From contig NZ_CP151637.1 of the NCBI RefSeq assembly GCF_038397755.1, positions 186,001-250,000 of the forward strand: a stretch of 64,000 nt of DNA, in the 5' to 3' direction. The notes below the pieces were generated by a model. It did no database searches, was not told the origin of the DNA, and worked only from the letters and a program-made list of their open reading frames with translations. Positions 1 to 64,000 of this stretch are shown here, one piece after another (within the stretch, counting starts at the first letter, position 1; each line of letters starts with the position of its first letter). The stretch comes from Microbacterium sp. LWH7-1.2. GTDB lineage: Bacteria; Actinomycetota; Actinomycetes; Actinomycetales; Microbacteriaceae. A program made the position numbers and the translations under genes.

Positions 1-1
1 G

Positions 2-376
2 CTCCCCGACGGCACGCCCTTCCCGACGTTCTACTACCTCACCCACCCTGCCGCGACCGCCGCGATGTCGGTGCTCGAAGCCGACCACGTGATGCGGGAG
101 CTCTCTGACGAGCTCGCCGCCGACGACGAGGTCGCCGCCGCCTACCAGCGCGCGCACGAGGCCTACCTCCGCGACCGCGCGGAGTTCGGCGAGGTCGACG
201 AGATCGCGGGCATCTCCGCGGGCGGCATGCCGACGCGCGTGAAGTGCCTGCACGCTCTCGCGGGTCACGCGCTCGCCGCGGGTCCGGGCGTCAACCCGAT
301 CGGGGATCGAGCCCTGGCCATGTCGACGTGGTCGCCCGAGCGCTGCGTGTGCGCGCAGCCGGGATCGGGCGGATGA
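2..376 (+). CDS. DUF501 family protein (3' part only)
   Basis: The reading frame enters from the left edge, so the N-terminus is missing. The visible 124 residues run from LPDGTPFPTFYYLTHP to a TGA at 374-376. The segments PFPTFYYLTHP and RVKCLHALAGHALAAGPGVNPIGD are typical of the actinobacterial DUF501 family, whose function is unknown. In Actinobacteria this gene usually lies downstream of eno and an FtsB-like gene, which would be outside the window. It overlaps the subtilase gene by four bases (ATGA), so the two are probably translationally coupled. Confidence 0.85.
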   Translation, partial: LPDGTPFPTFYYLTHPAATAAMSVLEADHVMRELSDELAADDEVAAAYQRAHEAYLRDRAEFGEVDEIAGISAGGMPTRVKCLHALAGHALAAGPGVNPIGDRALAMSTWSPERCVCAQPGSGG

Positions 377-1650
377 TCCGGCGCCTCCTGGCCGGGCTCG
401 CCGTGGCCGCCGTCGCGATGACCCTCGTCGCAGCCGCCCCTGCGGCCGCTCAGGCAGCGCCCGCCGACGAAGACCCGGTGCGTGCCGCCGAGTACTGGCT
501 GACCGACTACGGCGTCGAGAAGGCGTGGCAGACCACGCGCGGCGCCGGGGTGAAGATCGCCGTCATCGACACCGGGATCGGCCGCGGACCCGTCGCCCTC
601 GATGGTGCGGTGGCGGGCGGCACGGATGTCTCGGGCGCCGGCTCGTCCGACGGACGCACGCCCGTCGGCGCCGTGGACAAGGACCACGGCAGCTGGGTCG
701 CCTCTCTCGCCGCGGGACGGGGCACGGGTCCGGACACCGGCATGATCGGCGTGGCGCCCGAGGCGCAGCTGCTGTCGGTGTCGGTCGCGTTCGGTTCATC
801 GGCCCAGCGTCCGTTCTCGGACCAGATCGCCGACGCGATCCGCTGGTCGGTGGACAACGGCGCCGACGTGATCAACATGTCGCTGACGACGAACGTGCCG
901 GACTGGCCCGAGAGCTGGGACGACGCCTTCCTCTACGCCTTCGAGCACGACGTCGTGATCGTCGTGGCGGCGGGCAACCGGGGGAGTGGCACGACGCGCG
1001 TCGGCGCTCCCGCCACCATCCCGGGGGTGCTGACGGTGGGCGGCGTCGACCGGTCCGGAAGGGCCAGCGTGGATGCGTCGACGCAGGGCATCACCATCGG
1101 CGTCTCGGCACCGAGCGAGGAGCTGATCGGCGTCTCGGCCGATTCCACGCTGGTCTCGTGGGACGGCACGAGCGGCGCCGCCCCCATCGTCGCCGGCATC
1201 GCGGCCCTCGTGCGGGCGGCGCACCCCGAGCTCGACGCGAACAACGTCATCAACCGCATCATCAAGACCGCTCACCCTGCGGCGGGCGCGACAGAGGTGC
1301 CGGACGTGCTCTACGGCTACGGGCTGGTGGATGCCGCCGCCGCCGTCTCGGCGAGCATCCCGAACGTCACCGCGAATCCGATGGGCAGCCTCGAGGACTG
1401 GGTGCGCCTGTACCGCCGAGCGCCGGTCTCTCCGATGCCGGAGGAGTCGGCCGCGCCCGTGGAGGTGCCGCCGCTGCCGGACGCCGACCCGATGACCCGC
1501 GCCGCATCTCCGCTCCTTCCCGATCGGGATACCGTCATCTACGGCACCCTCCCGCTCCTGCTGGTCACGGCGACGGCTATACTGGTGGCGCTCGGCGTCA
1601 CCGCTGCTGTCCGACGCATCCGATTGGCGTCCCGCGCGCCGAGCCGCTGA
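373..1650 (+). CDS. Membrane-anchored S8 subtilisin-like serine protease (mycosin-like architecture)
   Basis: This 425-residue exported serine protease starts at the ATG inside the ATGA overlap with the DUF501 gene; longer frames upstream lie within that gene. Residues 1-30 form a signal peptide (MIRRLLAG, then an Ala-rich core). The catalytic triad is visible as Asp66 (AVIDTG), His105 (DHGSW) and Ser267 (GTSGAAP), with the oxyanion Asn202 in AAGN. After the protease domain comes a Pro-rich linker (about 370-385), a transmembrane helix (about 387-412) and a short basic tail. Signal peptide, S8 domain and C-terminal anchor in that order is the mycosin layout of type VII secretion, but no ESX gene is visible here. 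The substrate is unknown. Confidence 0.9.
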   Translation: MIRRLLAGLAVAAVAMTLVAAAPAAAQAAPADEDPVRAAEYWLTDYGVEKAWQTTRGAGVKIAVIDTGIGRGPVALDGAVAGGTDVSGAGSSDGRTPVGAVDKDHGSWVASLAAGRGTGPDTGMIGVAPEAQLLSVSVAFGSSAQRPFSDQIADAIRWSVDNGADVINMSLTTNVPDWPESWDDAFLYAFEHDVVIVVAAGNRGSGTTRVGAPATIPGVLTVGGVDRSGRASVDASTQGITIGVSAPSEELIGVSADSTLVSWDGTSGAAPIVAGIAALVRAAHPELDANNVINRIIKTAHPAAGATEVPDVLYGYGLVDAAAAVSASIPNVTANPMGSLEDWVRLYRRAPVSPMPEESAAPVEVPPLPDADPMTRAASPLLPDRDTVIYGTLPLLLVTATAILVALGVTAAVRRIRLASRAPSR

Positions 1651-1672
1651 CACAGGAGGAGTACTCCAAACC

Positions 1673-3127
1673 GTGACCAACACCGTGCCCAAGATCCTCA
1701 TCGTCGGTGGCGGATACGCAGGCTTCTACACGGCCTGGAAGCTCGAGAAGCATCTCCGCAAGGGTGAGGCGGACGTGACGATCGTCGACCCGCTGCCCTA
1801 TATGACCTACCAGCCATTCCTCCCCGAGGTCGCCGCCGGCTCGATCGAGGCCCGCCACTCGGTGGTCGCGCTGCGTCGCCACCTCAAGAAGACGAACGTC
1901 GTGGCCGCCAAGGTCACCGGCATCAACCACGCGAACAAGGTCGCCACGATCACGCCGATCGCGGGCGAGCCCTACGAGCTCGCCTACGACCAGATCGTCG
2001 TCACCGCGGGTGCCGTCTCGCGCACGTTCCCGATCCCCGGCATCGCTGACAACGCGATCGGCCTGAAGACGATCGAAGAGGCCGTCGCGATCCGCGACAA
2101 GCTGATGTCGAACTTCGACAAGGCGTCGACGCTGCCCGCCGGTCCGGAGCGCGACCGCCTGCTCACCGTCGTCGTCGTCGGCGGGGGCTTCGCCGGCATC
2201 GAGGTGTTCGCCGAGCTGCGCTCGCTCGCCTCCTCGCTGGTCAAGAGCTACCCGCAGCTCACCTTCGACGACACGCACTTCCACCTCATCGAGGCGATGG
2301 GCCGCATCATGCCCGAGGTCTCGCTGAAGACGAGCGAGTGGGTGCTGAAGAACCTCGCGAAGCGCGGCGCCTCGGTGCATCTCGACACGCAGGTCACGGG
2401 CGCCGTCGGCGGCAACATCGAGCTGTCGACCGGCGAGACCATCCCGAGCGACCTCATGATCTGGACCGCCGGCGTCATGGCGAACCCCACGGTGGTGCGC
2501 GGCGGCGATCTGCCCGTCGAGGAGCGCGGCCGCATCCGCACCCGTGCGGACCTGCGGGTCGGCAGCGAGGACGAGGTCGTCGAGGGCGCCTGGGCCGCCG
2601 GCGACGTGTCGGCCGTGCCCGACCTCACCGGTGGCGGCGTGGGCGGGTACTGCGTGCCGAACGCGCAGCACGCCGTGCGTCAGGCGAAGCTGCTCGCGAA
2701 GAACCTGGTGGCGGTGCTCCGCGGCGAGGTGCCCCGCGAGTACATCCACAAGAACCTCGGTGCCGTCGCGGGCCTGGGCCTCTGGGTCGGCGTGTTCCAG
2801 TCGGGCAACATCGCGCTCAAGGGCTGGATCGCGTGGCTCGCCCACCGCGGCTACCACGGCCTGGCGATGCCCTCGTGGGAGCGCAAGTGGCGCGTGCTGT
2901 GGGGCTGGTGGAACAACTTCTGGCTCGGTCGCGACATGGTGAACCTGTCGACCGTGCAGAACCCGCGCTACGTGTTCGAAGAGTTCGCCGCACGCCCGCG
3001 TCCGCCGCAGCCGGTCGAGGCGCCCGCCGAGAAGGCTGCTCCGGCAGCGGCGCCGGCCAAGAAGGCTCCCGCGCGCAAGGCTCCGGCGAAGGCAGCCGTC
3101 GACGCCGAGAAGGTCGCTGCGAACTGA
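1673..3127 (+). CDS. ndh: Type II NADH dehydrogenase (NAD(P)/FAD-dependent oxidoreductase)
   Basis: A 484-residue peripheral flavoprotein expected to pass electrons from NADH to menaquinone at the inner membrane face without pumping protons. Two Rossmann motifs are present: VGGGYAGFYTAWKLE near residues 11-25 (FAD) and VVVVGGGFAGIEVFAEL near 166-182 (NADH). The second FAD motif, GAWAAGDVSAVP, is near residue 305. The GTG start is preceded by AGGAGGAG at 1654-1661, an 11-nt spacing. The last 45 residues are a low-complexity Ala/Pro/Lys tail beyond the usual family end, possibly involved in membrane or nucleic-acid contact. A hairpin terminator follows directly, so it is probably transcribed from its own promoter or with the upstream pair. 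Confidence 0.9.
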   Translation: MTNTVPKILIVGGGYAGFYTAWKLEKHLRKGEADVTIVDPLPYMTYQPFLPEVAAGSIEARHSVVALRRHLKKTNVVAAKVTGINHANKVATITPIAGEPYELAYDQIVVTAGAVSRTFPIPGIADNAIGLKTIEEAVAIRDKLMSNFDKASTLPAGPERDRLLTVVVVGGGFAGIEVFAELRSLASSLVKSYPQLTFDDTHFHLIEAMGRIMPEVSLKTSEWVLKNLAKRGASVHLDTQVTGAVGGNIELSTGETIPSDLMIWTAGVMANPTVVRGGDLPVEERGRIRTRADLRVGSEDEVVEGAWAAGDVSAVPDLTGGGVGGYCVPNAQHAVRQAKLLAKNLVAVLRGEVPREYIHKNLGAVAGLGLWVGVFQSGNIALKGWIAWLAHRGYHGLAMPSWERKWRVLWGWWNNFWLGRDMVNLSTVQNPRYVFEEFAARPRPPQPVEAPAEKAAPAAAPAKKAPARKAPAKAAVDAEKVAAN

Positions 3128-3136
3128 TGACGAAGG

Positions 3137-3174
3137 ATGCCGCAGGCTCGTCTGAGAAGATGAGCCTGCGGCAT
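3137..3174 (+). terminator. Rho-independent-like hairpin after ndh
   Basis: A 13-bp perfect stem, ATGCCGCAGGCTC pairing with GAGCCTGCGGCAT, with a 12-nt loop, begins ten bases after the ndh stop. It has no strong T-run, as is usual in high-GC Actinobacteria. The left arm starts with the GGATGCCGC motif seen in several other terminators of this window. Confidence 0.75.
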
Positions 3175-3198
3175 TCGCGTTCCCCGAGGACGCGACCC

Positions 3199-3271
3199 GC
3201 CCCCGTAGCCCAACGGCAGAGGCAGGCGACTTAAACTCGCTCAAGTGTGGGTTCGAATCCCACCGGGGGTA
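3199..3271 (+). tRNA. tRNA-Leu (anticodon UAA), short variable loop
   Basis: The cloverleaf folds cleanly. Acceptor GCCCCCG pairs with CGGGGGT (one G-T pair) and A is the discriminator. The anticodon stem is GGCGA/TCGCT around loop CTTAAAC, giving anticodon TAA, which reads UUA. The T-arm is GTGGG/CCCAC with TTCGAAT. No CCA is encoded. The variable region is only CAAGT (5 nt), whereas leucine tRNAs are normally class II with a long variable arm. UUA is a rare codon in this high-GC DNA; I confirmed in-frame TTA codons at 36828 and 38543, both in the fucosidase island. Confidence 0.93.
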
Positions 3272-3341
3272 CTCCCGCCGGGAGCTCGCCTTCGCCGAGA
3301 ATGCCCGCTAATCTGGTCAAAACCGGCGAAAGGGTCCCGGA

Positions 3342-3506
3342 ATGGGCGAGAACAGCACGGGCCCGCAGGGCGAGCGCGATCAGCGCGCCCCGAAGAGCGG
3401 CTGGTGGTGGAAGTTCACGGCACTGCTCCTAGGCGCCCCGCCGATCGCCGTCTACGGCGCCGAGGACGAAGTCGAGCAGGAGCGCGCCGCGAGGGCGAAG
3501 GACTGA
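3342..3506 (+). CDS. Small hypothetical protein, 54 aa, one hydrophobic segment
   Basis: An ATG frame of 54 codons plus stop, in the otherwise empty stretch between the tRNA and the PLP enzyme. The product starts MGENSTGPQGERDQRAPKSG, continues with three tryptophans and a hydrophobic stretch (FTALLLGAPPIAVYG, about residues 25-39), and ends in a charged EDEVEQERAARAKD tail. Hydrophilic N-terminus, short membrane-like segment and charged tail suggest a small membrane-associated protein. A weak Shine-Dalgarno (GAAAGG) lies about 10 nt upstream. I do not recognise a family. Codon use is consistent with real coding. Confidence 0.6.
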   Translation: MGENSTGPQGERDQRAPKSGWWWKFTALLLGAPPIAVYGAEDEVEQERAARAKD

Positions 3507-3581
3507 CCTCCCGGATCAGCACGCCGCCGGCGTGTGCGCACGGCCATCCACAGCCGGTCATCGGGACCGCTCCCCGCGCTC

Positions 3582-3587
3582 TAGGCT
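3582..3587 (+). promoter_or_regulatory. -10 element TAGGCT, six bases before an ATG
   Basis: TAGGCT is followed by GGGGCG and then ATG at 3594. This is the spacing repeated before many genes here (6-7 nt from -10 to start codon), which places the transcription start on or next to that ATG and predicts a leaderless transcript beginning with the mini-ORF at 3594. Confidence 0.6.
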
Positions 3588-3593
3588 GGGGCG

Positions 3594-3623
3594 ATGCGCA
3601 CGCACCCCCAGCGAGCCGTATGA
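3594..3623 (+). CDS. Leaderless 9-codon mini-ORF (MRTHPQRAV) coupled to the next gene
   Basis: The ATG six bases after a TAGGCT -10 box opens a frame of nine sense codons ending in TGA at 3621-3623. That stop overlaps the ATG of the PLP enzyme (3620-3622) as ATGA. No Shine-Dalgarno precedes the enzyme gene, so ribosomes that load on the leaderless ATG and terminate at the TGA could reinitiate on the enzyme ATG. Whether the peptide itself matters (for example as an attenuating leader) is unknown. The alternative is that it is only a reinitiation device, or that transcription starts elsewhere. Confidence 0.5.
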   Translation: MRTHPQRAV

Positions 3624-4849
3624 GTCTCGATCTGCTGTCCACTCCCACGGCGACGAAGCCGTGGGAGCACCCTGGGTCCTACTGGGACGCGATGAGCCAT
3701 GCCCTGACGGAGGTCAGCGGCCCGGTCGCCGCCATCAACTCCGAGGCGCTGCGGTACAACGCACTCGACCTCGTGGTGCGCGCCGGCGGCGTGCCGATCC
3801 GCGTCGCCAGCAAGTCGGTGCGCGTGCGGGAGGTTCTGAACGCCGTCCTGGCGCTGCCCGGCTACCAGGGCATCCTCGCCTTCACGCTTCCCGAGGCCCT
3901 GTGGCTCGCCGAGACGATGGACGACATCGTGCTGGGCTACCCGACGGCCGACCGGTCCGCGATCGCCGCGCTGGCGGCCGATGAGACCGCATCGTCGCGG
4001 ATCACGCTGATGGTCGACGACCTGGCGCAGCTCGACCTCGTCGACGCCGTCGCCGCTCCCGATGCGCGGCCCGAGATCCGCGTGGCCATCGACGCCGACG
4101 CCTCGTGGCGGGCACCCGCACTCGGTCACATCGGCGTGCTCCGCTCCCCGGTGCACGACGCGGCCGAAGTTGCCGCCCTTGCGCGCTCGATCGCTGCCCG
4201 CCCCGGCTTCCGCCTCGTCGGCCTCATGATGTACGAGGCCCAGATCGCGGGGCAGGGTGACGCCACCGGGTCCGGCGACGCCGTGATCCGCTGGATGCAG
4301 CGACGCTCCGCCGCCGAGCTCCTCGAACGCCGCGGCGCCATCGTCGCCGCGCTCCGCGACATCGCCCCGCTCGAGTTCGTCAACGGCGGCGGGACCGGAT
4401 CCCTCGAGCTGACGGCATCCGATCTGGCCGTCACCGAGGTCACCGCCGGCAGCGGTCTGCTCGCCGGGCACCTGTTCGACGGCTATCGCGCCTTCGATCC
4501 CGCGCCGGCCGCCGCGTTCGCGTTGGAGGTCGTGCGCAAGCCGGCTCCCGACGTCGCGACGGTGCTCGGCGGCGGATGGATCGCCTCCGGGCCCGCGCTC
4601 GAGTCGCGTCAGCCCCGTGCCGTGTGGCCCGCCGGACTGCGCATGGCGCCCCGCGAGGGAGCCGGCGAGGTGCAGACGCCGCTCCGCGGCGATGCGGCCC
4701 GCGAGCTGCGGGTGGGCGACCGCGTGTGGTTCCGCCATTCCAAGAGCGGTGAGCTCGCCGAGCGCGTCGATCGCTACCACGTGGTGGAGCGCGACACCTA
4801 CGTGGGGGAGGTGGCGACCTACCGCGGCGAAGGCAAGGCGTTCCTGTGA
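3620..4849 (+). CDS. Fold-type III PLP enzyme, amino acid deaminase/aldolase (alanine racemase N-domain)
   Basis: A 409-residue protein of the D-threonine aldolase / D-serine dehydratase-like group. The probable PLP lysine is Lys65 in RVASKSVRV, at the end of the first barrel strand. A TIM-barrel with LVGLMMYEAQIAG and a Gly-rich NGGGTGS motif (phosphate binding) follows, and the C-terminal beta domain contains GDRVWFRHSKSGEL. It would cleave or deaminate a D-amino acid or beta-hydroxy amino acid; the exact substrate cannot be read from sequence. The ATG lies in the ATGA overlap with the mini-ORF. Its 3' end overlaps the lactone oxidase gene (GTGA), so the two form an operon. Confidence 0.82.
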   Translation: MSLDLLSTPTATKPWEHPGSYWDAMSHALTEVSGPVAAINSEALRYNALDLVVRAGGVPIRVASKSVRVREVLNAVLALPGYQGILAFTLPEALWLAETMDDIVLGYPTADRSAIAALAADETASSRITLMVDDLAQLDLVDAVAAPDARPEIRVAIDADASWRAPALGHIGVLRSPVHDAAEVAALARSIAARPGFRLVGLMMYEAQIAGQGDATGSGDAVIRWMQRRSAAELLERRGAIVAALRDIAPLEFVNGGGTGSLELTASDLAVTEVTAGSGLLAGHLFDGYRAFDPAPAAAFALEVVRKPAPDVATVLGGGWIASGPALESRQPRAVWPAGLRMAPREGAGEVQTPLRGDAARELRVGDRVWFRHSKSGELAERVDRYHVVERDTYVGEVATYRGEGKAFL

Positions 4850-6159
4850 CCCGTCCGGGAGCGGTGTGGCGCAACTGGAGCCGCACGGAGTCGGTGCGCC
4901 CGCAGCGCATGGAGTTCCCCCGCACCGTCGCGGCGGTGCAGCGCGCCGTCGTGGCCGCGGCGGCGCAGCATATGCCGATCAAGGCGGTCGGTGCCGGTCA
5001 CAGCTTCACCGGCATCGCGGTCGCGCCCGGCGCACTGCTGGAGCTCCGCGACCTCAGCGGGCTCGTCTCGGTCGACGTCGACCGTGCCCGGGTGACGCTT
5101 CTCGCGGGCACGCGCCTGCACGAGATCCCGTCGCTCCTCGCCCCGTTCGGCCTCGCGATGGAGAACCTCGGCGACATCGACCGTCAGTCCATCGCCGGGG
5201 CGATCTCCACCGGTACGCATGGCACGGGGGAGCGGTTCACCGGCATCGCGGGCCAGGTCGTCGGCGCGACCCTGGTCACCGCATCCGGCGACCTCTTCAG
5301 CGTGAGCGAGGAGGAGAATCCCGAGCTGGTACCGGCGGTCGCTCTCGGGCTCGGCGCCCTCGGCATCCTCGTCGAGGTCACACTTCAGTGCGTGCCGGCG
5401 TTCGTCCTGCACGCCGTCGATCAGTCCGAGGATCTCGCGGAGGTCCTCGGTGCCCTCGGCGAACGCGCGGCGGCGGCCGATCACTTCGAGTTCTACTGGT
5501 TCCCGCACACCGACCGAGCGATGACCAAGACCAACATGCGCCTCCCCGAGACCGCGCCGCGGCATCCCCTTCCCGCCGTCGGCAAGTGGATCGACGACAC
5601 GCTCGTCGGCACCGGCGCCCACCAGGTCGCCTGCGCGGCCGGCGCGACGATCCCGGCCCTGGTGCCGCCGATCAACAGGCTGTCGGCGAAGATCTGGGGC
5701 AATCGGGAGTTCACGGATGCCTCGGCCCGCGTCTTCGCGACCAACCGGTCGGTGCGGTTCCGCGAGATGGAGTACGCGGTGCCGGTCGAGAACCTGCGGC
5801 CCGCGTTCGACGCGATGCGCGCCTTGATCGACCAGCGCGGCTGGCGGATCGGCTTCCCGATCGAAGTGCGGGTCGCGGCCGCCGACGATCGGTGGCTGTC
5901 GACGGCCTACGGCCGCGCTTCGGGGTACATCGCGGTGCACCGGTACTGGCGGGAAGACCCGACGGAGTACTTCGAGGCGGTCGAGGAGATCATGCTCGGC
6001 TTCGACGGGCGGCCTCACTGGGGGAAGCTGCACACGCTCGGTGCCGACCAGCTGCGGGCGCGCTACCCGCGCTTCGAGGACTTCGTCGCACTGCGCGACC
6101 GGCTCGACCCGGAGCGGCTGTTCCGCAACCCGTATCTCGATCGCGTCCTCGGTGGGTAA
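4846..6159 (+). CDS. D-arabinono-1,4-lactone oxidase family FAD oxidoreductase
   Basis: A 437-residue flavoprotein starting at a GTG that overlaps the upstream stop (GTGA). The N-terminal PCMH-type FAD domain shows GAGHSFTGIAV (about 50-60) and GAISTGTHGTG (about 119-129). The C-terminal ALO domain ends with RPHWGKLHTLG and the DPERLFRNPYL signature typical of sugar-lactone and alditol oxidases. No signal peptide is seen, so it is cytoplasmic. The reaction would be O2-dependent oxidation of an aldonolactone or sugar alcohol, releasing H2O2. It is coupled to the PLP enzyme, a pairing seen in other Actinobacteria, but no shared pathway is evident. Confidence 0.88.
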   Translation: MTRPGAVWRNWSRTESVRPQRMEFPRTVAAVQRAVVAAAAQHMPIKAVGAGHSFTGIAVAPGALLELRDLSGLVSVDVDRARVTLLAGTRLHEIPSLLAPFGLAMENLGDIDRQSIAGAISTGTHGTGERFTGIAGQVVGATLVTASGDLFSVSEEENPELVPAVALGLGALGILVEVTLQCVPAFVLHAVDQSEDLAEVLGALGERAAAADHFEFYWFPHTDRAMTKTNMRLPETAPRHPLPAVGKWIDDTLVGTGAHQVACAAGATIPALVPPINRLSAKIWGNREFTDASARVFATNRSVRFREMEYAVPVENLRPAFDAMRALIDQRGWRIGFPIEVRVAAADDRWLSTAYGRASGYIAVHRYWREDPTEYFEAVEEIMLGFDGRPHWGKLHTLGADQLRARYPRFEDFVALRDRLDPERLFRNPYLDRVLGG

Positions 6160-6241
6160 CGGCTGAGAGTCGGGGAATACCCCACATGCGACGGGGTTTC
6201 GCGTCGGTAGGATGAGGTCACTATCGAACGGAGCCTCGGCA

Positions 6242-6808
6242 ATGGAATGGCTGATCCCAGTCCTGATCGTGTTGGCGCTCGTCGTCATCGTCGGCATCTA
6301 TCTCTGGGCGACCTACAATTCGCTCGTCCAGCTGAACGTGCGCGTGGATGAGGCGTGGAGCGACATCACGGTGCAGCTCAAGCGTCGGGCCGATCTGCTC
6401 CCGAACCTCATCGAGGCTGTGAAGGGCTACGCCGCCCACGAGAAGGCCGTCTTCGAGAACGTCACGAGAGCGCGCGCCGAGACGCTGTCGGCGTCGGGGC
6501 CGGCCGAGGCCGGCGTCGCCGAGGGGCACCTGCAGCAGGCGCTGAAGTCGCTGTTCGCGGTCGCCGAGGCCTATCCGCAGCTGCAGGCCAGTCAGAACTT
6601 CCTGCAGCTGCAGCAGTCGATCGTCGATACCGAAGACAAGATCCAGGCGTCGCGCCGGTTCTACAACGGCGGCGTGCGCGAGCTCAACACGAAGATCAAG
6701 GTCTTCCCGAACAACCTGTTCGCGCGCAACCTCGGCTTCCATGAGCGCGAGTTCTTCGAGGTGATCGACGGGGCCGCGATCTCGGAGCCGCCGCGCGTGC
6801 AGTTCTGA
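6242..6808 (+). CDS. LemA family protein
   Basis: A 188-residue protein with one N-terminal transmembrane helix (LIPVLIVLALVVIVGIYLW, about 4-22) and a helical LemA domain. Family motifs include RVDEAWSDITVQLKRRADLLPNLIE, Y(P)QLQASQNFLQLQ and the C-terminal FPNNLFARNLGF. LemA proteins are small membrane-anchored helical bundles of poorly known function, often linked to membrane proteases. The upstream in-frame ATG at 6212 falls inside a TAGGAT -10 box (6208-6213) and so cannot be in the transcript; the ATG at 6242 with GGAG upstream is the start. The mRNA leader would be about 20 nt. Confidence 0.9.
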   Translation: MEWLIPVLIVLALVVIVGIYLWATYNSLVQLNVRVDEAWSDITVQLKRRADLLPNLIEAVKGYAAHEKAVFENVTRARAETLSASGPAEAGVAEGHLQQALKSLFAVAEAYPQLQASQNFLQLQQSIVDTEDKIQASRRFYNGGVRELNTKIKVFPNNLFARNLGFHEREFFEVIDGAAISEPPRVQF

Positions 6809-6839
6809 CGGGGTCGGAGGCCGGCGGTAGCGTCGGGGA

Positions 6840-7934
6840 ATGGTCCATCGGCTCAGCCGTGAACACGCCCGCCGCATCGCGCTGCGCGGGCAGCTGCTGA
6901 CCGCTGAGAGGCCCGCGGGCATCGTCGAGACGATCGACGCGCTGACGGTCGTCAACATCGAGCCGACCGCGGCGATCGCTCCGAGCGCGGACCTCATCCT
7001 GTGGAGCCGGCTCGGGTGGCCGTACCAGCCGGCCGACCTCGTGCGCCTGTTCGAGGAGGACCGCGCGGTCTTCGAGTGGGGCGGTTTCTATCGCGTCATG
7101 ACCGATCTCGCCCTGCTCATTCCCGAGATGAGGCGCCGCCCAGAGTCGGCGCAGGCGCGGGAGTGGCTCGCCGCGAACGACGTGTTCCGTCGGGAAGTGC
7201 TCGCGCGGCTGCGTGCCGACGGCCCGCTGCGGGCCGCCGAGATCCCCGACACCGCGCAGGTGTCGTGGCGCTCGTCGGGCTGGACGAACAACCGCAACTC
7301 GATGCAGCTGCTGGAGATGCTCGTGCTGTCCGGCGATGTGGCGGTCTCGTCACGCGATGCTGGGGGCCGCCTGTTCGACGTCGCCGAGCGCGTGTACCCG
7401 TCCGACGTGCCGCAACTGACGGCAGAGGACGCCGCCCGCGAGCGTGCGGAGCGCCGACTGGCATCGCTGGGGATCGCCCGGGTCAAGGGTCTCGCCCAGC
7501 CCTTCGAGCCGATCGACGTCGGCGAGATCGGCGAGGAGGCGGTGGTCGAGGGCGTCGACGGCTCGTGGCGGGTAGATCTCGGCGCCTTGGCCGACGCTGA
7601 CGGGTTCGCCGGTCGCACGGCGCTGCTGTCGCCCTTCGACCGCGCCGTGTTCGATCGGCGCCGGCTCGAGGAGCTTTTCGGCTACGAGTACGTCCTCGAG
7701 ATGTACAAACCTGCGCGCGACCGCCGGTGGGGCTATTTCGCGCTGCCGATCCTCCACGGGGACCGATTCGTCGGCAAGCTCGACGCCAAGGCCGATCGCA
7801 AGGCGGGTGTGCTCCGCGTGCACGCCGTCCACGAGGACGAGCCGTTCACCGAGCAGGTCAGGGCTTCGGTGGAGGGCGAGACGCAGGATCTCGCGCGCTG
7901 GCTGGGGCTCGAGGTGACCGGCCCGGGCGACTGA
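6840..7934 (+). CDS. YcaQ/HTH_42 superfamily winged-helix DNA glycosylase-like protein (divergent active site)
   Basis: A 364-residue member of the family containing the interstrand crosslink glycosylases AlkZ and YcaQ. Start MVHRLSREHARRIALRG matches the family N-terminus, and the C-terminal winged-helix part has RRWGYFALPILHGDRFVGKLDAKADR. At the place of the catalytic Q-x-D or Q-x-Q motif this protein reads NIE (VVNIEPTAAI), so its catalytic residues are altered. The start is supported by a TAGCGT -10 box (6828-6833) exactly six bases upstream, implying a leaderless mRNA. It faces a second family member (7959-9272) with a canonical motif, 24 nt away tail to tail. Confidence 0.82.
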   Translation: MVHRLSREHARRIALRGQLLTAERPAGIVETIDALTVVNIEPTAAIAPSADLILWSRLGWPYQPADLVRLFEEDRAVFEWGGFYRVMTDLALLIPEMRRRPESAQAREWLAANDVFRREVLARLRADGPLRAAEIPDTAQVSWRSSGWTNNRNSMQLLEMLVLSGDVAVSSRDAGGRLFDVAERVYPSDVPQLTAEDAARERAERRLASLGIARVKGLAQPFEPIDVGEIGEEAVVEGVDGSWRVDLGALADADGFAGRTALLSPFDRAVFDRRRLEELFGYEYVLEMYKPARDRRWGYFALPILHGDRFVGKLDAKADRKAGVLRVHAVHEDEPFTEQVRASVEGETQDLARWLGLEVTGPGD

Positions 7935-7958
7935 GCCCCACGCGGCCGCCCGGCCGGA

Positions 7959-9272
7959 TCAGCCGGCCAGCTCCGCGACATCCAGGTCGTGCGCGTCCGT
8001 CACGGGTTCTTCCGAGGCGAGAGGCACCGGCTCCGCCGGACCCGCGTCGTGACGCGCCGACGCGGGCATCACGCGTGCGAGGTCATCGGTCGCATCACCC
8101 CAGCGCGAGATCGAGATCGACTCGAGCCCCTGCCAGGCGGCGGCGAGCCGAAGCTCGTCGGCGAGGCGCGGCGCGGCATCGGCGGGCCTGCCGTACTCCC
8201 ACCACGCCGACTGGACGAGCAGCGTCGAGTCGGCGCGGTCGGCCTTGAGGTCGACGCGGCCGACGATGTCGTCGCCGATGAGGACGGGCAGCGAGTAGTA
8301 GCCGAACCGGCGCCGCGGCGCCGGCGTGTAGATCTCGATGCGGTACTCGAAGTCGAAGAGCCGCTCGGCGCGGTCCCGGAACCACACCACCGGATCGAAC
8401 GGCGTCAGGATCGCCGAGGCGTCCACCTTGCGCGGAACGACGGCCTCGGCGTGCAGCCACGCCTTCGCCGGCCGGCCGGCCGTGGTCCACCCTTCGACCG
8501 ACACCGCGTGCAGCTCGCCGGCGTCGACGAGGTCGCCGAGGGCCGTCGTCACGGCTTTGCGGTCGGCGATGCGCCAGTAGTCGGCGATGTCGGCGGCGGT
8601 GGCGACACCGCAGGCGCGCGCTGCGCGCCGCACGAGCTCCCGCACAGCCTCGTCACGGGGGATCGGCGCCTCGAGCACATGGCGCGGGATCACCTGCTCG
8701 GCGAGGCCGTACCGCCGCTCGAATCCGCGGCGCCCCGCGATCGCCACCTCGCCGAACATCCACAGGTACTCGAGCGCCTGCTTGACGACATCCCAGTCCC
8801 ACCAGGGACCCCGCGCGCTCTCCTTCGCGTCGTGCTCGATCTGCGCCGGGCGCAGCGGGCCGCGGTCGGCGAGCTCGGCGCGCACCCAGTCGACGATGTC
8901 GCGATTCGCGTCGAACCAGCCACCGGGCTTGCTGCCGTACTTCGCGCGCAGCGCCTGCATGCGGAAGTCGAACAGCCCCCAGTCTTCGGCGGGGATGAAC
9001 GCGGCCACATGCGCCCAGTACTCCACGTACGGGGAGCGGCGGGCGAACAGCAGACGGTCGAGCGCGGCGGTGTCGTAGGCGCCGACGCGCGAGAACAGCG
9101 GCATGTAGTGGGAACGGGCGAAGACGTTGACCGAGTCGATCTGCAGCGTCGCCATGCGCGCCAGCGCGCCGTTGAGCTGCCGGGTGCCGGCCGCGGACGG
9201 GCGGGGCCGCCCGAATCCCTGGGCGGCCAGTGCCACGCGACGCGCCTCAGCGGCGCTGAGTGAGGACTTCAC
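7959..9272 (-). CDS. YcaQ-type crosslink-repair DNA glycosylase
   Basis: A 437-residue protein beginning KSSLSAAEARRVALAAQGFGRP after the GTG. It carries the canonical catalytic motif QID (MATLQIDSVNVFARSHYMPLFSR) and the family C-terminal segment RRFGYYSLPVLIGDDIVGRVDLKADR. Known relatives unhook DNA interstrand crosslinks and remove bulky alkylated bases. I chose the GTG at 9272 because a TACGCT -10 box on the same strand (9280-9285) lies seven bases upstream, the leaderless pattern of this genome; the alternative ATG at 9302 lies upstream of that box. Convergent with the divergent paralogue at 6840-7934. Confidence 0.85.
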   Translation of the reverse strand: MKSSLSAAEARRVALAAQGFGRPRPSAAGTRQLNGALARMATLQIDSVNVFARSHYMPLFSRVGAYDTAALDRLLFARRSPYVEYWAHVAAFIPAEDWGLFDFRMQALRAKYGSKPGGWFDANRDIVDWVRAELADRGPLRPAQIEHDAKESARGPWWDWDVVKQALEYLWMFGEVAIAGRRGFERRYGLAEQVIPRHVLEAPIPRDEAVRELVRRAARACGVATAADIADYWRIADRKAVTTALGDLVDAGELHAVSVEGWTTAGRPAKAWLHAEAVVPRKVDASAILTPFDPVVWFRDRAERLFDFEYRIEIYTPAPRRRFGYYSLPVLIGDDIVGRVDLKADRADSTLLVQSAWWEYGRPADAAPRLADELRLAAAWQGLESISISRWGDATDDLARVMPASARHDAGPAEPVPLASEEPVTDAHDLDVAELAG

Positions 9273-9279
9273 GGGCGTC

Positions 9280-9352
9280 AGCGTAGCCGCAGCCTCCGAC
9301 ATCGCAACGCCCCGCCGTTCATGACCGGCGCGGAATGCGACGCGCCTAGACT
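9280..9352. promoter_or_regulatory. Divergent leaderless promoters of the glycosylase and AI-2E-type permease genes
   Basis: On the minus strand TACGCT (plus-strand 9280-9285) precedes GTG 9272 by seven bases. On the plus strand TAGACT (9347-9352) precedes ATG 9359 by six bases. No Shine-Dalgarno sequence precedes either start. The boxes are inferred from spacing; no clear -35 consensus is visible. Confidence 0.55.
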
Positions 9353-9358
9353 GGCCCA

Positions 9359-10549
9359 ATGAGCGGCTCCGAAGACAAGCCCCGCGGCTCCCTCTTCGAC
9401 GCCGTCCGCGACCGCGGCCGGGTCGTCTCCACCGAGACGTCCGCTTCGGTGCCGCGTGGGCTCAGAGTCGCCACCGCCTACTCGTGGCGTCTGATCGTCG
9501 TCGCCGCGGCGATCGGCGTCGGCGTGTGGCTCGTGATCCAGCTGAAGCTGCTCGTGATCCCGCTCCTGATCGCGATCCTCATCACCGCCCTGCTGTGGCC
9601 GGCGTTCGCCTGGATGCTCCGCCGACGGATGCCGCGCTGGCTGGCCATCGTCATCTGCGTCGTGGGCACCATCGCGATCGTCACGGGACTGCTGTGGCTC
9701 GTCGTGTGGCAGATCATGCGGCAGTGGGACTCGGTGCAGGCGAGCACGGTGGCCGCGATCGAGCAGTTCCGGCAGTACCTCATCGACGGCCCGCTGCACC
9801 TCAGCGAGGATCAGATCGATGATCTGCTCGCGCAGGGCTGGGCCTTCGTGCAGCAGCAGGCCGAGCTGCTGTGGTCCGGGGCTCTCGCCATCGGGTCCAC
9901 GATCGGCCACGTCGTCACCGGCACGGTGCTCGCGTTCTTCATCCTGCTGTGCCTGCTCGCCGACGGTGCGGGCATCTGGCGCTGGACCCTGCGGCTGTTC
10001 CCCAAGAAGGCGCGCCCCGCCGCCGACGGCGCCGGCCGAGCCGGCTGGATCACCGTGGTCAACTACGCGCGCACGCAGCTGCTGGTCGCGACCATCGACG
10101 CCATCGGCATCGGTCTCGGTGCCGCCCTGCTCGGGGTGCCCCTTGCGATCCCCGTTGCCGTGCTCGTCTTCCTCGGCGCGTTCGTCCCGATCGTCGGTGC
10201 CGTCGTCACGGGAACGGTCGCGGTCTTCCTCGCGCTCGTCTACAACGGTCCGTGGATCGCGCTCTGGATGCTCGTGGTCGTCCTCGGGGTGCAGCAGTTG
10301 GAGGGGCACGTTCTCCAGCCGCTCCTCATGGGCTCGGCCGTCAAGGTCCACCCGCTCGCCGTCGTGCTCGTGGTGGCCGGCGGTGCCATGATCGCCGGCA
10401 TCCCGGGCGCCCTCTTCGCCGTGCCGCTCGCCGCGTTCGTGAACGTCGTCGCGGTATACCTTGCCGAACGCGCATGGGAGACCGGCGCCAGACCCACCGG
10501 GGACCTCATCTGGAGCACCGTTCCCCGCCAGAGGAGAGTCCGTTCGTGA
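9359..10549 (+). CDS. AI-2E family transporter (PF01594-type membrane protein)
   Basis: A 396-residue polytopic membrane protein with about eight transmembrane helices. Two N-terminal helices (about 42-62 and 65-80) are followed by one near 96-118, a soluble segment (about 120-175), then the conserved C-terminal block including GAFVPIVGAVVTGTVAV and QQLEGHVLQPLLMGSAVKVHPLAV, the hallmark of this family. Members range from putative autoinducer-2 exporters to Na+/H+ exchangers, so the substrate is open. TAGACT six bases before the ATG indicates leaderless expression. The 3' end overlaps ilvA (GTGA). Confidence 0.9.
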   Translation: MSGSEDKPRGSLFDAVRDRGRVVSTETSASVPRGLRVATAYSWRLIVVAAAIGVGVWLVIQLKLLVIPLLIAILITALLWPAFAWMLRRRMPRWLAIVICVVGTIAIVTGLLWLVVWQIMRQWDSVQASTVAAIEQFRQYLIDGPLHLSEDQIDDLLAQGWAFVQQQAELLWSGALAIGSTIGHVVTGTVLAFFILLCLLADGAGIWRWTLRLFPKKARPAADGAGRAGWITVVNYARTQLLVATIDAIGIGLGAALLGVPLAIPVAVLVFLGAFVPIVGAVVTGTVAVFLALVYNGPWIALWMLVVVLGVQQLEGHVLQPLLMGSAVKVHPLAVVLVVAGGAMIAGIPGALFAVPLAAFVNVVAVYLAERAWETGARPTGDLIWSTVPRQRRVRS

Positions 10550-11838
10550 CCACCGCCATGTCATCCGCCGACCAGGTGTCCGAGACCGCCGCCGTTCCGG
10601 CGCCGCATGCGTCGGCCGTGCCGACACTCGCCGATTTCGAGGATGCCGCAGCCACCCTCGAAGGGGTCATATCGCACACGCCGCTCGACGCCTCGCAGCA
10701 CCTGACGGACGTCCTCGGCGTGCCGGTGCACCTCAAGCTCGAGAACCTGCAGCGCACCGGGTCGTTCAAGATCCGCGGCGCGACCTACCGCCTGTCACGC
10801 CTGACCGCGGAGGAACGCGCGCGGGGCGTCGTCGCGGCCTCCGCCGGCAACCACGCCCAGGGCGTGGCACTCGCGGCCAAGGCTCTCGGCATCCACGCGA
10901 CGATCTTCATGCCCCTCGGCGTACCGGTGCCGAAGCTCCTCGCCACGCGGGGGTACGGCGCCGACGTCGTCCTGGAGGGCGCCACGGTCGAGACGCCGCT
11001 GCGACTCGCGGCGGAGTTCGCCGAGCGCACGGGCGCCGTCTTCATCCACCCGTTCGACCACCAGGACGTCATCGCCGGTCAAGGGACGCTGGGCCTCGAG
11101 CTCATGGACGAGCTGCCCGACCTCGACACGATAGTCCTCGGCATCGGCGGGGGCGGGCTGGTCGCCGGCGTCGCCGCGGCCGTCAAGGCCCGCGCGGCGG
11201 CAGAGGGCCGAACGGTGCGGGTGATCGGCGTGCAGGCGGAGAGTTCCGCCGCGTATCCGGCGTCGCTGGAGGCGGGGCATCCGCTCGAAGTCCCGACGTC
11301 GCCGACGATCGCAGACGGCATCGCGGTCGCCCGCCCGGGAGACCTGCCCTTCGAGATCATCCGCGACCTCGTCGACGAGGTCGTGACGGTGAGCGAGGAC
11401 GACATCGCCCGCGCCCTGCTCGTGCTCCTCGAGCGCGCCAAGCAGGTGGTGGAGCCGGCAGGCGCCGTGGGCGTGGCGGCGATCCTGGCGGGCAAGGTCG
11501 TCGCGACGGGCCCGACGGTGACGGTTCTCTCGGGCGGCAACATCGACCCGCTGCTGCTGCAGCGCGTCGTCGCGCATGGGCTCGCGGCATCCGGTCGGTA
11601 TATGACGCTGCGCATCCCGCTGCCGGATCGTCCCGGCCAGCTCGCGCGGGTGTCAGAACTGCTGGCGATCGCCGGTGCGAACGTCATCGAGGTGCTGCAC
11701 ACACGCCACGGCCAGGGCATCCAGATCAGCGAGGTGATCCTGCAGCTCAGCGTCGAGACGCGCGGCGAAGAGCACCGCGCGCACGTCATCTCCGTGCTCG
11801 AGGATGCCGGCTACGCGCCCACGGTCGTTCCGGACTAG
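10546..11838 (+). CDS. ilvA: Threonine ammonia-lyase (threonine dehydratase)
   Basis: A 430-residue PLP enzyme converting L-threonine to 2-oxobutanoate, the first step toward isoleucine. PLP lysine is Lys75 in RTGSFKIRGATYRL; the glycine loop GIGGGGLVAGVA binds the cofactor phosphate. A C-terminal ACT-like domain (from about residue 350, MTLRIPLPDRPGQLARVSELLA) suggests allosteric control, in the shorter layout of TdcB-like enzymes with one ACT domain. The GTG at 10546 has GAGGAGAG at 10531-10538 and overlaps the permease stop (GTGA), so translation is coupled. A second candidate, ATG 10558, has no Shine-Dalgarno of its own. Confidence 0.9.
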   Translation: MTTAMSSADQVSETAAVPAPHASAVPTLADFEDAAATLEGVISHTPLDASQHLTDVLGVPVHLKLENLQRTGSFKIRGATYRLSRLTAEERARGVVAASAGNHAQGVALAAKALGIHATIFMPLGVPVPKLLATRGYGADVVLEGATVETPLRLAAEFAERTGAVFIHPFDHQDVIAGQGTLGLELMDELPDLDTIVLGIGGGGLVAGVAAAVKARAAAEGRTVRVIGVQAESSAAYPASLEAGHPLEVPTSPTIADGIAVARPGDLPFEIIRDLVDEVVTVSEDDIARALLVLLERAKQVVEPAGAVGVAAILAGKVVATGPTVTVLSGGNIDPLLLQRVVAHGLAASGRYMTLRIPLPDRPGQLARVSELLAIAGANVIEVLHTRHGQGIQISEVILQLSVETRGEEHRAHVISVLEDAGYAPTVVPD

Positions 11839-11886
11839 CGAGGGCCGCTCGGCGGCCTCCGGGGAGCCCCTGAAGCCCTGGGCGGA

Positions 11887-12378
11887 TCACTGACCGTTGT
11901 AGGTCTCGACCTTGACGATCTCGACGGCGATCTCGCGACCGTTGGGGGCCGTGTACGAGGTCTTCTCGCCTTCCTTACGGCCGAGGATCGCGACGCCCAG
12001 GGGCGAGGCCTCGCTGTAAACGTCGAGCTCGGAGCCGACGGCGATCTCGCGGTTGCCGAGCAGGAAGACCTCTTCGCCGCCGGCCACGATCGCGGTGATG
12101 ACGGTGCCGGGTTCGACGACACCGCTGCTCTGCGGCGCCTCGCTGACCGTTGCGGTCTTGAGCAGGTGCTGCAGAGTGCGGATGCGCGCCTCCTGCTTGC
12201 CCTGCTCGTCCTTGGCGGCGTGGTAGCCGCCGTTCTCCTTGAGGTCGCCTTCTTCGCGCGCGGCCTCGATGCGCTTGGCGATCTCCTCGCGGCCGGTCGT
12301 CGAGAGGTGCTCGAGCTCGGCGGCCAGGCGATCGTAGGCGTCCTGGGTGAGGAAGGTCACGGGGGCGTCGGTGGACAC
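11887..12378 (-). CDS. greA: Transcription elongation factor GreA
   Basis: A 163-residue factor that rescues backtracked RNA polymerase by stimulating cleavage of the nascent RNA 3' end. The N-terminal coiled-coil hairpin carries the acidic tip in EEGDLKENGGYHAAKDEQ, with Asp and Glu as the Mg-coordinating pair. The C-terminal FKBP-like domain includes SYTAPNGREIAVEIVKVE. The GTG start (VSTDAPVTFLTQ) is preceded by AAGGAG seven bases upstream, ruling out the longer frame to 12447. It is convergent with ilvA; a weak 6-bp hairpin at 11843-11857 lies between the two stops. Confidence 0.95.
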   Translation of the reverse strand: MSTDAPVTFLTQDAYDRLAAELEHLSTTGREEIAKRIEAAREEGDLKENGGYHAAKDEQGKQEARIRTLQHLLKTATVSEAPQSSGVVEPGTVITAIVAGGEEVFLLGNREIAVGSELDVYSEASPLGVAILGRKEGEKTSYTAPNGREIAVEIVKVETYNGQ

Positions 12379-12509
12379 GGCTGACTCCTTCGTAGGGCCC
12401 GCTGCCGACGAGAGCGGTGCGGGCATAAACCGAACGCCCCGGCTCACGGCCAGGGCGCGATTCTGCTGATGTCCCGCCAGACTACGTCACGGCGTCTGTT
12501 CGGACAAAC

Positions 12510-12908
12510 TCATCCGGGCAGCACCCAGCACGAGTTGACGAAGCCGGTGGTGGCGAGCGCGGTCGTCGGGACAGCCTCGCGGAACGCGCGCGCGTGGAGC
12601 TCGGATGCCGGCAGCTCGACGACCCGCCAGCCCACCACGCCGTGCTCCTGGTCCTGCGCCTCGATCGCGCAGGCGACCGCGGCACCGGGCGGAGCGCTGA
12701 CCTGGAATCCGAGCGTCACGGAGTGCTCGTCGACGACCTCGAACGAGGTCGTGTCGGCGTCGACGGAGTCGAGCGACCCGCGCACGGTGAACCAGCCGAA
12801 GAGCCCGACGAGGCCGACCGCGACGACGATGCCGGCCCCGATGAGCCACCCACGCGCGGGCGATCGGCGACGGCCGTAGCGCTCGTCGAGCATGTCCTGC
12901 GTGGTCAC
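12510..12908 (-). CDS. DUF4307 domain membrane protein
   Basis: A 132-residue actinobacterial protein: a basic N-terminus (MLDERYGRRRS), one transmembrane helix (GWLIGAGIVVAVGLVGLFGWFTV, about 20-42) and an extracytoplasmic beta-rich domain with two cysteines (VACAIEAQ and VNSCWVLPG) that may form a disulfide. The GTG start follows GAAGGAGC. Function unknown. It lies immediately upstream of greA on the same strand with a 131-nt gap. Confidence 0.85.
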   Translation of the reverse strand: MTTQDMLDERYGRRRSPARGWLIGAGIVVAVGLVGLFGWFTVRGSLDSVDADTTSFEVVDEHSVTLGFQVSAPPGAAVACAIEAQDQEHGVVGWRVVELPASELHARAFREAVPTTALATTGFVNSCWVLPG

Positions 12909-13022
12909 GCCGCTCCTTCGGGATCGTCGGGTCGCATCGGAAGATTAGGCTGGAACTCCAGGCTATGCGCTCGCGCGCACCCCCGACGACACCGCCCGCT
13001 CCGCGGGCAGAGCGAGGAACCC

Positions 13023-13334
13023 ATGCAGCACGCGATCGCCGGGATCCTTCCCACCGCGACGACTCCGACGCCGACTCCCGCGCCCGCGGTCGACCCGAAC
13101 CTCGTGAGCCCCGGGGTCGTCGGATTCCTCGTCACCGCGCTGATCGCGATCGCCGTCATCTTCCTGATCTGGGACATGATGCGCCGCATCCGCCGCGGCC
13201 GGGTGCGCGCCGACATCCAGGAGCAGCTGGAAGCCGAGGAGCAGGCCGCGCGCGCCACGGAGGCGAGCGAGGTCGACGACCAGAGCATCGATCCGGCGGA
13301 CGACGGTGGCCGCGGCGAGACCCCCAAGGCCTGA
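13023..13334 (+). CDS. Small single-pass membrane protein, 103 aa
   Basis: The product begins MQHAIAGILP, has a Thr/Pro-rich stretch, then a transmembrane helix (VVGFLVTALIAIAVIFLIW, about 35-53). A basic cytoplasmic segment (RRIRRGRVRADI) follows and then an acidic, probably coiled tail rich in Glu and Ala. The ATG at 13023 follows GCGAGGAAC. A TAGGCT -10 box at 12946-12951 would give a leader of about 65 nt. No recognised family. A strong hairpin follows its stop. Confidence 0.7.
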   Translation: MQHAIAGILPTATTPTPTPAPAVDPNLVSPGVVGFLVTALIAIAVIFLIWDMMRRIRRGRVRADIQEQLEAEEQAARATEASEVDDQSIDPADDGGRGETPKA

Positions 13335-13356
13335 AGACCCGAAAGCGTCCACGGGA

Positions 13357-13385
13357 GACGGATGCTGCGGCCCGCAGCATCCGTC
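13357..13385. terminator. Bidirectional hairpin terminator with GGATGCTGC arms
   Basis: Perfect 13-bp stem GACGGATGCTGCG / CGCAGCATCCGTC around a 3-nt loop, placed between two convergent genes (stops at 13334 and 13393). It belongs to the GGATGC/GCATCC-armed hairpins found repeatedly in this window. Confidence 0.85.
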
Positions 13386-13392
13386 ATCGTCC

Positions 13393-14136
13393 TCAGCCCG
13401 GGAGCCCCAGCGACGGGGAGTACGGGTGCAGCGCGATGATGAGGCACGCCGTCCAGTGGCAGAGGAACGCCAGCACGGTGCAGACGTGGAAGATCTCGTG
13501 GAAGCCGAAGTGGCCAGGCCATGGATTAGGGCGCTTCAGCGCGTAGATGACCGCACCGACCGTATAGAGGATGCCGCCCACGGCGACGAGCACCATCATG
13601 GCTGCGCTGGCCTTGAACAGCGGCACGATGTACATGACGGCCGCCCATCCGAGGAGGAGATACAGGGCGACGTAGAGCCAGCGCGGGGCGTTGATCCAGA
13701 AGACGCGGAAGAGGATCCCGAGGAGCGCACCGCTCCAGACCAGGACCAGCAGCAGCGCTCCCTGCTGCGGCGGGAGCGCGAGCACCGCGATCGGGGTGTA
13801 GGTGCCGGCGATCAGCAGCAGGATGTTCGCATGGTCGATGCGCTTCAGGATCGCCTTGGTCTTCGGCTTCCAGTCGAACCGGTGGTAGAGCGCTGAGTTG
13901 CCGAACAGCAGGAGCGATGTCGTCATGAACACCACCGACGCCCATTTCGCCGGAGCACCCTGAGCGAGCACGATGAGCACGATGCCGGCCGCGATCGCGA
14001 TGGGAAAGGTCGCGGCGTGGATCCAGCCGCGCCAGCTGGGCTTGAGATCTGGCGTCGCGGCGTCGACGGCCGCGGCGTCCATCAGCGGCAGAACGGGGAC
14101 CTCGGGGGCCTGGGGGAGGCTGCGACGTCGGCTCAT
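13393..14136 (-). CDS. trhA: PAQR-family membrane homeostasis protein TrhA (hemolysin III)
   Basis: A 247-residue integral membrane protein with seven predicted helices after a 40-residue cytoplasmic N-terminus. Conserved PAQR residues are visible: SALYHRF in the second helix region, the metal-site Asp in RIDHANI, and HEIFHVCTVLAFLCHW near the C-terminus. Bacterial members affect membrane fluidity rather than acting as haemolysins. The start is supported by TACGCT (minus strand, 14143-14148) six bases before the ATG, with no Shine-Dalgarno. It ends at the shared bidirectional terminator. Confidence 0.9.
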   Translation of the reverse strand: MSRRRSLPQAPEVPVLPLMDAAAVDAATPDLKPSWRGWIHAATFPIAIAAGIVLIVLAQGAPAKWASVVFMTTSLLLFGNSALYHRFDWKPKTKAILKRIDHANILLLIAGTYTPIAVLALPPQQGALLLVLVWSGALLGILFRVFWINAPRWLYVALYLLLGWAAVMYIVPLFKASAAMMVLVAVGGILYTVGAVIYALKRPNPWPGHFGFHEIFHVCTVLAFLCHWTACLIIALHPYSPSLGLPG

Positions 14137-14142
14137 GTCCTA

Positions 14143-14242
14143 AGCGTAGACGGGGGCGCATACCTGGAGGGAAACATACTGAGTCCCACTGGGCATGGGA
14201 CTGGGTCCCACGCTAGGGTCGGGGTCGCGCGCGGGGTAGCGT
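14143..14242. promoter_or_regulatory. Divergent promoter region of trhA and the isoprenyl transferase, with operator-like repeats
   Basis: The minus-strand -10 TACGCT (14143-14148) and plus-strand -10 TAGCGT (14237-14242) each lie six bases from their start codons. Between them AGTCCCA (14182-14188) and TGGGACT (14196-14202) form an inverted repeat, followed by another GTCCCAC (14205-14211). This arrangement could bind a regulator; none is identified. Confidence 0.45.
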
Positions 14243-14248
14243 AGGCGT

Positions 14249-15034
14249 GTGGCGCGCGGCGAGACGAACGAGGGCAGGGGGCCCCTCTACCGGCTCTACA
14301 TCAACCGCCTGCGCCGTCGCCTGGATCCGGCATCCGTCCCGCGACACCTCGCGATGATGATCGACGGCAACCGCCGGTGGGCCAGGCAGCTCGGCTACGA
14401 CTCAGCCGCGCACGGCCACCGGGCGGGCGCGGCGAAGATGAAGGAGTTCCTCCGCTGGTGCGACGACGTGGGAATCCGCGTCGTGTCGCTGTACCTGCTG
14501 TCGAACGACAACCTGCGAAAGCGCGATTCGCGGGAGCTGTCGGACCTCATCGAGATCATCGCCGAGCTCGCCGACGAGCTTTCGCATGAGCGCGACTGGC
14601 GCGTGAAGCACGTGGGCCGGGCCGACGCGCTGCCCGAGGACCTCAGACGGGTGCTCGCCGAGGTCGAAGCCCGCACGAAGCACAACGCGGGGATGCACGT
14701 GAACCTCGCCGTCGGCTACGGCGGCCGGGGCGAGATCGTGGACGCCGTGCGCAGCATCATCGCCCAGCACGACGAGCGCGGCGGCTCCCTCGAGGAGCTG
14801 GCCGCGAGCCTCACCCCCGAGCAGATCGGGGAACACCTGTACACCGGCGGGCAGCCCGACCCGGACCTCGTCATCCGCACGTCGGGGGAGCAGCGGCTGA
14901 GCGACTTCCTGCTGTGGCAGTCGGCCCACTCGGAGTTCTACTTCGTCGAGGCACTCGGCCCGGATCTCCGCGAGGTGGACTTCCTCCGCGCGATCCGCGA
15001 CTTCGCCTCGCGGGACCGCCGATACGGCGGTTGA
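14249..15034 (+). CDS. uppS: Isoprenyl transferase (cis-prenyl diphosphate synthase, UppS family)
   Basis: A 261-residue cis-prenyltransferase that condenses isopentenyl units onto an allylic diphosphate to make the polyprenyl carrier for cell-wall glycans. The catalytic Asp39 lies in MMIDGNRRWARQLG; other family blocks are YLLSNDNLRKR, NLAVGYGGRGEI, and RTSGEQRLSDFLLWQSAHSEFYF. The chain length (Z-farnesyl versus decaprenyl) cannot be told. The GTG start lies six bases after TAGCGT (14237-14242), so the mRNA is probably leaderless. Confidence 0.92.
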   Translation: MARGETNEGRGPLYRLYINRLRRRLDPASVPRHLAMMIDGNRRWARQLGYDSAAHGHRAGAAKMKEFLRWCDDVGIRVVSLYLLSNDNLRKRDSRELSDLIEIIAELADELSHERDWRVKHVGRADALPEDLRRVLAEVEARTKHNAGMHVNLAVGYGGRGEIVDAVRSIIAQHDERGGSLEELAASLTPEQIGEHLYTGGQPDPDLVIRTSGEQRLSDFLLWQSAHSEFYFVEALGPDLREVDFLRAIRDFASRDRRYGG

Positions 15035-15079
15035 GCGGCCTTTCACACCGCTGTTCACACCTCTGCCAGAATGATCCGC

Positions 15080-16201
15080 GTGACGGATCTGGATTCATAT
15101 CTGGCGTCGTTCGATGGGGAACCGGGGTACCTGGACTGGGCGGCATTCGGGCCGCTCTCGCCCGCGGTCCGCAGCGAGGCGCAGGGCGACACCGAGCTGC
15201 TGGGCTCCGGCCGGCGCACGAGCATCGCGCTCGTCGCCGACCACGTGCGCGAGGCCCGCGAGCTGGTCGCGGAGCTGATCGGCACGGATGCCGCGCATGT
15301 GACGCTGCAGCCGTCCACAACGTACGGACTGATGCACGCGATCTATGGGCTCGCCGGCGGGCTCATGCTGGGTCGCGGCGAGTTCCCCAGCCTCACCGTC
15401 GCGGCCACACGCGCGTCGGAGGCGTTCGGATCGGTGCAGCTGCAGTGGGTCGAGCCGGCCGACGGGTTCATGACGCCCGACGCGATCCGCTCGGCCCTCT
15501 CCGACGACACCCGCGCCGTCGCGGTCAGCCTCGTCGACTTCCGCACCGGGTACCGCACCGACCTGACGGCGATCCGCGAGGTGATCGGCGACCGCCTGCT
15601 CATCGTGGATGCCATCCAGGGCTTCGGCATGGTCGATGCCGACTACCTCGCCGCCGATGTCGTGTGCGGGCACGGGTACAAGTGGCTGCGCGCCGGCCGG
15701 GGCACCGGCTTCGCCTGGTTCGGCGAGCGGGCGCTCGAGCGGATCGCCCCCGTGCTCTCCGGCTTCGCGGGCGTCGACGGCGACCTGCCCGTCGACGCCG
15801 TGCCCGCCCCGGCGACGTCGGCTCAGGCGTTCTCCGTCTCGGGGATCGACACCCTCGCCGCCGCGCGCCTCGCAGCGGCGCTGCGGGAAGTGGTGGAGGT
15901 GGGTGTCACCGACATCGAGTCGGTGCTGGCCGAGCGGGCCGCCGACGTCATGTTCTTCGCGGATCGCTACGAGGTGCCGGTCATCACGCCCCGCAAGCCC
16001 GAGCACCGCGCCGGCATCGTGACGCTCGAGCCCGCCCCGCAGGACGCCGCCCCCCTCGCCGCTTCCCTTGCGAACCATGGCCTCACCGTCACCGCGCGGG
16101 CCGGCCGCATCCGGGTCGCACCCCACGTCGGCACCGGCGCCGACACGCTGCGTCTGTTCGGCGACGCGCTCGCCGCCTTCTCGTCGGCACGGGTCTGGTG
16201 A
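15080..16201 (+). CDS. Class V aminotransferase-fold PLP enzyme
   Basis: A 373-residue fold-type I PLP protein of the class V / NifS-like branch. The Schiff-base lysine is in GHGYKWLRAGRG, the aspartate contacting the pyridine nitrogen is in IVDAIQGFGMVD, and the early block LQPSTTYGLMHAI binds the phosphate. There is no active-site cysteine loop of cysteine desulfurases, so an aminotransferase, kynureninase-like or lyase role is likelier; the substrate is unknown. I place the start at GTG 15080 because CAGAAT (15067-15072) ends seven bases before it. The ATG at 15071 overlaps that box and is unlikely. Confidence 0.8.
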   Translation: MTDLDSYLASFDGEPGYLDWAAFGPLSPAVRSEAQGDTELLGSGRRTSIALVADHVREARELVAELIGTDAAHVTLQPSTTYGLMHAIYGLAGGLMLGRGEFPSLTVAATRASEAFGSVQLQWVEPADGFMTPDAIRSALSDDTRAVAVSLVDFRTGYRTDLTAIREVIGDRLLIVDAIQGFGMVDADYLAADVVCGHGYKWLRAGRGTGFAWFGERALERIAPVLSGFAGVDGDLPVDAVPAPATSAQAFSVSGIDTLAAARLAAALREVVEVGVTDIESVLAERAADVMFFADRYEVPVITPRKPEHRAGIVTLEPAPQDAAPLAASLANHGLTVTARAGRIRVAPHVGTGADTLRLFGDALAAFSSARVW

Positions 16202-16204
16202 TGA

Positions 16205-16228
16205 CGGATGCTGCGCGTGCAGCATCCG
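16205..16228 (+). terminator. Hairpin terminator with GGATGCTGC arms
   Basis: Perfect 10-bp stem CGGATGCTGC / GCAGCATCCG with loop GCGT, three bases after the aminotransferase stop and followed by TTT. The rest of the gap to 16398 shows only a possible TAGCGT -10 box near 16288 and no gene. Confidence 0.8.
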
Positions 16229-16398
16229 TTTACCAACATGTCACGCGTTCTTGCGTGTCGGGCGCGTCCGATGTCGGCAGGCAGTCGTAGCGTGAGCGCA
16301 TCGGGCAAGGAGCCCGGTCGAGTCGGCCTCAGGATCGCGACTCGTGACTCCGGTCGACTCGTGACTGCCGGGTGAACCACCCGGGGCGGGAGTGGGTT

Positions 16399-17754
16399 GT
16401 GACCACACGAGCACCACACGAGCAGCGCCGTCAGGACCTCGAGCAGGTCGCAGCATCCGATCAGGATCTGCGGACCTATGTGCTCGACACGTCGGTGCTG
16501 CTCAGCGATCCGCGGGCCTTCTTCCGCTTCGCCGAGCACAGCGTCGTGATCCCCGTCGTGGTGATCACGGAACTCGAAGGCAAGCGGCACGATCCCGAGA
16601 TCGGCTACTTCGCCCGGCAGGCGCTGCGCCACCTCGACGAACTGCGCGTCGAGCACGGACGCCTCGACTTCCCCGTTCCGGTCGGCGAGGGCGGTACGCT
16701 CCGCGTCGAGCTGAACAACACCGACGCGACGGTGCTGCCCTCGGGAATGCGGCTCGGCGACAACGACAGTCGCATCCTCGCCATCGCGATGAACCTCGCC
16801 CAGGACGGGCAGGATGTCACCGTCGTCTCGAAGGACCTGCCGATGCGGGTGAAGGCGGCATCGCTCGGCATCACGGCGGAGGAGTACCTCGCCGAGCAGG
16901 CGGTCGACTCCGGCTGGACCGGCATCTCCGAGATCGACGTCTCCGGGGACGACATCAGCGACCTGTACGAGAGCGAGGTCGCCTCGAGCGGCGATGTGCA
17001 AGGACTGCCGGTGAACACCGGGCTGATCGTCCACTCCGAGCGAGGCTCTGCGCTGGGGCGCGTCGTGGGCGACGGCGAGTACCGCCTGGTCCGCGGCGAC
17101 CGTGAGGTGTTCGGCCTCCACGGACGTTCGGCAGAGCAGCGCATCGCGATCGACCTGCTTCTCGACCCCGAGGTCGGCATCGTGTCGCTCGGCGGCCGTG
17201 CCGGCACCGGAAAGTCGGCGCTCGCGCTGTGCGCCGCGCTCGAAGCGGTGCTCGAGCGGCAGCAGCAGCGCAAGATCATCGTGTTCCGGCCACTGTTCGC
17301 CGTCGGTGGCCAGGAGCTCGGGTATCTGCCGGGGGACCAGCAGGAGAAGATGAACCCCTGGGGCCAGGCGGTGTTCGACACCCTCGGCTCGGTGGTCTCG
17401 ACCAACGTGCTCGACGAGGTGGTCGAACGGGGCCTCCTCGAGGTGCTGCCCCTCACCCACATCCGCGGTCGGTCGCTGCACGACGCGTTCGTGATCGTCG
17501 ACGAGGCGCAGTCGCTCGAGCGCAACGTGCTGCTCACCGTGCTGAGCCGTATCGGGCAGAATTCGCGGGTCGTGCTGACCCACGACGTCGGCCAGCGCGA
17601 CAACCTGCGGGTCGGCCGTCACGACGGCGTCGCGTCGGTCATCGAGACTCTCAAGGGGCACTCGCTGTTCGGCCACGTGACACTCGTGCGGTCGGAGCGG
17701 TCGGCCATCGCCGCACTCGTCACCGACCTCCTGGAAGCCGGAGAACTCGCCTGA
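16399..17754 (+). CDS. PIN-domain PhoH family ATPase/ribonuclease (PhoH2 type)
   Basis: A 451-residue fusion of an N-terminal PIN endonuclease domain (about 22-165) and a C-terminal PhoH P-loop domain. The PIN begins [12 protein letters not shown] with acidic metal ligands, ELEGKRHD and GDNDSRILA. The PhoH domain has Walker A GRAGTGKS at 266-273 and Walker B-like VDEAQ at 367-371. PhoH2 proteins in mycobacteria couple ATP-dependent RNA unwinding to sequence-specific cleavage. The GTG at 16399 follows GGGAG by eight bases; an in-frame GTG at 16372 is an alternative. It stands alone between terminators. Confidence 0.9.
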
Positions 17755-17778
17755 GGGGCCTCGCGACCAACTGAGGAT

Positions 17779-17813
17779 GCAGCGGGTCGGGATCCCGGAT
17801 CCCGGCCCGCTGC
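17779..17813 (+). terminator. Long hairpin terminator after the PhoH gene
   Basis: A 17-bp stem, GCAGCGGGTCGGGATCC with GGATCCCGGCCCGCTGC (one T-G pair) and a minimal loop, starting 24 bases after the stop. Confidence 0.75.
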
Positions 17814-17923
17814 GGCGCGTGACCATGAGGAAAGTCTCATCGCCCGCGGCGCATCCCGCGCGATCGGTCTGTCACCATGGATGACGGGAAACGATTCCGC
17901 GCACACGGAGGGAAAGGGGAGAC

Positions 17924-18679
17924 GTGGAGGCACGCACGGGGCTCGTGATCGGCGGCATGGCCGCTGTCGCGGCGAGCGTCGCCGTCGTGACCGCCGTCGC
18001 CCTCGCGAACACCGCGGTCCTGGCGAACTCGGAAGGCACGAGCGTCGCCTCGAAGCCCGTCGTCGTCCCCGCCCCCGCATCTGCGTCGGCGACGCCTCGG
18101 CCCACGCCGGCGGCGACTTCTGACGCACTCAACCCGTCCACCGAGCCGCAAGTGGTCGAGGCGCCCACACCCGTCGACGTCGCGCCTTCCGCCTCGACGG
18201 GCGCGCGCGCACCCGCGACGCCCGATGCGGCCGCGCCCGGTCCGGCCGCGCCCGCCGACATGGACGCAGCCATCGCCGCGGCGGAGGCGGCGGGAACGTG
18301 GGACGCACTCCGTGGCTGGGCGGTCGCGAACGGCTGGTCGAACGGCCGGCTCGAAGCTCTGATCGCCCGTCTCGAGCGCGAGAACGCCGAACCGAGCGAG
18401 AAGCAGGACCAGGAGAGCTCGAGCGAACCGAGCGGTTCCACCGCCCAGCGGCAGAGCCAGGTTCAGGTCCAGGTCGAGGTCAAGGCCCAGGCCCCCACCC
18501 CTGAGCCGGAGCCGGAGCCGGAGCCTGAGCTCCCCGCTGCGGAACAGAAGCATTCCGGTCAGCAGTCGACCGGTTCACAACGTCCCGCTCACGCGGGATC
18601 GAACGTCGGAAACGGCAACGGCGCCGGCAACGACGGGAAGAAAGACCAGTCGCGCAATTCCCCAGACAAGCGCGACTGA
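17924..18679 (+). CDS. Exported low-complexity Pro/Ala/Glu-rich protein of unknown function
   Basis: A 251-residue protein with an N-terminal hydrophobic segment (LVIGGMAAVAASVAVVTAVALAN, about 6-28) acting as signal or anchor. A Pro/Ala/Thr-rich linker follows, then a short folded-looking helical block (about 108-150, MDAAIAAAEAAGTWDALRGW...ARLEREN). The C-terminal tail has VQVQVEV, repeated EPEP units and a Gly/Asn-rich end. This looks like a cell-envelope protein with an extended spacer crossing the wall. The GTG start follows AAAGGGGAG. No homologous family recognised. A terminator separates it from the convergent two-component genes. Confidence 0.75.
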   Translation: MEARTGLVIGGMAAVAASVAVVTAVALANTAVLANSEGTSVASKPVVVPAPASASATPRPTPAATSDALNPSTEPQVVEAPTPVDVAPSASTGARAPATPDAAAPGPAAPADMDAAIAAAEAAGTWDALRGWAVANGWSNGRLEALIARLERENAEPSEKQDQESSSEPSGSTAQRQSQVQVQVEVKAQAPTPEPEPEPEPELPAAEQKHSGQQSTGSQRPAHAGSNVGNGNGAGNDGKKDQSRNSPDKRD

Positions 18680-18711
18680 CAACGGTCGGATCCCCCAGTC
18701 CGGCCTTTCAC

Positions 18712-18741
18712 AGCCCCCGGTGTCCCCCAGCACCGGGGGCT
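18712..18741. terminator. Hairpin terminator between convergent units
   Basis: 11-bp perfect stem AGCCCCCGGTG / CACCGGGGGCT with an 8-nt loop, followed on the plus strand by TCTTCCT. It lies between the exported-protein gene and the end of the response regulator, so it could serve both strands. Confidence 0.85.
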
Positions 18742-18784
18742 TCTTCCTGCCTCGGGAACCGCTGAGCGGGGTGCCCGGACCGCT

Positions 18785-19441
18785 TCACTCCCAGCGGTAG
18801 CCCGCCCCGCGGACGGTGACGATGTGGTCGGCGCCCAGCTTGCCGCGGAGGTACCTCACATACACATCGACCACGTTCGAGCCCGGGTCGAAGTCGAGCC
18901 CCCACACACGGCTCAGGAGCTGCTCGCGGCTGAGCACGCGGCCCGGGTTGCGCAGGAACTGCTCGGCGAGCGAGAACTCGCGCGCCGACAGGTCGATCTC
19001 ACGACCGCCGACGGTCGCGCGGCGCGCCAGGATGTCGAGCACGACGTCGCCGTGCGAGATCGACACGCCCGGCTGCGGAACGCTCTCGCGCAGGCGCGAA
19101 CGCACGCGGGCCAGAAGCTCTTCGAATGTGAACGGCTTCGGCACGTAGTCGTTGGCTCCGGCATCCAGTCCGGTGACGGTGTCGCGCGTGCTGGATCGCG
19201 CGGTCAGCATGATCACGGGTAATGCGGAACCGCGTGCCCGAAGCTCGCGCAGAACCTCGAAGCCGTCCATCGTGGTAAGGCCGACGTCGAGCAGAACGAG
19301 GTCGGCGTCGCCGCGCAGCGCGGCCTCGAGCCCTTCAGGCCCGTCCTCGCACACGAGTGTCTCGTAGCCCGCCGCCTCGAGGCCGCGACTCACGAACGCC
19401 GCGATCCGCGGTTCGTCCTCGACGATGAGGATCCTGGTCAT
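18785..19441 (-). CDS. OmpR/PhoB-family response regulator
   Basis: A 218-residue two-domain regulator. The receiver domain starts MTRILIVEDEPRI; the phospho-acceptor is Asp52 (LVLLDVGL), with switch residues in LTARS and the lysine in YVPKPF. The C-terminal winged helix (about 125-218) includes LSAREFSLAEQFLRNPGRVLSREQL and ends VDVYVRYLRGKLGADHIVTVRGAGYRWE. Its ATG overlaps the kinase stop (ATGA), making a kinase-then-regulator operon on the minus strand. The stimulus and targets are unknown. Confidence 0.92.
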   Translation of the reverse strand: MTRILIVEDEPRIAAFVSRGLEAAGYETLVCEDGPEGLEAALRGDADLVLLDVGLTTMDGFEVLRELRARGSALPVIMLTARSSTRDTVTGLDAGANDYVPKPFTFEELLARVRSRLRESVPQPGVSISHGDVVLDILARRATVGGREIDLSAREFSLAEQFLRNPGRVLSREQLLSRVWGLDFDPGSNVVDVYVRYLRGKLGADHIVTVRGAGYRWE

Positions 19442-20940
19442 CCGGCAGCCTCCCGTTGCAGCACATCTCCGGCGCGAACCGGTGCCGGCAGTTCAGCCTC
19501 CGTCGGAGGCAGGTGGATCGTGAATGTGGCGCCGCCGCCCGGCGTGTCGGTGACGACGCAGTGTCCGCCGTGGCCCTTCGCGATCGCGTCGACGATCGCG
19601 AGGCCGAGTCCAGAGCCGCCGACCGAGCGCTTCACGTGGGCCCGGTCGAACCGGCGGAAGATCCGAGCGCGCGCACCGGGCGGGATGCCGGGACCGTGGT
19701 CGCGCACCCAGAGCCGCGGGCCGTCGTCCGGGTGGGCGCTTCCGATCTCGATGGGGCTGCCCCCGGGCGTGTACTTGGCGGCGTTGTCGGCGAGTTGGAG
19801 CCATGCTTGCAGCAGGCGATCCTGGTCGCCGATCGTGCTGCCGTCGGCACATGCCTCGATGGTCCAGGTGTGGCCGGGGATCACGGCGACGAGTTCGGCG
19901 ACGCGCTCTGTGAGCGCGGCGAGATCTACGGTGTCGAGGCTGTACGAGTCCGCCTCTGCGGTGGCGAGCACGTCGATGTCTTCGACGAGCCGGGTGAGCC
20001 GGTCGAGCTCCGCGATTCCGATGTCGCGCGCCGATGCCACGTCCGCGGCATCCTGCGGGTTCATCAGCTCGAGGTGACCCCGCACGATCGTGATGGGCGT
20101 CTTCAGCTCGTGGCGCACGTCGTCGAGGAGCTGTCGCTGCCCGTCGACGGAGTCCTCCAGGCGGTCCAGCATCGAGTTGACCGTGCGCGACAGGTCGGCG
20201 ATGTCGTCGTTGCCCTGAGGCTCGAGCCGGTGCGAGAGGTCGGTGATGGAGATGGCGTCGGCCGTCTCACGGAGGCGGCGGATCGGCGACAGCAGCCGGC
20301 CGGTGACGAACCAGCCCACGACGCCGATGGCGATCAGGACCGCGACGGCGGCGATGACATACGTCGTCATGGCGAAGGTCACCGGCTGCAGCTCCTCGCC
20401 GAGGTTGACCGCACGTACATAGAGCCCTTGGCGGGGGTCCCCATCCATCTGAACAGGAATGGCGATGTACCGGAGTGACCCTTGATCGGTCACCGCGGTG
20501 CCCTTCTTGGTCTCACCCCCGGCGGTCTCCCTGACGACGCGGTCGATGAGCTGTTTGTTCGTCGAGATGTCGTCGCCCGAGAGAGTGGTCGGCACCCAAC
20601 GTGGCACGCCGTCGATCAGAGCCAGTGAGCCTTCGTTCCGGGCCGGCACCAGGCGCGCGACCACGGCTTTCAGGTAGTCGTCGACGTTCTGGAACTCGTC
20701 GGCGTCGAGCTCCTCGACCGCCGCCGACGCGCTGCCCGACGCGCCGACCGCGGTTCGGTCCGCGACGGACTCCAACACCTCGACCTGGTTCTCGAGCCGG
20801 TCGTTGACGCTCGCGAGGGCCTGCTCGCGCTGCACCAGGAACGTCACGCTCCCCACGATCGCCAGCCCGACGCACGCGACAGCGAGGATCGCGGCGAGGA
20901 TCCTGACGCGCGCGGGAACCGGGCGGGGCGTGCGTGCCAT
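19438..20940 (-). CDS. Sensor histidine kinase
   Basis: A 500-residue membrane kinase. It has a first transmembrane helix (about 14-35), an extracytoplasmic sensor region of about 150 residues, and a second helix (about 188-213). A HAMP linker then leads to the dimerisation domain with His277 in LLDDVRHELKTPI. The catalytic domain shows NAAKYTPGG (N box), RDHGPGIPPG (G1) and GSGLGLAIVDAIAKGHGG (G2). The ATG start sits six bases after GATAAT read on the minus strand (plus 20947-20952), predicting a leaderless mRNA; the longer frame to 20976 would begin upstream of that box. It is the partner of the overlapping response regulator. Confidence 0.92.
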   Translation of the reverse strand: MARTPRPVPARVRILAAILAVACVGLAIVGSVTFLVQREQALASVNDRLENQVEVLESVADRTAVGASGSASAAVEELDADEFQNVDDYLKAVVARLVPARNEGSLALIDGVPRWVPTTLSGDDISTNKQLIDRVVRETAGGETKKGTAVTDQGSLRYIAIPVQMDGDPRQGLYVRAVNLGEELQPVTFAMTTYVIAAVAVLIAIGVVGWFVTGRLLSPIRRLRETADAISITDLSHRLEPQGNDDIADLSRTVNSMLDRLEDSVDGQRQLLDDVRHELKTPITIVRGHLELMNPQDAADVASARDIGIAELDRLTRLVEDIDVLATAEADSYSLDTVDLAALTERVAELVAVIPGHTWTIEACADGSTIGDQDRLLQAWLQLADNAAKYTPGGSPIEIGSAHPDDGPRLWVRDHGPGIPPGARARIFRRFDRAHVKRSVGGSGLGLAIVDAIAKGHGGHCVVTDTPGGGATFTIHLPPTEAELPAPVRAGDVLQREAAG

Positions 20941-20946
20941 GACCCG

Positions 20947-20952
20947 ATTATC
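20947..20952 (-). promoter_or_regulatory. -10 element GATAAT of the two-component operon
   Basis: Read on the minus strand, GATAAT is followed by CGGGTC and the ATG of the kinase. The six-base spacing matches the leaderless promoters of this window. Confidence 0.6.
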
Positions 20953-20988
20953 CCGCCGACGCACGGCTTGCGGCATGGGGCGGGCGAA

Positions 20989-22383
20989 TCAGCCCGGGTG
21001 CGTCATCGAGAGAAGGTCGAGCTTCTCGTCGAGCTGCTCGAGCGTGAGCTCGCCGCGCTCCACGTAGCCGAGGTCGATCACGGCCTCGCGCACCGTGATG
21101 CCCTTCGCGACGGAGTGCTTGGCGATCTTGGCGGCGGCCTCGTAGCCGATGAGCTTGTTGAGCGGCGTGACGATCGACGGCGACATGCCGGCGTATGCGG
21201 CAGCGCGCTCGACGTTCGCCTCGAGTCCGTCGATGGTCTTGTCGGCCAGCACGCGCGACGTGTTCGCGAGCAGCTCGATCGACTCGAGCACAGCGCTGCC
21301 CATGATCGGGATGGCGACGTTGAGTTCGAAGGCGCCGGAGGCGCCCGCCCACGCGACGGTCGCGTCGTTGCCGATGACGCGGGCGCACACCATGAGCGTC
21401 GCCTCGGGGATCACCGGGTTCACCTTGCCGGGCATGATCGACGATCCGGGCTGCAGGTCGGGGATGTGCAGCTCGCCGAGGCCGGTGTTCGGGCCCGAGC
21501 CCATCCAGCGCAGGTCGTTGTTGATCTTGGTGAGCGACACCGCGATGGTGCGGAGCGCACCGGATGCCTCGACCAGGCCGTCGCGGTTCGCCTGAGCCTC
21601 GAAGTGATCCTTGGCCTCGGTGATCGGCAGCTCGGTGTCGGACACGATGAGCTCGATGACACGCTGCGGGAACCCGAGCGGCGTGTTGATGCCGGTGCCG
21701 ACGGCCGTACCGCCGAGCGGGACCTCCGCGACGCGGGGGAGGACGGCCTGCACGCGCTCGATGCCGAGGCGGATCTGGCGGGCGTAGCCGCCGAACTCCT
21801 GGCCGAGGGTGACGGGCGTTGCGTCCATGAGGTGGGTGCGACCCGACTTCACGACGCTCTTCCAGAGGTCGGCCTTGGCCTCGAGGGCGACGGCCAGGTG
21901 GTCGAGCGCGGGGATCAGATCGTCGATCAGCTCCTGGGTCACCGCGATGTGCACGGAGGTCGGGAACACGTCGTTCGACGACTGCGACGCGTTGACGTGG
22001 TCGTTCGGGTGCACGGTCGCGCCGAGCGCCTGCGTGGCGAGGGTCGCGAGCACCTCGTTCATGTTCATGTTCGACGACGTGCCGCTGCCGGTCTGGTACA
22101 CGTCGATCGGGAACTGGTCGGCGAACTCCCCGGCGATGATGCGGTCGGCCGCGCCGGCGATGGCGTCGGCGATGGCTCCGTCGAGCGTACCGAGCTCTTT
22201 GTTAGCGAGGGCCGCGGCCTTCTTGATGCGCGCGAGCGCGACGACCTGGGCGGGCTCCAGCCGGTCCCCCGAGATGGGGAAGTTCTCCACCGCGCGCTGC
22301 GTCTGCGCGGCGTACAGCGCGTTCTTGGGCACGCGCACCTCGCCCATGGTGTCGTGCTCGATGCGGTACTCGATGTCGGTCAC
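20989..22383 (-). CDS. fumC: Class II fumarate hydratase
   Basis: A 464-residue tetrameric, metal-free fumarase interconverting fumarate and malate in the TCA cycle. Family blocks include [21 protein letters not shown] at the N-terminus, the [16 protein letters not shown] region and the signature [11 protein letters not shown] near the active site. The GTG at 22383 has GAGGA eight bases upstream; another GTG at 22398 overlaps that ribosome site and is less likely. It is the last gene of the minus-strand run starting at xseA, 53 nt after the carbonic anhydrase gene. Confidence 0.95.
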
Positions 22384-22436
22384 GTCGTTGTTCCTCACGT
22401 GTCGGTACAGGGGTGTCGGGAAAAGTGGGGTGGTGG

Positions 22437-23087
22437 TCAGGCGGCGTCGGTGATCCCGACCACGACGTCGGGCACGGCCATGCCTTCGCCGAGACGGTAG
22501 TTGGCGCCGACGACCGCGAGGCGCCCTTCCGCGACGGCGGAGCTGATGAGCTCCGACGAGTGCAGCAGCTCGCCGACGGTGTCGCGAAGGTGTTCGCGGC
22601 CGACCTCTTCCGCGTCGATCTCGTCCGGGTAGACGCCGTCCACGGCCGAGGCCCGCTGGACGCGGCGCACTGCGGGCACGATGGGCGAGATCAGGCGCCA
22701 GATATGCGGGGGCAGCGGATCGGCGTCGGGGCTGGTGCTGTCGATCGCCGCACGGACGGCGCCGCAGGCGTCGTGGCCCAGCACGACGATGAGGGGCACT
22801 TCGAGCACCGCGACGGCGTACTCGAGGCTGCCGACGACCGACTCGGAGACGACCTGCCCGGCGTTGCGCACGACGAAGAGGTCGCCGAGGCCCTTGTCGA
22901 AGATGATCTCCGCCGCCAGGCGTGAGTCCGCGCAGCCGAAGAGGGCTGCACGGGGTCGCTGCCCGCCCGCGAGCTCATGCCGGGTGTCGACGTCCTGCCG
23001 GGGGTGGCGGGGTTCGCCGGCGACGAAGCGCGCGTTGCCGCGCTGCATCTCCTGCCAGGCCTTTGCGGGCGTGGGGTGGTCGGTCAC
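22437..23087 (-). CDS. Beta-class carbonic anhydrase
   Basis: A 216-residue zinc enzyme for CO2/bicarbonate interconversion. Zinc ligands are Cys52 and Asp54 (FGCADSR), His105 and Cys108 (GHDACGAV); Asp54-Arg56 form the catalytic dyad. The GTG start overlaps the stop of the DUF4245 gene (GTGA), with GAGGAG five bases before it. No signal peptide is seen, so it is cytoplasmic. Confidence 0.92.
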
Positions 23088-23731
23088 TCGGCCTCCTCGC
23101 GTAGTGCGGTGATCTGGTCCGTGACGGAGCGGGCCGTGTCCTCGAGGGCGTCCTTGCCGGCGGCCCCGTAGATGAGCACCGTGTCGGCGCCGGCCTCGGT
23201 GGCGAGCGCGACCGAGATGTTCCCGGTGCGGTCGGGGTCGAGCTCGTAGCGCTCCCACGTGATGCCGTCGATCGTGACCGTGTCCTGGGGGGCGGAGCCC
23301 GACAGGACACGGGCCTCCCACGCCTCGTCCGCGTCGAACCCCTGCGCGACGCGGAGGAATCCGCGCGCGTTCTCGTCGGCGGGCGCGTAGACGACGGTGA
23401 ACGCGCGCACCCCTCCGTTGCCCTCGACGCCCGCGCGGTTGATGATCCACGCGTCGGACATCTCCGGGGTGATGACCGTGCGTCCCTCCGAGGCAGCGAC
23501 GCCCTCGGCGACGGAAGCGAGGTCGATCGCCTCGCGCGGCGGTGGCGTGCCGCGAGGCACGGCGGCGATGATAACGACGACGACCGCGAGCGTCGCGAGC
23601 AGCGCCGCGATGAGATTGCGGACGTTCTGGCTCGAGCGATAGATCCGCGACGACTCCGCCTTGCGGTCGGCGGTCTCCTCCGGAGTCTCAGGACGACCGA
23701 GCTCGGCGACGATGCGGGGTTCACGTGCCAT
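23084..23731 (-). CDS. DUF4245 domain membrane protein
   Basis: A 215-residue protein beginning [24 protein letters not shown], with one transmembrane helix (LIAALLATLAVVVVIIAAVP, about 40-59) and an extracytoplasmic domain with YRSSQNVRNLI just before the membrane, a family hallmark. Function unknown; it is commonly found beside xseB or fumC in Actinobacteria. The ATG overlaps the last base of the xseB stop codon, and the 3' end overlaps the carbonic anhydrase gene, so it is embedded in one operon. Confidence 0.85.
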   Translation of the reverse strand: MAREPRIVAELGRPETPEETADRKAESSRIYRSSQNVRNLIAALLATLAVVVVIIAAVPRGTPPPREAIDLASVAEGVAASEGRTVITPEMSDAWIINRAGVEGNGGVRAFTVVYAPADENARGFLRVAQGFDADEAWEARVLSGSAPQDTVTIDGITWERYELDPDRTGNISVALATEAGADTVLIYGAAGKDALEDTARSVTDQITALREEAE

Positions 23732-23973
23732 CAGAGCGCCTCGCCCTGTGTGCGATCGACGGAGGCGCGAGCGGCCTCGAGCCGGCGCTTGGCACCCAGC
23801 AGCCACTCCTCGCAGCGGGCGGCGAGGGCTTCGCCGCGCTCCCACAGCGCAAGGGAGTGCTCGAGTGTCGGGGCGCCCTGCTCGAGTTCGGCGACGACGC
23901 GGACGAGTTCGTCGCGCGCCTGCTCGAACGAGAGGGTCGCGACGTCCGCGAGGGCGCCGCTCGTCTCAGTCAT
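23731..23973 (-). CDS. xseB: Exodeoxyribonuclease VII small subunit
   Basis: An 80-residue, helical subunit. The family core [45 protein letters not shown] is complete. It joins XseA in the nuclease that degrades single-stranded DNA from either end. It starts nine bases after the xseA stop. Confidence 0.93.
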
Positions 23974-23982
23974 GCCACCAGT

Positions 23983-25335
23983 CTATTCGGGTGCGGGGCT
24001 CGCCCCGCGCCCCGCCCGGTTCGGCTCGGCGACGTCGCCCGCCGCGGTGGCGCCCCGGTCAGGACCCTCGGTGATCTCCCCGTCGGAGCGAGCGGCGAAC
24101 GATCCGCGCCCCACGGTGACGACGACGGGGGTGGATGCCGGAGCCTGGGCCGCGTCGCGCACGATCACGCCGTCTGCGAGATGCGCGATGGCATAGCCGC
24201 GGGCGAGCGTCGAGGCAGGCGAGAGCGCGCGGAGCGTCGCGCGGAGCTCCGCGGTGCGCTGGTCCTGGACGCGAAGCGACCGGTCGATCCGGTCGCGCCC
24301 GCGGGCGACGAGCAGCTCGACCTCGTGCGAGCGCGTGGTGAGCAGCGTCTCGGGGGCGCGCAGCACCGGGCGCGAGCGCAGCTGCTCGAGCTGGGCGATG
24401 TCGTGCGAGATGCGCTGCGTGAGCCGCATGTTCATGCGGGCGCGCAGCTGCCCGACCAGTGCGCGCTGTTCCGCGACATCCGGCACGACGCGCTTCGCCG
24501 CATCGGTCGGGGTCGATGCCCGCAGATCGGCGACGTCGTCGAGGAGCGGATGGTCGTTCTCGTGGCCGATGGCGCTCACGACGGGGGTGGATGCCGCGGC
24601 CACGGCGCGGATCAGGCGCTCATCGCTGAAGCCCAGCAGAGTCTGAGGGTCGCCGCCGCCGCGAGCGATGATGATGACGTCTACGTCGGGTGCGGCATCC
24701 AGCGCCTTCAAGGCCGCGATCGTCTCGGGGACGCACCTGTCGCCCTGCACGGCGGCGTACTTCGTCTGGAAGCGCACCTGCGGCCAGCGCAGCTCGGCGT
24801 TGCGGTGGACGTCCTTCTCGGCGTCCGAGTTCTCACCGGTGATGAGGCCGATGAGGTGCGGCAGGAAGGGGAGCGGCGTCTTGCGGGACGGATCGAAGAG
24901 CCCCTCGGACCGCAGCTGCACGCGCAGGCGCTCGAGCTTCTCCAGCTGGTCTCCGAGTCCCACGTGGCGCATCGCCGACACCCCGAAGCTGAAGTCGCCG
25001 TTCTTCACGAAGTAGTCGGCCTTCACACACGCGATGACGTGATCGCCCACCTTGAGGTCGCCGGGCAGCCGATCACGCGTCGACGACCAGATGCGGAAGG
25101 AGATCGTGGCATCGGTCACCAGATCTTTCAGACGACCGAACACGTTGCCGCCCCGCTGGTTCCACCCGGTGATCTCGCCTTCGACCCACACCGATCCCCA
25201 CGTCTGCACGAACCCGCGGATCGTGTCGTTCAGACGGGCCACGGACGTCGGCGCCTGTGCCGTCGAGTCGCGGGGCGGCACCGAGTCGGGAGGCGGTGGC
25301 TCGCCGGGGACGGCGGCAGGCTGGAAACTCGTCAT
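23983..25335 (-). CDS. xseA: Exodeoxyribonuclease VII large subunit
   Basis: A 450-residue catalytic subunit. The N-terminal OB fold (about 27-125) includes WVEGEITGWNQRGGNVFGRLKD. The catalytic core carries GLITGENSDAEKDV, VIIIARGGGDPQTLLGFSDERLIRA and VSAIGHENDHPLLDDVADLRASTPTDAA, which hold the conserved acidic and histidine residues. A coiled-coil region and a C-terminal segment (LARGYAIAHLADG) follow, ending in a low-complexity tail. The ATG at 25335 follows AAAGGA; the longer frame to 25422 has no ribosome site and runs across the ispH promoter. It is the first gene of a run with xseB, DUF4245, carbonic anhydrase and fumC. Confidence 0.93.
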   Translation of the reverse strand: MTSFQPAAVPGEPPPPDSVPPRDSTAQAPTSVARLNDTIRGFVQTWGSVWVEGEITGWNQRGGNVFGRLKDLVTDATISFRIWSSTRDRLPGDLKVGDHVIACVKADYFVKNGDFSFGVSAMRHVGLGDQLEKLERLRVQLRSEGLFDPSRKTPLPFLPHLIGLITGENSDAEKDVHRNAELRWPQVRFQTKYAAVQGDRCVPETIAALKALDAAPDVDVIIIARGGGDPQTLLGFSDERLIRAVAAASTPVVSAIGHENDHPLLDDVADLRASTPTDAAKRVVPDVAEQRALVGQLRARMNMRLTQRISHDIAQLEQLRSRPVLRAPETLLTTRSHEVELLVARGRDRIDRSLRVQDQRTAELRATLRALSPASTLARGYAIAHLADGVIVRDAAQAPASTPVVVTVGRGSFAARSDGEITEGPDRGATAAGDVAEPNRAGRGASPAPE

Positions 25336-25396
25336 GCGATCCTTTCGTGCCCTCGCGCGGGCTCCCTGTCGGAGGCCCCGCTCAGGAGCCCGCCCG

Positions 25397-25402
25397 TAGA
25401 AT
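25397..25402 (+). promoter_or_regulatory. -10 element TAGAAT of ispH
   Basis: TAGAAT followed by six bases (CGGGGG) and GTG 25409. This fixes the GTG as the likely leaderless start of ispH. Confidence 0.6.
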
Positions 25403-25408
25403 CGGGGG

Positions 25409-26500
25409 GTGAGCATCAGCACCCCGGGACAGACCCGACCGAGTCAGGCCCCTGTGAGCATGCCCGTCCCGCGGATCCCGCGGCGGCGCGAACCGCTCAA
25501 GGATATCGCCGGGGCCGGACAGAAGCGGGTGCTCCTGGCATCGCCGCGTGGCTACTGCGCGGGCGTGGACCGTGCCGTCATCGCCGTCGAGAAGGCGCTC
25601 GAGCGCTTCGGTGCGCCCGTGTATGTGCGCAAGCAGATCGTGCACAACATCCACGTCGTGACCGAGCTCGAGAAGCAGGGGGCCATCTTCGTCGAGGAGG
25701 TCGACGAGGTCCCCGCCGGTGCCCACGTCGTGTTCAGTGCGCACGGCGTGTCGCCCGCGGTCGTGGACGCGGCATCCGACCGGGGTCTGCGCGCCATCGA
25801 CGCGACGTGCCCCCTCGTGACGAAGGTGCACCGCGAGGCGGTGCGCTTCGCGCGGGACGACTTCGAGATCCTGCTGATCGGCCACGAGGGGCACGAAGAG
25901 GTCGAGGGCACGGCGGGCGAGGCGCCCGACCACGTCACGATCGTCAACTCGCCCGAAGAGGCCGACACGATCCAGGTGCGCGACCCGTCCAAGGTCGTGT
26001 GGCTGTCGCAGACGACGCTGTCCGTCGACGAGACCATGGAGACCGTGCGGCGGCTGCGGGTGCGATTCCCGGAGCTGCAGGATCCGCCGTCGGATGACAT
26101 CTGCTACGCCACCCAGAACCGCCAGGTCGCCATCAAGAAGGTCGCGAAGGACGCCGACCTGGTGATCGTCGTCGGCTCGGCGAACTCGTCGAACAGCGTG
26201 CGGCTCGTCGAGGTGGCGCTCGAGCACGGCGCCAAGGCCGCCTACCGCGTCGACTACGCGGACGAGGTCGAGCAGGCGTGGCTCGAGGGCGTCGAGACCG
26301 TCGGCGTCACCAGCGGCGCGTCGGTGCCGGAGGTGCTCGTCCAGCAGGTGCTCGACGACCTCGCCACGGCCGGCTACCACGATGTGGAGGAGGTGCGTAC
26401 GGCCGAGGAGGATCTGATGTTCTCGCTTCCGAAGGAGCTGCGACAGGATGCCGCCGGCAAGCGCGACGACCGCGCCTTGGGCGGCCGGAGCCGTTCATGA
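25409..26500 (+). CDS. ispH: 4-hydroxy-3-methylbut-2-enyl diphosphate reductase
   Basis: A 363-residue [4Fe-4S] enzyme producing IPP and DMAPP in the last step of the MEP isoprenoid pathway. The three cluster cysteines are in [24 protein letters not shown] and SGASVP-preceding segment context; the block [17 protein letters not shown] is also diagnostic. The N-terminal 40 residues are an extension before the usual start [14 protein letters not shown] leaderless GTG start six bases after TAGAAT explains that extension. It is divergent from xseA and overlaps the next gene by ATGA. Confidence 0.94.
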
Positions 26501-27060
26501 GCGACGCGAACGCCGAGCCCGACCCGCACTCACGTCCGCGTCCCCAGTACGGCGAGTACGCGACGCCCGAGGAGCAGCGCGCGCGCATCCAGGAGCCGGC
26601 CCCCTGGCAGGAGCCGGTCGCGCCGATCATGACGGATGCGCCGGCCGGCAGCATCCCGTCCGCTCCCGTCGTCGCGGAGACGCGCCAGCACCCGGTCGAC
26701 CGCATCATCACGTTCGCGCTGCTCGCGTACGGCCTGGTCAACGTGATCACGTCGGTGCCGGCCTTCCTCGACTACGGCACGTACGCCGAGACGATGCTCG
26801 GTCTGATGGGCGTCGACGCGCAGCTCTCGGATCCCGCAGCCGGAAAGCCGTGGGCGATCGCCGCCGCCCTCGTCCTGGCGATCGGCTGGTGCCTCACGAC
26901 GACACTGTCGGTCTGGAACATGCGCCGCTCCCGGGTCTCGTGGTGGATCCCGCTGGCGGGAGGCATCGTCTTCTCACTGAAAGCGGGCGCCCTCATGGTC
27001 GCGCCGCTGACGAACGACCCCGCCGTCTGGCAGGCGCTCCTCGACAGCACGCGACTCTGA
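26497..27060 (+). CDS. DUF6264-like four-helix membrane protein
   Basis: A 187-residue protein: a hydrophilic Pro-rich N-terminus with [16 protein letters not shown], then helices at about 70-90, 120-140 and 150-170, ending in a short tail. The [12 protein letters not shown] motif followed by a membrane domain is what I recall for actinobacterial DUF6264 proteins; that name is from memory and uncertain. It starts within the ATGA overlap of ispH and is therefore coupled to it. Function unknown. Confidence 0.65.
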
Positions 27061-27080
27061 GCTTCCGCGGCGCGCGGCGT

Positions 27081-27107
27081 CCGTCCCGTGCGGTCACGGC
27101 GGGACGG
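27081..27107 (+). terminator. Weak hairpin downstream of the ispH unit
   Basis: 8-bp stem CCGTCCCG / CGGGACGG with an 11-nt loop, 21 bases after the preceding stop and just before a CATACT -10-like box (27111-27116). The box precedes a short GTG frame (27122-27154, ten codons) and the sigma gene; that frame is too slight to call. Confidence 0.4.
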
Positions 27108-27197
27108 GGCCATACTCACAGGTGACGGCGCGGACGCACAGCGGATTCACGTGAACCCGTTGACGGTGTGTCTCGTGTCTCCTGCGGGAGGTGATGG

Positions 27198-27737
27198 ATG
27201 CCGCACGACAGCGTGGAGCGTCGACACGGCGCCGCCGCACGCGATGCCGCACGCCTGGCCGCCATGTACGACGCGCATGCGGCGCCGGTGTGGCGCTATG
27301 TCGTGCATCTCACCGGCGATCGCGCCGGTGCCGACGACATCGTGCAGGAGACGCTGCTGCGGGCGTGGCGAACGCCCAAGATCCTCGAGCAGGATCCGTC
27401 GACCACGCGCTCGTGGATGTTCACCGTGGCGCGACACCTCGTGATCGACGAGGCGCGCAGCGCTCGGCGGCGCCGCGAGATCGACGTCGCCGAGGTCCCC
27501 GAGCGCACTGCGCCGGATGCCACCGACGCGCTGTTCGAGGCGATCCTCGTCGAAGAGGCGCTGGCGACGCTCACGACCGACCACCGCGCCGTCGTCGTGC
27601 GCGCCTACTACCGCGGCCTCTCCGTCGCCGAGATGGCCGACGAGTTGGACATCCCGGAGGGGACCGTCAAGTCGCGCCTCCACTACGGGCTGCGCGCCCT
27701 CCGGCTCACCCTGCAGGAGAAGGGGGTGACGCGGTGA
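27198..27737 (+). CDS. ECF RNA polymerase sigma factor (SigK/SigL-like)
   Basis: A 179-residue group 4 sigma factor. Region 2 contains VWRYVVHLTGDRAGADDIVQETLLRAWR, which binds core polymerase and melts the -10. Region 4 contains DHRAVVVRAYYRGLSVAEMADELDIPEGTVKSRLHYGLRAL for -35 recognition. The ATG at 27198 is seven bases after GGGAGG. Its stop overlaps the anti-sigma start (GTGA), the classical arrangement for a membrane anti-sigma that holds this sigma inactive until a signal triggers its proteolysis. Confidence 0.92.
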   Translation: MPHDSVERRHGAAARDAARLAAMYDAHAAPVWRYVVHLTGDRAGADDIVQETLLRAWRTPKILEQDPSTTRSWMFTVARHLVIDEARSARRRREIDVAEVPERTAPDATDALFEAILVEEALATLTTDHRAVVVRAYYRGLSVAEMADELDIPEGTVKSRLHYGLRALRLTLQEKGVTR

Positions 27738-28447
27738 CCACGGACCACGCCCGTTTCGCCGACTGGGATGCCGCGTACGTCGTGCGCGCGCTGAGCGGGG
27801 ACGACCGCCGCCGGTACGAGGCCCACCTGGACAGCTGTCCCTTGTGCCGCGAGGCGATCGCCGACCTGGCGCCGTCGATGGGCCTGCTCGCCCGGGTCGC
27901 GCCCGAGCGAGCCGAGGCGCTGCTCGAGCCGTCGGGCCAGGACGGCCCCGATCCTGCGGCCCGGGAGCGCATGGTGGTCCGCGGCGCGCGGGATTCGCGG
28001 CGGCGTCGCATGATCGCGTGGGGCAGCGGACTCGTCGCCGCGGCGGTCGTCGCCGTCGTCGTCGCATTCGCGGTGACGACGGCGGTCGCGCCGGCCAGGG
28101 GGCCCGAAGAGGTCGTGGCGCTGCAGGCCGTGACGGATGTGCCGCTGACCGCGCAGGTCGAGTTGACGGACGTGGCGTGGGGCACCCGCCTCGCGATGAC
28201 CTGCCACTACCCGCCCAGCCGCGATCCGTACACGGCGGACCGGGAGTGGCCGTACGTCCTCGTCGTCACGTCGGCCGACGGCACGACCAGCGAGCTCTCG
28301 TCGTGGCGCGCCGGCCCGGGGACGACGGCGCACCTCGACGCCGGCACCGCGCTCGACCGGGACGACATCGCATCGATCGAGGTACGTGCCGTCTCGGACG
28401 GCCGTGTACTGCTGCGCGGAGAGCCCGCGCCGTCGAACGAGGAATGA
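27734..28447 (+). CDS. Membrane anti-sigma factor (zinc-finger plus RskA-like domain)
   Basis: A 237-residue protein. The N-terminal anti-sigma domain has a ZAS-type motif, His31-x3-Cys35-x2-Cys38 (AHLDSCPLC). One transmembrane helix (about 95-118) leads to an extracytoplasmic anti-sigma-K-like domain (about 120-237), with AVTDVPLTAQVELTDVAWGT and SWRAGPGTTAHLDAGTAL. It would sequester the overlapping ECF sigma factor and sense an envelope or redox cue. Start GTG 27734 lies in the GTGA overlap. Confidence 0.88.
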   Translation: MTTDHARFADWDAAYVVRALSGDDRRRYEAHLDSCPLCREAIADLAPSMGLLARVAPERAEALLEPSGQDGPDPAARERMVVRGARDSRRRRMIAWGSGLVAAAVVAVVVAFAVTTAVAPARGPEEVVALQAVTDVPLTAQVELTDVAWGTRLAMTCHYPPSRDPYTADREWPYVLVVTSADGTTSELSSWRAGPGTTAHLDAGTALDRDDIASIEVRAVSDGRVLLRGEPAPSNEE

Positions 28448-28482
28448 CCGCGGCCGGCAGAGCCGCTGGTTAGGATGAGCGG

Positions 28483-29034
28483 ATGCCTCGCCTCGTCGCC
28501 GTCTGCGCCGTTCGACAACTCCGTCCCGATGCCGGGCCGTTCGGCGTCACCGCGATCGACAAGGGCCCGGTCGAAGGTCCGGTGCGCGTCGGCCCGTACG
28601 GCGTGTACGCCGACGTGCAGGCCGACCGCAAGCACCACGGCGGCCTCGACAAGGCGCTCTATGCCTACGCCGAGGAGGACGCCGGGTTCTGGGAGTCCGA
28701 GCTCGGCCGCGAGCTTCCGCCCGGCTGGTTCGGCGAGAACCTGCGCGTCGAGGGGATCGACGTCAACGCGGCGCTCATCGGCGAGCGGTGGCGGATCGGC
28801 GATCGCGTGGAGATCGAGGTGACCATGCCCCGCACGCCCTGCCAGACGTTCGCGCGCTGGGTCGGCGGGGACGACGCGCGCGGATGGGTCAAGCGATTCT
28901 CGAACGAGCGCCGCCTCGGCCCGTACCTGCGAGTGGTGCAGCCAGGACGCGTGCAGGCCGGCGACGAGATCGTCGTGGTCCACCGCCCCGAGGGCGCACC
29001 CGGACTGCTCGACCGCTACATCGACCCTGAGTAA
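28483..29034 (+). CDS. MOSC domain protein (YiiM-like)
   Basis: A 183-residue MOSC protein. The family core HHGGLDKALYAYAEEDAGFWE and GWFGENLRVEGID is present, and the conserved cysteine is in MPRTPCQTFARW. YiiM and related MOSC proteins reduce N-hydroxylated compounds using molybdenum cofactor; this role is inferred from the family. TAGGAT (28471-28476) lies six bases before the ATG, so the transcript is probably leaderless. Convergent with fbaA. Confidence 0.88.
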   Translation: MPRLVAVCAVRQLRPDAGPFGVTAIDKGPVEGPVRVGPYGVYADVQADRKHHGGLDKALYAYAEEDAGFWESELGRELPPGWFGENLRVEGIDVNAALIGERWRIGDRVEIEVTMPRTPCQTFARWVGGDDARGWVKRFSNERRLGPYLRVVQPGRVQAGDEIVVVHRPEGAPGLLDRYIDPE

Positions 29035-29092
29035 CCCCCCCGCATGGGTGCTGCTGCGGGCGTGGCGCAGGCGAAAGCAGGTCCGACCGCCC

Positions 29093-29119
29093 CGGCGCCG
29101 GCCGAGGAGGCCGGTGCCG
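29093..29119. terminator. GC-rich hairpin between convergent MOSC and fbaA genes
   Basis: 11-bp stem CGGCGCCGGCC / GGCCGGTGCCG (one G-T pair) with loop GAGGA, in the 107-nt convergent gap. A single GCATCC arm at 29122-29127 follows. Confidence 0.6.
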
Positions 29120-29141
29120 AGGCATCCGTCTGATCTGCTGC

Positions 29142-30173
<1,032 letters not shown>

Positions 30174-30208
30174 GAGTGCTCCCTTTGATCGAATGGGGTT
30201 CACCGCAA

Positions 30209-30358
30209 ACTCTACCCAAGCGCCGCGTGAGGGAACGGATGCTGCCGCCCGGCCTCGCGCGGGAAACCCGCGTCCCTGCACCATTGGAAAGAATGGACAT
30301 TCCTTCGCTTTGCGGCGCGTGAAATTCCCGTGATTCGGGCGCAATGCTGGCATAGGCT
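30209..30358. promoter_or_regulatory. fbaA-glpX divergent control region with palindromes
   Basis: The plus-strand -10 TAGGCT (30353-30358) lies six bases before the glpX ATG. A candidate minus-strand -10, TAGAGT (plus 30209-30214), would give fbaA a leader of about 30 nt. Two symmetric elements lie between: CGCGGG-AAA-CCCGCG (30258-30272) and the 18-bp imperfect palindrome AAAGAATG-GA-CATTCCTT (30288-30305). The latter is AT-rich against its surroundings and is the best operator candidate. Confidence 0.5.
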
Positions 30359-30364
30359 GACCGC

Positions 30365-31354
30365 ATGGTGAGCCTGACCGCGGATATGAGTCCCCTGCAC
30401 CCCGACCGCAACCTCGCACTCGAACTCGTGCGGGCTACCGAAGCGGCGGCGATCCGCGCGGTGCCGTTCATCGGCCGGGGGGCCAAGGAAGCGGCCGACG
30501 GGGCCGCCGTCGACGCGATGCGCGCGTTCTTCACGACCGTCAACTTCGACGGGACCATCGTCATCGGCGAGGGCGAGAAGGACGAAGCTCCGATGCTCTA
30601 CAACGGCGAGCGCGTCGGCAACGGCCGCGGCCCGCAGGCCGACGTCGCGGTCGACCCGATCGACGGCACCTCGCTGACCGCGGCCGGGCGCAACAACGCC
30701 CTCTCGGTGATCGCCGTCTCCGACCACGGCACGATGCTCGACGCCTCCAGCGTCTTCTACATGGACAAGCTCGTCACCGGCCCCGCCGGCGTGGGCGTCG
30801 TCGACATCCGCCTTCCGATCGGCGAGAACATCCGCCGGCTCGCCAAGGCGCTCGACAAGCCTGTCGACGAGCTCGTCGTCTCGGTGCTGCACCGTCCTCG
30901 CCACGAGCGTCTCATCGAGGAGATCCGCGAGGCCGGCGCCGGCACGCGTCTGATGAGCGACGGCGACGTCGCCGGCGGCATCAACGCCGCGCGCCACAAC
31001 GCCCGCACCGACATGTGCGTCGGCGTCGGCGGCAGCCCCGAGGGCATCGTCACCGCGTGTGCGATCAAGGCGCTCGGCGGCCACATCCAGGGCCGCCTGT
31101 GGCCTCGCGACGACGACGAGAAGCAGCGCGGCATCGATGCGGGGCTCAAGCTCGACGGCCACGTCTACGAGGCGGACGAACTCGTGACCGGAAGCAACAC
31201 GATCTTCGTCGCCACCGGCGTCACTGACGGCGCGCTCGTCGCAGGCGTCCGCCGCGAGGGCGGGTACGTGTACACCGAGAGCGTCGTGCTGCGCGGCGCG
31301 TCGGGGACGCTGCGGCGGATCTCCTCGGAGCACCTCGTCTCGAAGTGGCTCTGA
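30365..31354 (+). CDS. glpX: Class II fructose-1,6-bisphosphatase
   Basis: A 329-residue metal-dependent phosphatase catalysing the committed gluconeogenic step from fructose 1,6-bisphosphate to fructose 6-phosphate. Key blocks are VIGEGEKDEAPMLYNGE, the lithium-sensitive-fold motif VDPIDGTSLTAAG, and the SDGDVAGGI and GIGGSPEG-like VGVGGSPEGIVTA segments that bind metal and phosphate. TAGGCT six bases before the ATG predicts a leaderless mRNA. Divergent from fbaA and followed by a strong terminator. Confidence 0.94.
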   Translation: MVSLTADMSPLHPDRNLALELVRATEAAAIRAVPFIGRGAKEAADGAAVDAMRAFFTTVNFDGTIVIGEGEKDEAPMLYNGERVGNGRGPQADVAVDPIDGTSLTAAGRNNALSVIAVSDHGTMLDASSVFYMDKLVTGPAGVGVVDIRLPIGENIRRLAKALDKPVDELVVSVLHRPRHERLIEEIREAGAGTRLMSDGDVAGGINAARHNARTDMCVGVGGSPEGIVTACAIKALGGHIQGRLWPRDDDEKQRGIDAGLKLDGHVYEADELVTGSNTIFVATGVTDGALVAGVRREGGYVYTESVVLRGASGTLRRISSEHLVSKWL

Positions 31355-31365
31355 TCGGCAGAGGT

Positions 31366-31392
31366 GTGTCGCACCCGCCACGGGTGCGACAC
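31366..31392 (+). terminator. Hairpin terminator after glpX
   Basis: 11-bp stem GTGTCGCACCC / GGGTGCGACAC with a 5-nt loop, 11 bases after the stop. Confidence 0.8.
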
Positions 31393-31499
31393 GTGACGCT
31401 GCCGTGACCGTTTCGTGACCGGCCGCCGGAGGAACTCTGGCAGAATCTTGTGTGGTGTCGATGGAGACACGTCCGTGTTTCCTACTCGAGGAGTTGACG

Positions 31500-31712
31500 A
31501 TGTCTGCGCACTCAGCCGATCCGTCGTCGCCCCAGACGGGCGCGCATGCCGTGGTCGCCAACGCGATCGATCCGGCCCGTCGGCCTGACGTGCTGCTGCG
31601 CGTCCGCCGTGATGAAGGTCACGAGATCAGCGCGTGGTGGATGATCGGCGCGTTCGTCGGCGTCTCGGCCGCGGTCATCGTGCTCTTGAGCTTCGTCCCC
31701 GGCGGCGCCTGA
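31500..31712 (+). CDS. Small single-pass membrane protein, 70 aa
   Basis: The product starts MSAHSADPSSPQTG, has a charged middle (RRPDVLLRVRRDEGHE) and ends with a transmembrane helix (SAWWMIGAFVGVSAAVIVLLSFVPGGA, about 44-70), i.e. a tail-anchored layout. The ATG follows GAGGAG by seven bases. A CAGAAT -10 box at 31441-31446 would give a leader of about 50 nt. No family recognised. Its stop lies three bases from the end of the convergent rmuC gene. Confidence 0.75.
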   Translation: MSAHSADPSSPQTGAHAVVANAIDPARRPDVLLRVRRDEGHEISAWWMIGAFVGVSAAVIVLLSFVPGGA

Positions 31713-31715
31713 GCC

Positions 31716-33056
31716 TCACTCCTTCGGCGATGCGATACGGGTGCGCACTTCGCCGAGCTCCGCAGCAGCGGTGAACGGCGTCGCGTCGGCATCGCCGCTG
31801 GCACGTGGATCGGCGGCTTCTTCGAGCCCCGGGAGCGTTTCGAGAAGCTCCGGCGCCGTGAGGCGGCGCGGGCTCTTTTCGATGGCGACCGGCTCGTTCA
31901 CCGCGTCGAGCTTGGTCGCGTCGATCCCGGGGAACTTGCGTGCGCTCACCAGCACGCGCGTCTCGAGCGAGCCGGCGAACCGGTTGTAGCTGTCGACCGT
32001 GCGCTCGATCGCCCGGCGCAGGTCGTCGGCGTGCGACGCCAGCGACCCGAGCCGCTCGTAGAGCTGGTTGCCGAGGTCGAACAGAGCGCGGGCCTCTTGC
32101 GAGACGTCCTGCTGGGTCCACGTGTACGCCACGGTCTTGAGCACCGCCCAGAGGTTCACCGGCGACGCCAGCGCGACGCGCTTGCCGAAGGCGTAGTCGA
32201 GCAGCGAGGGGTCCTCCTCGAGCGCTGCCGCGAGCAGCGACTCGCTCGGCACGAAGCAGACCACGAACTCGGGGCTCGACGACAGCCCGGCCCAGTAGGT
32301 CTTGCGGGCGAGCGCGTCGACGTGCGCCCGCACGGCCTTGACGTGCTTGTCGAGCAGTCCCCGCCTGCGCGCCGCCTCGGCCCCCTGCGCGGTCAGCGGG
32401 ATCGCGCTCGCCTCGAGGAACGCGTCGAGCGGCACCTTGGCGTCGACCGCGATCGCCTTGTCACCGGGAAGCCGGATGACCATGTCAGGGCGGCCGGCGC
32501 CGGCGTCGGACGTGATGGTCGCCTGCAGATCGAAGTCGACGTGACGCGTGAGTCCGGCGGCCTCGACCACCCGCCGCAGCTGCGTCTCGCCCCACACACC
32601 ACGGGTGCTGCCCGAGCGCAGGGCGCTCGCCAGTGACTCGGTGGTCGCGCGGAGCGCCTCGTCGGACTCGTGGGCGCGCCGGAGCTGCTCGGCGAGCGTG
32701 CCGAACTGGAGGTGCCGATCGCGCTCGAGGTCGTCGACTTTCGTGTGCATCGCCGCCAGCGTCTCCTGCACGGGGGCGAGCGCCCTCAGCACCGACTGCT
32801 CGCGACGCTCGCGCTCCTCGCGCGCCGCCTGGTCGTGGCGCGCTTGGCTCGCGAGGTCGCGATAGAGCAGCTGCTGGTGTTCGAGCTGTGCCTGCACGCC
32901 CTGCCGTGCCGCCTCCGAACCGGCCAGCCGTGCGGTGAGGTCGGCGTGGTCGCGCGCCGCGCGCGCGGCACTGCGCGCGAGCCCCGCAGCCCACCCCGCC
33001 ATGGCGCCCACGAGGAGACAGACGATTACCACCACACTGATCACGACTGCGTCCAT
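31716..33056 (-). CDS. rmuC: DNA recombination protein RmuC
   Basis: A 446-residue protein with an N-terminal membrane helix (VVISVVVIVCLLVGAMAGWAAG), a long coiled coil (about 30-140) and a nuclease-like RmuC domain. Diagnostic blocks are STRGVWGETQLRRVVEAAGLTRHVDF, RPDMVIRLPGDKAIAVDAKVPLDAF (PD-(D/E)xK-like core) and FVPSESLLAAALEEDPSLLDYAF. RmuC limits recombination between inverted repeats. The C-terminus is extended by about 60 residues rich in Ala and Glu. Confidence 0.92.
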   Translation of the reverse strand: MDAVVISVVVIVCLLVGAMAGWAAGLARSAARAARDHADLTARLAGSEAARQGVQAQLEHQQLLYRDLASQARHDQAAREERERREQSVLRALAPVQETLAAMHTKVDDLERDRHLQFGTLAEQLRRAHESDEALRATTESLASALRSGSTRGVWGETQLRRVVEAAGLTRHVDFDLQATITSDAGAGRPDMVIRLPGDKAIAVDAKVPLDAFLEASAIPLTAQGAEAARRRGLLDKHVKAVRAHVDALARKTYWAGLSSSPEFVVCFVPSESLLAAALEEDPSLLDYAFGKRVALASPVNLWAVLKTVAYTWTQQDVSQEARALFDLGNQLYERLGSLASHADDLRRAIERTVDSYNRFAGSLETRVLVSARKFPGIDATKLDAVNEPVAIEKSPRRLTAPELLETLPGLEEAADPRASGDADATPFTAAAELGEVRTRIASPKE

Positions 33057-33069
33057 GGCTCCAGGGTGC

Positions 33070-33112
33070 CGGATGCCTCGGACATCACCGCGGCGGCGGG
33101 CCGCAGCATCCG
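33070..33112 (-). terminator. Imperfect hairpin with GGATGC/GCATCC arms
   Basis: The outer arms CGGATGC (33070-33076) and GCATCCG (33106-33112) pair, with a partly paired interior (CGG/CCG). It lies between the exonuclease stop and rmuC start on the minus strand. Confidence 0.45.
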
Positions 33113-33120
33113 TTTCCGCG

Positions 33121-33723
33121 CTACGCGACGGCGAAGCTGACGGCCGGCGCCTCGGCGACCGCGATCTGAGACACCCGCACGCCGACCGCCGCGGTCAGAG
33201 CCCCGATGTCGTCGGCGCCGACGCGTCGCGCCGCGTCGATCATGACGTGGGCGCACGCCACCGCGTCGGCCGTGGCGTTGTGGTGCGGGAAGTCGGGGAA
33301 CCCGGCCTCCGCTGCGACGTACGGCAGCCGGTACGACTCGAGCTTGTAGACCCTGCGCGCGACCTGAAGGCTGCAGGCGTAGCGGTACGGCGGACACTCG
33401 TCGCCGGTCGCATCGCACGCGCGCTTGAGCACTGCCATGTCGAAGCCGGCGTTGTGTGCGACGAGGACGTCGGAGCCCGCGAACGCGACGATGTCGGCGA
33501 GCTGGCGAGTCCACGGCGCCGCGTCGACGACGTCCTCGGGCCGAATGCCGTGGATGCGCACATTGAGCTCGAAGAACACGTCGTGACCGGCCGGCGGGCG
33601 GATCAGCCAGCCCGCCCTGTCGACGATCTCGCCGTCGCGCACCCGAACGAGTCCGACCGCACAGGCCGAGGCGTTGCTGGAGTTCGCCGTTTCGAAATCG
33701 ATCGCGGTGAAGTCCAGTGGCAC
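33121..33723 (-). CDS. DnaQ-like 3'-5' exonuclease (DEDDh)
   Basis: A 200-residue RNase T/DNA polymerase III epsilon-like exonuclease. Exo I is TAIDFETANSS (Asp-x-Glu), Exo II is VAHNAGFDMAVL and Exo III is HHNATADAVACAHV, the last with the His and Asp of the DEDDh subclass. It could act in proofreading, repair or RNA trimming; no polymerase-specific domain is present. The GTG start (VPLDFTAIDFETA) at 33723 follows a GAGTCT hexamer by six bases, a weaker form of the leaderless promoter pattern. Confidence 0.85.
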   Translation of the reverse strand: MPLDFTAIDFETANSSNASACAVGLVRVRDGEIVDRAGWLIRPPAGHDVFFELNVRIHGIRPEDVVDAAPWTRQLADIVAFAGSDVLVAHNAGFDMAVLKRACDATGDECPPYRYACSLQVARRVYKLESYRLPYVAAEAGFPDFPHHNATADAVACAHVMIDAARRVGADDIGALTAAVGVRVSQIAVAEAPAVSFAVA

Positions 33724-33797
33724 ATCCCCAGACTCACCCTGGCGCGCCTGCGCAGCCGGAAGGCGCGCCGAGCGCCCGGTCGTCATAGGGTCGGAGC

Positions 33798-34343
33798 ATG
33801 GCCAGTCGCGAGGAGATGTCGCTGTCGTTCGGGGCCGCCGCGGGCGCGTACGAGTCGGGCAGGCCCGGGTATCCGCGCGAAGCCGTGGACTGGATGCTCC
33901 CTCCGGTGCGTGAGCCCGGACGCGCCCTGCGCGTGGCCGATGTCGGCGCGGGCACGGGCAAGCTCACCCGCACGATCGTCGAGGCCGGGGCCGAGGTCGT
34001 CGCGATCGACCCCGATGCCGACATGCTGGCCGCACTCCGCGAGCACGTCCACGGCGTTCCCACCTTCGTGGGGACGGCGGAACGGATGCCGCTTCCCGAC
34101 GCCTCCGTCGACGCGGTGCTCCTCGGGCAGGCGTGGCACTGGGTCGACCCGGTCGCCGCCTCCGCGGAGGTCGGGCGAGTGCTCCGCCAGCGTGGTGTGC
34201 TCGGGCTCGTGTGGAACACCCGCGACGGATCCGATCCGTGGGTTCACGACGGCCGGCAGATCCACGTCGGGCTCGACGCCTGGGGTCGTCTCGTCGAGGA
34301 GAGGGAGATCGGGCAGCTCATCGCAGCAGCCGAGAAGGAGTAG
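33798..34343 (+). pseudogene. Class I SAM-dependent methyltransferase, 5' part interrupted by island
   Basis: The promoter (TAGGGT, 33786-33791, six bases before ATG) and first 149 residues look intact: SFGAAAGAYESGRPGYPREAVDWML, motif I VADVGAGTGKLTR, VVAIDPDADML, and LLGQAWHWVDP. After VLGLVWNTRDGSDPWV (ending about 34244) the sequence stops matching the family and continues for 33 unrelated codons to a stop at 34343. The missing end of the same family appears at 41640-41840, in the same orientation, beyond the fucosidase island. The simplest reading is one methyltransferase gene split by insertion. The truncated product lacks the C-terminal substrate-side elements and is unlikely to work. 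Confidence 0.8.
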
Positions 34344-34531
34344 TGCGAGCGAGCCACCTTCATACCTGCGCGTGGTGGCCCGCACTCATGGTGGGCAAGG
34401 CTCAGCCACACCCGACTCTCCCGGGCCCCTCAGAAGCTTACGGATCGAGGCTCAGCGGTTGCCCTCGCCGCCGGAGTTTGCGGCATCTCACTCCAGATGT
34501 GACCGTCGAGTTCACGACCGCCAGACTTAGC

Positions 34532-35536
34532 TTAGTCATGTCCCGGTGCTGCTCCGGCGGAGAGGTGGTGCGTGAACTGCACCTCGAACACGCGGTCACG
34601 TGCCGGGCCGTCGTAGCCGTAGAGGACGCGGTCGAAGAGCAATCGGGTTGCGGTCTCGGCCATGCGGGCGATGGGCTGGACAGCACCGGTGAAGAACGGT
34701 TCGACGCCGCTGTCGTCTTGTGCGCTGTCGAAGGTGACGATGGAGACATCCTCGGGGATCCGCAGGCCCACCCGTCGGGCGGCGCGAGCAGCACCGAGCG
34801 CGATGTAGTTTCCTGCGGTCAGCAGGGCGGTGGGTCGTTCGGGTCCGGACAGGACGGCTGTCGCCATCGCGTCGCCGCTGCCTACTTCGTACTTGCCCCA
34901 GAGAACGTGGGGCGGCAACCCGGCGCGCGCCATCTCGGCGTTGTAGCCCTCTGCGCGATCGGAGGCGGTGACGACGTCCTGGGGGCCGGAGAGCATCGTG
35001 ATGCGCTGATGTCCGAGCTCGATCAGGGAGCGGGTGAGCTCGGATGCCGCGGACCCGGTGTCGCACCGGACGGTGTCGACGTCGTTGTGGGACATGCGGT
35101 AGTCCAAGACGACGATCGGGGTCCGCGTCGCCTGCACGAAGTCCACGGCGTCGGGTGTGCTCCGGACCGGAGCAAGGATGATCCCGTCCACGCGCCGTTC
35201 GATCAGTGCGCGCAGTTCACGTAGTTCCTGGTCGGGATTGCGGTCGGAGTGCGCGAAGACCACGGTGAAGCCCTCCTCGCGGGCGGCGGCGGTCACGCCC
35301 CTAACCTGTTGTATGGCGAAGGGGTTGGTGATGTCGTTGACGACGAGTGCGAGCATCATCGTGCGCCGTCGCAAGAGCCCCTGCCCGAGCCGGTTGGGCA
35401 CGTAGTGCAGCTCGTCGATCGCGGCGCGCACGCGTGATCTCGTCGGTTCGGCGACGGCATCCGGTTGGTTAAGGACCCGAGACACCGTCGTCGGCGCGAC
35501 GCCGGCGCGCGCTGCGACGTCTTTCATCGTCACCAT
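34532..35536 (-). CDS. LacI family transcriptional regulator
   Basis: A 334-residue repressor. The N-terminal helix-turn-helix and hinge are clear: MVTMKDVAARAGVAPTTVSRVLNQPDAV, then HYVPNRLGQGL. The periplasmic-binding-protein-like effector domain follows (LALVVNDITNPFAIQQVRGV, RVDGIILAPV, ALGAARAARRVGLRIPEDVSIVTFDS). GGAGG precedes the start; GTG 35533 is an alternative. It is divergent from the transport and fucosidase genes and probably represses them until a fucose-containing sugar binds. The stop is TAA, uncommon in this window. Confidence 0.9.
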   Translation of the reverse strand: MVTMKDVAARAGVAPTTVSRVLNQPDAVAEPTRSRVRAAIDELHYVPNRLGQGLLRRRTMMLALVVNDITNPFAIQQVRGVTAAAREEGFTVVFAHSDRNPDQELRELRALIERRVDGIILAPVRSTPDAVDFVQATRTPIVVLDYRMSHNDVDTVRCDTGSAASELTRSLIELGHQRITMLSGPQDVVTASDRAEGYNAEMARAGLPPHVLWGKYEVGSGDAMATAVLSGPERPTALLTAGNYIALGAARAARRVGLRIPEDVSIVTFDSAQDDSGVEPFFTGAVQPIARMAETATRLLFDRVLYGYDGPARDRVFEVQFTHHLSAGAAPGHD

Positions 35537-35602
35537 GGCGCCTCCCTGTGCCGATTGTAGGTGCAGGTCATCGAGGAGCGGGGAGGAGGTCCGATAAAAA
35601 CC

Positions 35603-35633
35603 TTGTGATTGCAGGGATGGTTCGCATACCATC
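35603..35633 (+). promoter_or_regulatory. Candidate promoter and LacI-type operator of the fucosidase operon
   Basis: TTGTGA (35603-35608) could be the -35, with CATACC (35625-35630) or TACCAT (35627-35632) as -10. Overlapping the -10 is an inverted repeat GATGGT-TCGCAT-ACCATC (35616-35633), well placed for repression by the divergent LacI protein. The surrounding stretch (GATAAAAACC) is the most AT-rich of the island. Confidence 0.5.
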
Positions 35634-35686
35634 GCCCACAAGCCGCTCGCCCGCCGCGGCCCTTGGACTCTCGAAGAGGAGATGTA

Positions 35687-35935
35687 ATGAGGATTTTCAC
35701 CGGCGTCGCGATCGGCGCAGTCGCCGCCGCGCTCGCGATGCCGATGCTGACCGCCTGTGGCAGCAATGGAGGCGTCGGCGGCAACGAGTCGGCCGCGCAG
35801 CAGACGGACGGCCCGGTCACTCTGAACTACTGGACCTGGTACCCCCGGGCACGTACATCTACCAGGCGACCCTCGGCGCCGACCGTGTCGGGTATGCGGC
35901 GGCCGCCTCAATCATCGTCCTCGTCATCGCGCTGA
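35687..35935 (+). pseudogene. Sugar ABC transporter binding lipoprotein, N-terminal remnant
   Basis: The ATG follows GAGGAG. The first 50 residues are a perfect lipoprotein start: MRIFTGVAIGAVAAAL, lipobox LTACG with the acylated Cys, a Gly/Asn linker and VTLNYWTWYP, the normal beginning of a mature sugar-binding protein. At about 35844 this ends abruptly; the frame continues only as the wrong frame of a permease tail. About 370-400 residues of the binding protein are missing. Confidence 0.85.
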
Positions 35936-35982
35936 TCGTCTCCCTCGTACAGATCGTGATCACCCGAAAGAGCTTGGGATGA
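35845..35982 (+). pseudogene. Sugar ABC transporter permease (MalF-like), C-terminal remnant
   Basis: From 35845 in the +1 frame relative to the binding-protein start, the translation PGTYIYQATLGADRVGYAAAASIIVLVIALIVSLVQ is the last transmembrane segment of a MalF/UgpA-type permease, ending in TGA at 35980-35982. Its stop overlaps the ATG of the MalG-like permease (ATGA), the normal operon junction. The upstream about 250 residues are absent, fused out of frame to the binding-protein remnant. Confidence 0.85.
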
Positions 35983-36881
35983 ACGAGACCGCACTCGTCA
36001 CTGTCCCGACATCCGCCACGCGCAGCAGGAAGCGGACCTCCCACGTCATCGACGAGCTGAACCCGCTTGCGATGCTGCGCTCACGCCCGCGCGACCGCGT
36101 CATCATCCGGGTGATCCTCGTCGTCCTGACGTTGTGGTGGATCTTCCCGCTGGCTGTTGCCGTTAGCTCCTCGCTTGGATTCGGCGGTCTGCAGAATTAC
36201 CTCTCCGTGCTGACCCAGCCCCTCAACGGCGTGTATCTCGGCGTCACCTTCCTCAACAGTGCGGTGATCGCGATCATCCACGCCGTGGCGGTCTGCGTGG
36301 TCTCGGCGCTTGCCGGGCTCGCGTTCTCGCGTCTCGAGTTTCCCTGGCGCGAGCAGATCTACTACGCCGTGCTCATCTTCCTCGCGGTGCCCGGCGCGGC
36401 GATCATCGTGCCGGTCTACTACATCTCCGGCACCCTGGGCCTGTTCAACTCATACTTCGGCGTCGCCCTGCCGGAGGCGGCGCTCACCCTGCCGTTCGGG
36501 GTGCTGCTGATGAAGAATTTCGCCGACGGCCTGCAGGCGAGCACCTTCGAAGCAGCCGCAGTCGACGGGGCGAACACCTGGCAGACCTTCCAGCGCATCT
36601 ACATGCCGCAAGTGCGCTCCCCGCTGATCAACCTGGCGATCCTGTCGATCATGTGGTCCTTCCAGGACTTCATCTTCCCCTCCCTTCTCCTGCGGACACC
36701 GGAGCTGACGACCGCGAGCCAGGCGGTGCAGACCATTCGAGGCGCGTTCGGCGCCACACCGCAGCAGAACGCCGGGTTCTTCGCCGCGCTCGTGCTGCTG
36801 TCTCTCCCGGCCGTACTGCTGGTCACCTTAGGTCTGCGATGGGTCAGTCGCGGCCTCACCTCTGGAGGTTCCAAGGAATGA
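35979..36881 (+). CDS. Carbohydrate ABC transporter permease (MalG family)
   Basis: A 300-residue inner-membrane permease with six transmembrane helices. The cytoplasmic EAA loop that contacts the ATPase is EAAAVDGANTWQTFQRIYMPQVRSPL. It would pair with a MalF-like partner, a binding lipoprotein and an ATPase supplied from elsewhere, but the partner and binding protein here are reduced to fragments, so it is probably non-functional alone. One leucine codon is TTA (36828-36830), rare here. It overlaps both neighbours by ATGA. Confidence 0.9.
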   Translation: MNETALVTVPTSATRSRKRTSHVIDELNPLAMLRSRPRDRVIIRVILVVLTLWWIFPLAVAVSSSLGFGGLQNYLSVLTQPLNGVYLGVTFLNSAVIAIIHAVAVCVVSALAGLAFSRLEFPWREQIYYAVLIFLAVPGAAIIVPVYYISGTLGLFNSYFGVALPEAALTLPFGVLLMKNFADGLQASTFEAAAVDGANTWQTFQRIYMPQVRSPLINLAILSIMWSFQDFIFPSLLLRTPELTTASQAVQTIRGAFGATPQQNAGFFAALVLLSLPAVLLVTLGLRWVSRGLTSGGSKE

Positions 36882-38398
36882 ACGAATCGAGCGCAGAAAT
36901 CGTGGACGATGCCCAGATCTCCGAACGCCGGCGCCAGCTGGTCGAGACGGTCGCAGACGGTGCCAAGCAGGGCCCGTTCGCGCCCAAGTGGACGTCGCTG
37001 ACGACCGCGGGGACACCCGAGTGGATTCAGGATGCCAAGCTCGGCGTCTTCATCCACTGGCTCGTGAGCGGGGTCCCCGCCTTCGGCAGCGAGTGGTACG
37101 CGCGCAATATGTACGTCGCGGGCACCCCTGAGTACGCCCACCACCTGGAGACGTACGGGCCCCACGCCAAGTTCGGTTTCAAGGACTTCATCCCGAGGTT
37201 CTCGGGGGAACGGTTCGACGCCGACGAGTGGATGAACCTGATCGCCTGGTCCGGCGCGCGGTATGTCGTCCCCGTCGCCGAGCACCACGACGGGTTCGCG
37301 CTCTACGACAGCGACCTCACGCGGTGGAAGGCCACGGACATGGGACCTCAGCGCGACGTCATCCGAGAGCTCGCCGCTGCCGCCCGAGCTCGCGGTCTCG
37401 CGTTCGGGGTGTCCAACCACCGTGCCGAGCACTGGTGGTTCTTCAACGGCGGCAAGAAGCTCGACAGTGACGTGCAGGACCCCACATACGCGGACCTCTA
37501 CGGTCCCGCCCAGCCGCTCGATACCCAGCCCGACACCGAATTCCTGGACGACTGGACCGCCCGTCTCGCGGAGGTCGTTGAACGCTACGACCCCGAGATC
37601 GTCTACTTCGACTGGTGGATCGAACAGCCGGCCTTCCGTCCACGCCTCGCCGAGTTCGCGGCCTACTACTACAACCGGGCCGCGCGCGCCGGTCACCGTC
37701 CGCCCGTCATCAATTACAAGTGGCAGGCCTTCGACAAGGGCTCGGCCGTCTACGACATCGAACGCGGAACCGCGCAAGGCATCGAGAGCGAGTTCTTCCA
37801 GAACGACACCTCCGCGTCGCGGATCGGGTGGGCCCACCTGCACTGCAACGTCTTCAAGACGGCGCAGGACGTGATCGGTGAGCTGATCGACGTGGTGTCG
37901 AAGAACGGCGCCCTTCTGTTGAACATCGGGCCCCGCCCCGACGGATCGATTGTGCCCGAGGAGCGCGCTGTGCTCGAGGGACTGGGGGCCTGGATGCGCG
38001 TCAACGGCGAGGCGATCTACGAGTCGCGTCCGTGGCGTGTGTTCGGGGAAGGCCCGACCGTTCCGCGCGTCGGCTCCTTCGCCGACACCGAGCCCACAGT
38101 CTGGACGCGCGGAGACCTCCGGTTCACCGCCAAGGGCGATGTGGTCTACGCCGCCCCGTTCATCGACCCGGGCCCCCGGGTCACCGTGCGCTCGCTCGGC
38201 CGCAGGCTGCGCATCGTCGGCGAACAAGTGTTGGAGGTGACCGTGCTCGGCCACGGCCCCGTGCTCTGGCGGCAGGACGATGAAGGACTGCACGTCGATC
38301 TCACGGGACTGCGAGCCGGTCTCCCGACCCCGGTCCTGCGCATCGAGCTCAAGGATGCGCACCCCGTTCAGCGCTTCGAGCCAGGATTCCCCGATTGA
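36878..38398 (+). CDS. Cytoplasmic alpha-L-fucosidase (GH29)
   Basis: A 506-residue glycoside hydrolase without a signal peptide, so it acts inside the cell on imported fucosylated oligosaccharides. The (beta/alpha)8 domain begins near WIQDAKLGVFIHWLVSG; the histidines His60, His136 and His137 (VAEHHDGFALYDS) line the fucose site, and Asp245 in EIVYFDWWIEQP is the likely nucleophile. GALLLNIGPRPDGSI closes the domain and a C-terminal beta domain follows. Start ATG 36878 lies in the ATGA overlap with the permease and is preceded by AAGGA. The general acid/base is not evident, as usual for GH29. Confidence 0.9.
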   Translation: MNESSAEIVDDAQISERRRQLVETVADGAKQGPFAPKWTSLTTAGTPEWIQDAKLGVFIHWLVSGVPAFGSEWYARNMYVAGTPEYAHHLETYGPHAKFGFKDFIPRFSGERFDADEWMNLIAWSGARYVVPVAEHHDGFALYDSDLTRWKATDMGPQRDVIRELAAAARARGLAFGVSNHRAEHWWFFNGGKKLDSDVQDPTYADLYGPAQPLDTQPDTEFLDDWTARLAEVVERYDPEIVYFDWWIEQPAFRPRLAEFAAYYYNRAARAGHRPPVINYKWQAFDKGSAVYDIERGTAQGIESEFFQNDTSASRIGWAHLHCNVFKTAQDVIGELIDVVSKNGALLLNIGPRPDGSIVPEERAVLEGLGAWMRVNGEAIYESRPWRVFGEGPTVPRVGSFADTEPTVWTRGDLRFTAKGDVVYAAPFIDPGPRVTVRSLGRRLRIVGEQVLEVTVLGHGPVLWRQDDEGLHVDLTGLRAGLPTPVLRIELKDAHPVQRFEPGFPD

Positions 38399-38488
38399 CG
38401 GACACAACCACCCGCTTGCTCACCACGCCGCCGCGGAGGAGGCCGACGGCGAGACCCACCGACAACGTATAAACCCAAAGGAGAGTTC

Positions 38489-41095
38489 ATGAATCGGCTT
38501 CGACGTATCGCTCTACTCGCCGCCCTCGCCCTCGTGGCGCCGTTACTGACCGTGACGGTCGGTCCACCCGCCCCGGCCACTGCGGCCGACCAGCTCACCC
38601 AGTTGAAGGACTTCTACAACGCCAACGACGCGTCGAAAGGGTACGTCGATCTGTCCCAGACCGACGTGTCGTACCTCCGTGCGTCACAGGCGACCTTCGG
38701 CGGGTCCGGGCTGACGCAAAACAGTGACGACAAGGCTTACGCGCACGGCGACCCCGTCACCGGCTGGAACAGCACGAGCCAGTCCTTCTCGTGGGTCGTG
38801 CACAACACGACCGCGGGCGCATTTGTCGTGAATGTGCTCATCCAGAACGGTTCGGGAACCATCAAGGTCGTCGACGGATCGAACTCGGTCACCAAGTCCT
38901 ACACAGGTGTGGACAACGGCTATTCGTGGGGCAACTGGAACAAGACGAACTACGGGCAGCTGACCATCCCCGCCGGAACGTCGACGATCACGATCGCCGC
39001 GACGACGACTCCATCGGTGTCGATGGGGCTGCTGTCGCTCGAGCTGACGCCTGCATCTCAGCAGTCGACGATCGCCGCCGCGGTAGCGGCAGGCAAGTCG
39101 AAGGCGACATGGATGAAGAACTCGCCGCTCGGCGCGATGTACCAGTGGGGACAGTGGGGTGCCTACCCGGACGGCTCGCAACCCGCATGGCCGACCGTCT
39201 ACGCCAATGCCGATTTCAACGCCCTCGCTGCACGCGACAAGGCAATGGGTGCGAGCTACGTCGTCTGGTCCATCACCTGGACCCAGTACTACATCGCTGC
39301 CCCGATCACCTCGGTCGACGCCGTGCTCCCCGGACGCACAACCAGCCACGACTACCTGCAGGACATGCTCACCGCGTACCACAACCAGGGTCTGCGGGTG
39401 ATCTTCTACTACCACGCGGGCCACGACGACAACCCGAACCTCGACTGGTGGAACGCCTTCTGGGGCGTCTCGCCCAACGGTCACTATGCGCAGAAGGCCG
39501 ATGCCATCAACCGGTGGATGAACATCGTGTCGGAGATCGGTAACCGTTACGGCACGCAGCTGGACGGCTGGATGTTCGACGACGGCCCCACCTACTACCC
39601 CTCGCCGACGGCGTTGGTGAACTCGGCGGTCCGTGCAGGCAATCCCGACCGGATGGTGTCGTTCAACACAAACTGGAACTCGCCGCGGCTCACCGACTAC
39701 GAGGACTTCACGTTCGGCGAGTCCAACGACGGCACCCGATACCCGGTGGATGCCAACGGCGTTATCACGGCAGGAGGCTTCGTCGGCGAGCAGGCCTTCG
39801 GCACCAACAACATGGACTGCGGTGACTGGGGTGTGCGCACCGGCGACACCGGTTCCATCTCCACGTGCCGCAGCGGTGTCGACATGACCTCGTTCGCTCA
39901 GAAGGCGGCAGCCGCGCACGTCAGCCAGGCGATGAATCAGCGGATGTGGAGCGACCTCACGCAGTCGCCCGACAGCATCGCGAATTTCACGGCCGGCGGA
40001 CAGACCGTCGCGGCGCTCTACCCGACGGCGACCATCGACGACGGCAACGCCGCGGTCAGCTACACAGGAACGTGGGAGAACAGGAACCCGGGTGGCTGCT
40101 ACAACAACACATGCCACAACATCCGGTCGAGCGGGGCCTCGGCTCAGCTGACCTTCACCGGCAGTGGCATCACCTGGAACTCCATCCTCGGACCGGACCA
40201 AGGCAAGGCCGACGTCTACGTCGACAACACCCTCGTGCAGACGGTGAACCTGTACAACCCGGCGCGCTCAGTGAACGTGCCGGTGTTCACCCGAGGGCTG
40301 CCATACGGGTCGCACACGATCAAGGTCGTCACCGCGAACAACAGCTGGGTCACGGTGGACGGCTTTGGTGTGCAAACGGCGCAGGTGCTCGACGACGGCG
40401 ACTCCGCCGTCACCTACGCGGGTGCGTGGCAGAGCAGCGACCCGGGCGGCTGCTTCAACAACACGTGCCACAACGTGCACTCCAGCGGCGCTTCCGCCAC
40501 GGTCACCTTCTCAGGCACCGGCATCACTTGGAACTCCATCACCGGTTCGGGCCAGGGCCAGGCAACCGTGTCCATCGACGGCGGGACGCCTCAAGCGGTG
40601 AACCTGGTCCAGTCGAAACGTTCCGTCAGCGTGCCGATCTTTACCGCGAGGGGGCTGAGCAACGGAAACCACACCCTGAAGGTCACGTCGGCAAGCAGCG
40701 ACTGGGTCACCGTCGACAGCTTCATCGTGTCGCACGCGTCCACCGTCGACGACAGCTCGTCGGCGGTGACCTTCACGGGGAGCTGGCAGAACAGCAACCC
40801 CGGGGGCTGCTACAACAACACCTGCCACAACATCCAGTCCGCGGGAGCGTCCGCGCAGGTCGCGTTCAGTGGCACCGGGATCACGTTCAACTCCATTACG
40901 GGGTCTGATCAAGGTGCGGTCAGGGTGTACGTCGACGGGGTCCTCGATCGCACAGTGAACCTCTACAACTCGCAGCGGACGGTAGGTGTGCCCGTCTACA
41001 GCCGCTACGGGCTGCCTCCCGGCTCGCACACGCTGAAGTTGGTCGCGGACAACTCCTCGTGGGTGTCGGTCGACAGCTTCAGCGTCACCGGCTGA
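38489..41095 (+). CDS. Secreted GH29-like glycoside hydrolase with three C-terminal Cys-containing repeats
   Basis: An 868-residue exported protein. Signal peptide about 1-32 (APATAAD cleavage region). Residues about 35-190 resemble a CBM-like beta-sandwich. Residues about 195-505 form a catalytic barrel with GAMYQWGQWGAYPDGS, VVWSITWTQYY and QLDGWMFDDG (Asp359 the candidate nucleophile). Three repeats of about 115 residues (514-868) follow, each with GGC(Y/F)NNTCHN, SGTGITWNSI-like and SVDSF-like blocks. No LPXTG or surface-layer motif is present. It would release fucose or fucosylated fragments outside the cell. AAGGAG precedes the ATG. A TTA leucine codon occurs at 38543. Confidence 0.82.
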   Translation: MNRLRRIALLAALALVAPLLTVTVGPPAPATAADQLTQLKDFYNANDASKGYVDLSQTDVSYLRASQATFGGSGLTQNSDDKAYAHGDPVTGWNSTSQSFSWVVHNTTAGAFVVNVLIQNGSGTIKVVDGSNSVTKSYTGVDNGYSWGNWNKTNYGQLTIPAGTSTITIAATTTPSVSMGLLSLELTPASQQSTIAAAVAAGKSKATWMKNSPLGAMYQWGQWGAYPDGSQPAWPTVYANADFNALAARDKAMGASYVVWSITWTQYYIAAPITSVDAVLPGRTTSHDYLQDMLTAYHNQGLRVIFYYHAGHDDNPNLDWWNAFWGVSPNGHYAQKADAINRWMNIVSEIGNRYGTQLDGWMFDDGPTYYPSPTALVNSAVRAGNPDRMVSFNTNWNSPRLTDYEDFTFGESNDGTRYPVDANGVITAGGFVGEQAFGTNNMDCGDWGVRTGDTGSISTCRSGVDMTSFAQKAAAAHVSQAMNQRMWSDLTQSPDSIANFTAGGQTVAALYPTATIDDGNAAVSYTGTWENRNPGGCYNNTCHNIRSSGASAQLTFTGSGITWNSILGPDQGKADVYVDNTLVQTVNLYNPARSVNVPVFTRGLPYGSHTIKVVTANNSWVTVDGFGVQTAQVLDDGDSAVTYAGAWQSSDPGGCFNNTCHNVHSSGASATVTFSGTGITWNSITGSGQGQATVSIDGGTPQAVNLVQSKRSVSVPIFTARGLSNGNHTLKVTSASSDWVTVDSFIVSHASTVDDSSSAVTFTGSWQNSNPGGCYNNTCHNIQSAGASAQVAFSGTGITFNSITGSDQGAVRVYVDGVLDRTVNLYNSQRTVGVPVYSRYGLPPGSHTLKLVADNSSWVSVDSFSVTG
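40028..41092 (+). repeat. Three tandem about-350-bp repeats encoding a carbohydrate-binding-like module
   Basis: Units start near 40028, 40382 and 40739. Each encodes D-D/S-x-x-x-AV-x-Y/F-x-G-x-W, then GGCYNNTCHN, an S-G-A-S-A segment, GITWNSI-type block, a VxVD loop and ending GxHTxKV...SWV(T/S)VD(S/G)F. The fold resembles the beta-sandwich repeats at the ends of many extracellular glycosidases (established family type), but the paired cysteines C-x4-CHN are a distinctive insertion present in all three. Confidence 0.85.
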
Positions 41096-41100
41096 GTGAG

Positions 41101-41132
41101 CGTGAAGCGGTGTCATCTGACACCGCTTCACG
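41101..41132 (+). terminator. Strong hairpin terminator after the secreted hydrolase
   Basis: 15-bp perfect stem CGTGAAGCGGTGTCA / TGACACCGCTTCACG with a 2-nt centre, six bases after the stop. Confidence 0.88.
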
Positions 41133-41145
41133 CCCTTGCTCGACT

Positions 41146-41180
41146 CCTCAGGAGAGCGAAAGTCATGGAATCTCCTGAGG
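41146..41180 (-). terminator. Hairpin terminator for the minus-strand kinase remnant
   Basis: 10-bp perfect stem CCTCAGGAGA / TCTCCTGAGG with a 15-nt loop, located ten bases beyond the stop (41191) of the minus-strand remnant. Confidence 0.65.
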
Positions 41181-41190
41181 CGGAGGGGTC

Positions 41191-41640
41191 TCAGCGGGAG
41201 ACGGGGTCGGCGGATCCGGCGCTCGCGAGCTCGGATCGACGGATGCCGCCCTGCCAGCCGCCGGGGTGCAGGCAGGCGTACGCGCCGGCGACGGCCGCGG
41301 TGCGGAGCCTGGTCGTCGCGTCGCTTCCGGCGCAGCGTTCAGAGAGGTATCCGGCGGCGCCGGCGTCGCCCGCGCCGACCGTGTCGACGGGGGCGATGGG
41401 CACGGGGGACACCCGGATACTCGCCGACATGCCGGTAGCCGGGGGGTCAGGGACGGGGACGTTTCGCTTGTACACCTTGTCGGTCCGCTTGAACCGGATG
41501 ACCAAACCGCCATCTTTTCGGCCTTCGATGAGGTGTGGGACGTTCGCCTCCGGACGCCCGTTGTAGGTCTCCGGGTGGATTCGCGGGTGGTAGCCGCGAC
41601 GCCACGACTCTGCCCGCTCGTACAGCTCCCGGAACGTAGA
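41191..41640 (-). pseudogene. PfkB-family sugar kinase C-terminal remnant joined to unidentified sequence
   Basis: The last part (minus strand, about 41191-41420) encodes VSPVPIAPVDTVGAGDAGAAGYLSE, the PfkB/ribokinase GAGD motif that carries the catalytic Asp, followed by AAVAGAYACLHPGGWQG and a short tail. The N-terminal two thirds of a kinase are absent. Instead the same open frame extends upstream into about 70 codons I cannot place (FRELYERAESWRRGYHPRIH, HLIEGRKDGGLVIRFKR), up to an in-frame TGA near 41651, with no good start. A fuculose- or other sugar-kinase origin would suit the island, but that is inference. Confidence 0.6.
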
Positions 41641-41840
41641 CCCGCTCCCTCACACGGGCGGCGTTGCTCGACATGGTCGCCTCGCGCAGCTATGTCATCA
41701 CCGCCTCCGAGGTCGACAGGGTGGCGATCCTCGCGGCCGTGAGCGCACTGTTCGACGAGCGCCGCCTCACCGAGGCCACCGGCGTCGAGGTCGTCGACCT
41801 CCCGTACGTGACGCACGCATATCGCGCCATCCGCAGCTGA
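41640..41840 (+). pseudogene. Class I SAM-dependent methyltransferase, 3' part
   Basis: An open stretch of 66 codons without its own start: SLTRAALLDMVASRSYVITA, then EVDRVAILAAVSALFDERRL, ending VEVVDLPYVTHAYRAIRS and TGA. The LTRAxLLDxxxSRSYVIT and LPYVTHxYRA motifs are the characteristic end of the methyltransferase family whose beginning lies at 33798-34244. An in-frame TAG (41637-41639) directly precedes it. Joining the two parts leaves roughly 35-50 residues unaccounted for. Confidence 0.8.
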
Positions 41841-41853
41841 ACGCTCCGGCGGG

Positions 41854-42510
41854 CTACGCGCGGACGGCACCCACGATGTGCCACGGCCCGCTGACTTCGC
41901 GGTAGCGCGGCTCCAACCCGCGCCCGGTCAGCACGGCGATCATCGCGTCGGGCACGTGGGCGTACGCACGATACGGGTTGCCGGTCAGGGTGTACCACGC
42001 GTTGATCGCGCGTGCCGAGAACCGGGCGAACAGCGTGCGCGGCGGGTGGCTGAACACGACGGCCTGCTTGGCGCGGCCGGCGGCGGCGCCCAGCAGTCGC
42101 TCGTAGTCGCGATAGCAGCACACCACCCGATGCAGCACCACGATGTCGGCGCGTTCGACGGCCTCGGGCGTGCTCGCGAGGTCGACCCCCAGCATCCGTG
42201 TCACCCGGTCGCGCAAGCCGGCCTCGTCGAGCAGCCGCGCGGCCTCGGGTTCGTAGGCGGTGGACAGCTCGACGTTCGTGGTGCGGGAAGCGCCCCGCTT
42301 GAGCGCTTCGAGCTGGATGTCGCCGATCCCGCCGCCGATCTCGAGCAGCGAGGCACCCGCCAGGCCGATCGAGTCCGCGAAGTCGAGCACGAGCGCCGCG
42401 CTCGGCGTGAGACCGTCCCGTCGATACCGGTGCGCGAGCCGCCGGGCGAACCGGGCATTGAACTCTCGGTCGTAGCCTTCCGGCACGTGCGGTGCACAGC
42501 ACTCGTCCAC
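41854..42510 (-). CDS. Class I SAM-dependent methyltransferase
   Basis: A 218-residue Rossmann methyltransferase. Motif I is LLEIGGGIGDIQLEALKRGA, motif II region VELSTAYEPEAARLL, and post-I blocks DIVVLHRVVCCYRDYERLL and VFSHPPRTLF, resembling the magnesium-protoporphyrin O-methyltransferase-like branch; the substrate is unknown. The GTG start (MDECCAPHVPEGYDREF) lies six bases after GATACT on the minus strand (plus 42517-42522), the leaderless pattern. The N-terminal CC pair could bind metal or be redox-active. It is convergent with the interrupted methyltransferase 3' part. Confidence 0.85.
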   Translation of the reverse strand: MDECCAPHVPEGYDREFNARFARRLAHRYRRDGLTPSAALVLDFADSIGLAGASLLEIGGGIGDIQLEALKRGASRTTNVELSTAYEPEAARLLDEAGLRDRVTRMLGVDLASTPEAVERADIVVLHRVVCCYRDYERLLGAAAGRAKQAVVFSHPPRTLFARFSARAINAWYTLTGNPYRAYAHVPDAMIAVLTGRGLEPRYREVSGPWHIVGAVRA

Positions 42511-42569
42511 GCGCTCAGTATCGCCCCCGGCGTCGGGGTGGGCAACGCCGCCATCTAGACTGGATGCCC

Positions 42570-43643
42570 GTGGCTCTCACCATCGGAATCGTCGGTCTCC
42601 CGAACGTCGGCAAGTCGACCCTCTTCAACGCCCTGACCAAGAACCAGGTGCTCGCGGCGAACTACCCGTTCGCGACGATCGAGCCCAACATCGGCGTGGT
42701 CAACCTTCCCGACCCGCGACTCGAGAAGCTCGCCGAGATCTTCCACTCCGAGCGGATCCTGCCGGCCGCGGTGTCGTTCGTCGACATCGCCGGCATCGTC
42801 CGCGGCGCGAGCGAGGGCGAGGGCCTGGGCAACAAGTTCCTCGCGAACATCCGCGAGGCCGACGCCATCGCCCAGGTCGTGCGCGGCTTCGACGACGACG
42901 ACGTCGTGCACGTCGACGGCGCGGTCAACCCGCAGAGCGACATGGAGACCATCAACGCCGAGCTGCAGCTCGCCGACCTCGAGACGCTGGAGAAGGCGAT
43001 CACGCGGTACGAGAAGGAGGTCAAGGGCAAGAAGCTCGATCCCTCGGTGCTCGCGGCCGCCGTCGAGGCGAAGGACGCCCTCGAGCGCGGCGTGCTGCTG
43101 TCGGCCTCGGGCATCGACCTCGCGCCGATCAAGGAACTCGGCCTTCTCACCGCGAAGCCGTTCATCTTCGTCTTCAACGTCGACGAGGCGGTTCTGACGG
43201 ATGCCGCGAAGAAGGCGTCGCTCGAGGCGCTGGTCGCTCCGGCCAAGGCGGTGTTCCTCGACGCTAAGATCGAGTCCGAGCTCATCGACCTCGACCCCGA
43301 GGACGCGGCGGAGCTGCTGGCGTCGACGGGTCAGGACGAATCGGGTCTCGACCAGCTGGCGCGCATCGGCTTCGACACGCTGGGGCTCCAGACGTACCTG
43401 ACGGCCGGCCCGAAGGAGGCACGCGCCTGGACTATCGGCAAGGGCTGGAAGGCCCCGCAGGCGGCCGGCGTGATCCACACCGACTTCGAGAAGGGCTTCA
43501 TCAAGGCCGAGGTCATCTCGTTCGACGACCTCGTCGAGACCGGCTCCGTGGTGGAGGCCCGCTCGAAGGGCAAGGCCCGCCTCGAAGGCAAGGACTACGT
43601 CATGCAGGACGGCGACGTCGTCGAGTTCCGCTTCAACGTCTGA
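42570..43643 (+). CDS. ychF: Redox-regulated ATPase YchF (Obg-like)
   Basis: A 357-residue universally conserved P-loop ATPase. Walker A is IVGLPNVGKSTLFNALT; switch II is VDIAGIVRGASEGEGLGNKFLANIREADA; the altered G4 NVDE replaces NKxD and gives ATP preference. Coiled coil about 130-200 and a C-terminal TGS domain (about 270-357) with ARAWTIGKGWKAPQAAGVIH. It binds ribosomes and influences stress responses. TAGACT (42556-42561) ends eight bases before GTG 42570 and two bases before ATG 42564; the family N-terminus (MALTIGIVG) and the spacing both favour the GTG. Confidence 0.95.
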   Translation: MALTIGIVGLPNVGKSTLFNALTKNQVLAANYPFATIEPNIGVVNLPDPRLEKLAEIFHSERILPAAVSFVDIAGIVRGASEGEGLGNKFLANIREADAIAQVVRGFDDDDVVHVDGAVNPQSDMETINAELQLADLETLEKAITRYEKEVKGKKLDPSVLAAAVEAKDALERGVLLSASGIDLAPIKELGLLTAKPFIFVFNVDEAVLTDAAKKASLEALVAPAKAVFLDAKIESELIDLDPEDAAELLASTGQDESGLDQLARIGFDTLGLQTYLTAGPKEARAWTIGKGWKAPQAAGVIHTDFEKGFIKAEVISFDDLVETGSVVEARSKGKARLEGKDYVMQDGDVVEFRFNV

Positions 43644-43668
43644 CGACCGCTTCCCGGAAAGGCCTCCC

Positions 43669-44235
43669 ATGACCGACACCACGCAGATCTTCGAGCCCGA
43701 CGGACGCGCGATCCCCTACATCGTCGAGGGCGAGGGGCCCATCGGCCTCGTGCTGATCGCCGAACCCGGGCAGGACGCCTTGGGCGTCGTAGGGCACTAC
43801 CTCGCCGAAGAGGCGGGGTTCCACATCATCCGCGTCGGCTACCGCACGAACGGCGAGCCCGCCGCGACGGGTGATCAGGCCGACGACGTCGTGTCGGTCA
43901 TCGACGCGCTGGGCCTCGAGCGCACGTGGGTCGGCGGTCACGGGCGCGGTGGCACCGTCGCACGTGCGCTGGTCGCCGCGCACCCGGAGCGCGTCAACGG
44001 ACTGCTGCTGCTGGGCGTCGAAGACGAGGACATCGCGCTGGCCCCGGTGATCCCGGTGCTGATCGTGCAGGGCGCCGACGACGACGTGACTCCCGCCGCG
44101 AACGGCGAGCGGCTGCGGGCCACGGCGCCCGAACGGGCGAGCGTGAAGACCCTCGACGGAGCAGGTCACCTCTTCCCGCTCACGCACCCGGTCGAGACGG
44201 CGGTCATCGTCGAGGAGTACCTCGACTGGGACTGA
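43669..44235 (+). CDS. Alpha/beta-hydrolase fold protein lacking the nucleophile serine
   Basis: A 188-residue compact alpha/beta-hydrolase. The fold landmarks are GEGPIGLVLIAEPGQDALG (oxyanion strand region), the nucleophile elbow WVGGHGRGGTVARAL, VLIVQGADDDVTP and the histidine block GAGHLFPLTHP. The elbow reads GHGRGG where GHSxGG is expected, so the nucleophile is Gly. It may be non-catalytic, or a ligand-binding relative. AAAGG precedes the ATG. It follows ychF by 25 nt on the same strand. Confidence 0.75.
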   Translation: MTDTTQIFEPDGRAIPYIVEGEGPIGLVLIAEPGQDALGVVGHYLAEEAGFHIIRVGYRTNGEPAATGDQADDVVSVIDALGLERTWVGGHGRGGTVARALVAAHPERVNGLLLLGVEDEDIALAPVIPVLIVQGADDDVTPAANGERLRATAPERASVKTLDGAGHLFPLTHPVETAVIVEEYLDWD

Positions 44236-44265
44236 GATCCGGCCGCGTCATCCGATGCGCGCCGG

Positions 44266-45642
44266 CTACGCGATCCCGGCGAACTCCGCCAGCCGCGCGC
44301 GCCCCGCGCCGATGTTCTCCTTGAAACGGGCCGCGGCGGCGAGCACGGCGGGGTCGTCCGTCCGGTCCGCCGGAACGCGCGCCGGGTTCAGCGAGGTGGT
44401 GTTCGACCATGCTCGCAGGTCGGTCTCCCTCGACATCGCCAGCGAAGCGTCACCGCCGATCGTCTGCATCGCCGCCCAGTCCGAGGGCGTGTCGGAGTAC
44501 GGCGACGGGCGGCACACGCGGTTCTTCTCGGCGTCGTCGTCGCGCGTCGCCTCGACGTAGCCGGTGAGCGCCGCGCCGTAGCAGGGGAAGCCGACCCGCA
44601 CCGGCTGAGGCGTGATGGCCCCCGGGGTCCAGATCGGCTTGAGACCCGGGTACTTCAGTCCTTCGGCCGCGCAGTGCACGACGAGCGAATCGGCGGGCAC
44701 GTGCACGTCGCCGTCGGCGAAGGTCAGGCGTCCCTTCCCGACGGACTGGAGCCGGCCGCGCCGGATCACGTCGTCGATCGAGCGGACGAGGTCGAGCTCC
44801 CACGTGGCGAGCGTCGGTGTCTTGGCCATCGTCGGGGTGACCGCGGGATCGAAGCGCAGCATGATCCCGGCCTCCTCCATGCGCAAGAAGGCGTCGTTGG
44901 CGTCGGATGCAGCCGCAGCAGCGGCCATCGTGTCAGCGGCCATTCCGAGGAAGATCGCCGGGTCGGGCTGCACGACGGCGCGGTTGAGCAGCCAGGGGTC
45001 ACGGGGTCGCACCCAGGTGATGGCGTTCGGTGCGACGCCGTTCTGCAGCAGCCACACGCACGTGTCGGTCGCGGTCTTGCCCGCGCCCACGATGACGTAG
45101 TGACCAGGGGCCTCGGCGATGCGGACGAGTTCGTTCACCGCTACGACGTGGGCGCCGTCCTCGATCGCGAACGGCGGGGGAGTGAGCAGCGGGATGTCGG
45201 GCGACAGGTATCGCGCGTCCACCACGCGGGCACCCGGCGCGTGGAACCGGGCGCCGCTCAGCAGCGACACGAACCGGCGGTCGCCCACGTACTCGCTGCG
45301 GCCGTGAAACGCCACGCGGCCCGACCGGACGAACCGGGCGAGCACGCGGGCGTAGTACTCCGACACCTCGGCGGCGCTCGCGCGCTCGTGCAGGCCGCGC
45401 TCCGGGCCGTCCGCCTGCAGGCGGCCGGCGCCGAGCAGCGTCGAGGCGACGCCGTAGAAGGCCGACGCCTGGTGCAGCCGCACGAATCCGTACGCGTCGA
45501 GCCAGTGCCCCCCGGCGCCGTGGCGGCGTTCGACGATCGCGACCGACACGTCGTCGGCGGCGGCGGTGAGGGCGTCCACGAACGCCATCCCCATCGCCCC
45601 CGCCCCGACGACCACGTAGTCGACGTCGACGATCGCCTCCAT
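44266..45642 (-). CDS. FAD-dependent NAD(P)-binding oxidoreductase
   Basis: A 458-residue flavoprotein. The N-terminal FAD motif is DYVVVGAGAMGMAFVDAL; a second dinucleotide-binding motif GHYVIVGAGKTATDTCVWLL near residue 180 is the arrangement of flavin monooxygenase-like enzymes. Blocks RDPWLLNRAVVQP and VVHCAAEGLKYPGL follow. No membrane segment. The substrate is unknown. I start at ATG 45642 (MEAIVDVDYVV); frames further upstream run through the promoter of the divergent PAP2 gene. Convergent with the hydrolase-fold gene. Confidence 0.82.
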   Translation of the reverse strand: MEAIVDVDYVVVGAGAMGMAFVDALTAAADDVSVAIVERRHGAGGHWLDAYGFVRLHQASAFYGVASTLLGAGRLQADGPERGLHERASAAEVSEYYARVLARFVRSGRVAFHGRSEYVGDRRFVSLLSGARFHAPGARVVDARYLSPDIPLLTPPPFAIEDGAHVVAVNELVRIAEAPGHYVIVGAGKTATDTCVWLLQNGVAPNAITWVRPRDPWLLNRAVVQPDPAIFLGMAADTMAAAAAASDANDAFLRMEEAGIMLRFDPAVTPTMAKTPTLATWELDLVRSIDDVIRRGRLQSVGKGRLTFADGDVHVPADSLVVHCAAEGLKYPGLKPIWTPGAITPQPVRVGFPCYGAALTGYVEATRDDDAEKNRVCRPSPYSDTPSDWAAMQTIGGDASLAMSRETDLRAWSNTTSLNPARVPADRTDDPAVLAAAARFKENIGAGRARLAEFAGIA

Positions 45643-45750
45643 GCGCTCATCAGAGCAGTGCGCGTGCCGCCCGTCAATAACCCCTACGACACCGAGACCC
45701 TTGACGGCAAGAGGGCGCGCGCGGGGCTCGTCCGCGTCCACAATGGTCGC

Positions 45751-46467
45751 GTGGGCGAGAACCAAGAACCCCAGGGCGGTGGCGCGTCGCTCGCTGCGCC
45801 GCCCGACGAACCGCTTCCGCACCCCGATCCGCACCGCGCGACCGTCCTCGTGATCGGTGTGGCGGCCACGGTGTTGTTCGTGGTGCTGCGCTTCGCGGTG
45901 GCGCTGGGGGGACACGATCCCCTTCCCGCGGACCTCTGGTGGGACGATCTGATGCACGCCGGTCTGAACGACGTGGGTCTGGTGATCGCCTGGGTCCCCT
46001 CCATCGTCGGCGGCGTCGTGGGGGCGCCTGTGGTCGGGATCCTCATCATCGCGATCTTCCTCTGGCGACGACGACGTTGGGATGCTGCGACCCTCGCGGT
46101 CGCCATCGTCACCGTGACGGCGATCGGCGCACCGATGGCCGCGGTCATCGCGAGGGTGCGGCCGTCCGACTCGCTCGCCGAGAGCGTGGCCACCTCGTTC
46201 CCGTCCGGTCACACCGCCGTCGCCACGACCATCGCCGTCACGCTGGGACTGCTGCTGCGCCGCTGGTACGTCTGGACACTCGGAGTGGTCTGGGTCGCCT
46301 GGATGATGTGGAGCCGCACCTACCTCCACGCCCACTGGGCGAGCGATGTGCTCGCGGGGCTCCTGGAGGGGATCGCGGTGGCCTGCCTGGTGTGGAGCGC
46401 GATGCAGGCCTACCGCATCCGGAGGGAGATGTCCTCGCGGGCGTCGTCCCCGGGAGCAGGCGACTGA
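45751..46467 (+). CDS. PAP2 family membrane phosphatase
   Basis: A 238-residue integral membrane phosphatase with five or six helices. The three-part active site is present: ARVRP (motif 1 arginine), SFPSGHTAVATT (motif 2, catalytic His) and SRTYLHAHWASDVLAG (motif 3, Arg and nucleophilic His). It could dephosphorylate undecaprenyl pyrophosphate or phosphatidate. The GTG at 45751 is six bases after CACAAT (45739-45744), with no Shine-Dalgarno, so I choose it over other starts. Divergent from the oxidoreductase. Confidence 0.88.
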   Translation: MGENQEPQGGGASLAAPPDEPLPHPDPHRATVLVIGVAATVLFVVLRFAVALGGHDPLPADLWWDDLMHAGLNDVGLVIAWVPSIVGGVVGAPVVGILIIAIFLWRRRRWDAATLAVAIVTVTAIGAPMAAVIARVRPSDSLAESVATSFPSGHTAVATTIAVTLGLLLRRWYVWTLGVVWVAWMMWSRTYLHAHWASDVLAGLLEGIAVACLVWSAMQAYRIRREMSSRASSPGAGD

Positions 46468-46531
46468 GCACAGTTCTCGCGAGGATTTCAACCCCCCATC
46501 CTGCGATGATTCCGGGGGATACGCTTCGCGA

Positions 46532-47332
46532 ATGACCACTGCGAAGAACGCGGCACGGGCAGCGACGGAGTCGCCCGCATTCCGCACCATCGCCCGCATC
46601 GGCTACGTCGTGCTGGGGATCGTGCACATCGTCATCGGCTTCATCGCCATCTCGGTCGCCACCGGCGGCGGAGGAGAAGCCGACCAGGGCGGCGCCATGG
46701 AGGCGATCCGCAGCACTCCTCTCGGGGTGATCCTGCTGTGGGCGATCGCCATCGGGCTCGCGGCGCTCGCCGTGTGGCAGGTGGCCGAGGCGTTCCTGGA
46801 GCGCAACCCCGACACCAAGAAGAAGTGGGGCTATCGCGTGAAGTACATCGGCACCGCCGTCGTCTATCTCGCGATCGCGTTCACGGCGCTCGTCTACGCG
46901 CTCGGTGGCAACTCCGACTCTTCGCAGTCGTCGCAGACCTTCAGCGCGCAGCTCATGAGCACTCCCGGCGGCGTCTTCCTCCTGGTGCTGGTCGGTCTGA
47001 TCATCTTCGCCATCGGCGTGGCCTTCGTCGTGCGCGGCTTCACGCGTGCCTTCGAGAAGCACCTCGACCTGCCGACGGGGGGCGCGCGGAAGGGGATCGT
47101 GACGTTCGGCGTGGTCGGCTACGTCGCGAAGGGCATCGCGGTGGCGGTTGCGGGCGCGCTGTTCGTCGTCGCGGCCGTCACGCAGGATCCGCAGACAGCC
47201 GGCGGGTTGGATGCTGCGCTCCATACACTCGCCGGTCTGCCCTTCGGACCTGCGATCCTCTGGGTGGTTGCCGTTGGCCTGATCATCTACGGCGTCTTCT
47301 GCTTCGCCCGGGCGCGGTACGCGCGGATGTGA
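46532..47332 (+). CDS. DUF1206 domain membrane protein
   Basis: A 266-residue protein composed of three two-helix DUF1206 units. Unit starts are visible at ARIGYVVLGIVHIVIGFIA, YRVKYIGTAVVYLAIAFTA and GVVGYVAKGIAVAVAGALF, each with the G-Y-x-x-x-G-I pattern. Function unknown. TACGCT (46520-46525) six bases before the ATG indicates a leaderless mRNA. Convergent with the patatin gene. Confidence 0.9.
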   Translation: MTTAKNAARAATESPAFRTIARIGYVVLGIVHIVIGFIAISVATGGGGEADQGGAMEAIRSTPLGVILLWAIAIGLAALAVWQVAEAFLERNPDTKKKWGYRVKYIGTAVVYLAIAFTALVYALGGNSDSSQSSQTFSAQLMSTPGGVFLLVLVGLIIFAIGVAFVVRGFTRAFEKHLDLPTGGARKGIVTFGVVGYVAKGIAVAVAGALFVVAAVTQDPQTAGGLDAALHTLAGLPFGPAILWVVAVGLIIYGVFCFARARYARM

Positions 47333-47360
47333 GGATGAGGCACCGGAGTCTCGCGGCTGG

Positions 47361-48137
47361 CTACTCGGCCACGAGCTCGGCAGGGGAGCGGAATGCAGGG
47401 TCGCGCAGGGGCGCAGCATCCAATGCCGCCGTCGCCGCGCGGCGCCCCTCCTCGATGAGACGCGGCACGTCGGTCATGCGCCACTGGGCCATGCCCTCCA
47501 TCTCGGGCTGAATGAGCACGACCGACGGGTCGGCGACGAGATCCGCTGTCCGCGTGACGGTGCGCATCATGCGGACGTTCTCCCACTTCGCGTGCAGTCG
47601 CACCACGATCAGCCGTGTGGCGCCGAGGGCGCGCGCGGCGGCGACCGGGACGTTGTCGATCATGCCGCCGTCTGCGAGCAGCGCATCGCCGCGGCGGATC
47701 GGGGGGAGGAGCCCCGGCACTGCGACCGTCGCGCGGAGTGCCGCGCTGAGCGGTCCCTCGTGGAGGATGATCCCGCGGCGGGTGCGCAGATCGGTGGCAT
47801 AGGCGGCGAAGCGGCGGGGGAGATGCTCGATGTGCGGATCCTCGCCGAGGGCGCGCGGGACGGCATCGACGATGGCGGTGGTGTCGAGCAGGCCCCACCG
47901 CGGGGTCAGCGACCAGCGCGCGATGGCGCTCCAGCGGAATGCGCGGGCGGCGCGCTCGATGGCGTGCGGCTCCAGACCCGCGGCGTAAGCCGCCGCGACG
48001 AGGGCCCCTGAGCTCGTCCCGGTCGCGACGCCCGGACGGATGCCTCGCTCCGCCAGCACCTGCAGCACGCCGACGTGGGCGGCGCCGAACGCGCCACCGC
48101 CTCCGAGTACGAGCCCCAGCTCCGGGTCGTCCATCAT
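47361..48137 (-). CDS. Patatin-like phospholipase (RssA type)
   Basis: A 258-residue cytoplasmic serine acylhydrolase. The oxyanion hole is LGLVLGGGGAFGAAHVGVL, the nucleophile elbow GTSSG, and the dyad aspartate DGGMIDNVP. It would hydrolyse acyl esters, probably phospholipids. GGAGGACG directly precedes the ATG, so unlike many neighbours it uses a Shine-Dalgarno. Confidence 0.9.
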   Translation of the reverse strand: MMDDPELGLVLGGGGAFGAAHVGVLQVLAERGIRPGVATGTSSGALVAAAYAAGLEPHAIERAARAFRWSAIARWSLTPRWGLLDTTAIVDAVPRALGEDPHIEHLPRRFAAYATDLRTRRGIILHEGPLSAALRATVAVPGLLPPIRRGDALLADGGMIDNVPVAAARALGATRLIVVRLHAKWENVRMMRTVTRTADLVADPSVVLIQPEMEGMAQWRMTDVPRLIEEGRRAATAALDAAPLRDPAFRSPAELVAE

Positions 48138-48291
48138 CGTCCTCCGCCTGTCCCGCCCGGCCGACCGTAGCATCACGCGGTTGGGGATCAACTGTGGACG
48201 GGGGTGACGAGAGGGGTGATTGACGCACCACCTCCCAGTTGGGATCCTGGGCGGGATCACGGATCGACACTGGGGGCGAGAGGTGACTGCG

Positions 48292-49476
48292 ATGGCGATG
48301 TCGACACGGGCGACGGCGGCGAAGGCGGCGGTGGATGTCGTCGCCTCGTACTTCTCGCGCATGCAGGTCGTGGCCTCAGACCCCGAGGCACCGGTCTTCG
48401 CGTTCGGCAACCCGCACGAGATGGCGCTGCCCGGGTTGCCTGCTGCCATCCGTGCGCACGCGGAGCCGCGATCCGTCGACTGGTTCGCGTACAAGAGCAG
48501 CGAGCGATCCGCGCAAGAGGTCGTGGCCGCGGCGCTGTCCGGCGAGCTGGGATTGGACTTCGCGCCCGACGACATCGCGATGACGCAGGGCGCGTTCGGT
48601 GCGATGTCGCTCGCGTTCGCGCTGCTGGCCGACGCGGGTGACGAGGTTGCCATCCCCGTCCCCGGCTGGTTCTGCTACGCACCGATGCTGCGCGCCGCGG
48701 ACCTCGTCCCGATCGGCGTGGAACTCGCTCCCGTGACGTTCGACCTCGATGTCGACGCGATCGCGCGCGCCATCACGCCGCGCACGAGGATCGTCGTCGT
48801 GAACTCACCGGCGAATCCGACGGGCCGCGTCTATCCGCCGTCGACATGGGAGGCGCTCGCCGCAGTGCTCGAAGAGGCGTCGCGTGCCCACGGACGCAGG
48901 ATCTGGCTGCTGTCGGACGAGCCGTACCGCCGGATCCGATTCGACGGCATCGCGTTCACGAGCCCCGCCGGGTTCTATCCGTGGACCGTCATCGACTACA
49001 GCTACGGGAAGGTGCTGCTCGCTCCCGGCGCGCGGCTGGGATACCTCGCGCTCTCGCCGCTCATCCCGACGGCTGAGCGGGAGGAGCTGCGCGCCGCGCT
49101 GTTCCCCCTGGGGCTCGCCATCGGCTGGGGGTTCCCCGACGCGGTCATGCAGTACTCGGTGCCCGAGCTCGAGACCCTGTCGATCGACATGGCCGAGCTG
49201 ACGCGCAAGCGCGACCGCATGTACGGCGCTCTCGCCGACGCCGGCTACGAGCTCACCCGGCCGGAGGGCACGTTCTACCTGTGGGGCAAGGCGCCGGGCG
49301 GTGATGCCCAGGTGTTCTGCGACGCCCTCGAGGAGCGGGGCGTGTACGTCATGCCCGGGTCGCTGTTCGACCAGCCGCACCAGTTCCGGATCTCGCTGAC
49401 CGCGACCATGACGATGATCGACCGGGCGATCCCGCATCTCATCGAGGTCGCTGCGGATCGCACCAGGACCGGCTGA
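48292..49476 (+). CDS. Class I/II aminotransferase (PLP, fold type I)
   Basis: A 394-residue PLP enzyme. Blocks include VNSPANPTGRVYP, LSDEPYRRI (Asp contacting PLP nitrogen) and IDYSYGKVLLAPGARLGYLAL, where the lysine in SYGK is the Schiff-base residue, and a C-terminal arginine region FRISLTA for the substrate carboxylate. Specificity is not clear. The ATG at 48292 is five bases after GAGGTGA, an extended Shine-Dalgarno match; this is better than the GTG within that site. Confidence 0.88.
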   Translation: MAMSTRATAAKAAVDVVASYFSRMQVVASDPEAPVFAFGNPHEMALPGLPAAIRAHAEPRSVDWFAYKSSERSAQEVVAAALSGELGLDFAPDDIAMTQGAFGAMSLAFALLADAGDEVAIPVPGWFCYAPMLRAADLVPIGVELAPVTFDLDVDAIARAITPRTRIVVVNSPANPTGRVYPPSTWEALAAVLEEASRAHGRRIWLLSDEPYRRIRFDGIAFTSPAGFYPWTVIDYSYGKVLLAPGARLGYLALSPLIPTAEREELRAALFPLGLAIGWGFPDAVMQYSVPELETLSIDMAELTRKRDRMYGALADAGYELTRPEGTFYLWGKAPGGDAQVFCDALEERGVYVMPGSLFDQPHQFRISLTATMTMIDRAIPHLIEVAADRTRTG

Positions 49477-49503
49477 GACGAATGCTGCCCGCCCACCGTC
49501 AGG

Positions 49504-50256
49504 TTACGCCTGAGCCTGTATGGTCGGCGGTGCGGGATCGAGCAGCGACCGCGCGAGCAGCGTAGCTCCGGCCACAGCCGCCGGCATGGTCGCGACCGCG
49601 CCGAGCGGCACCAGGAAGCAGAGCTGCGTCGCGACGCCGAACCCTAGTACGCGGGCGCGCCTGCGGCGCAGCAGCTGTTTGCGCGCCCTGCGGTCGAGTC
49701 CGCGAGCGGTCAGCGCGCGGGAGCTGAGCTCGTCGGCGATCAGCCAGCCGGTGAAGAGCACCGCGAAGAGCGTGCTCCCCACGCCGCCGACGACCGGGAT
49801 CAACCCGAGCAGCGCGGCGACCAGGGCGACGCCGAGCCCGCGTGCGATCAGCGAGAGGCCATCCGCGACGGAGCGCCAGAAGCCGTAGTCGCCGGCGAAC
49901 TGAGGGGAACCGGCATCCGTCTCGACCGCCCGCCAGATCCGCTCGTAGAACGGGTCGCCCACCAGCAGGGTGAGGGCCGTGAACGAGACGGCCACCAGGA
50001 CGAGGGCCGCACCGAGCAGGGCCGTGCCTACCGCGACGCGGAAGATCGTGGCCCAGACGCCCGGCCAGCCGTCGGCGAACGGCGTCATCGCCTCGGTGAG
50101 GGCGGGAAGCGAGGCGCTCAGTGCGACGAGCCCGCCGAGGAACAGCAGGCCGACGATCGCGGCGGGGACCAGGCCCAGCGCCATGAGAGCCGGCCGGCGT
50201 CGCCAGTGGGCGAAGCCGCGGCCGAGCAGACCGATCCCTCCGATGAACTCCCGCAT
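49504..50256 (-). CDS. EI24/CysZ-like membrane protein
   Basis: A 250-residue membrane protein beginning MREFIGGIGLLGRGFAHWRRRPALMALGLVPA with four to six helices. Family blocks are FYERIWRAVE, LGLIPVVGGVGSTLFAVLFTGWLIADELSSRAL, and ARVLGFGVATQLCFLVPLGAVATMPAAVAGATLL. CysZ relatives transport sulfate; the actinobacterial role is unproven. The start lies seven bases after TAGGCT on the minus strand (plus 50264-50269), so leaderless. Convergent with the aminotransferase. Confidence 0.88.
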   Translation of the reverse strand: MREFIGGIGLLGRGFAHWRRRPALMALGLVPAAIVGLLFLGGLVALSASLPALTEAMTPFADGWPGVWATIFRVAVGTALLGAALVLVAVSFTALTLLVGDPFYERIWRAVETDAGSPQFAGDYGFWRSVADGLSLIARGLGVALVAALLGLIPVVGGVGSTLFAVLFTGWLIADELSSRALTARGLDRRARKQLLRRRRARVLGFGVATQLCFLVPLGAVATMPAAVAGATLLARSLLDPAPPTIQAQA

Positions 50257-50401
50257 CCGAGTCAGCCTAAGTCGCCCGCGGCCGCCGACGCCCCACTCAG
50301 ATCGCGCGCCCGCCGTCAAGCCCCTCCGCACGGCGCCCCTCGGGCGAGGATGTTGGACGATGACGCACGACGAGGCGCGAACAGCCATCCAGGAGGTCGC
50401 C

Positions 50402-50653
50402 ATGCTCGAGACATCGATTCCCGCGGTCGAGACCCGTCGCCCCGAGCTGCTGTGGGTGGGATCAGGAGCGTGGGTGGCCTGCGACCCCCTCGTCGACGCC
50501 GCGGATCCGCACCGGGTGGTCGCCTACGTGGAGTGCAAGGACGACCGCGTCTATGTGCTGTGGGTCACCGGCGGCGCCGGCGTGTACGAGTTCGGGTCGA
50601 TTCGCGACGCACTGGACGAGATCGCACAGCGACTCGAACCCGCGCCGCTCTGA
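50402..50653 (+). CDS. Small hypothetical protein, 83 aa (paralogue of 52909-53199)
   Basis: The product begins MLETSIPAVETRRPELLWVG and contains AWVACDPLVDA...VVAYVECKDDRVYVLWVTGG...FGSIRDALDEIAQRLE. The pattern AW-x2-CD, (V/I)(V/I)AYVE, Y-x-x-(L/V)WV, F-x-S(I/L) is shared with the 96-residue protein at 52909-53199, suggesting an alpha/beta small fold expressed as two copies around the MarR cluster. GGAGGT lies five or six bases before the ATG; an in-frame ATG at 50360 is an alternative. No function known. Confidence 0.7.
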   Translation: MLETSIPAVETRRPELLWVGSGAWVACDPLVDAADPHRVVAYVECKDDRVYVLWVTGGAGVYEFGSIRDALDEIAQRLEPAPL

Positions 50654-50658
50654 CCGCG

Positions 50659-51135
50659 TCAGCTCGCAGGCAGCGCGGTCTTCGACACCACTGCGAGAAC
50701 GTCCTCGAGAAAGTCGGCGACCACACGGGCGTCTTTCGGGGGCAGCGCTGACGCGAGGCTGCGCAGCTCCATCGTGAGCGGGTCGAGGTGATCGGGGTCC
50801 AGGCTCCCGTCGGAGGGCCGGATGATCTTCTTGCGCCGGTCGTGCCGGTGACCCTCGGCCACGACGAGCCCGCGCGCAACAAGTCGGTCGATGAGGGCGG
50901 TGCCGGAAGCGGGGGAGAGGTGGAGCGCTCTGGCGATCATGGAAGGCGTGACCTCCTCCGTGTCGACTCGCTCGAGCAGGTAGCGCATCGCTGCACGGTC
51001 CGTCTCGTTCATGCCGGTCTGCTGCTCGCGCCGACGAGCCAGCTTCGCCTCCGCGAGCCGCAGTCGCTCGAGCAAGCTCGCCACGTCGGGCCGATGCCCG
51101 TAGGTCGCCGGCGTCGGCGTCGTGCTCTCGGTCAC
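50659..51135 (-). CDS. MarR family transcriptional regulator
   Basis: A 158-residue winged-helix regulator. After a Pro/Thr-rich start, the DNA-binding core is MNETDRAAMRYLLERVDTEEVTPSMIARALHLSPASGTALIDRLVARGLV with the wing EGHRHDRRKKIIRPSD. MarR proteins bind as dimers and respond to small phenolic or oxidative signals. The GTG start follows AAGGAG. It is divergent from the 115-residue protein gene at 51324 and the AT-rich palindromes between them are candidate operators. Confidence 0.9.
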   Translation of the reverse strand: MTESTTPTPATYGHRPDVASLLERLRLAEAKLARRREQQTGMNETDRAAMRYLLERVDTEEVTPSMIARALHLSPASGTALIDRLVARGLVVAEGHRHDRRKKIIRPSDGSLDPDHLDPLTMELRSLASALPPKDARVVADFLEDVLAVVSKTALPAS

Positions 51136-51264
51136 GATGACACTCCTTCGTCGGTCCCCCGAGCTCTGGCGAAGGGATTCGTTTCATTCGACCACAGAAC
51201 TCTCGGAAGCGAAACCTTCACTGCCTCACACTTTAGCACCGCAATATCCCATGCTGAAATTCTC

Positions 51265-51293
51265 ACTATCGAAAAGTTCAATATCGAACTATC
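51265..51293. promoter_or_regulatory. AT-rich overlapping palindromes, candidate MarR operator
   Basis: TATCGAA-AAG-TTCAATA (51267-51283) and TTCAATATCGAA (51277-51288) are overlapping near-palindromes, framed by a direct repeat ACTATC (51265-51270 and 51288-51293). They lie 31 bases before the 51324 start codon, in an AT-rich patch unlike the surrounding DNA. Confidence 0.5.
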
Positions 51294-51323
51294 ATGGAGC
51301 CAGCATCCGGAAGGAGCATTCCC

Positions 51324-51671
51324 ATGGCTCAACTCGTCTATGGCATCGAGGGCACACCGATCTACATACCGGAGCACCTCCTCGCCCACGTCAAGGTGAT
51401 CATCACGACTAAGCTGCGGCGTCATGAGAGCTTCATGATGTCGTGGCGTCACGCCGATGGCTCGGGGCGCTCGTCCGTGTGGCTGGAGCCGTCGATCCCG
51501 CTCCGCTTCACCTTCGAGAGCGTCGACGAACCGCGGATGGACCACGCTCTGCTGTCCCGCCTCGCCGCCGAGGCGAACTCCAACGCCGGCCTCGTCCTCG
51601 AATTCGACGACATCCACCTCCTTGCTCCGGCCGCATCGACGCTGCCCGCGCTCGAGGAGTCTCTGGCGTAA
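51324..51671 (+). CDS. Uncharacterised 115-aa protein (Microbacteriaceae DUF7882-like)
   Basis: The product begins MAQLVYGIEGTPIYIPEHLLAHVKVIITTKLRRHESFMMSW and continues GSGRSSVWLEPSIPLRFTF. I recall small Microbacteriaceae proteins of this pattern annotated as DUF7882 or, misleadingly, as ATP-dependent DNA ligase; this rests on memory. No ligase motif (KxDG) is present. It is soluble and alpha/beta in character. AAGGAG lies eight bases before the ATG. Divergent from the MarR gene, so probably controlled by it. After its stop, 51672-51790 holds no gene, only a lone GCAGCATCCG arm near 51723. Confidence 0.7.
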   Translation: MAQLVYGIEGTPIYIPEHLLAHVKVIITTKLRRHESFMMSWRHADGSGRSSVWLEPSIPLRFTFESVDEPRMDHALLSRLAAEANSNAGLVLEFDDIHLLAPAASTLPALEESLA

Positions 51672-51803
51672 GGGCTCGACCCGCTGCGCGAGCACGGCGG
51701 CCCGCGCGACGGCGCTGCGCGGGTGAGCAGCATCCGTTAGCACGTCCGTCCTGCGCCCGCAACGACGTGGGCGGTTGGTGGACAGCCGCGCAGGCTGGAG
51801 TAC

Positions 51804-52769
51804 ATGGTCTTCCTCGGCTACCACGCCTCACACGAACAGCTCCCGCCCTCGCGCCTGCTGGCCGCCGTCCAGGAAGCCGAGCGTTCCGGCTTCGACGGTG
51901 CGATGTGTTCCGACCACTTCGCACCATGGGGGCTGGCGCAAGGCGAATCGGCGCACGCCTGGAGCTGGCTCGGCGCGGCGATGGCCACCACCGGCTTTCC
52001 GATGGGTGTGGTCACGGCTCCCGGCCAGCGGTACCACCCGGCGATCTCGACGCAGGCCATGGCGACTCTCGCGGAGATGTTCCCGGGGCGGTTCTGGTGC
52101 GCACTCGGCAGTGGCGAAGCGCTCAACGAGCACGTGACGGGCGACGCCTGGCCGCCGAAGCCGCAGCGCGAGGAGCGCCTCTTGGAGGTCGTCGACATCA
52201 TCCGCCGTCTGCACGCGGGAGAGCGCGTCGACCACGACGGGCTCGTGAGAGTGCACGACACCCGGCTCTGGTCGCGTCCCGCCGACCCGCCGCGGCTGCG
52301 GGCCGCCGCGGCGTCCGAGCCCACGGCCGCCTGGGCCGCCTCGTGGGCCGACGGCCTCATCACGGTGGGGCACGACCCCGACGAGATCCGCGCGATCATC
52401 GCCGCGTACCGGGATGCCGACGGCCATGGCCCGTGCGCGGCGCAGGTGCACGTGAGTCTGGCCGATTCGCACGGCGAGGCCCGGCGCGCTGCGGCCGACC
52501 AGTGGCGTCAGGCGACCGTGCCCGCGGAGCTCATGTGGGATCTCATGCAGCCCGAGGACTTCGACCGGCTCGCCGATCCCGCAGACGTCGACGCGCTCGA
52601 GCACGGCGTGCTCATCTCCGCCGACGAGGAGGAGGCGGCCGAGCGTCTCGCCGCCGTCGTGGCGGCCGGTGCGGATGAGCTGTATCTGCACGGGGTCGGG
52701 AAGGACCAGGACGACTTTCTCGCCCGCGCGCGCGGAGGCCTGCTCGACGGGGTGAGGCGGCGTGTGTGA
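51804..52769 (+). CDS. TIGR03885-type flavin-dependent LLM-class oxidoreductase
   Basis: A 321-residue bacterial luciferase-like TIM-barrel protein. It begins MVFLGYHASHEQLPPSRLLAAVQEAERSGFDG; other blocks are MCSDHFAPW, GFPMGVVTAPGQRYHPA and GRFWCALGSGEALNEHV. The subfamily is described as using FMN rather than F420; substrate unknown. CAGGCT (51791-51796) lies seven bases before the ATG, again a leaderless layout. Confidence 0.87.
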   Translation: MVFLGYHASHEQLPPSRLLAAVQEAERSGFDGAMCSDHFAPWGLAQGESAHAWSWLGAAMATTGFPMGVVTAPGQRYHPAISTQAMATLAEMFPGRFWCALGSGEALNEHVTGDAWPPKPQREERLLEVVDIIRRLHAGERVDHDGLVRVHDTRLWSRPADPPRLRAAAASEPTAAWAASWADGLITVGHDPDEIRAIIAAYRDADGHGPCAAQVHVSLADSHGEARRAAADQWRQATVPAELMWDLMQPEDFDRLADPADVDALEHGVLISADEEEAAERLAAVVAAGADELYLHGVGKDQDDFLARARGGLLDGVRRRV

Positions 52770-52908
52770 CGCGGCCGGACGGGTGACATGTGGCGGGAAG
52801 ACTGCGCGGCGATGCCGACGCCATCGCGCGAGCCTGCTTGCAACCCGGCGGTGGGTCGCGATGTCAACCCCCTTCGCGGGTGCGGCGGGGGCGAGCAGGC
52901 TCGCTGCC

Positions 52909-53199
52909 ATGGAACACGATGACATCCACCAGCTGGTGCTGACGCCGCTTGCCGACCGCGCGTGGCGTCTGTGCGACCGGGCCGTCGCCCGCAGCGAGGT
53001 GGCGAGCGTCATCGCGTACGTCGAACTGCTCGACTCGGGCGCCTACCAGGCGGTGTGGGTCTCGGTCGGGCTCGGGTCCGCGCGGTTCTCGTCGCTGGAG
53101 GCCCTCTTCCGCGCCGCGGTCGAGATGCTCGAGCAGTCGCGCAGCCTGGGCGCGCTCAAGCCGGCGCCGATCCCGCACCGCCCTCCCGCGCGCGCCTGA
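52909..53199 (+). CDS. Small hypothetical protein, 96 aa (paralogue of 50402-50653)
   Basis: The product begins MEHDDIHQLVLTPLADRAWRLCDRAVARSEVASVIAYVE and includes AVWVSVGLGSARFSSLEALFRAAVEMLEQ. The AW-x2-CD, VIAYVE and VWV features match the 83-residue protein at 50402. Start: CAGGCT (52896-52901) lies seven bases before ATG 52909, predicting a leaderless transcript; the upstream in-frame ATG at 52861 precedes that box and is rejected. The 139-nt gap before it shows nothing else. Function unknown. Confidence 0.72.
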   Translation: MEHDDIHQLVLTPLADRAWRLCDRAVARSEVASVIAYVELLDSGAYQAVWVSVGLGSARFSSLEALFRAAVEMLEQSRSLGALKPAPIPHRPPARA

Positions 53200-53238
53200 A
53201 CTCGACCGCGTGTCGGGGCCGGGTGGCAGGATGGGGCC

Positions 53239-54066
53239 ATGCCTGAGTCGCCGGAGGTCGAGGCTCTCGCGCGGTTCCTCGCTGACGAGGCATCCGGTCG
53301 CGAGATCCGTGGAGTGGACGTGCTCGAATTCCGCACCGTCAAGACGCGTGGAGCACCTCCGGCGAGCATCATCGGGCGCACCGTCACCGACGTTCGTCGC
53401 CATGGCAAGCACGTGGAACTCGTGCTCGACGAGGCGAGCCTCGTCGTATCGCTCGGCCGTCACGGATGGATGCGATGGCGGGACGCCGAGCCCCTCGCGC
53501 TTGCCGCCGACGCGCCGCCGGCCCTCGCGACGTTCGAGCTGTCGGGCGCGAGCGGCCTGGAGGTGACGGATGCCGGCAACTGGGTGTCCCTCGGGCTGTT
53601 CGTGGTCGGCGACGCGGACGAAGTGCCCGCGATCGCGAAGCTCGGGCCGGATCCGGCGGATCCTGCCTTCACGCGCGACCAGTTCGATGCCGCACTGGGC
53701 GGACGACGGAAACAGATCAAGGCGATCCTGCAGGAGCAGGAATCCCTCGCCGGCATCGGCAACGCCTATTCCGACGAGATCCTGCACGTCGCCAAGGTGT
53801 CGCCGGTGACCCATGCCGCCGCGCTCGACGAGGACGCCGCCGACCGGCTGTTCGATGCGACGCTGTCGACGGTGCGCGGGGCGATCGATGCCCGGCTCGG
53901 CGTGCCGATCGACCAGCTCAAGGCGCAGAAGGTCGCGGCGATGCGCGTGCACGGACGCACGGGCGAGGCGTGTCCGGTGTGCGGTGACACGATCCACGAC
54001 CTGACGTTCTCGGGAACGTCCGCTCAGTACTGCCCGACCTGTCAGAACGGGGGAGTGCCGCTCTGA
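53239..54066 (+). CDS. Fpg/Nei family DNA glycosylase/AP lyase
   Basis: A 275-residue base-excision repair enzyme. After removal of Met the catalytic Pro-Glu N-terminus (PESPEVEALARFL) is present, with the lysine in DVRRHGKHVEL and the helix-two-turn-helix QEQESLAGIGNAYSDEILH. The C-terminal zinc finger has CPVC and CPTC. Five residues before the third cysteine, where relatives carry Arg or Lys that grips the DNA phosphate, this protein has Thr (GTSAQYCPTC). CAGGAT (53227-53232) six bases before the ATG implies a leaderless mRNA. Confidence 0.9.
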   Translation: MPESPEVEALARFLADEASGREIRGVDVLEFRTVKTRGAPPASIIGRTVTDVRRHGKHVELVLDEASLVVSLGRHGWMRWRDAEPLALAADAPPALATFELSGASGLEVTDAGNWVSLGLFVVGDADEVPAIAKLGPDPADPAFTRDQFDAALGGRRKQIKAILQEQESLAGIGNAYSDEILHVAKVSPVTHAAALDEDAADRLFDATLSTVRGAIDARLGVPIDQLKAQKVAAMRVHGRTGEACPVCGDTIHDLTFSGTSAQYCPTCQNGGVPL

Positions 54067-54115
54067 GCGACGGCACCGCCGCGGCTTCGACGGCCGAGGT
54101 CGCCGTTGCCGTGGG

Positions 54116-54121
54116 TAGCAT
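54116..54121 (+). promoter_or_regulatory. -10 element TAGCAT of the Cys-rich mini-protein gene
   Basis: TAGCAT is followed by seven bases (GGTCCAC) and ATG 54129. The spacing supports a dedicated leaderless promoter for the 40-codon gene. Confidence 0.6.
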
Positions 54122-54128
54122 GGTCCAC

Positions 54129-54251
54129 ATGACGACTTCCCAGCAGCCCGCCCCGATGACCCTCGCTCCGGTGCCGGACGAGAAGAACCTTCTCGCAGTG
54201 GTCGAGTCCGCCGGTTCGTGCTGCGGCGGCGGCAGCTGCAGCATCGACTGA
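54129..54251 (+). CDS. Cys-rich mini-protein, 40 aa, C-terminal CCGGGSC motif
   Basis: A 40-codon frame with its own leaderless-type promoter. The product begins MTTSQQPAPMTLAPVPDEKN, continues LLAVVESAG and ends SCCGGGSCSID. Three cysteines in seven residues, separated by glycines, suggest a metal-binding or thiol tail, or a processed peptide; nothing in the neighbourhood encodes an obvious RiPP maturase. It lies 62 nt after the Fpg/Nei gene and 33 nt before a membrane-protein gene. I do not recognise a named family. Confidence 0.65.
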   Translation: MTTSQQPAPMTLAPVPDEKNLLAVVESAGSCCGGGSCSID

Positions 54252-54284
54252 CCGCCTCTCCGCTCGCACCACGACGCGCCGGCG

Positions 54285-54788
54285 ATGACCGACGAACAGC
54301 TGCACATCACCCCGCGGGTCGGCCGCATCCTCATGTCGGAGGAGGCGATCTACGGTCTGATCCTCGTATCGGGCATGATCGTCGTCTCTGCGAGGGGCAC
54401 GTCATGGGAGGCCCTTGTCACCGTCGCCGTCACGGTGATCGTGTTCTACGCCGCTCACGTGTTCGCCGGCACGCTGGGTCGGCTGGCCGCCACCGACGGT
54501 CGCGCCGGGCTACGCGCGAGCCTCGCAGCGTCTGCCCGCCAGTCGAGCGGCATGCTCCTGGCGTCAGTGCCGCCGCTGCTGATCCTCCTCCTCGGCACCA
54601 CCCGCTTCATCGAAGACAGCACGGCGCTGTGGGTGGCGCTCATCGCGAACACCGTGATGCTCGGCGCACTGGGCTGGATCGCGGTCGCACGTTGGAGCAC
54701 GCACTGGTTCCCGCGCATTCTGAGTGCGCTCGTCACGGCGGCGTTCGGCGGGGTTCTCATCCTTCTGAAGGCCGTCATCCATCACTGA
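54285..54788 (+). CDS. Four-helix membrane protein, 167 aa
   Basis: The product begins MTDEQLHITPRVGRILMSEEAIYGLILVSGMIVVSARG and has four hydrophobic helices (about 19-36, 43-62, 90-107 and 115-134) plus a fifth near the C-terminus (about 145-165). The pattern of SEEAIYG followed by repeated VTVIVFYAAHVFA segments occurs in uncharacterised actinobacterial membrane proteins. No clear Shine-Dalgarno; it may be cotranscribed with the Cys-rich mini-gene. It overlaps the convergent next gene by 14 bases at the 3' end. Confidence 0.75.
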   Translation: MTDEQLHITPRVGRILMSEEAIYGLILVSGMIVVSARGTSWEALVTVAVTVIVFYAAHVFAGTLGRLAATDGRAGLRASLAASARQSSGMLLASVPPLLILLLGTTRFIEDSTALWVALIANTVMLGALGWIAVARWSTHWFPRILSALVTAAFGGVLILLKAVIHH

Positions 54789-55377
54789 CGTCGCCGCGCG
54801 CGGCCCGACCCGGCGCGAGCAGAGCCGCGACCAGATCGGGGCTGAGGCCCGGCACGTGGTCGGCCGGCACTGCCAGGGCCAGCAGCGCGCGGCTGAAGTA
54901 GTTTCGCACCGCGGCGGCGAGCGTGATGTCGACGATCTGCCGATCGCCGAAGCCGAGGTCGCGCAGACGCTGAGTGTCGGCATCGGTCATGGTGGCAGCA
55001 TCCGTCGAGAGCTTCTCGGCGTACGCGACCACTGCCATGTCCGTCTCATCGAGGTCGGCGTCGGCGCCCTCACGCGCGAGCCGGGCGAGCTCGTCCTCAT
55101 CGAGCAGGCCAGCCCGAAGAGTCTTGCGGCCATGCGCGAGGAGGCAGTGATCCGACCCGATCGCGCGCGCGGCACCGAGTGTCGCCAGCTCGTAGTTGCG
55201 GAGGCCGATCGACGGCACGATGGCCCGGATCAGCGTCTCGAAGGCCTCGTGGGCCTCGGGGTTGATCGCCATCACGCGCGTGTGTCCGAAGACGAAGCCG
55301 TCTCCGCGAATGTCGCCGTCGTACATCTCGGCGACGTGGCCGGTGGCCCCGTCGAGGTCCGGAGTGCTCACGATCAT
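54775..55377 (-). CDS. Carboxymuconolactone decarboxylase / AhpD-like family protein
   Basis: A 200-residue helical protein. The family core is RNYELATLGAARAIGSDHCLLAHGRKTLRAG; AhpD-type enzymes carry a CxxC here, but this one reads SDHC, retaining only the second cysteine and the His four residues later. Later blocks are VAYAEKLSTDAATMTDADTQRLRDLGFGDRQIVDITLAAAVRNYFSRAL. It is likely a peroxidase-related or decarboxylase-like protein, not a classical disulfide reductase. The ATG at 55377 follows GAAGG. Confidence 0.82.
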   Translation of the reverse strand: MIVSTPDLDGATGHVAEMYDGDIRGDGFVFGHTRVMAINPEAHEAFETLIRAIVPSIGLRNYELATLGAARAIGSDHCLLAHGRKTLRAGLLDEDELARLAREGADADLDETDMAVVAYAEKLSTDAATMTDADTQRLRDLGFGDRQIVDITLAAAVRNYFSRALLALAVPADHVPGLSPDLVAALLAPGRAARGDVSDG

Positions 55378-55417
55378 GATGCTGCCTTCCCGTCTGGTCT
55401 CGGGCGCAACCAGAATC

Positions 55418-55456
55418 GCGGATGCCCCACCCCTTGTCGAGGGGTGGGGCATCCGC
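55418..55456 (-). terminator. Long hairpin terminator after the MFS gene, GGATGC/GCATCC arms
   Basis: A 17-bp perfect stem, GCGGATGCCCCACCCCT / AGGGGTGGGGCATCCGC, with loop TGTCG. It lies 13 bases past the minus-strand MFS stop. Confidence 0.88.
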
Positions 55457-55468
55457 GTGATACCTCGG

Positions 55469-56986
55469 TCAGTGACCGGCGGGCGCACCCATCGGGGCAT
55501 CAGCCGGCTTGCGGATGAGGAAGGCGCCGACCAGCAGGGGCAGGGACAGGAACGCGGCGGTGAGGAATGCGGCGTGGGTGCCTGCGGCGCCGGCCGCGAC
55601 CGCGTCGGCGCCCGACGACGCCGCGCTGGAGGAGGCCGCCGCCATCACGCCGAACATCAGCGCGATGCCTGCGGCTCCGGCGACCTGCTGCACCGTGCCC
55701 ACGACCGCCGATCCATAGGAGTAGAACCGCGGCTCGAGGGAGCCGAGCGACGCCGTGAAGAGCGGCGTGAACGACAGGGCGAGGCCGATCGACAGGACGG
55801 TCTGCGCCACCGCGATGAGCCACACCGGCGTCTCGGTGCCGAACGTCGTGTAGAACCACAGCACCGCGCTCGTGATGACGGCGCCCGGAACGAGCAGCAC
55901 CGTCGTACCCCAGCGGTCGTAGATGCGCCCGATGAAGGGTCCGGCGAGCCCCATCGCGAGGGCGCCCGGCAGCACGACCAGACCGGTCGTGAGCGGATCG
56001 ACGCCGACGACGTCCTGCAGGTAGAGCGGGACCACGGTGATCGCGCCGAAGAACGCCATCGACATGATCGCCATCTGCGCGATCGACAGCGAGAAGTTGG
56101 CGCTGCGGAACACGCGGAGGTCGAGCAGCGCGTCGTCCTTGCGCTGCAGCACGACCTGGCGCCAGCCGAACAGTCCCAGTGCCACGACGCCGACGGCCAG
56201 CGACACGATGAGCGTCGTGGTCGACGCGGCGGCCGCGGCGGCCGCCTCCGCCCCGCCGCCGTGCCCGCCGGCGCCCAGCTGGCTCAGGCCGAACACCAGC
56301 CCACCGAAGCCGAGGGCCGACAGGATGACCGAGAGCACGTCGATCGGTGCGCGGGTCGTCTCGCCGAGGTTGTGGATCCAGCGCGCGCCGACGACGAGCG
56401 CCACGATCGCGATCGGCAGGACGATGCCGAAGATCCAGCGCCACTCGAAGTTGTTGAGGATGGCGCCAGCGAGGGTCGGGCCGATCGCGGGGGCGAGCGA
56501 GATCACGATGCTGACGCGGCCCATCATGCGGCCGCGAATGGCGGCGGGCACGACGGTCATGAGGGTCGTCATGAGCAGCGGCATCATGATCGCGGTGCCG
56601 GAGGCCTGCACGACGCGTGCGACGAGCAGCATCGGGAATCCCGGCGACAGGAACGCGATGAGGGTTCCTGCAGAGAAGAGGCTCATCGCGGCGACGAACA
56701 TCGTGCGCGTCGTGAAGCGGCGCAGCAGGAAGCCCGTGATCGGGATGATCACGGCCATCGTCAGCATGAACGCGGTCGTCAGCCACTGCGCGGCGAGCGC
56801 GGTGATGCCGAGGTCGGTGATGAGGTGCGGGATCGCGACGCCCATCGTCGTCTCGTTGAGGATGGCGACGAACGCGGCGGCGAGCAGCAGCCAGATGACG
56901 CGGCTCTCTTCAGGGCGGAGCCTGGGCGTGGTGCCTGCAGCGGCGGGGATGCTGCCGGTTCCGGGGGTCGTTTCGATGGCGGCCAC
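55469..56986 (-). CDS. DHA2-family MFS drug/efflux transporter
   Basis: A 505-residue major facilitator protein with about 14 helices, the DHA2 size. Motifs are LNETTMGVAIPHLITDLG in helix 1, motif A-like GFLLRRFTTRTMF, motif C-like VSIVISLAPAIGPTLAGAIL, and the FGGLVFGLSQLG region. DHA2 proteins expel drugs and other small molecules by proton antiport. The GTG start (VAAIETTPG) follows GAGGAG; the frame to 57040 is longer but lacks a ribosome site. The gap 56987-57119 shows nothing. Confidence 0.88.
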   Translation of the reverse strand: MAAIETTPGTGSIPAAAGTTPRLRPEESRVIWLLLAAAFVAILNETTMGVAIPHLITDLGITALAAQWLTTAFMLTMAVIIPITGFLLRRFTTRTMFVAAMSLFSAGTLIAFLSPGFPMLLVARVVQASGTAIMMPLLMTTLMTVVPAAIRGRMMGRVSIVISLAPAIGPTLAGAILNNFEWRWIFGIVLPIAIVALVVGARWIHNLGETTRAPIDVLSVILSALGFGGLVFGLSQLGAGGHGGGAEAAAAAAASTTTLIVSLAVGVVALGLFGWRQVVLQRKDDALLDLRVFRSANFSLSIAQMAIMSMAFFGAITVVPLYLQDVVGVDPLTTGLVVLPGALAMGLAGPFIGRIYDRWGTTVLLVPGAVITSAVLWFYTTFGTETPVWLIAVAQTVLSIGLALSFTPLFTASLGSLEPRFYSYGSAVVGTVQQVAGAAGIALMFGVMAAASSSAASSGADAVAAGAAGTHAAFLTAAFLSLPLLVGAFLIRKPADAPMGAPAGH

Positions 56987-57119
56987 AGGTCGTCTCCTCG
57001 AGGCTCGGAAGGACAGCGAAAAGCCATCCGAGGATGGCAAGCCCTCAGAATAACCACAGGTTCCGACATCCCATTCCCGATTCCGGCAACGGATGTCGGC
57101 GACGACGCGACCCGATCGG

Positions 57120-57329
57120 TCAGCTGCCGGAGCGCTCGGGCTCCCCGTCGTCCCACTTCTCGGAGCCGACCGCGTCGGTCGGCTCGGCCTCGGGCTCGCG
57201 CTCCTCGAGGTTCTTCGGGAGCGGGTTCACGATCTCCTCGTGCGGGATGGCCTGGAGGGCGTCGATCTCTTTGCGGAGCTCAGCGAGATCGCTGCCGTCG
57301 TGTGCGGGGAGGTCGGGCGTCGAGGTCAT
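57120..57329 (-). CDS. Small acidic hypothetical protein, 69 aa
   Basis: The product begins MTSTPDLPAHDGSDLAELRKEIDALQAIPHEEIVNPLPKNL and ends in an acidic, Pro/Glu-rich tail. A predicted helix covers about 12-28, otherwise disordered. TAGGCT on the minus strand (plus 57336-57341) lies six bases before the ATG, so it is likely a true leaderless gene. No family recognised. Divergent from the ABC exporter. Confidence 0.7.
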   Translation of the reverse strand: MTSTPDLPAHDGSDLAELRKEIDALQAIPHEEIVNPLPKNLEEREPEAEPTDAVGSEKWDDGEPERSGS

Positions 57330-57335
57330 GGCACG

Positions 57336-57364
57336 AGCCTAGCGTCGGCAGGGCTCATTAGGCT
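57336..57364. promoter_or_regulatory. Face-to-face -10 boxes AGCCTA-N17-TAGGCT (bidirectional promoter)
   Basis: Minus-strand TAGGCT (57341-57336) serves ATG 57329 and plus-strand TAGGCT (57359-57364) serves GTG 57371, both at six-base spacing. The two are exactly 17 bp apart, so each occupies the position of the other promoter's -35 element. Confidence 0.6.
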
Positions 57365-57370
57365 GGCCAC

Positions 57371-59401
57371 GTGAGCATGCGCGGCGGTGGTGGCGGGGGA
57401 GGGCACCCCGGCTTCCGTCCGGTCGACACCGAGGCGCAGCGGCGCGCCAACGCAGAGGCGCCCGAGATCCCGAATCTGGGGCGACGCGTGGTCGCTCTCT
57501 TCCGGCCCTACAAGTGGTCGATCCTCATCACGGGCGTGCTGGTCGTCGCCGGTGCGGGCATCGCCGTCATCCCGCCGCTGCTGGTGCAGCGCGTCTTCGA
57601 CGACGCGCTGTTCCCCGTCGACGGCTCGCCGCCCGATCTCTCGCTGCTGTGGAAGCTCGTGCTCGCGATGATCGCGCTCTTCCTGTTGTCCGCGGCCGTC
57701 GGCGTCGTGCAGACGTGGCTCACGTCGACCGTCGGCAACCGGGTCACGGGCGATCTGCGGGTGAAGCTGTTCGACCACCTCCAGTCGATGGAGCTCGGCT
57801 TCTTCACGCGCACCAAGACCGGCGTCATCCAATCGCGTCTGCAGAACGACGTGGGCGGCGTGTCGGGCGTGCTCACGAATACGGTGACGAGCATCCTCGG
57901 CAACACGGTCACCGTCGTCGCCTCGCTCGTCGCGATGATCCTCATCGACTGGCGGCTCACGATCATCGCCGTCGTGCTCATGCCCTTCCTGATCCTGGTG
58001 CAGCGCCGGGTCGGCCAGGTGCGCGCGCGCATCGCGGGCGAGACCCAGGAATCGCTGTCGGAGCTCACCGCCATCACGCAGGAGACCCTGAGCGTCTCCG
58101 GCATCCTGCTGTCGAAGTCGTTCAACCGCCAGCGCACCGAGTCGACCCGCTACGCCGACGAGAACGTGAACCAGGTGCGGCTGCAGGTGCGGCGCGCCAT
58201 GAGCGGCCAGGGCTTCTTCGCCGTGGTGCAGGTGATCATGGCGAGCGTCCCGGCGATCATCTATCTCGTGTCGGGGTACCTCATCGGCGGAGGCACGGAT
58301 GCCATCACGGCGGGCACGATCGTCGCCTTCACGACGGTGCAGGCGCGCCTGCTCATGCCGCTCATGGGGCTCATGCGCGTCTCGCTCGACCTGCAGACCT
58401 CGTCGGCGCTGTTCGCCCGCATCTTCGAGTACCTCGACCTCGTCCCGGCCATCCGCGACGCGCCCGACGCCATCGACGTCGCCGACGCCCCCGGCCCGCT
58501 CGGCCGCATCGAGTTCCGCGACGTGGAGTTCCGCTACCCGGATGCCGCCCCCGACGCCCGCGCAACGCTCCAGGGCGTCTCGTTCGTGGCTGAGCCGGGC
58601 CAGCACGTGGCGTTCGTCGGACCCTCCGGCGCCGGCAAGACGACGGTGCTGTATCTGACGCCGCGCCTGTACGAGACATCCGGAGGGTCCGTCCTGTTCG
58701 CCGGCGAGGACGTGCGCCGGCTGACCCAGGAGTCGATCATCGACAACGTCGGGATCGTCTCGCAGGAGACGTACCTCTTCCACGCCACGATCCGCGAGAA
58801 CCTGCGCTACGCGAAGCCGGATGCGACGGACGCCGAGGTCGAGGCCGCCTGCCGCGCCGCGAACATCCACCACGTCATCGAGCGGTTCGAGAAGGGCTAC
58901 GACACGGTCGTGGGCGAGCGCGGGTACCGGCTGTCGGGCGGGGAGAAGCAGCGCATCGCGATCGCGCGAGTGCTCCTCAAGGACCCTCCTGTGCTGCTCC
59001 TGGACGAGGCGACGTCGGCCCTCGACACGGTGTCGGAGCGCGTCGTGCAGGAGGCGCTGGATGCCGCGGCCCGCGGTCGTACGACGCTGTCGATCGCGCA
59101 CCGCCTGTCGACGGTGATCGCGGCCGACGTGATCCACGTGGTCGAGGCCGGGCACATCGTCGAATCAGGGACCCACGCGTCGCTGCTGTCGGAGGGCGGG
59201 CTCTACGCCGAGCTCGCGGCGCAGCAGCTCGCGACCACCAGGATCCTCGAGGCCGAGGCCGAGGCCGAGGACGCCGAGCCGCCCGCCGACCACCCCGATC
59301 GCCGGGCCGACACCGCGCCGGATGCGCCCGTCCTCACCTCGGAAGAGGTGCTCGCCGCGGGCCGCGGCAGTGCGGGCGATCCGGAGTGGCGCGACCGCTG
59401 A
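57371..59401 (+). CDS. ABC exporter half-transporter (permease-ATPase fusion)
   Basis: A 676-residue type IV ABC exporter subunit, probably a homodimer or heterodimer. Six transmembrane helices (about 40-330) begin RPYKWSILITGVLVVAGAGIAVIPPLLVQ. In the ATPase domain Walker A is GPSGAGKTTVLYL, Q-loop SQETYLFHATI, signature RLSGGEKQRIAIAR, Walker B VLLLDEATSALD and H-loop SIAHRLSTV. N-terminal Gly-rich stretch MRGGGGGGGHPGF and a long charged C-terminal extension flank it. The substrate is unknown. GTG start six bases after TAGGCT (57359-57364). Confidence 0.92.
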   Translation: MSMRGGGGGGGHPGFRPVDTEAQRRANAEAPEIPNLGRRVVALFRPYKWSILITGVLVVAGAGIAVIPPLLVQRVFDDALFPVDGSPPDLSLLWKLVLAMIALFLLSAAVGVVQTWLTSTVGNRVTGDLRVKLFDHLQSMELGFFTRTKTGVIQSRLQNDVGGVSGVLTNTVTSILGNTVTVVASLVAMILIDWRLTIIAVVLMPFLILVQRRVGQVRARIAGETQESLSELTAITQETLSVSGILLSKSFNRQRTESTRYADENVNQVRLQVRRAMSGQGFFAVVQVIMASVPAIIYLVSGYLIGGGTDAITAGTIVAFTTVQARLLMPLMGLMRVSLDLQTSSALFARIFEYLDLVPAIRDAPDAIDVADAPGPLGRIEFRDVEFRYPDAAPDARATLQGVSFVAEPGQHVAFVGPSGAGKTTVLYLTPRLYETSGGSVLFAGEDVRRLTQESIIDNVGIVSQETYLFHATIRENLRYAKPDATDAEVEAACRAANIHHVIERFEKGYDTVVGERGYRLSGGEKQRIAIARVLLKDPPVLLLDEATSALDTVSERVVQEALDAAARGRTTLSIAHRLSTVIAADVIHVVEAGHIVESGTHASLLSEGGLYAELAAQQLATTRILEAEAEAEDAEPPADHPDRRADTAPDAPVLTSEEVLAAGRGSAGDPEWRDR

Positions 59402-59428
59402 GCGGCCGCACGGCGCGCCGCGCCGTCG

Positions 59429-60382
59429 TCACCAGAGGCGCGCGGCGGCCAGGGCCGTGGCGGCAGGGTCCGACAGCACGACCCCGTCACTGCGCGACCA
59501 CAGCACGCGCGCGAACTCCCCGAGCGCGCTCCGGTAGGCGTCGTCGACGTGGTCGCGGGCGAGGTCGACGAGCGGCGGCAGGTCCATCGCGAGGATGAGA
59601 CGGACACGGGATGCCGCGGCCCGCGGCTGGCCCGCGGCATCCAGCACGGCGATCCCGCCGCTGAGCGCCTCGAGGTAGTCGCGGAGCACCGCGAGCTCGC
59701 CCTTGTGCTGGGTGATCGAGGAGCCGTCCGCGCGTTCGCGCCACTGGACGACGACGTCGGGGATGACGTCGAACGCGCGGGCGCGGGTGTACATCTGCTG
59801 GGCGACGATCTGGTCCTCGTACGCCTTGCCGACGGGGAACCGCAGGCCGGTGCGCCGCCACAGATCGGTGCGGCTCACCTTCGACCACGCGACGATGTTC
59901 CCCGACGCCTCGGGGTGCTCCTCGAGCGTGGTGCCGACGCGCGCCGGGTCGGTGGCCGCAGAGACCCAGGGCTGGACGCTGCCGGCCTCGTAGCCGCCCG
60001 CGCTGTCAGGGCGCAGCCGCACGTACGCGCCGAGCGCGAAGTCGCTGCCGCTGTCGGCCACCGTGCCCACGAGCCGCTCGAGCGCGGTCGGGGTGAGGCG
60101 GTCGTCGGCGTCGAGGAACCCGACGAACGGCGTGCGGACGAGGTCGAGCGCCGTGTTGCGTGCCGCGCCGAGCCCGCTCTGCGCGCGGTGATGCACGACC
60201 TGGAACCGTTCGTCGGCCGCCGCCGCAGCATCGAACAGCTCACCGGTCTCGTCGGTCGACGCGTCGTCCACGAGGATCGCGATCCAGTCGTCCCGCGTCT
60301 GCGCGCGCAGGGATTCGATCGCCTCCGCGGCGTACAGGGCCACGTCGTAGCCAGGGACGATGACGGTCACGGCGGGGGGCAC
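59429..60382 (-). CDS. Family 2 glycosyltransferase
   Basis: A 317-residue GT-A fold glycosyltransferase. The nucleotide-sugar site is VTVIVPGYDVALY, VDDASTDETGE and FLDADDRLTP (the DxD that holds the metal); SGLGAARNTAL lies between. The C-terminal part includes KVSRTDLWRRTGLRFPVGKAYEDQIVAQQMYTRA. No membrane helix is evident. It would extend a wall or surface glycan. The GTG start is six bases after TAGGAT on the minus strand (plus 60389-60394). Convergent with the ABC exporter. Confidence 0.9.
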   Translation of the reverse strand: MPPAVTVIVPGYDVALYAAEAIESLRAQTRDDWIAILVDDASTDETGELFDAAAAADERFQVVHHRAQSGLGAARNTALDLVRTPFVGFLDADDRLTPTALERLVGTVADSGSDFALGAYVRLRPDSAGGYEAGSVQPWVSAATDPARVGTTLEEHPEASGNIVAWSKVSRTDLWRRTGLRFPVGKAYEDQIVAQQMYTRARAFDVIPDVVVQWRERADGSSITQHKGELAVLRDYLEALSGGIAVLDAAGQPRAAASRVRLILAMDLPPLVDLARDHVDDAYRSALGEFARVLWSRSDGVVLSDPAATALAAARLW

Positions 60383-60455
60383 GTCCCGATCCTACGGTCG
60401 CCCGGGAGGGCACGGCTCCGGCGAGGGCGGGTATGACGCCCGTTCTCGTTCGAAG

Positions 60456-61616
60456 TCAGCGACCCGGGTCGGACACCGCGGCGACAGACGCCTCGACCGC
60501 ATCGGCGACGGCATCCAGCGGTGTCTTCAGCCAGCGCGGGAAGGTGAAGCGGACTGCGGTCTGCGCGACCTCCGGCGCGATCCCCATCGCCAGCAGCACG
60601 TGCGAAGGCTCGTCGCTGCCCGCGGCGCACGCCGAACCGCTCGACGACACGACACCGCGGCGCTCGAGCTCGAGGAGCACGGCCTCGCCGCTCGTGCCGG
60701 CGAACGTGAAGGAGGCGGTGCCCGCGAGGCGGTGGAGCGGGTCTCCCGTCAGACGAGCGGACGGCACCCGCTCGAGCACGCGGGCGATGAAGCGGTCGCG
60801 GAGGACCGACACGCGAGCGGATGCCTCGACCCGCTCGGCCTCGGCGAGCTCCAGGGCGGTGGCGAACCCGACGGCGCCCGCGACGTCTTCGGTGCCGCTG
60901 CGGCGGCCGCGCTCCTGACCGCCGCCGTGCAGCAGCGGTTCGAGGGGGATCCGGCCGCGCAGGCCTAGCACACCGGTGCCCTTGGGCGCGCCCAGCTTGT
61001 GCCCGGCGAGCGAGATCGCGTCGTAACCGAGTTCGGCCGCCGACAGCGACAGCCAGCCCGCGGCCTGCACGCCGTCCAGGTGGAGCGGGATGCGCCGCTC
61101 TCGGACGACGGCGGCGAGGGCCGCGGCATCCTGCACCGTCCCGACCTCGTTGTTCGCGTACCCGACACTCACGATCACGGTGTCGTCGCGAAGGGTCTGG
61201 GCGACGGCATCGGTCGACACGCGCCCGCGCCCGTCGACGGGCACGCGTGTCGCTGCGTACCCGTGCACGCGCTCGAGGTAGTCGACCGACTCCAGCACCG
61301 ACTCGTGCTCGATCGGGGTGGTGACCACGTGCGCGCGACGGTCGTCGCGGCGCTGCGCCGCGGCGATCGCGATGCCCTTGATCGCGAGGTTGTTCGCCTC
61401 CGTGCCGCCCGACGTGAAGACGACGTCGCCGGCGCGCAGGCCGAGCACGCGGGCAACGCGCGCGCGGGCGTCGGCGAGGGCGTCGGCCGCCGCCTCGCCC
61501 ACGGTGTGGTGGCTCGACGCGTTGCCGTACCACCGGGTGAGGTACGGCATCATCGCCTCGAGCACCTCGGGCCGCACCGGTGTGGTCGCGGCGTTGTCGA
61601 GGTAGAGCATGCTCAT
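60456..61616 (-). CDS. Cysteine desulfurase (NifS-like) of the NAD operon
   Basis: A 386-residue PLP enzyme that takes sulfur from cysteine. It begins MSMLYLDNAATTPVRPEVLEAM; the Schiff-base lysine is in LAGHKLGAPKGTG, GGTEANNLAI binds PLP, and the persulfide cysteine is in SSSGSACAAGSDEPSHV. In this position after nadB and nadC it probably supplies sulfur for the [4Fe-4S] cluster of quinolinate synthase NadA, whose gene would lie beyond the right edge. GGGAG precedes the ATG. It starts 18 nt after the nadC stop. Confidence 0.92.
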   Translation of the reverse strand: MSMLYLDNAATTPVRPEVLEAMMPYLTRWYGNASSHHTVGEAAADALADARARVARVLGLRAGDVVFTSGGTEANNLAIKGIAIAAAQRRDDRRAHVVTTPIEHESVLESVDYLERVHGYAATRVPVDGRGRVSTDAVAQTLRDDTVIVSVGYANNEVGTVQDAAALAAVVRERRIPLHLDGVQAAGWLSLSAAELGYDAISLAGHKLGAPKGTGVLGLRGRIPLEPLLHGGGQERGRRSGTEDVAGAVGFATALELAEAERVEASARVSVLRDRFIARVLERVPSARLTGDPLHRLAGTASFTFAGTSGEAVLLELERRGVVSSSGSACAAGSDEPSHVLLAMGIAPEVAQTAVRFTFPRWLKTPLDAVADAVEASVAAVSDPGR

Positions 61617-61634
61617 CGGGTTCTCCCTGGCGGG

Positions 61635-62492
61635 TCAGGCGGCGTCGATCCGCACGTCCAGCCCGAGATCGAGCGCGTGTGCCGAGTGCGTGAGTGCGCC
61701 CACCGAGATCACGTCGACGCCGGTCTCGGCGATCGCGCGCACCGTCTCGAGCGATATGCCGCCGGAAGCCTCGACCGTCGCGCGGCTCCCGACCTGGGCG
61801 ACGCCCGCGCGGAGGTCGTCGAGCGAGAAGTTGTCGAGCATGATGGTGCCGATGCCGGCCGCAAGCACCGGCTCGATCTGGTCGATCCGGTCGACCTCGA
61901 CCTCGATGTGCGTGGTGTGGGGCAGGAGGTCCTTGGCGGCCAGGAGCGCCGCCGTCGGCGAGACGCCCTTCTGCGCGAGGACGGCGAGGTGGTTGTCCTT
62001 CGCCATGACGGCGTCCGACAGCGAGTGGCGGTGGTTGCGCCCGCCGCCGTCGCGCACGGCCTTGCGCTCGAAGGCCCGGAGTCCGGGAGTCGTCTTGCGG
62101 GTGTCGGCGATGCGGGCGCCGGTGTGTGCGACCTCGGCCACATAGGTTCCGGTGAGCGTCGCGATCCCCGACATCCGCTGCACGAAGTTGAGGCCGATCC
62201 GCTCGGCCGTGAGCACGCCGCGCGCGGGGCCGGTCACGACGGCGAGCACGGTGCCGGGCTCGAACCATTCGCCGTCCTCGACGACGAGCTCGACGTCGAT
62301 CGTGGGGTCTGTGAGCCGGAACGCCGCCTCGAACACCTCGCCGCCCGAGAACACGCCCCGCTCGCGCGCGACGAGGTCCGCGCGGGCGACGGCGTTCTCG
62401 GGGATCAGCGCCTCGCTCGTGAGGTCTCCCCACGGTGCGTCCTCCTCGAGGGCGGCGGCGACGGCGCGGTCGATGACGGCACGGGTCAGCAT
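61635..62492 (-). CDS. nadC: Nicotinate-nucleotide diphosphorylase (carboxylating)
   Basis: A 285-residue quinolinate phosphoribosyltransferase forming nicotinate mononucleotide, the third step of de novo NAD synthesis. Blocks are EEDAPWGDLTSEALIP, NFVQRMSGIATLT, ADTRKTTPGLRAFERKAVRDGGGRNHRHSLSDAVMAKDNH (substrate Arg, His, Lys residues) and GIGTIMLDNFSLDDLRA, VEASGGIS. The ATG at 62492 follows AAGGAG and overlaps the nadB end by seven bases, giving coupled translation. Confidence 0.95.
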   Translation of the reverse strand: MLTRAVIDRAVAAALEEDAPWGDLTSEALIPENAVARADLVARERGVFSGGEVFEAAFRLTDPTIDVELVVEDGEWFEPGTVLAVVTGPARGVLTAERIGLNFVQRMSGIATLTGTYVAEVAHTGARIADTRKTTPGLRAFERKAVRDGGGRNHRHSLSDAVMAKDNHLAVLAQKGVSPTAALLAAKDLLPHTTHIEVEVDRIDQIEPVLAAGIGTIMLDNFSLDDLRAGVAQVGSRATVEASGGISLETVRAIAETGVDVISVGALTHSAHALDLGLDVRIDAA

Positions 62493-64000
62493 GCGACGGG
62501 CTCCTTCGAGAGGTCGATGGCGGAAGTCCACGCACCCGAAGCCGACGCCGGGCCGGGCCCGCCGGGAACCGCGATCGCTTCGCGATTCCGTGCCGTCTCG
62601 CCGGCAGCCGGGTCGTCGGTACGGAAGTGCGCGCCCACCGACTCCCGCCGGGCGAGAGCGGCCGCGACGAGACGCTCGGCGACGAGGAGCAGGTTCTCGT
62701 CCTCGAAGTCGTGCTCCGAGACAGCGGTGCGCTGCGCGGCACGCCAGGTGGCGATGACGGATGCCGCGTGCCCGAGGCCCGCTCCATCCCGCACGAGTCC
62801 GGCGTCTGCCCAGAGCAGCTTCTGAAGCGCCGCGCGGGAGAACGGCGGCGCTTCGCCGGGCGGGCCGCTCCTCAGCTTCCTCGTATCCTGATCGCGCGCG
62901 GCGGAGGCGGGCGGCGCGAAGGCGGGCCAGGAACCGGATGCCGCGTCCTCGGCGATGACGTCGCCCGCACGCGCACCGAACACGGCGCCCTCGAGCAGCG
63001 AGTTCGAGGCCAGGCGGTTGGCGCCGTGCACGCCGGTGCGGGCGACCTCGCCGACCGCGTACAGACCGGGCAGGGTGGTGCGGCCGAAGAGGTCGGTGCG
63101 GACGCCCCCCATCAGGTAGTGCGCGGCCGGCGTCACCGGGATCGGCTCCCGCGCCCAGTCGAGGCCGCGTTCGCGCACCGCGCGGTCGATCGTGGGGAAG
63201 CGGCGTGCCAGGAAGGCCGCGCGCTCGTCGGCATCCGCCGAGTGGATGTGCGTCGCATCGAGGAAGACCGGACGGCCCTCCTGCACCTCCATCTGCCGTG
63301 CGATCGCGCGGGCGACCACATCGCGCGGCGCGAGCTCGCCATCGGGGTGCGCGTCGAACGCGAACCGCCTGCCCTGCTCGTCGACCAGGGCGGCTCCCTC
63401 GCCACGCACCGCCTCCGACACGAGGAACGAGTCGCCGGCCGCCAGACCGACCGCGTCGGCCGTGCCCTCCAGCACCGTGGGGTGGAACTGGAAGAACTCC
63501 AGGTCCGCGACGTCGGCTCCCGCGCGGATCGCCGCGGCGATCCCGTCGCCGGTGGCCACCTCGGGGTTGGTCGAGTGCGCGTAGAGCTCGCCCGCGCCTC
63601 CCGTCGCGAGCACGACCGTGTCGGCCTCGAGGATCTCGCGGCGGCCGGCGGCAGCATCCGTCTCTCCCACGATCAGCTCGACCCCCGTGACCCGGCCCTC
63701 TGCGGTGACGAGGTCGACGAGGAACGCGTGTTCGACCACCGCGACGTCGCTCGCGCGAAGACGGGCCACAAGCGCCTTCTCGATCGCGGTGCCGGTGGCG
63801 TCGCCGCCCGCGTGGAGGATGCGCGGGTACGAGTGCGCCGCCTCGAGGCCCTTGACGAAGCCGCCGGCGTCGTCGCGGTCGAACGCGACGCCGAGGGCGA
63901 TGAGCTCGCGGATGCGCGCAGGTCCCTCGTCGACCAGGACGCGCACCGCGTCCGCGTCGCTGAGGCCGGCGCCCGCGACCAGCGTGTCGCTCACGTGGTC
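62486..64000 (-). CDS. nadB: L-aspartate oxidase (N-terminus beyond the window)
   Basis: About 505 C-terminal residues are present; the frame continues past the right edge, starting HVSDTLVAGAGLSDADAVRVLVDEG, so roughly 95-100 N-terminal residues with the main FAD motif are missing. Visible blocks: HAGGDATGTAIEKAL, VVLATGGAGELYAHSTNPEVATGDGIAAA, FFQFHPTVLEG, PAAHYLMGGVRTDLFGRTTLPGLYAVGEVARTGVHGANRLASNSLLEGAVFGARAG, all typical of NadB and succinate dehydrogenase relatives. It oxidises L-aspartate to iminoaspartate for NadA. First visible gene of nadB-nadC-nifS; nadA would be upstream. Confidence 0.94.
   Translation of the reverse strand, partial: DHVSDTLVAGAGLSDADAVRVLVDEGPARIRELIALGVAFDRDDAGGFVKGLEAAHSYPRILHAGGDATGTAIEKALVARLRASDVAVVEHAFLVDLVTAEGRVTGVELIVGETDAAAGRREILEADTVVLATGGAGELYAHSTNPEVATGDGIAAAIRAGADVADLEFFQFHPTVLEGTADAVGLAAGDSFLVSEAVRGEGAALVDEQGRRFAFDAHPDGELAPRDVVARAIARQMEVQEGRPVFLDATHIHSADADERAAFLARRFPTIDRAVRERGLDWAREPIPVTPAAHYLMGGVRTDLFGRTTLPGLYAVGEVARTGVHGANRLASNSLLEGAVFGARAGDVIAEDAASGSWPAFAPPASAARDQDTRKLRSGPPGEAPPFSRAALQKLLWADAGLVRDGAGLGHAASVIATWRAAQRTAVSEHDFEDENLLLVAERLVAAALARRESVGAHFRTDDPAAGETARNREAIAVPGGPGPASASGAWTSAIDLSKEPVAC

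What the first reader, a model, noticed from the sequence alone, without database searches (positions are those of the whole stretch)
33798..41840. A 7.4-kb fucosidase island splits a SAM-methyltransferase gene
The gene at 33798 has a good promoter and normal methyltransferase motifs up to DPWV (about 34244), then turns into unrelated sequence. At 41640, same strand, an orphan stretch without a start encodes SLTRAALLDMVASRSYVITA...LPYVTHAYRAIRS, the end of that same family. Everything between is sugar-utilisation cargo. The coincidence of a missing tail and an orphan tail flanking one island is hard to explain otherwise. Roughly 35-50 residues of the methyltransferase are lost at the junctions, and no recombinase is visible, so the mechanism is open.
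Basis: partly seen in the sequence, partly recalled or inferred. Interest (0 to 1): 0.75.

Follow-up and report, generated by a model that had tools for sequence, protein, structure and literature searches.

The report
Broken fucosidase island splits methyltransferase gene
A piece of foreign DNA carrying fucose-sugar enzymes, with a sliver of a plasmid gene at one end, has landed inside a methyltransferase gene and replaced 111 of its bases; this is a clear but ordinary kind of DNA acquisition, most likely by end-joining repair.

Summary
Confirmed. The methyltransferase head (33798-34243) and orphan tail (41639-41840) are the two ends of one gene. Homologues occur in 275 of 365 other genomes of the genus, and the sister genome G338 (flank blocks 94-97% identical) has the gene whole at the same place. 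The window has 7,395 bp in place of 111 bp.

The insert is more than sugar cargo. It is a mosaic with at least four gene-breaking joints: methyltransferase | unidentified stretch, LacI, binding-protein start | permease end, permease, GH29 fucosidase, GH29-like enzyme, kinase end | 0.2-kb slice of a large-plasmid gene | methyltransferase. The transporter and kinase are broken; the regulator and two fucosidase-type genes look intact. I found no recombinase, supported tRNA or end repeats, and the target is deleted, not duplicated. The genome encodes Ku and LigD.

Best explanation: illegitimate end-joining capture of plasmid-derived DNA, with target loss and cargo decay. The reaction and the plasmid carriage of the cargo are inferred. 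An allele patch at 41707-42535 leaves import of an already split allele as a rival. A known kind of event; moderate interest.

The parts
33798..34243 (+). 5' part (codons 1-149) of a SAM-dependent methyltransferase gene; the ORF runs on into the insert to 34343
   Evidence: Pfam Methyltransf_11 E=4.6e-20; 96.0% nt to G338; homologue at E<=1e-40 in 275 of 365 other genomes
34243..34244 (.). left junction J1
   Evidence: alignment to the G338 and G028 empty sites
34244..34531 (.). unidentified filler / 3' flank of LacI, GC 65.6%
   Evidence: no long match in 216 other genomes (best 48 bp at 85%, at its right end) nor in plasmids
34532..35536 (-). LacI-family regulator, apparently intact (the ORF can be read further upstream)
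   Evidence: Pfam LacI E=7.7e-19, Peripla_BP_1 E=6.3e-30
35687..35845 (+). first ~53 codons of a lipoprotein-type sugar-binding protein (SBP)
   Evidence: 44% to an SBP start in L063 6744-6896, E=3e-6; 488-aa open frame there
35848..35979 (+). last ~44 codons of ABC permease 1, joined out of frame to the SBP start (junction J2, about 35846)
   Evidence: 53% to L063 8894-9007, E=0.024, weak alone but in the expected place; about 2.0 kb lies between the two points in L063
35979..36881 (+). ABC permease 2, apparently intact
   Evidence: BPD_transp_1 E=2.6e-14
36878..38398 (+). GH29 alpha-L-fucosidase, apparently intact
   Evidence: PF01120 E=3.6e-90; best 53% in other genomes of the genus and 55% for an own paralogue; best segment 58% in genome contigs
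38489..41095 (+). 868-aa secreted-type protein (signal peptide judged by eye): GH29-like fucosidase fold plus CE2_N-like repeats
   Evidence: model mean pLDDT 82.6; top PDB matches FucWf4, e.g. 9pnk_A TMt 0.81, E=1.5e-23; 90% homologue P0001
41191..41416 (-). last ~74 codons of a PfkB-family sugar kinase; the front (about 230-240 residues) is absent
   Evidence: PfkB E=9.3e-8, profile positions 240-294 of 302; 88% aa to G092
41416..41420 (.). junction J3, kinase | plasmid-gene slice
   Evidence: nucleotide alignments end within about 3 bp of each other
41420..41634 (-). internal slice (about residues 402-483 of 970) of a large-plasmid gene, with a one-base gap relative to both relatives aligned
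   Evidence: 59% aa to the G199 protein; 68% to a Frondihabitans plasmid; nucleotide alignments
41634..41639 (.). right junction J4, plasmid-gene slice | methyltransferase tail
41639..41840 (+). 3' part of the methyltransferase gene (66 codons + stop)
41707..42535 (.). allele patch: rest of the tail plus the second methyltransferase gene MT2 (41854-42510, -), 16% divergent from G338 while head, dnaQ-like gene and ychF are 2-4% divergent
   Evidence: 133/829 vs 18/446 mismatches, Fisher p=1.3e-11

Best explanation
A dispensable methyltransferase gene next to ychF was broken by insertion of foreign DNA. The insert brought a fucoside-utilisation cluster (LacI, ABC transporter, GH29 fucosidase, secreted-type GH29-like fucosidase, sugar kinase) and ends in a slice of a gene typical of large plasmids. 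It was joined to the chromosome without homology, most likely by end joining at a break (Ku/LigD type), so that 111 bp of target were lost and no target duplication was made. Deletions before, during or after integration removed most of the binding protein, the first permease, the kinase front and the plasmid backbone. Shown: the split gene, the empty site, the size of the loss, the four joints, the plasmid affinity of the slice, and that Ku and LigD are encoded. Inferred: plasmid carriage of the cargo, end joining as the reaction, and the order of events.
For: Empty site in G338, with flank blocks of 94.3%, 97.2% and 94.1% identity, and 111 bp there in place of 7,395 bp. Homologues in 275 of 365 other genomes. 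GC of the main insert genes 0.64-0.67 against 0.70-0.71 in the flanks (exceptions: kinase piece 0.78, a 95-bp spacer 0.60). The GH29 reaches at most 53% in other genomes of the genus, and the 868-aa gene has relatives at E<=1e-20 in 3 of 365 other genomes, at 31-37%. The slice at 41420-41634 matches genes on actinobacterial plasmids (7 records); near-full-length relatives of the whole gene sit on five actinobacterial plasmids of 266-450 kb. Joints J3 and J4 are resolved to about 5 bp. No exact 12-bp repeat, direct or inverted, within 300 bp of the two ends, no Rfam tRNA at the site, no integrase or transposase family over its cut-off among the insert proteins scanned. Ku and LigD over their cut-offs. 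Precedent: 5 insertions of 30 bp to 18.8 kb at healed breaks in Streptomyces ambofaciens, with NHEJ named as concomitant with integration (PMC5869714, passages).
Against: Only the ~0.2-kb slice points to a plasmid; the kinase piece has no match in the plasmid collection and the GH29 only distant ones (best listed 46.6%). The seven actinobacterial plasmid records with the slice are typed non-mobilizable (5) or mobilizable (2), not conjugative. The kinase piece is close to this genus (88%), unlike the rest of the cargo. Ku and LigD also occur in relatives without the insert, so their presence is weak evidence. Microhomology cannot be judged because the donor is unknown. The divergent patch 68 bp right of the insert shows that homologous exchange also acted here.
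Confidence: 0.6

Rival explanations
1. Import of an already split allele: the insertion happened in another lineage of the genus, and this strain received insert plus right flank by homologous recombination.
For: 41707-42535 is 16% divergent from G338 while head, dnaQ-like gene and ychF are 2-4% divergent. The window lacks the 0.7-kb gene that G338 has between MT2 and ychF, as G385 and G205 lack it.
Against: The first 68 bp after the insert are G338-like (3 of 68 mismatches; p=0.0075, boundary chosen after looking), so the patch does not touch the insert. The pair G084-G260 shows a similar patch although both have the gene whole. No split copy was seen in the listed rows of other genomes (list truncated).
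Confidence: 0.2
2. Integration of a plasmid or mobile element by its own recombinase or by an IS, followed by deletion that removed the machinery and the end repeats.
For: Plasmid-gene slice at one edge; the internal breaks show that pieces were lost.
Against: No recombinase, IS remnant, supported tRNA target or 12-bp repeat at either end. 111 bp of target are missing, which site-specific integration and simple transposition do not by themselves cause (established knowledge).
Confidence: 0.17
3. Assembly artefact: unrelated sequences joined inside the gene.
For: Several abrupt gene-breaking joints within 7.4 kb; I saw no reads.
Against: Single-contig assembly, completeness 100, contamination 0.15; both halves of the split gene sit in the right order and orientation at the right place.
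Confidence: 0.03

Closest known systems
Dimorphic loci / variable segments attributed to illegitimate recombination (PMC2884548, passages seen)
   Same: Related genomes carry unrelated sequence at one site; no known mobile element; illegitimate recombination inferred
   Different: Here 7.4 kb with metabolic cargo and a plasmid-gene slice, in a genome that encodes Ku/LigD; the paper stresses short segments in E. coli, S. aureus and S. pyogenes and calls NHEJ almost absent in prokaryotes
Insertions at healed double-strand breaks in Streptomyces ambofaciens (PMC5869714, passages seen)
   Same: Insertion of 30 bp to 18.8 kb at a repair site in an actinobacterium
   Different: Those inserts came from the strain's own genome after I-SceI cutting; here the DNA is foreign and the event historical
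Homology-facilitated illegitimate recombination (PMC3240628, passages seen)
   Same: Insertion coupled to deletion, an illegitimate end
   Different: Needs homology at the other end; the paper cites on average 1 kb inserted and 1 kb deleted; no homologous end was demonstrated here
Actinobacterial fucoside cluster with SBP, two permeases and GH29 (L063, Catenulispora MAG)
   Same: Same gene order from SBP to GH29, with an 868-like gene nearby
   Different: In the window most of SBP and permease 1 is missing, the regulator is LacI (in L063 it looks GntR-type, recalled from its sequence), and the 868-like gene lies downstream of GH29

Membership tests
Integrative element / genomic island with its own integrase | integrase or other site-specific recombinase gene | tested here: not met
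   none among the insert proteins scanned
Integrative element / genomic island with its own integrase | attachment-site repeats or tRNA target | tested here: not met
   no exact 12-mer shared by the 600-bp stretches around the two ends; the ARAGORN tRNA-Trp at 41876 has no Rfam support
Transposon / composite transposon | transposase, terminal inverted repeats, target duplication | tested here: not met
   no transposase over cut-off (one weak HTH_Tnp_ISL3 match inside LacI, 19.0 vs cut-off 27.4); the target is short by 111 bp, not duplicated
Illegitimate (end-joining) insertion | insertion with loss of target and no extended homology between the ends | tested here: met
   111 bp lost, 7,395 bp gained
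Illegitimate (end-joining) insertion | NHEJ enzymes available | tested here: met
   Ku and LigD polymerase domain over their cut-offs
Illegitimate (end-joining) insertion | dependence on Ku/LigD, microhomology at donor ends | not testable with these tools
   donor sequence unknown
Homology-facilitated illegitimate recombination | one end joined by homologous recombination | tested here: inconclusive
   the divergent patch starts 68 bp from the insert
GH29 fucosidase (36878-38398) | Alpha_L_fucos domain over cut-off | tested here: met
   303.3 bits against cut-off 25.2
FucWf4-type GH29-like fucosidase (868 aa) | fold | tested here: met
   TMt 0.79-0.81 to 9pnj/9pnk at 17-18% identity
FucWf4-type GH29-like fucosidase (868 aa) | catalytic residues and activity | not tested
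   no residue-level comparison was made

The most novel reading that the evidence does not exclude
The insert is a natural concatemer: DNA pieces from three or more sources (a distant actinobacterial fucoside cluster, a kinase end close to this genus, and an internal slice of a large-plasmid gene) were ligated together and into a chromosomal break in one end-joining event, so that NHEJ directly built a new catabolic locus from scraps.
Probability: 0.25. Interest if true: 0.6.

Novelty: new member of a known kind. Interest (0 to 1): 0.38.

Why it matters
It is a clean natural case, with a close sister genome as the 'before' state, of foreign metabolic DNA entering an actinobacterial chromosome at a disrupted gene with no recombinase in sight and with breakpoints known to a few bases. 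[quoted passage not shown] It also shows that a plausible sugar-use island can be largely broken and should not be read as a working pathway.

Tried and rejected
Rejected: that the head is a naturally short protein or that the tail belongs to another gene. Rejected: the tRNA-Trp at 41876 as integration target; it lies inside MT2 and Rfam does not see it. Led nowhere: the identity of 34244 to about 34480 (DNA in 216 other genomes; plasmids; Pfam of one frame). Viral contigs gave no relative of the plasmid-slice gene or of the 868-aa gene at the sensitivity used, and phage records only three distant ones of the former (22.9-29.7%). No close donor of the GH29 in genome contigs (best segment 58%) or plasmids (best listed 46.6%); the kinase piece has no plasmid match at E<=1e-5. 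The 868-aa gene has only partial relatives on plasmids (14 records, none over 80% of the query).

Limits: my script read the loci lying on the other strand wrongly, so 13 of its 29 loci show both head and tail; the tail search has 28 hits over all loci held then. One search found the gene in 29 of 30 loci (L151 missed); one search aligned 17 of those 29. In one search the part right of 42535 is misaligned, because G338 has an extra gene there, and was not used. The end-repeat test covered 300 bp on each side of each end and exact words only. Genome tables were cut in length, so statements on single rows cover the listed rows.
Full report
WHAT IS THERE. The 33798 ORF is the front of a SAM-dependent methyltransferase (Methyltransf_11, E=4.6e-20). 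Its homology to close relatives stops at about codon 149, after DPWV. The stretch 41640-41837 is open for 66 codons and matches the end of the same relatives (65.7% to G028 over residues 187-256). Searching the genus with the full-length G028 protein gave a match at E<=1e-40 in 276 of 366 genomes, the window's own included. In the listed rows (the list is truncated and does not show the window's own row) the matches run nearly end to end. In 13 of 13 loci that I chose to examine, head, tail and ychF lie together; MT2 is in 11 of these 13.

EMPTY SITE. G338 is a sister genome: 94.3% over 7.5 kb left of the insert, and 97.2% and 94.1% in two blocks to the right beyond the patch described below; most 150-bp windows are 91-99%, a few lower, one 59%. 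It has the gene whole. Against it the window keeps everything up to ...GATCCGTGGGT (34243), lacks 111 bp, and resumes at GACCCGCTCCC (41639); G028 gives the same 111 bp. The insert is 34244-41638, 7,395 bp. Its main genes have GC 0.64-0.67 against 0.70-0.71 in the flanks (exceptions: kinase piece 0.78, a 95-bp spacer 0.60).

THE INSERT IS A MOSAIC. From the left: (a) 34244-34531, of which the first ~240 bp could not be identified. (b) A LacI regulator. (c) The first ~53 codons of a lipoprotein-type sugar-binding protein (44% to L063, E=3e-6), joined out of frame at about 35846 to the last ~44 codons of an ABC permease (53%, E=0.024). In the Catenulispora MAG locus L063 the corresponding points are about 2.0 kb apart, in a row of open frames: binding protein, permease 1, permease 2, GH29. 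(d) Permease 2 and a GH29 fucosidase, both apparently intact. (e) An 868-aa protein with no catalytic Pfam domain. Its model (mean pLDDT 82.6) best matches the GH29-like fucosidase FucWf4 in the PDB (TM normalised by target 0.79-0.81, 17-18% identity), so it is probably a second fucosidase-type enzyme; activity is untested. (f) The last ~74 codons of a PfkB kinase, 88% identical to G092, where the kinase frame is long. (g) A slice at 41420-41634 from the middle of a ~970-aa gene (G199 residues 402-483). The alignments of (f) and (g) end within about 3 bp of each other. (h) The methyltransferase tail.

PLASMID LINK. tblastn with the slice finds 7 plasmid records: Frondihabitans (68%), two Mycolicibacterium, Mycobacterium, Rhodococcus and two Streptomyces; 5 are typed non-mobilizable and 2 mobilizable. 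With the whole G199 gene, 1,202 plasmid records match, 1,060 of them called conjugative, but most are enterobacterial and those shown are distant (about 22% over half the length); the five near-full-length ones are actinobacterial plasmids of 266-450 kb. The window's genome has no other part of this gene. In the kinase-plus-slice search the slice part was seen in G199 alone among the listed rows of the other 236 genomes (list truncated). Plasmid origin of this slice is therefore likely; that the fucoside cargo travelled with it is inference.

MECHANISM. No integrase or transposase family over its cut-off among the insert proteins scanned, no supported tRNA, no exact 12-bp repeat between the ends, and missing target instead of a duplication. 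The genome encodes Ku and LigD, as do relatives without the insert. [quoted passage not shown] Comparisons of E. coli and two other species use the term dimorphic loci and attribute many variable segments to illegitimate recombination (PMC2884548, passages). HFIR, with one homologous end, is described in PMC3240628 (passages). Passages of PMC7719229 and PMC5124664 were also seen.

A COMPLICATION. From 41707 to 42535 the window differs from G338 at 133 of 829 bases, against 18 of 446 in the head (p=1.3e-11), and it lacks a gene that G338 has before ychF. The first 68 bp after the insert are G338-like (3 of 68; p=0.0075 against the patch, boundary chosen post hoc). So a separate allele exchange lies next to the insert. 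A similar drop (dnaQ 95.8, head 94.6, tail 77.4, MT2 80.2) occurs between G084 and G260, whose gene is whole. I therefore keep import of an already split allele as a rival, not as the main reading.

CONSEQUENCE. The methyltransferase is very probably lost: no second good copy was found in the genome (the other two own-genome matches are 37% and 40% over 101 and 91 residues). It is not universal in the genus (90 of 366 genomes have no match at the threshold). The transporter cannot work as encoded and the kinase is cut, so the island is unlikely to be a complete pathway; the two fucosidase-type genes and LacI may still be expressed.

LITERATURE. Searches (open-access PMC library; 8 to 15 papers listed in each, some of many more) listed no paper on this locus; that is no proof of absence.

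Noticed in passing
own genome G000:C1:2471880-2472687 (L224 3881-4688): A second broken GH29: pieces in different frames matching residues 63-203, 267-386 and 385-423 of the window's GH29 at 38-53%, with residues missing inside and the front not matched. This genome has more than one decayed fucosidase.
   Followed up: partly
window 38489-41095: The 868-aa protein family (18 relatives aligned, 34-90% identity) has no catalytic Pfam model but a FucWf4-like fold; possibly an undescribed branch of fucosidase-type hydrolases with CE2_N-like repeats.
   Followed up: partly
P0019 (JGI protein, 679 aa): A GH29 preceded in one frame by truncated pieces of the 868-like family: the same gene pair broken in another way elsewhere (read by eye).
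   Followed up: no
window 41707-42535 and L191: Allele patch next to the insert; G338 has an extra ~0.7-kb dihydrofolate-reductase-like gene between MT2 and ychF that the window, G385 and G205 lack (gene name recalled from its translation).
   Followed up: partly
window 41876-41958: ARAGORN reports tRNA-Trp inside MT2; no Rfam match, probably false.
   Followed up: yes
L190 6361-9273 and plasmids: The ~970-aa gene behind the slice is an uncharacterised family on large plasmids, from actinobacteria to enterobacteria; its function would be worth knowing.
   Followed up: no
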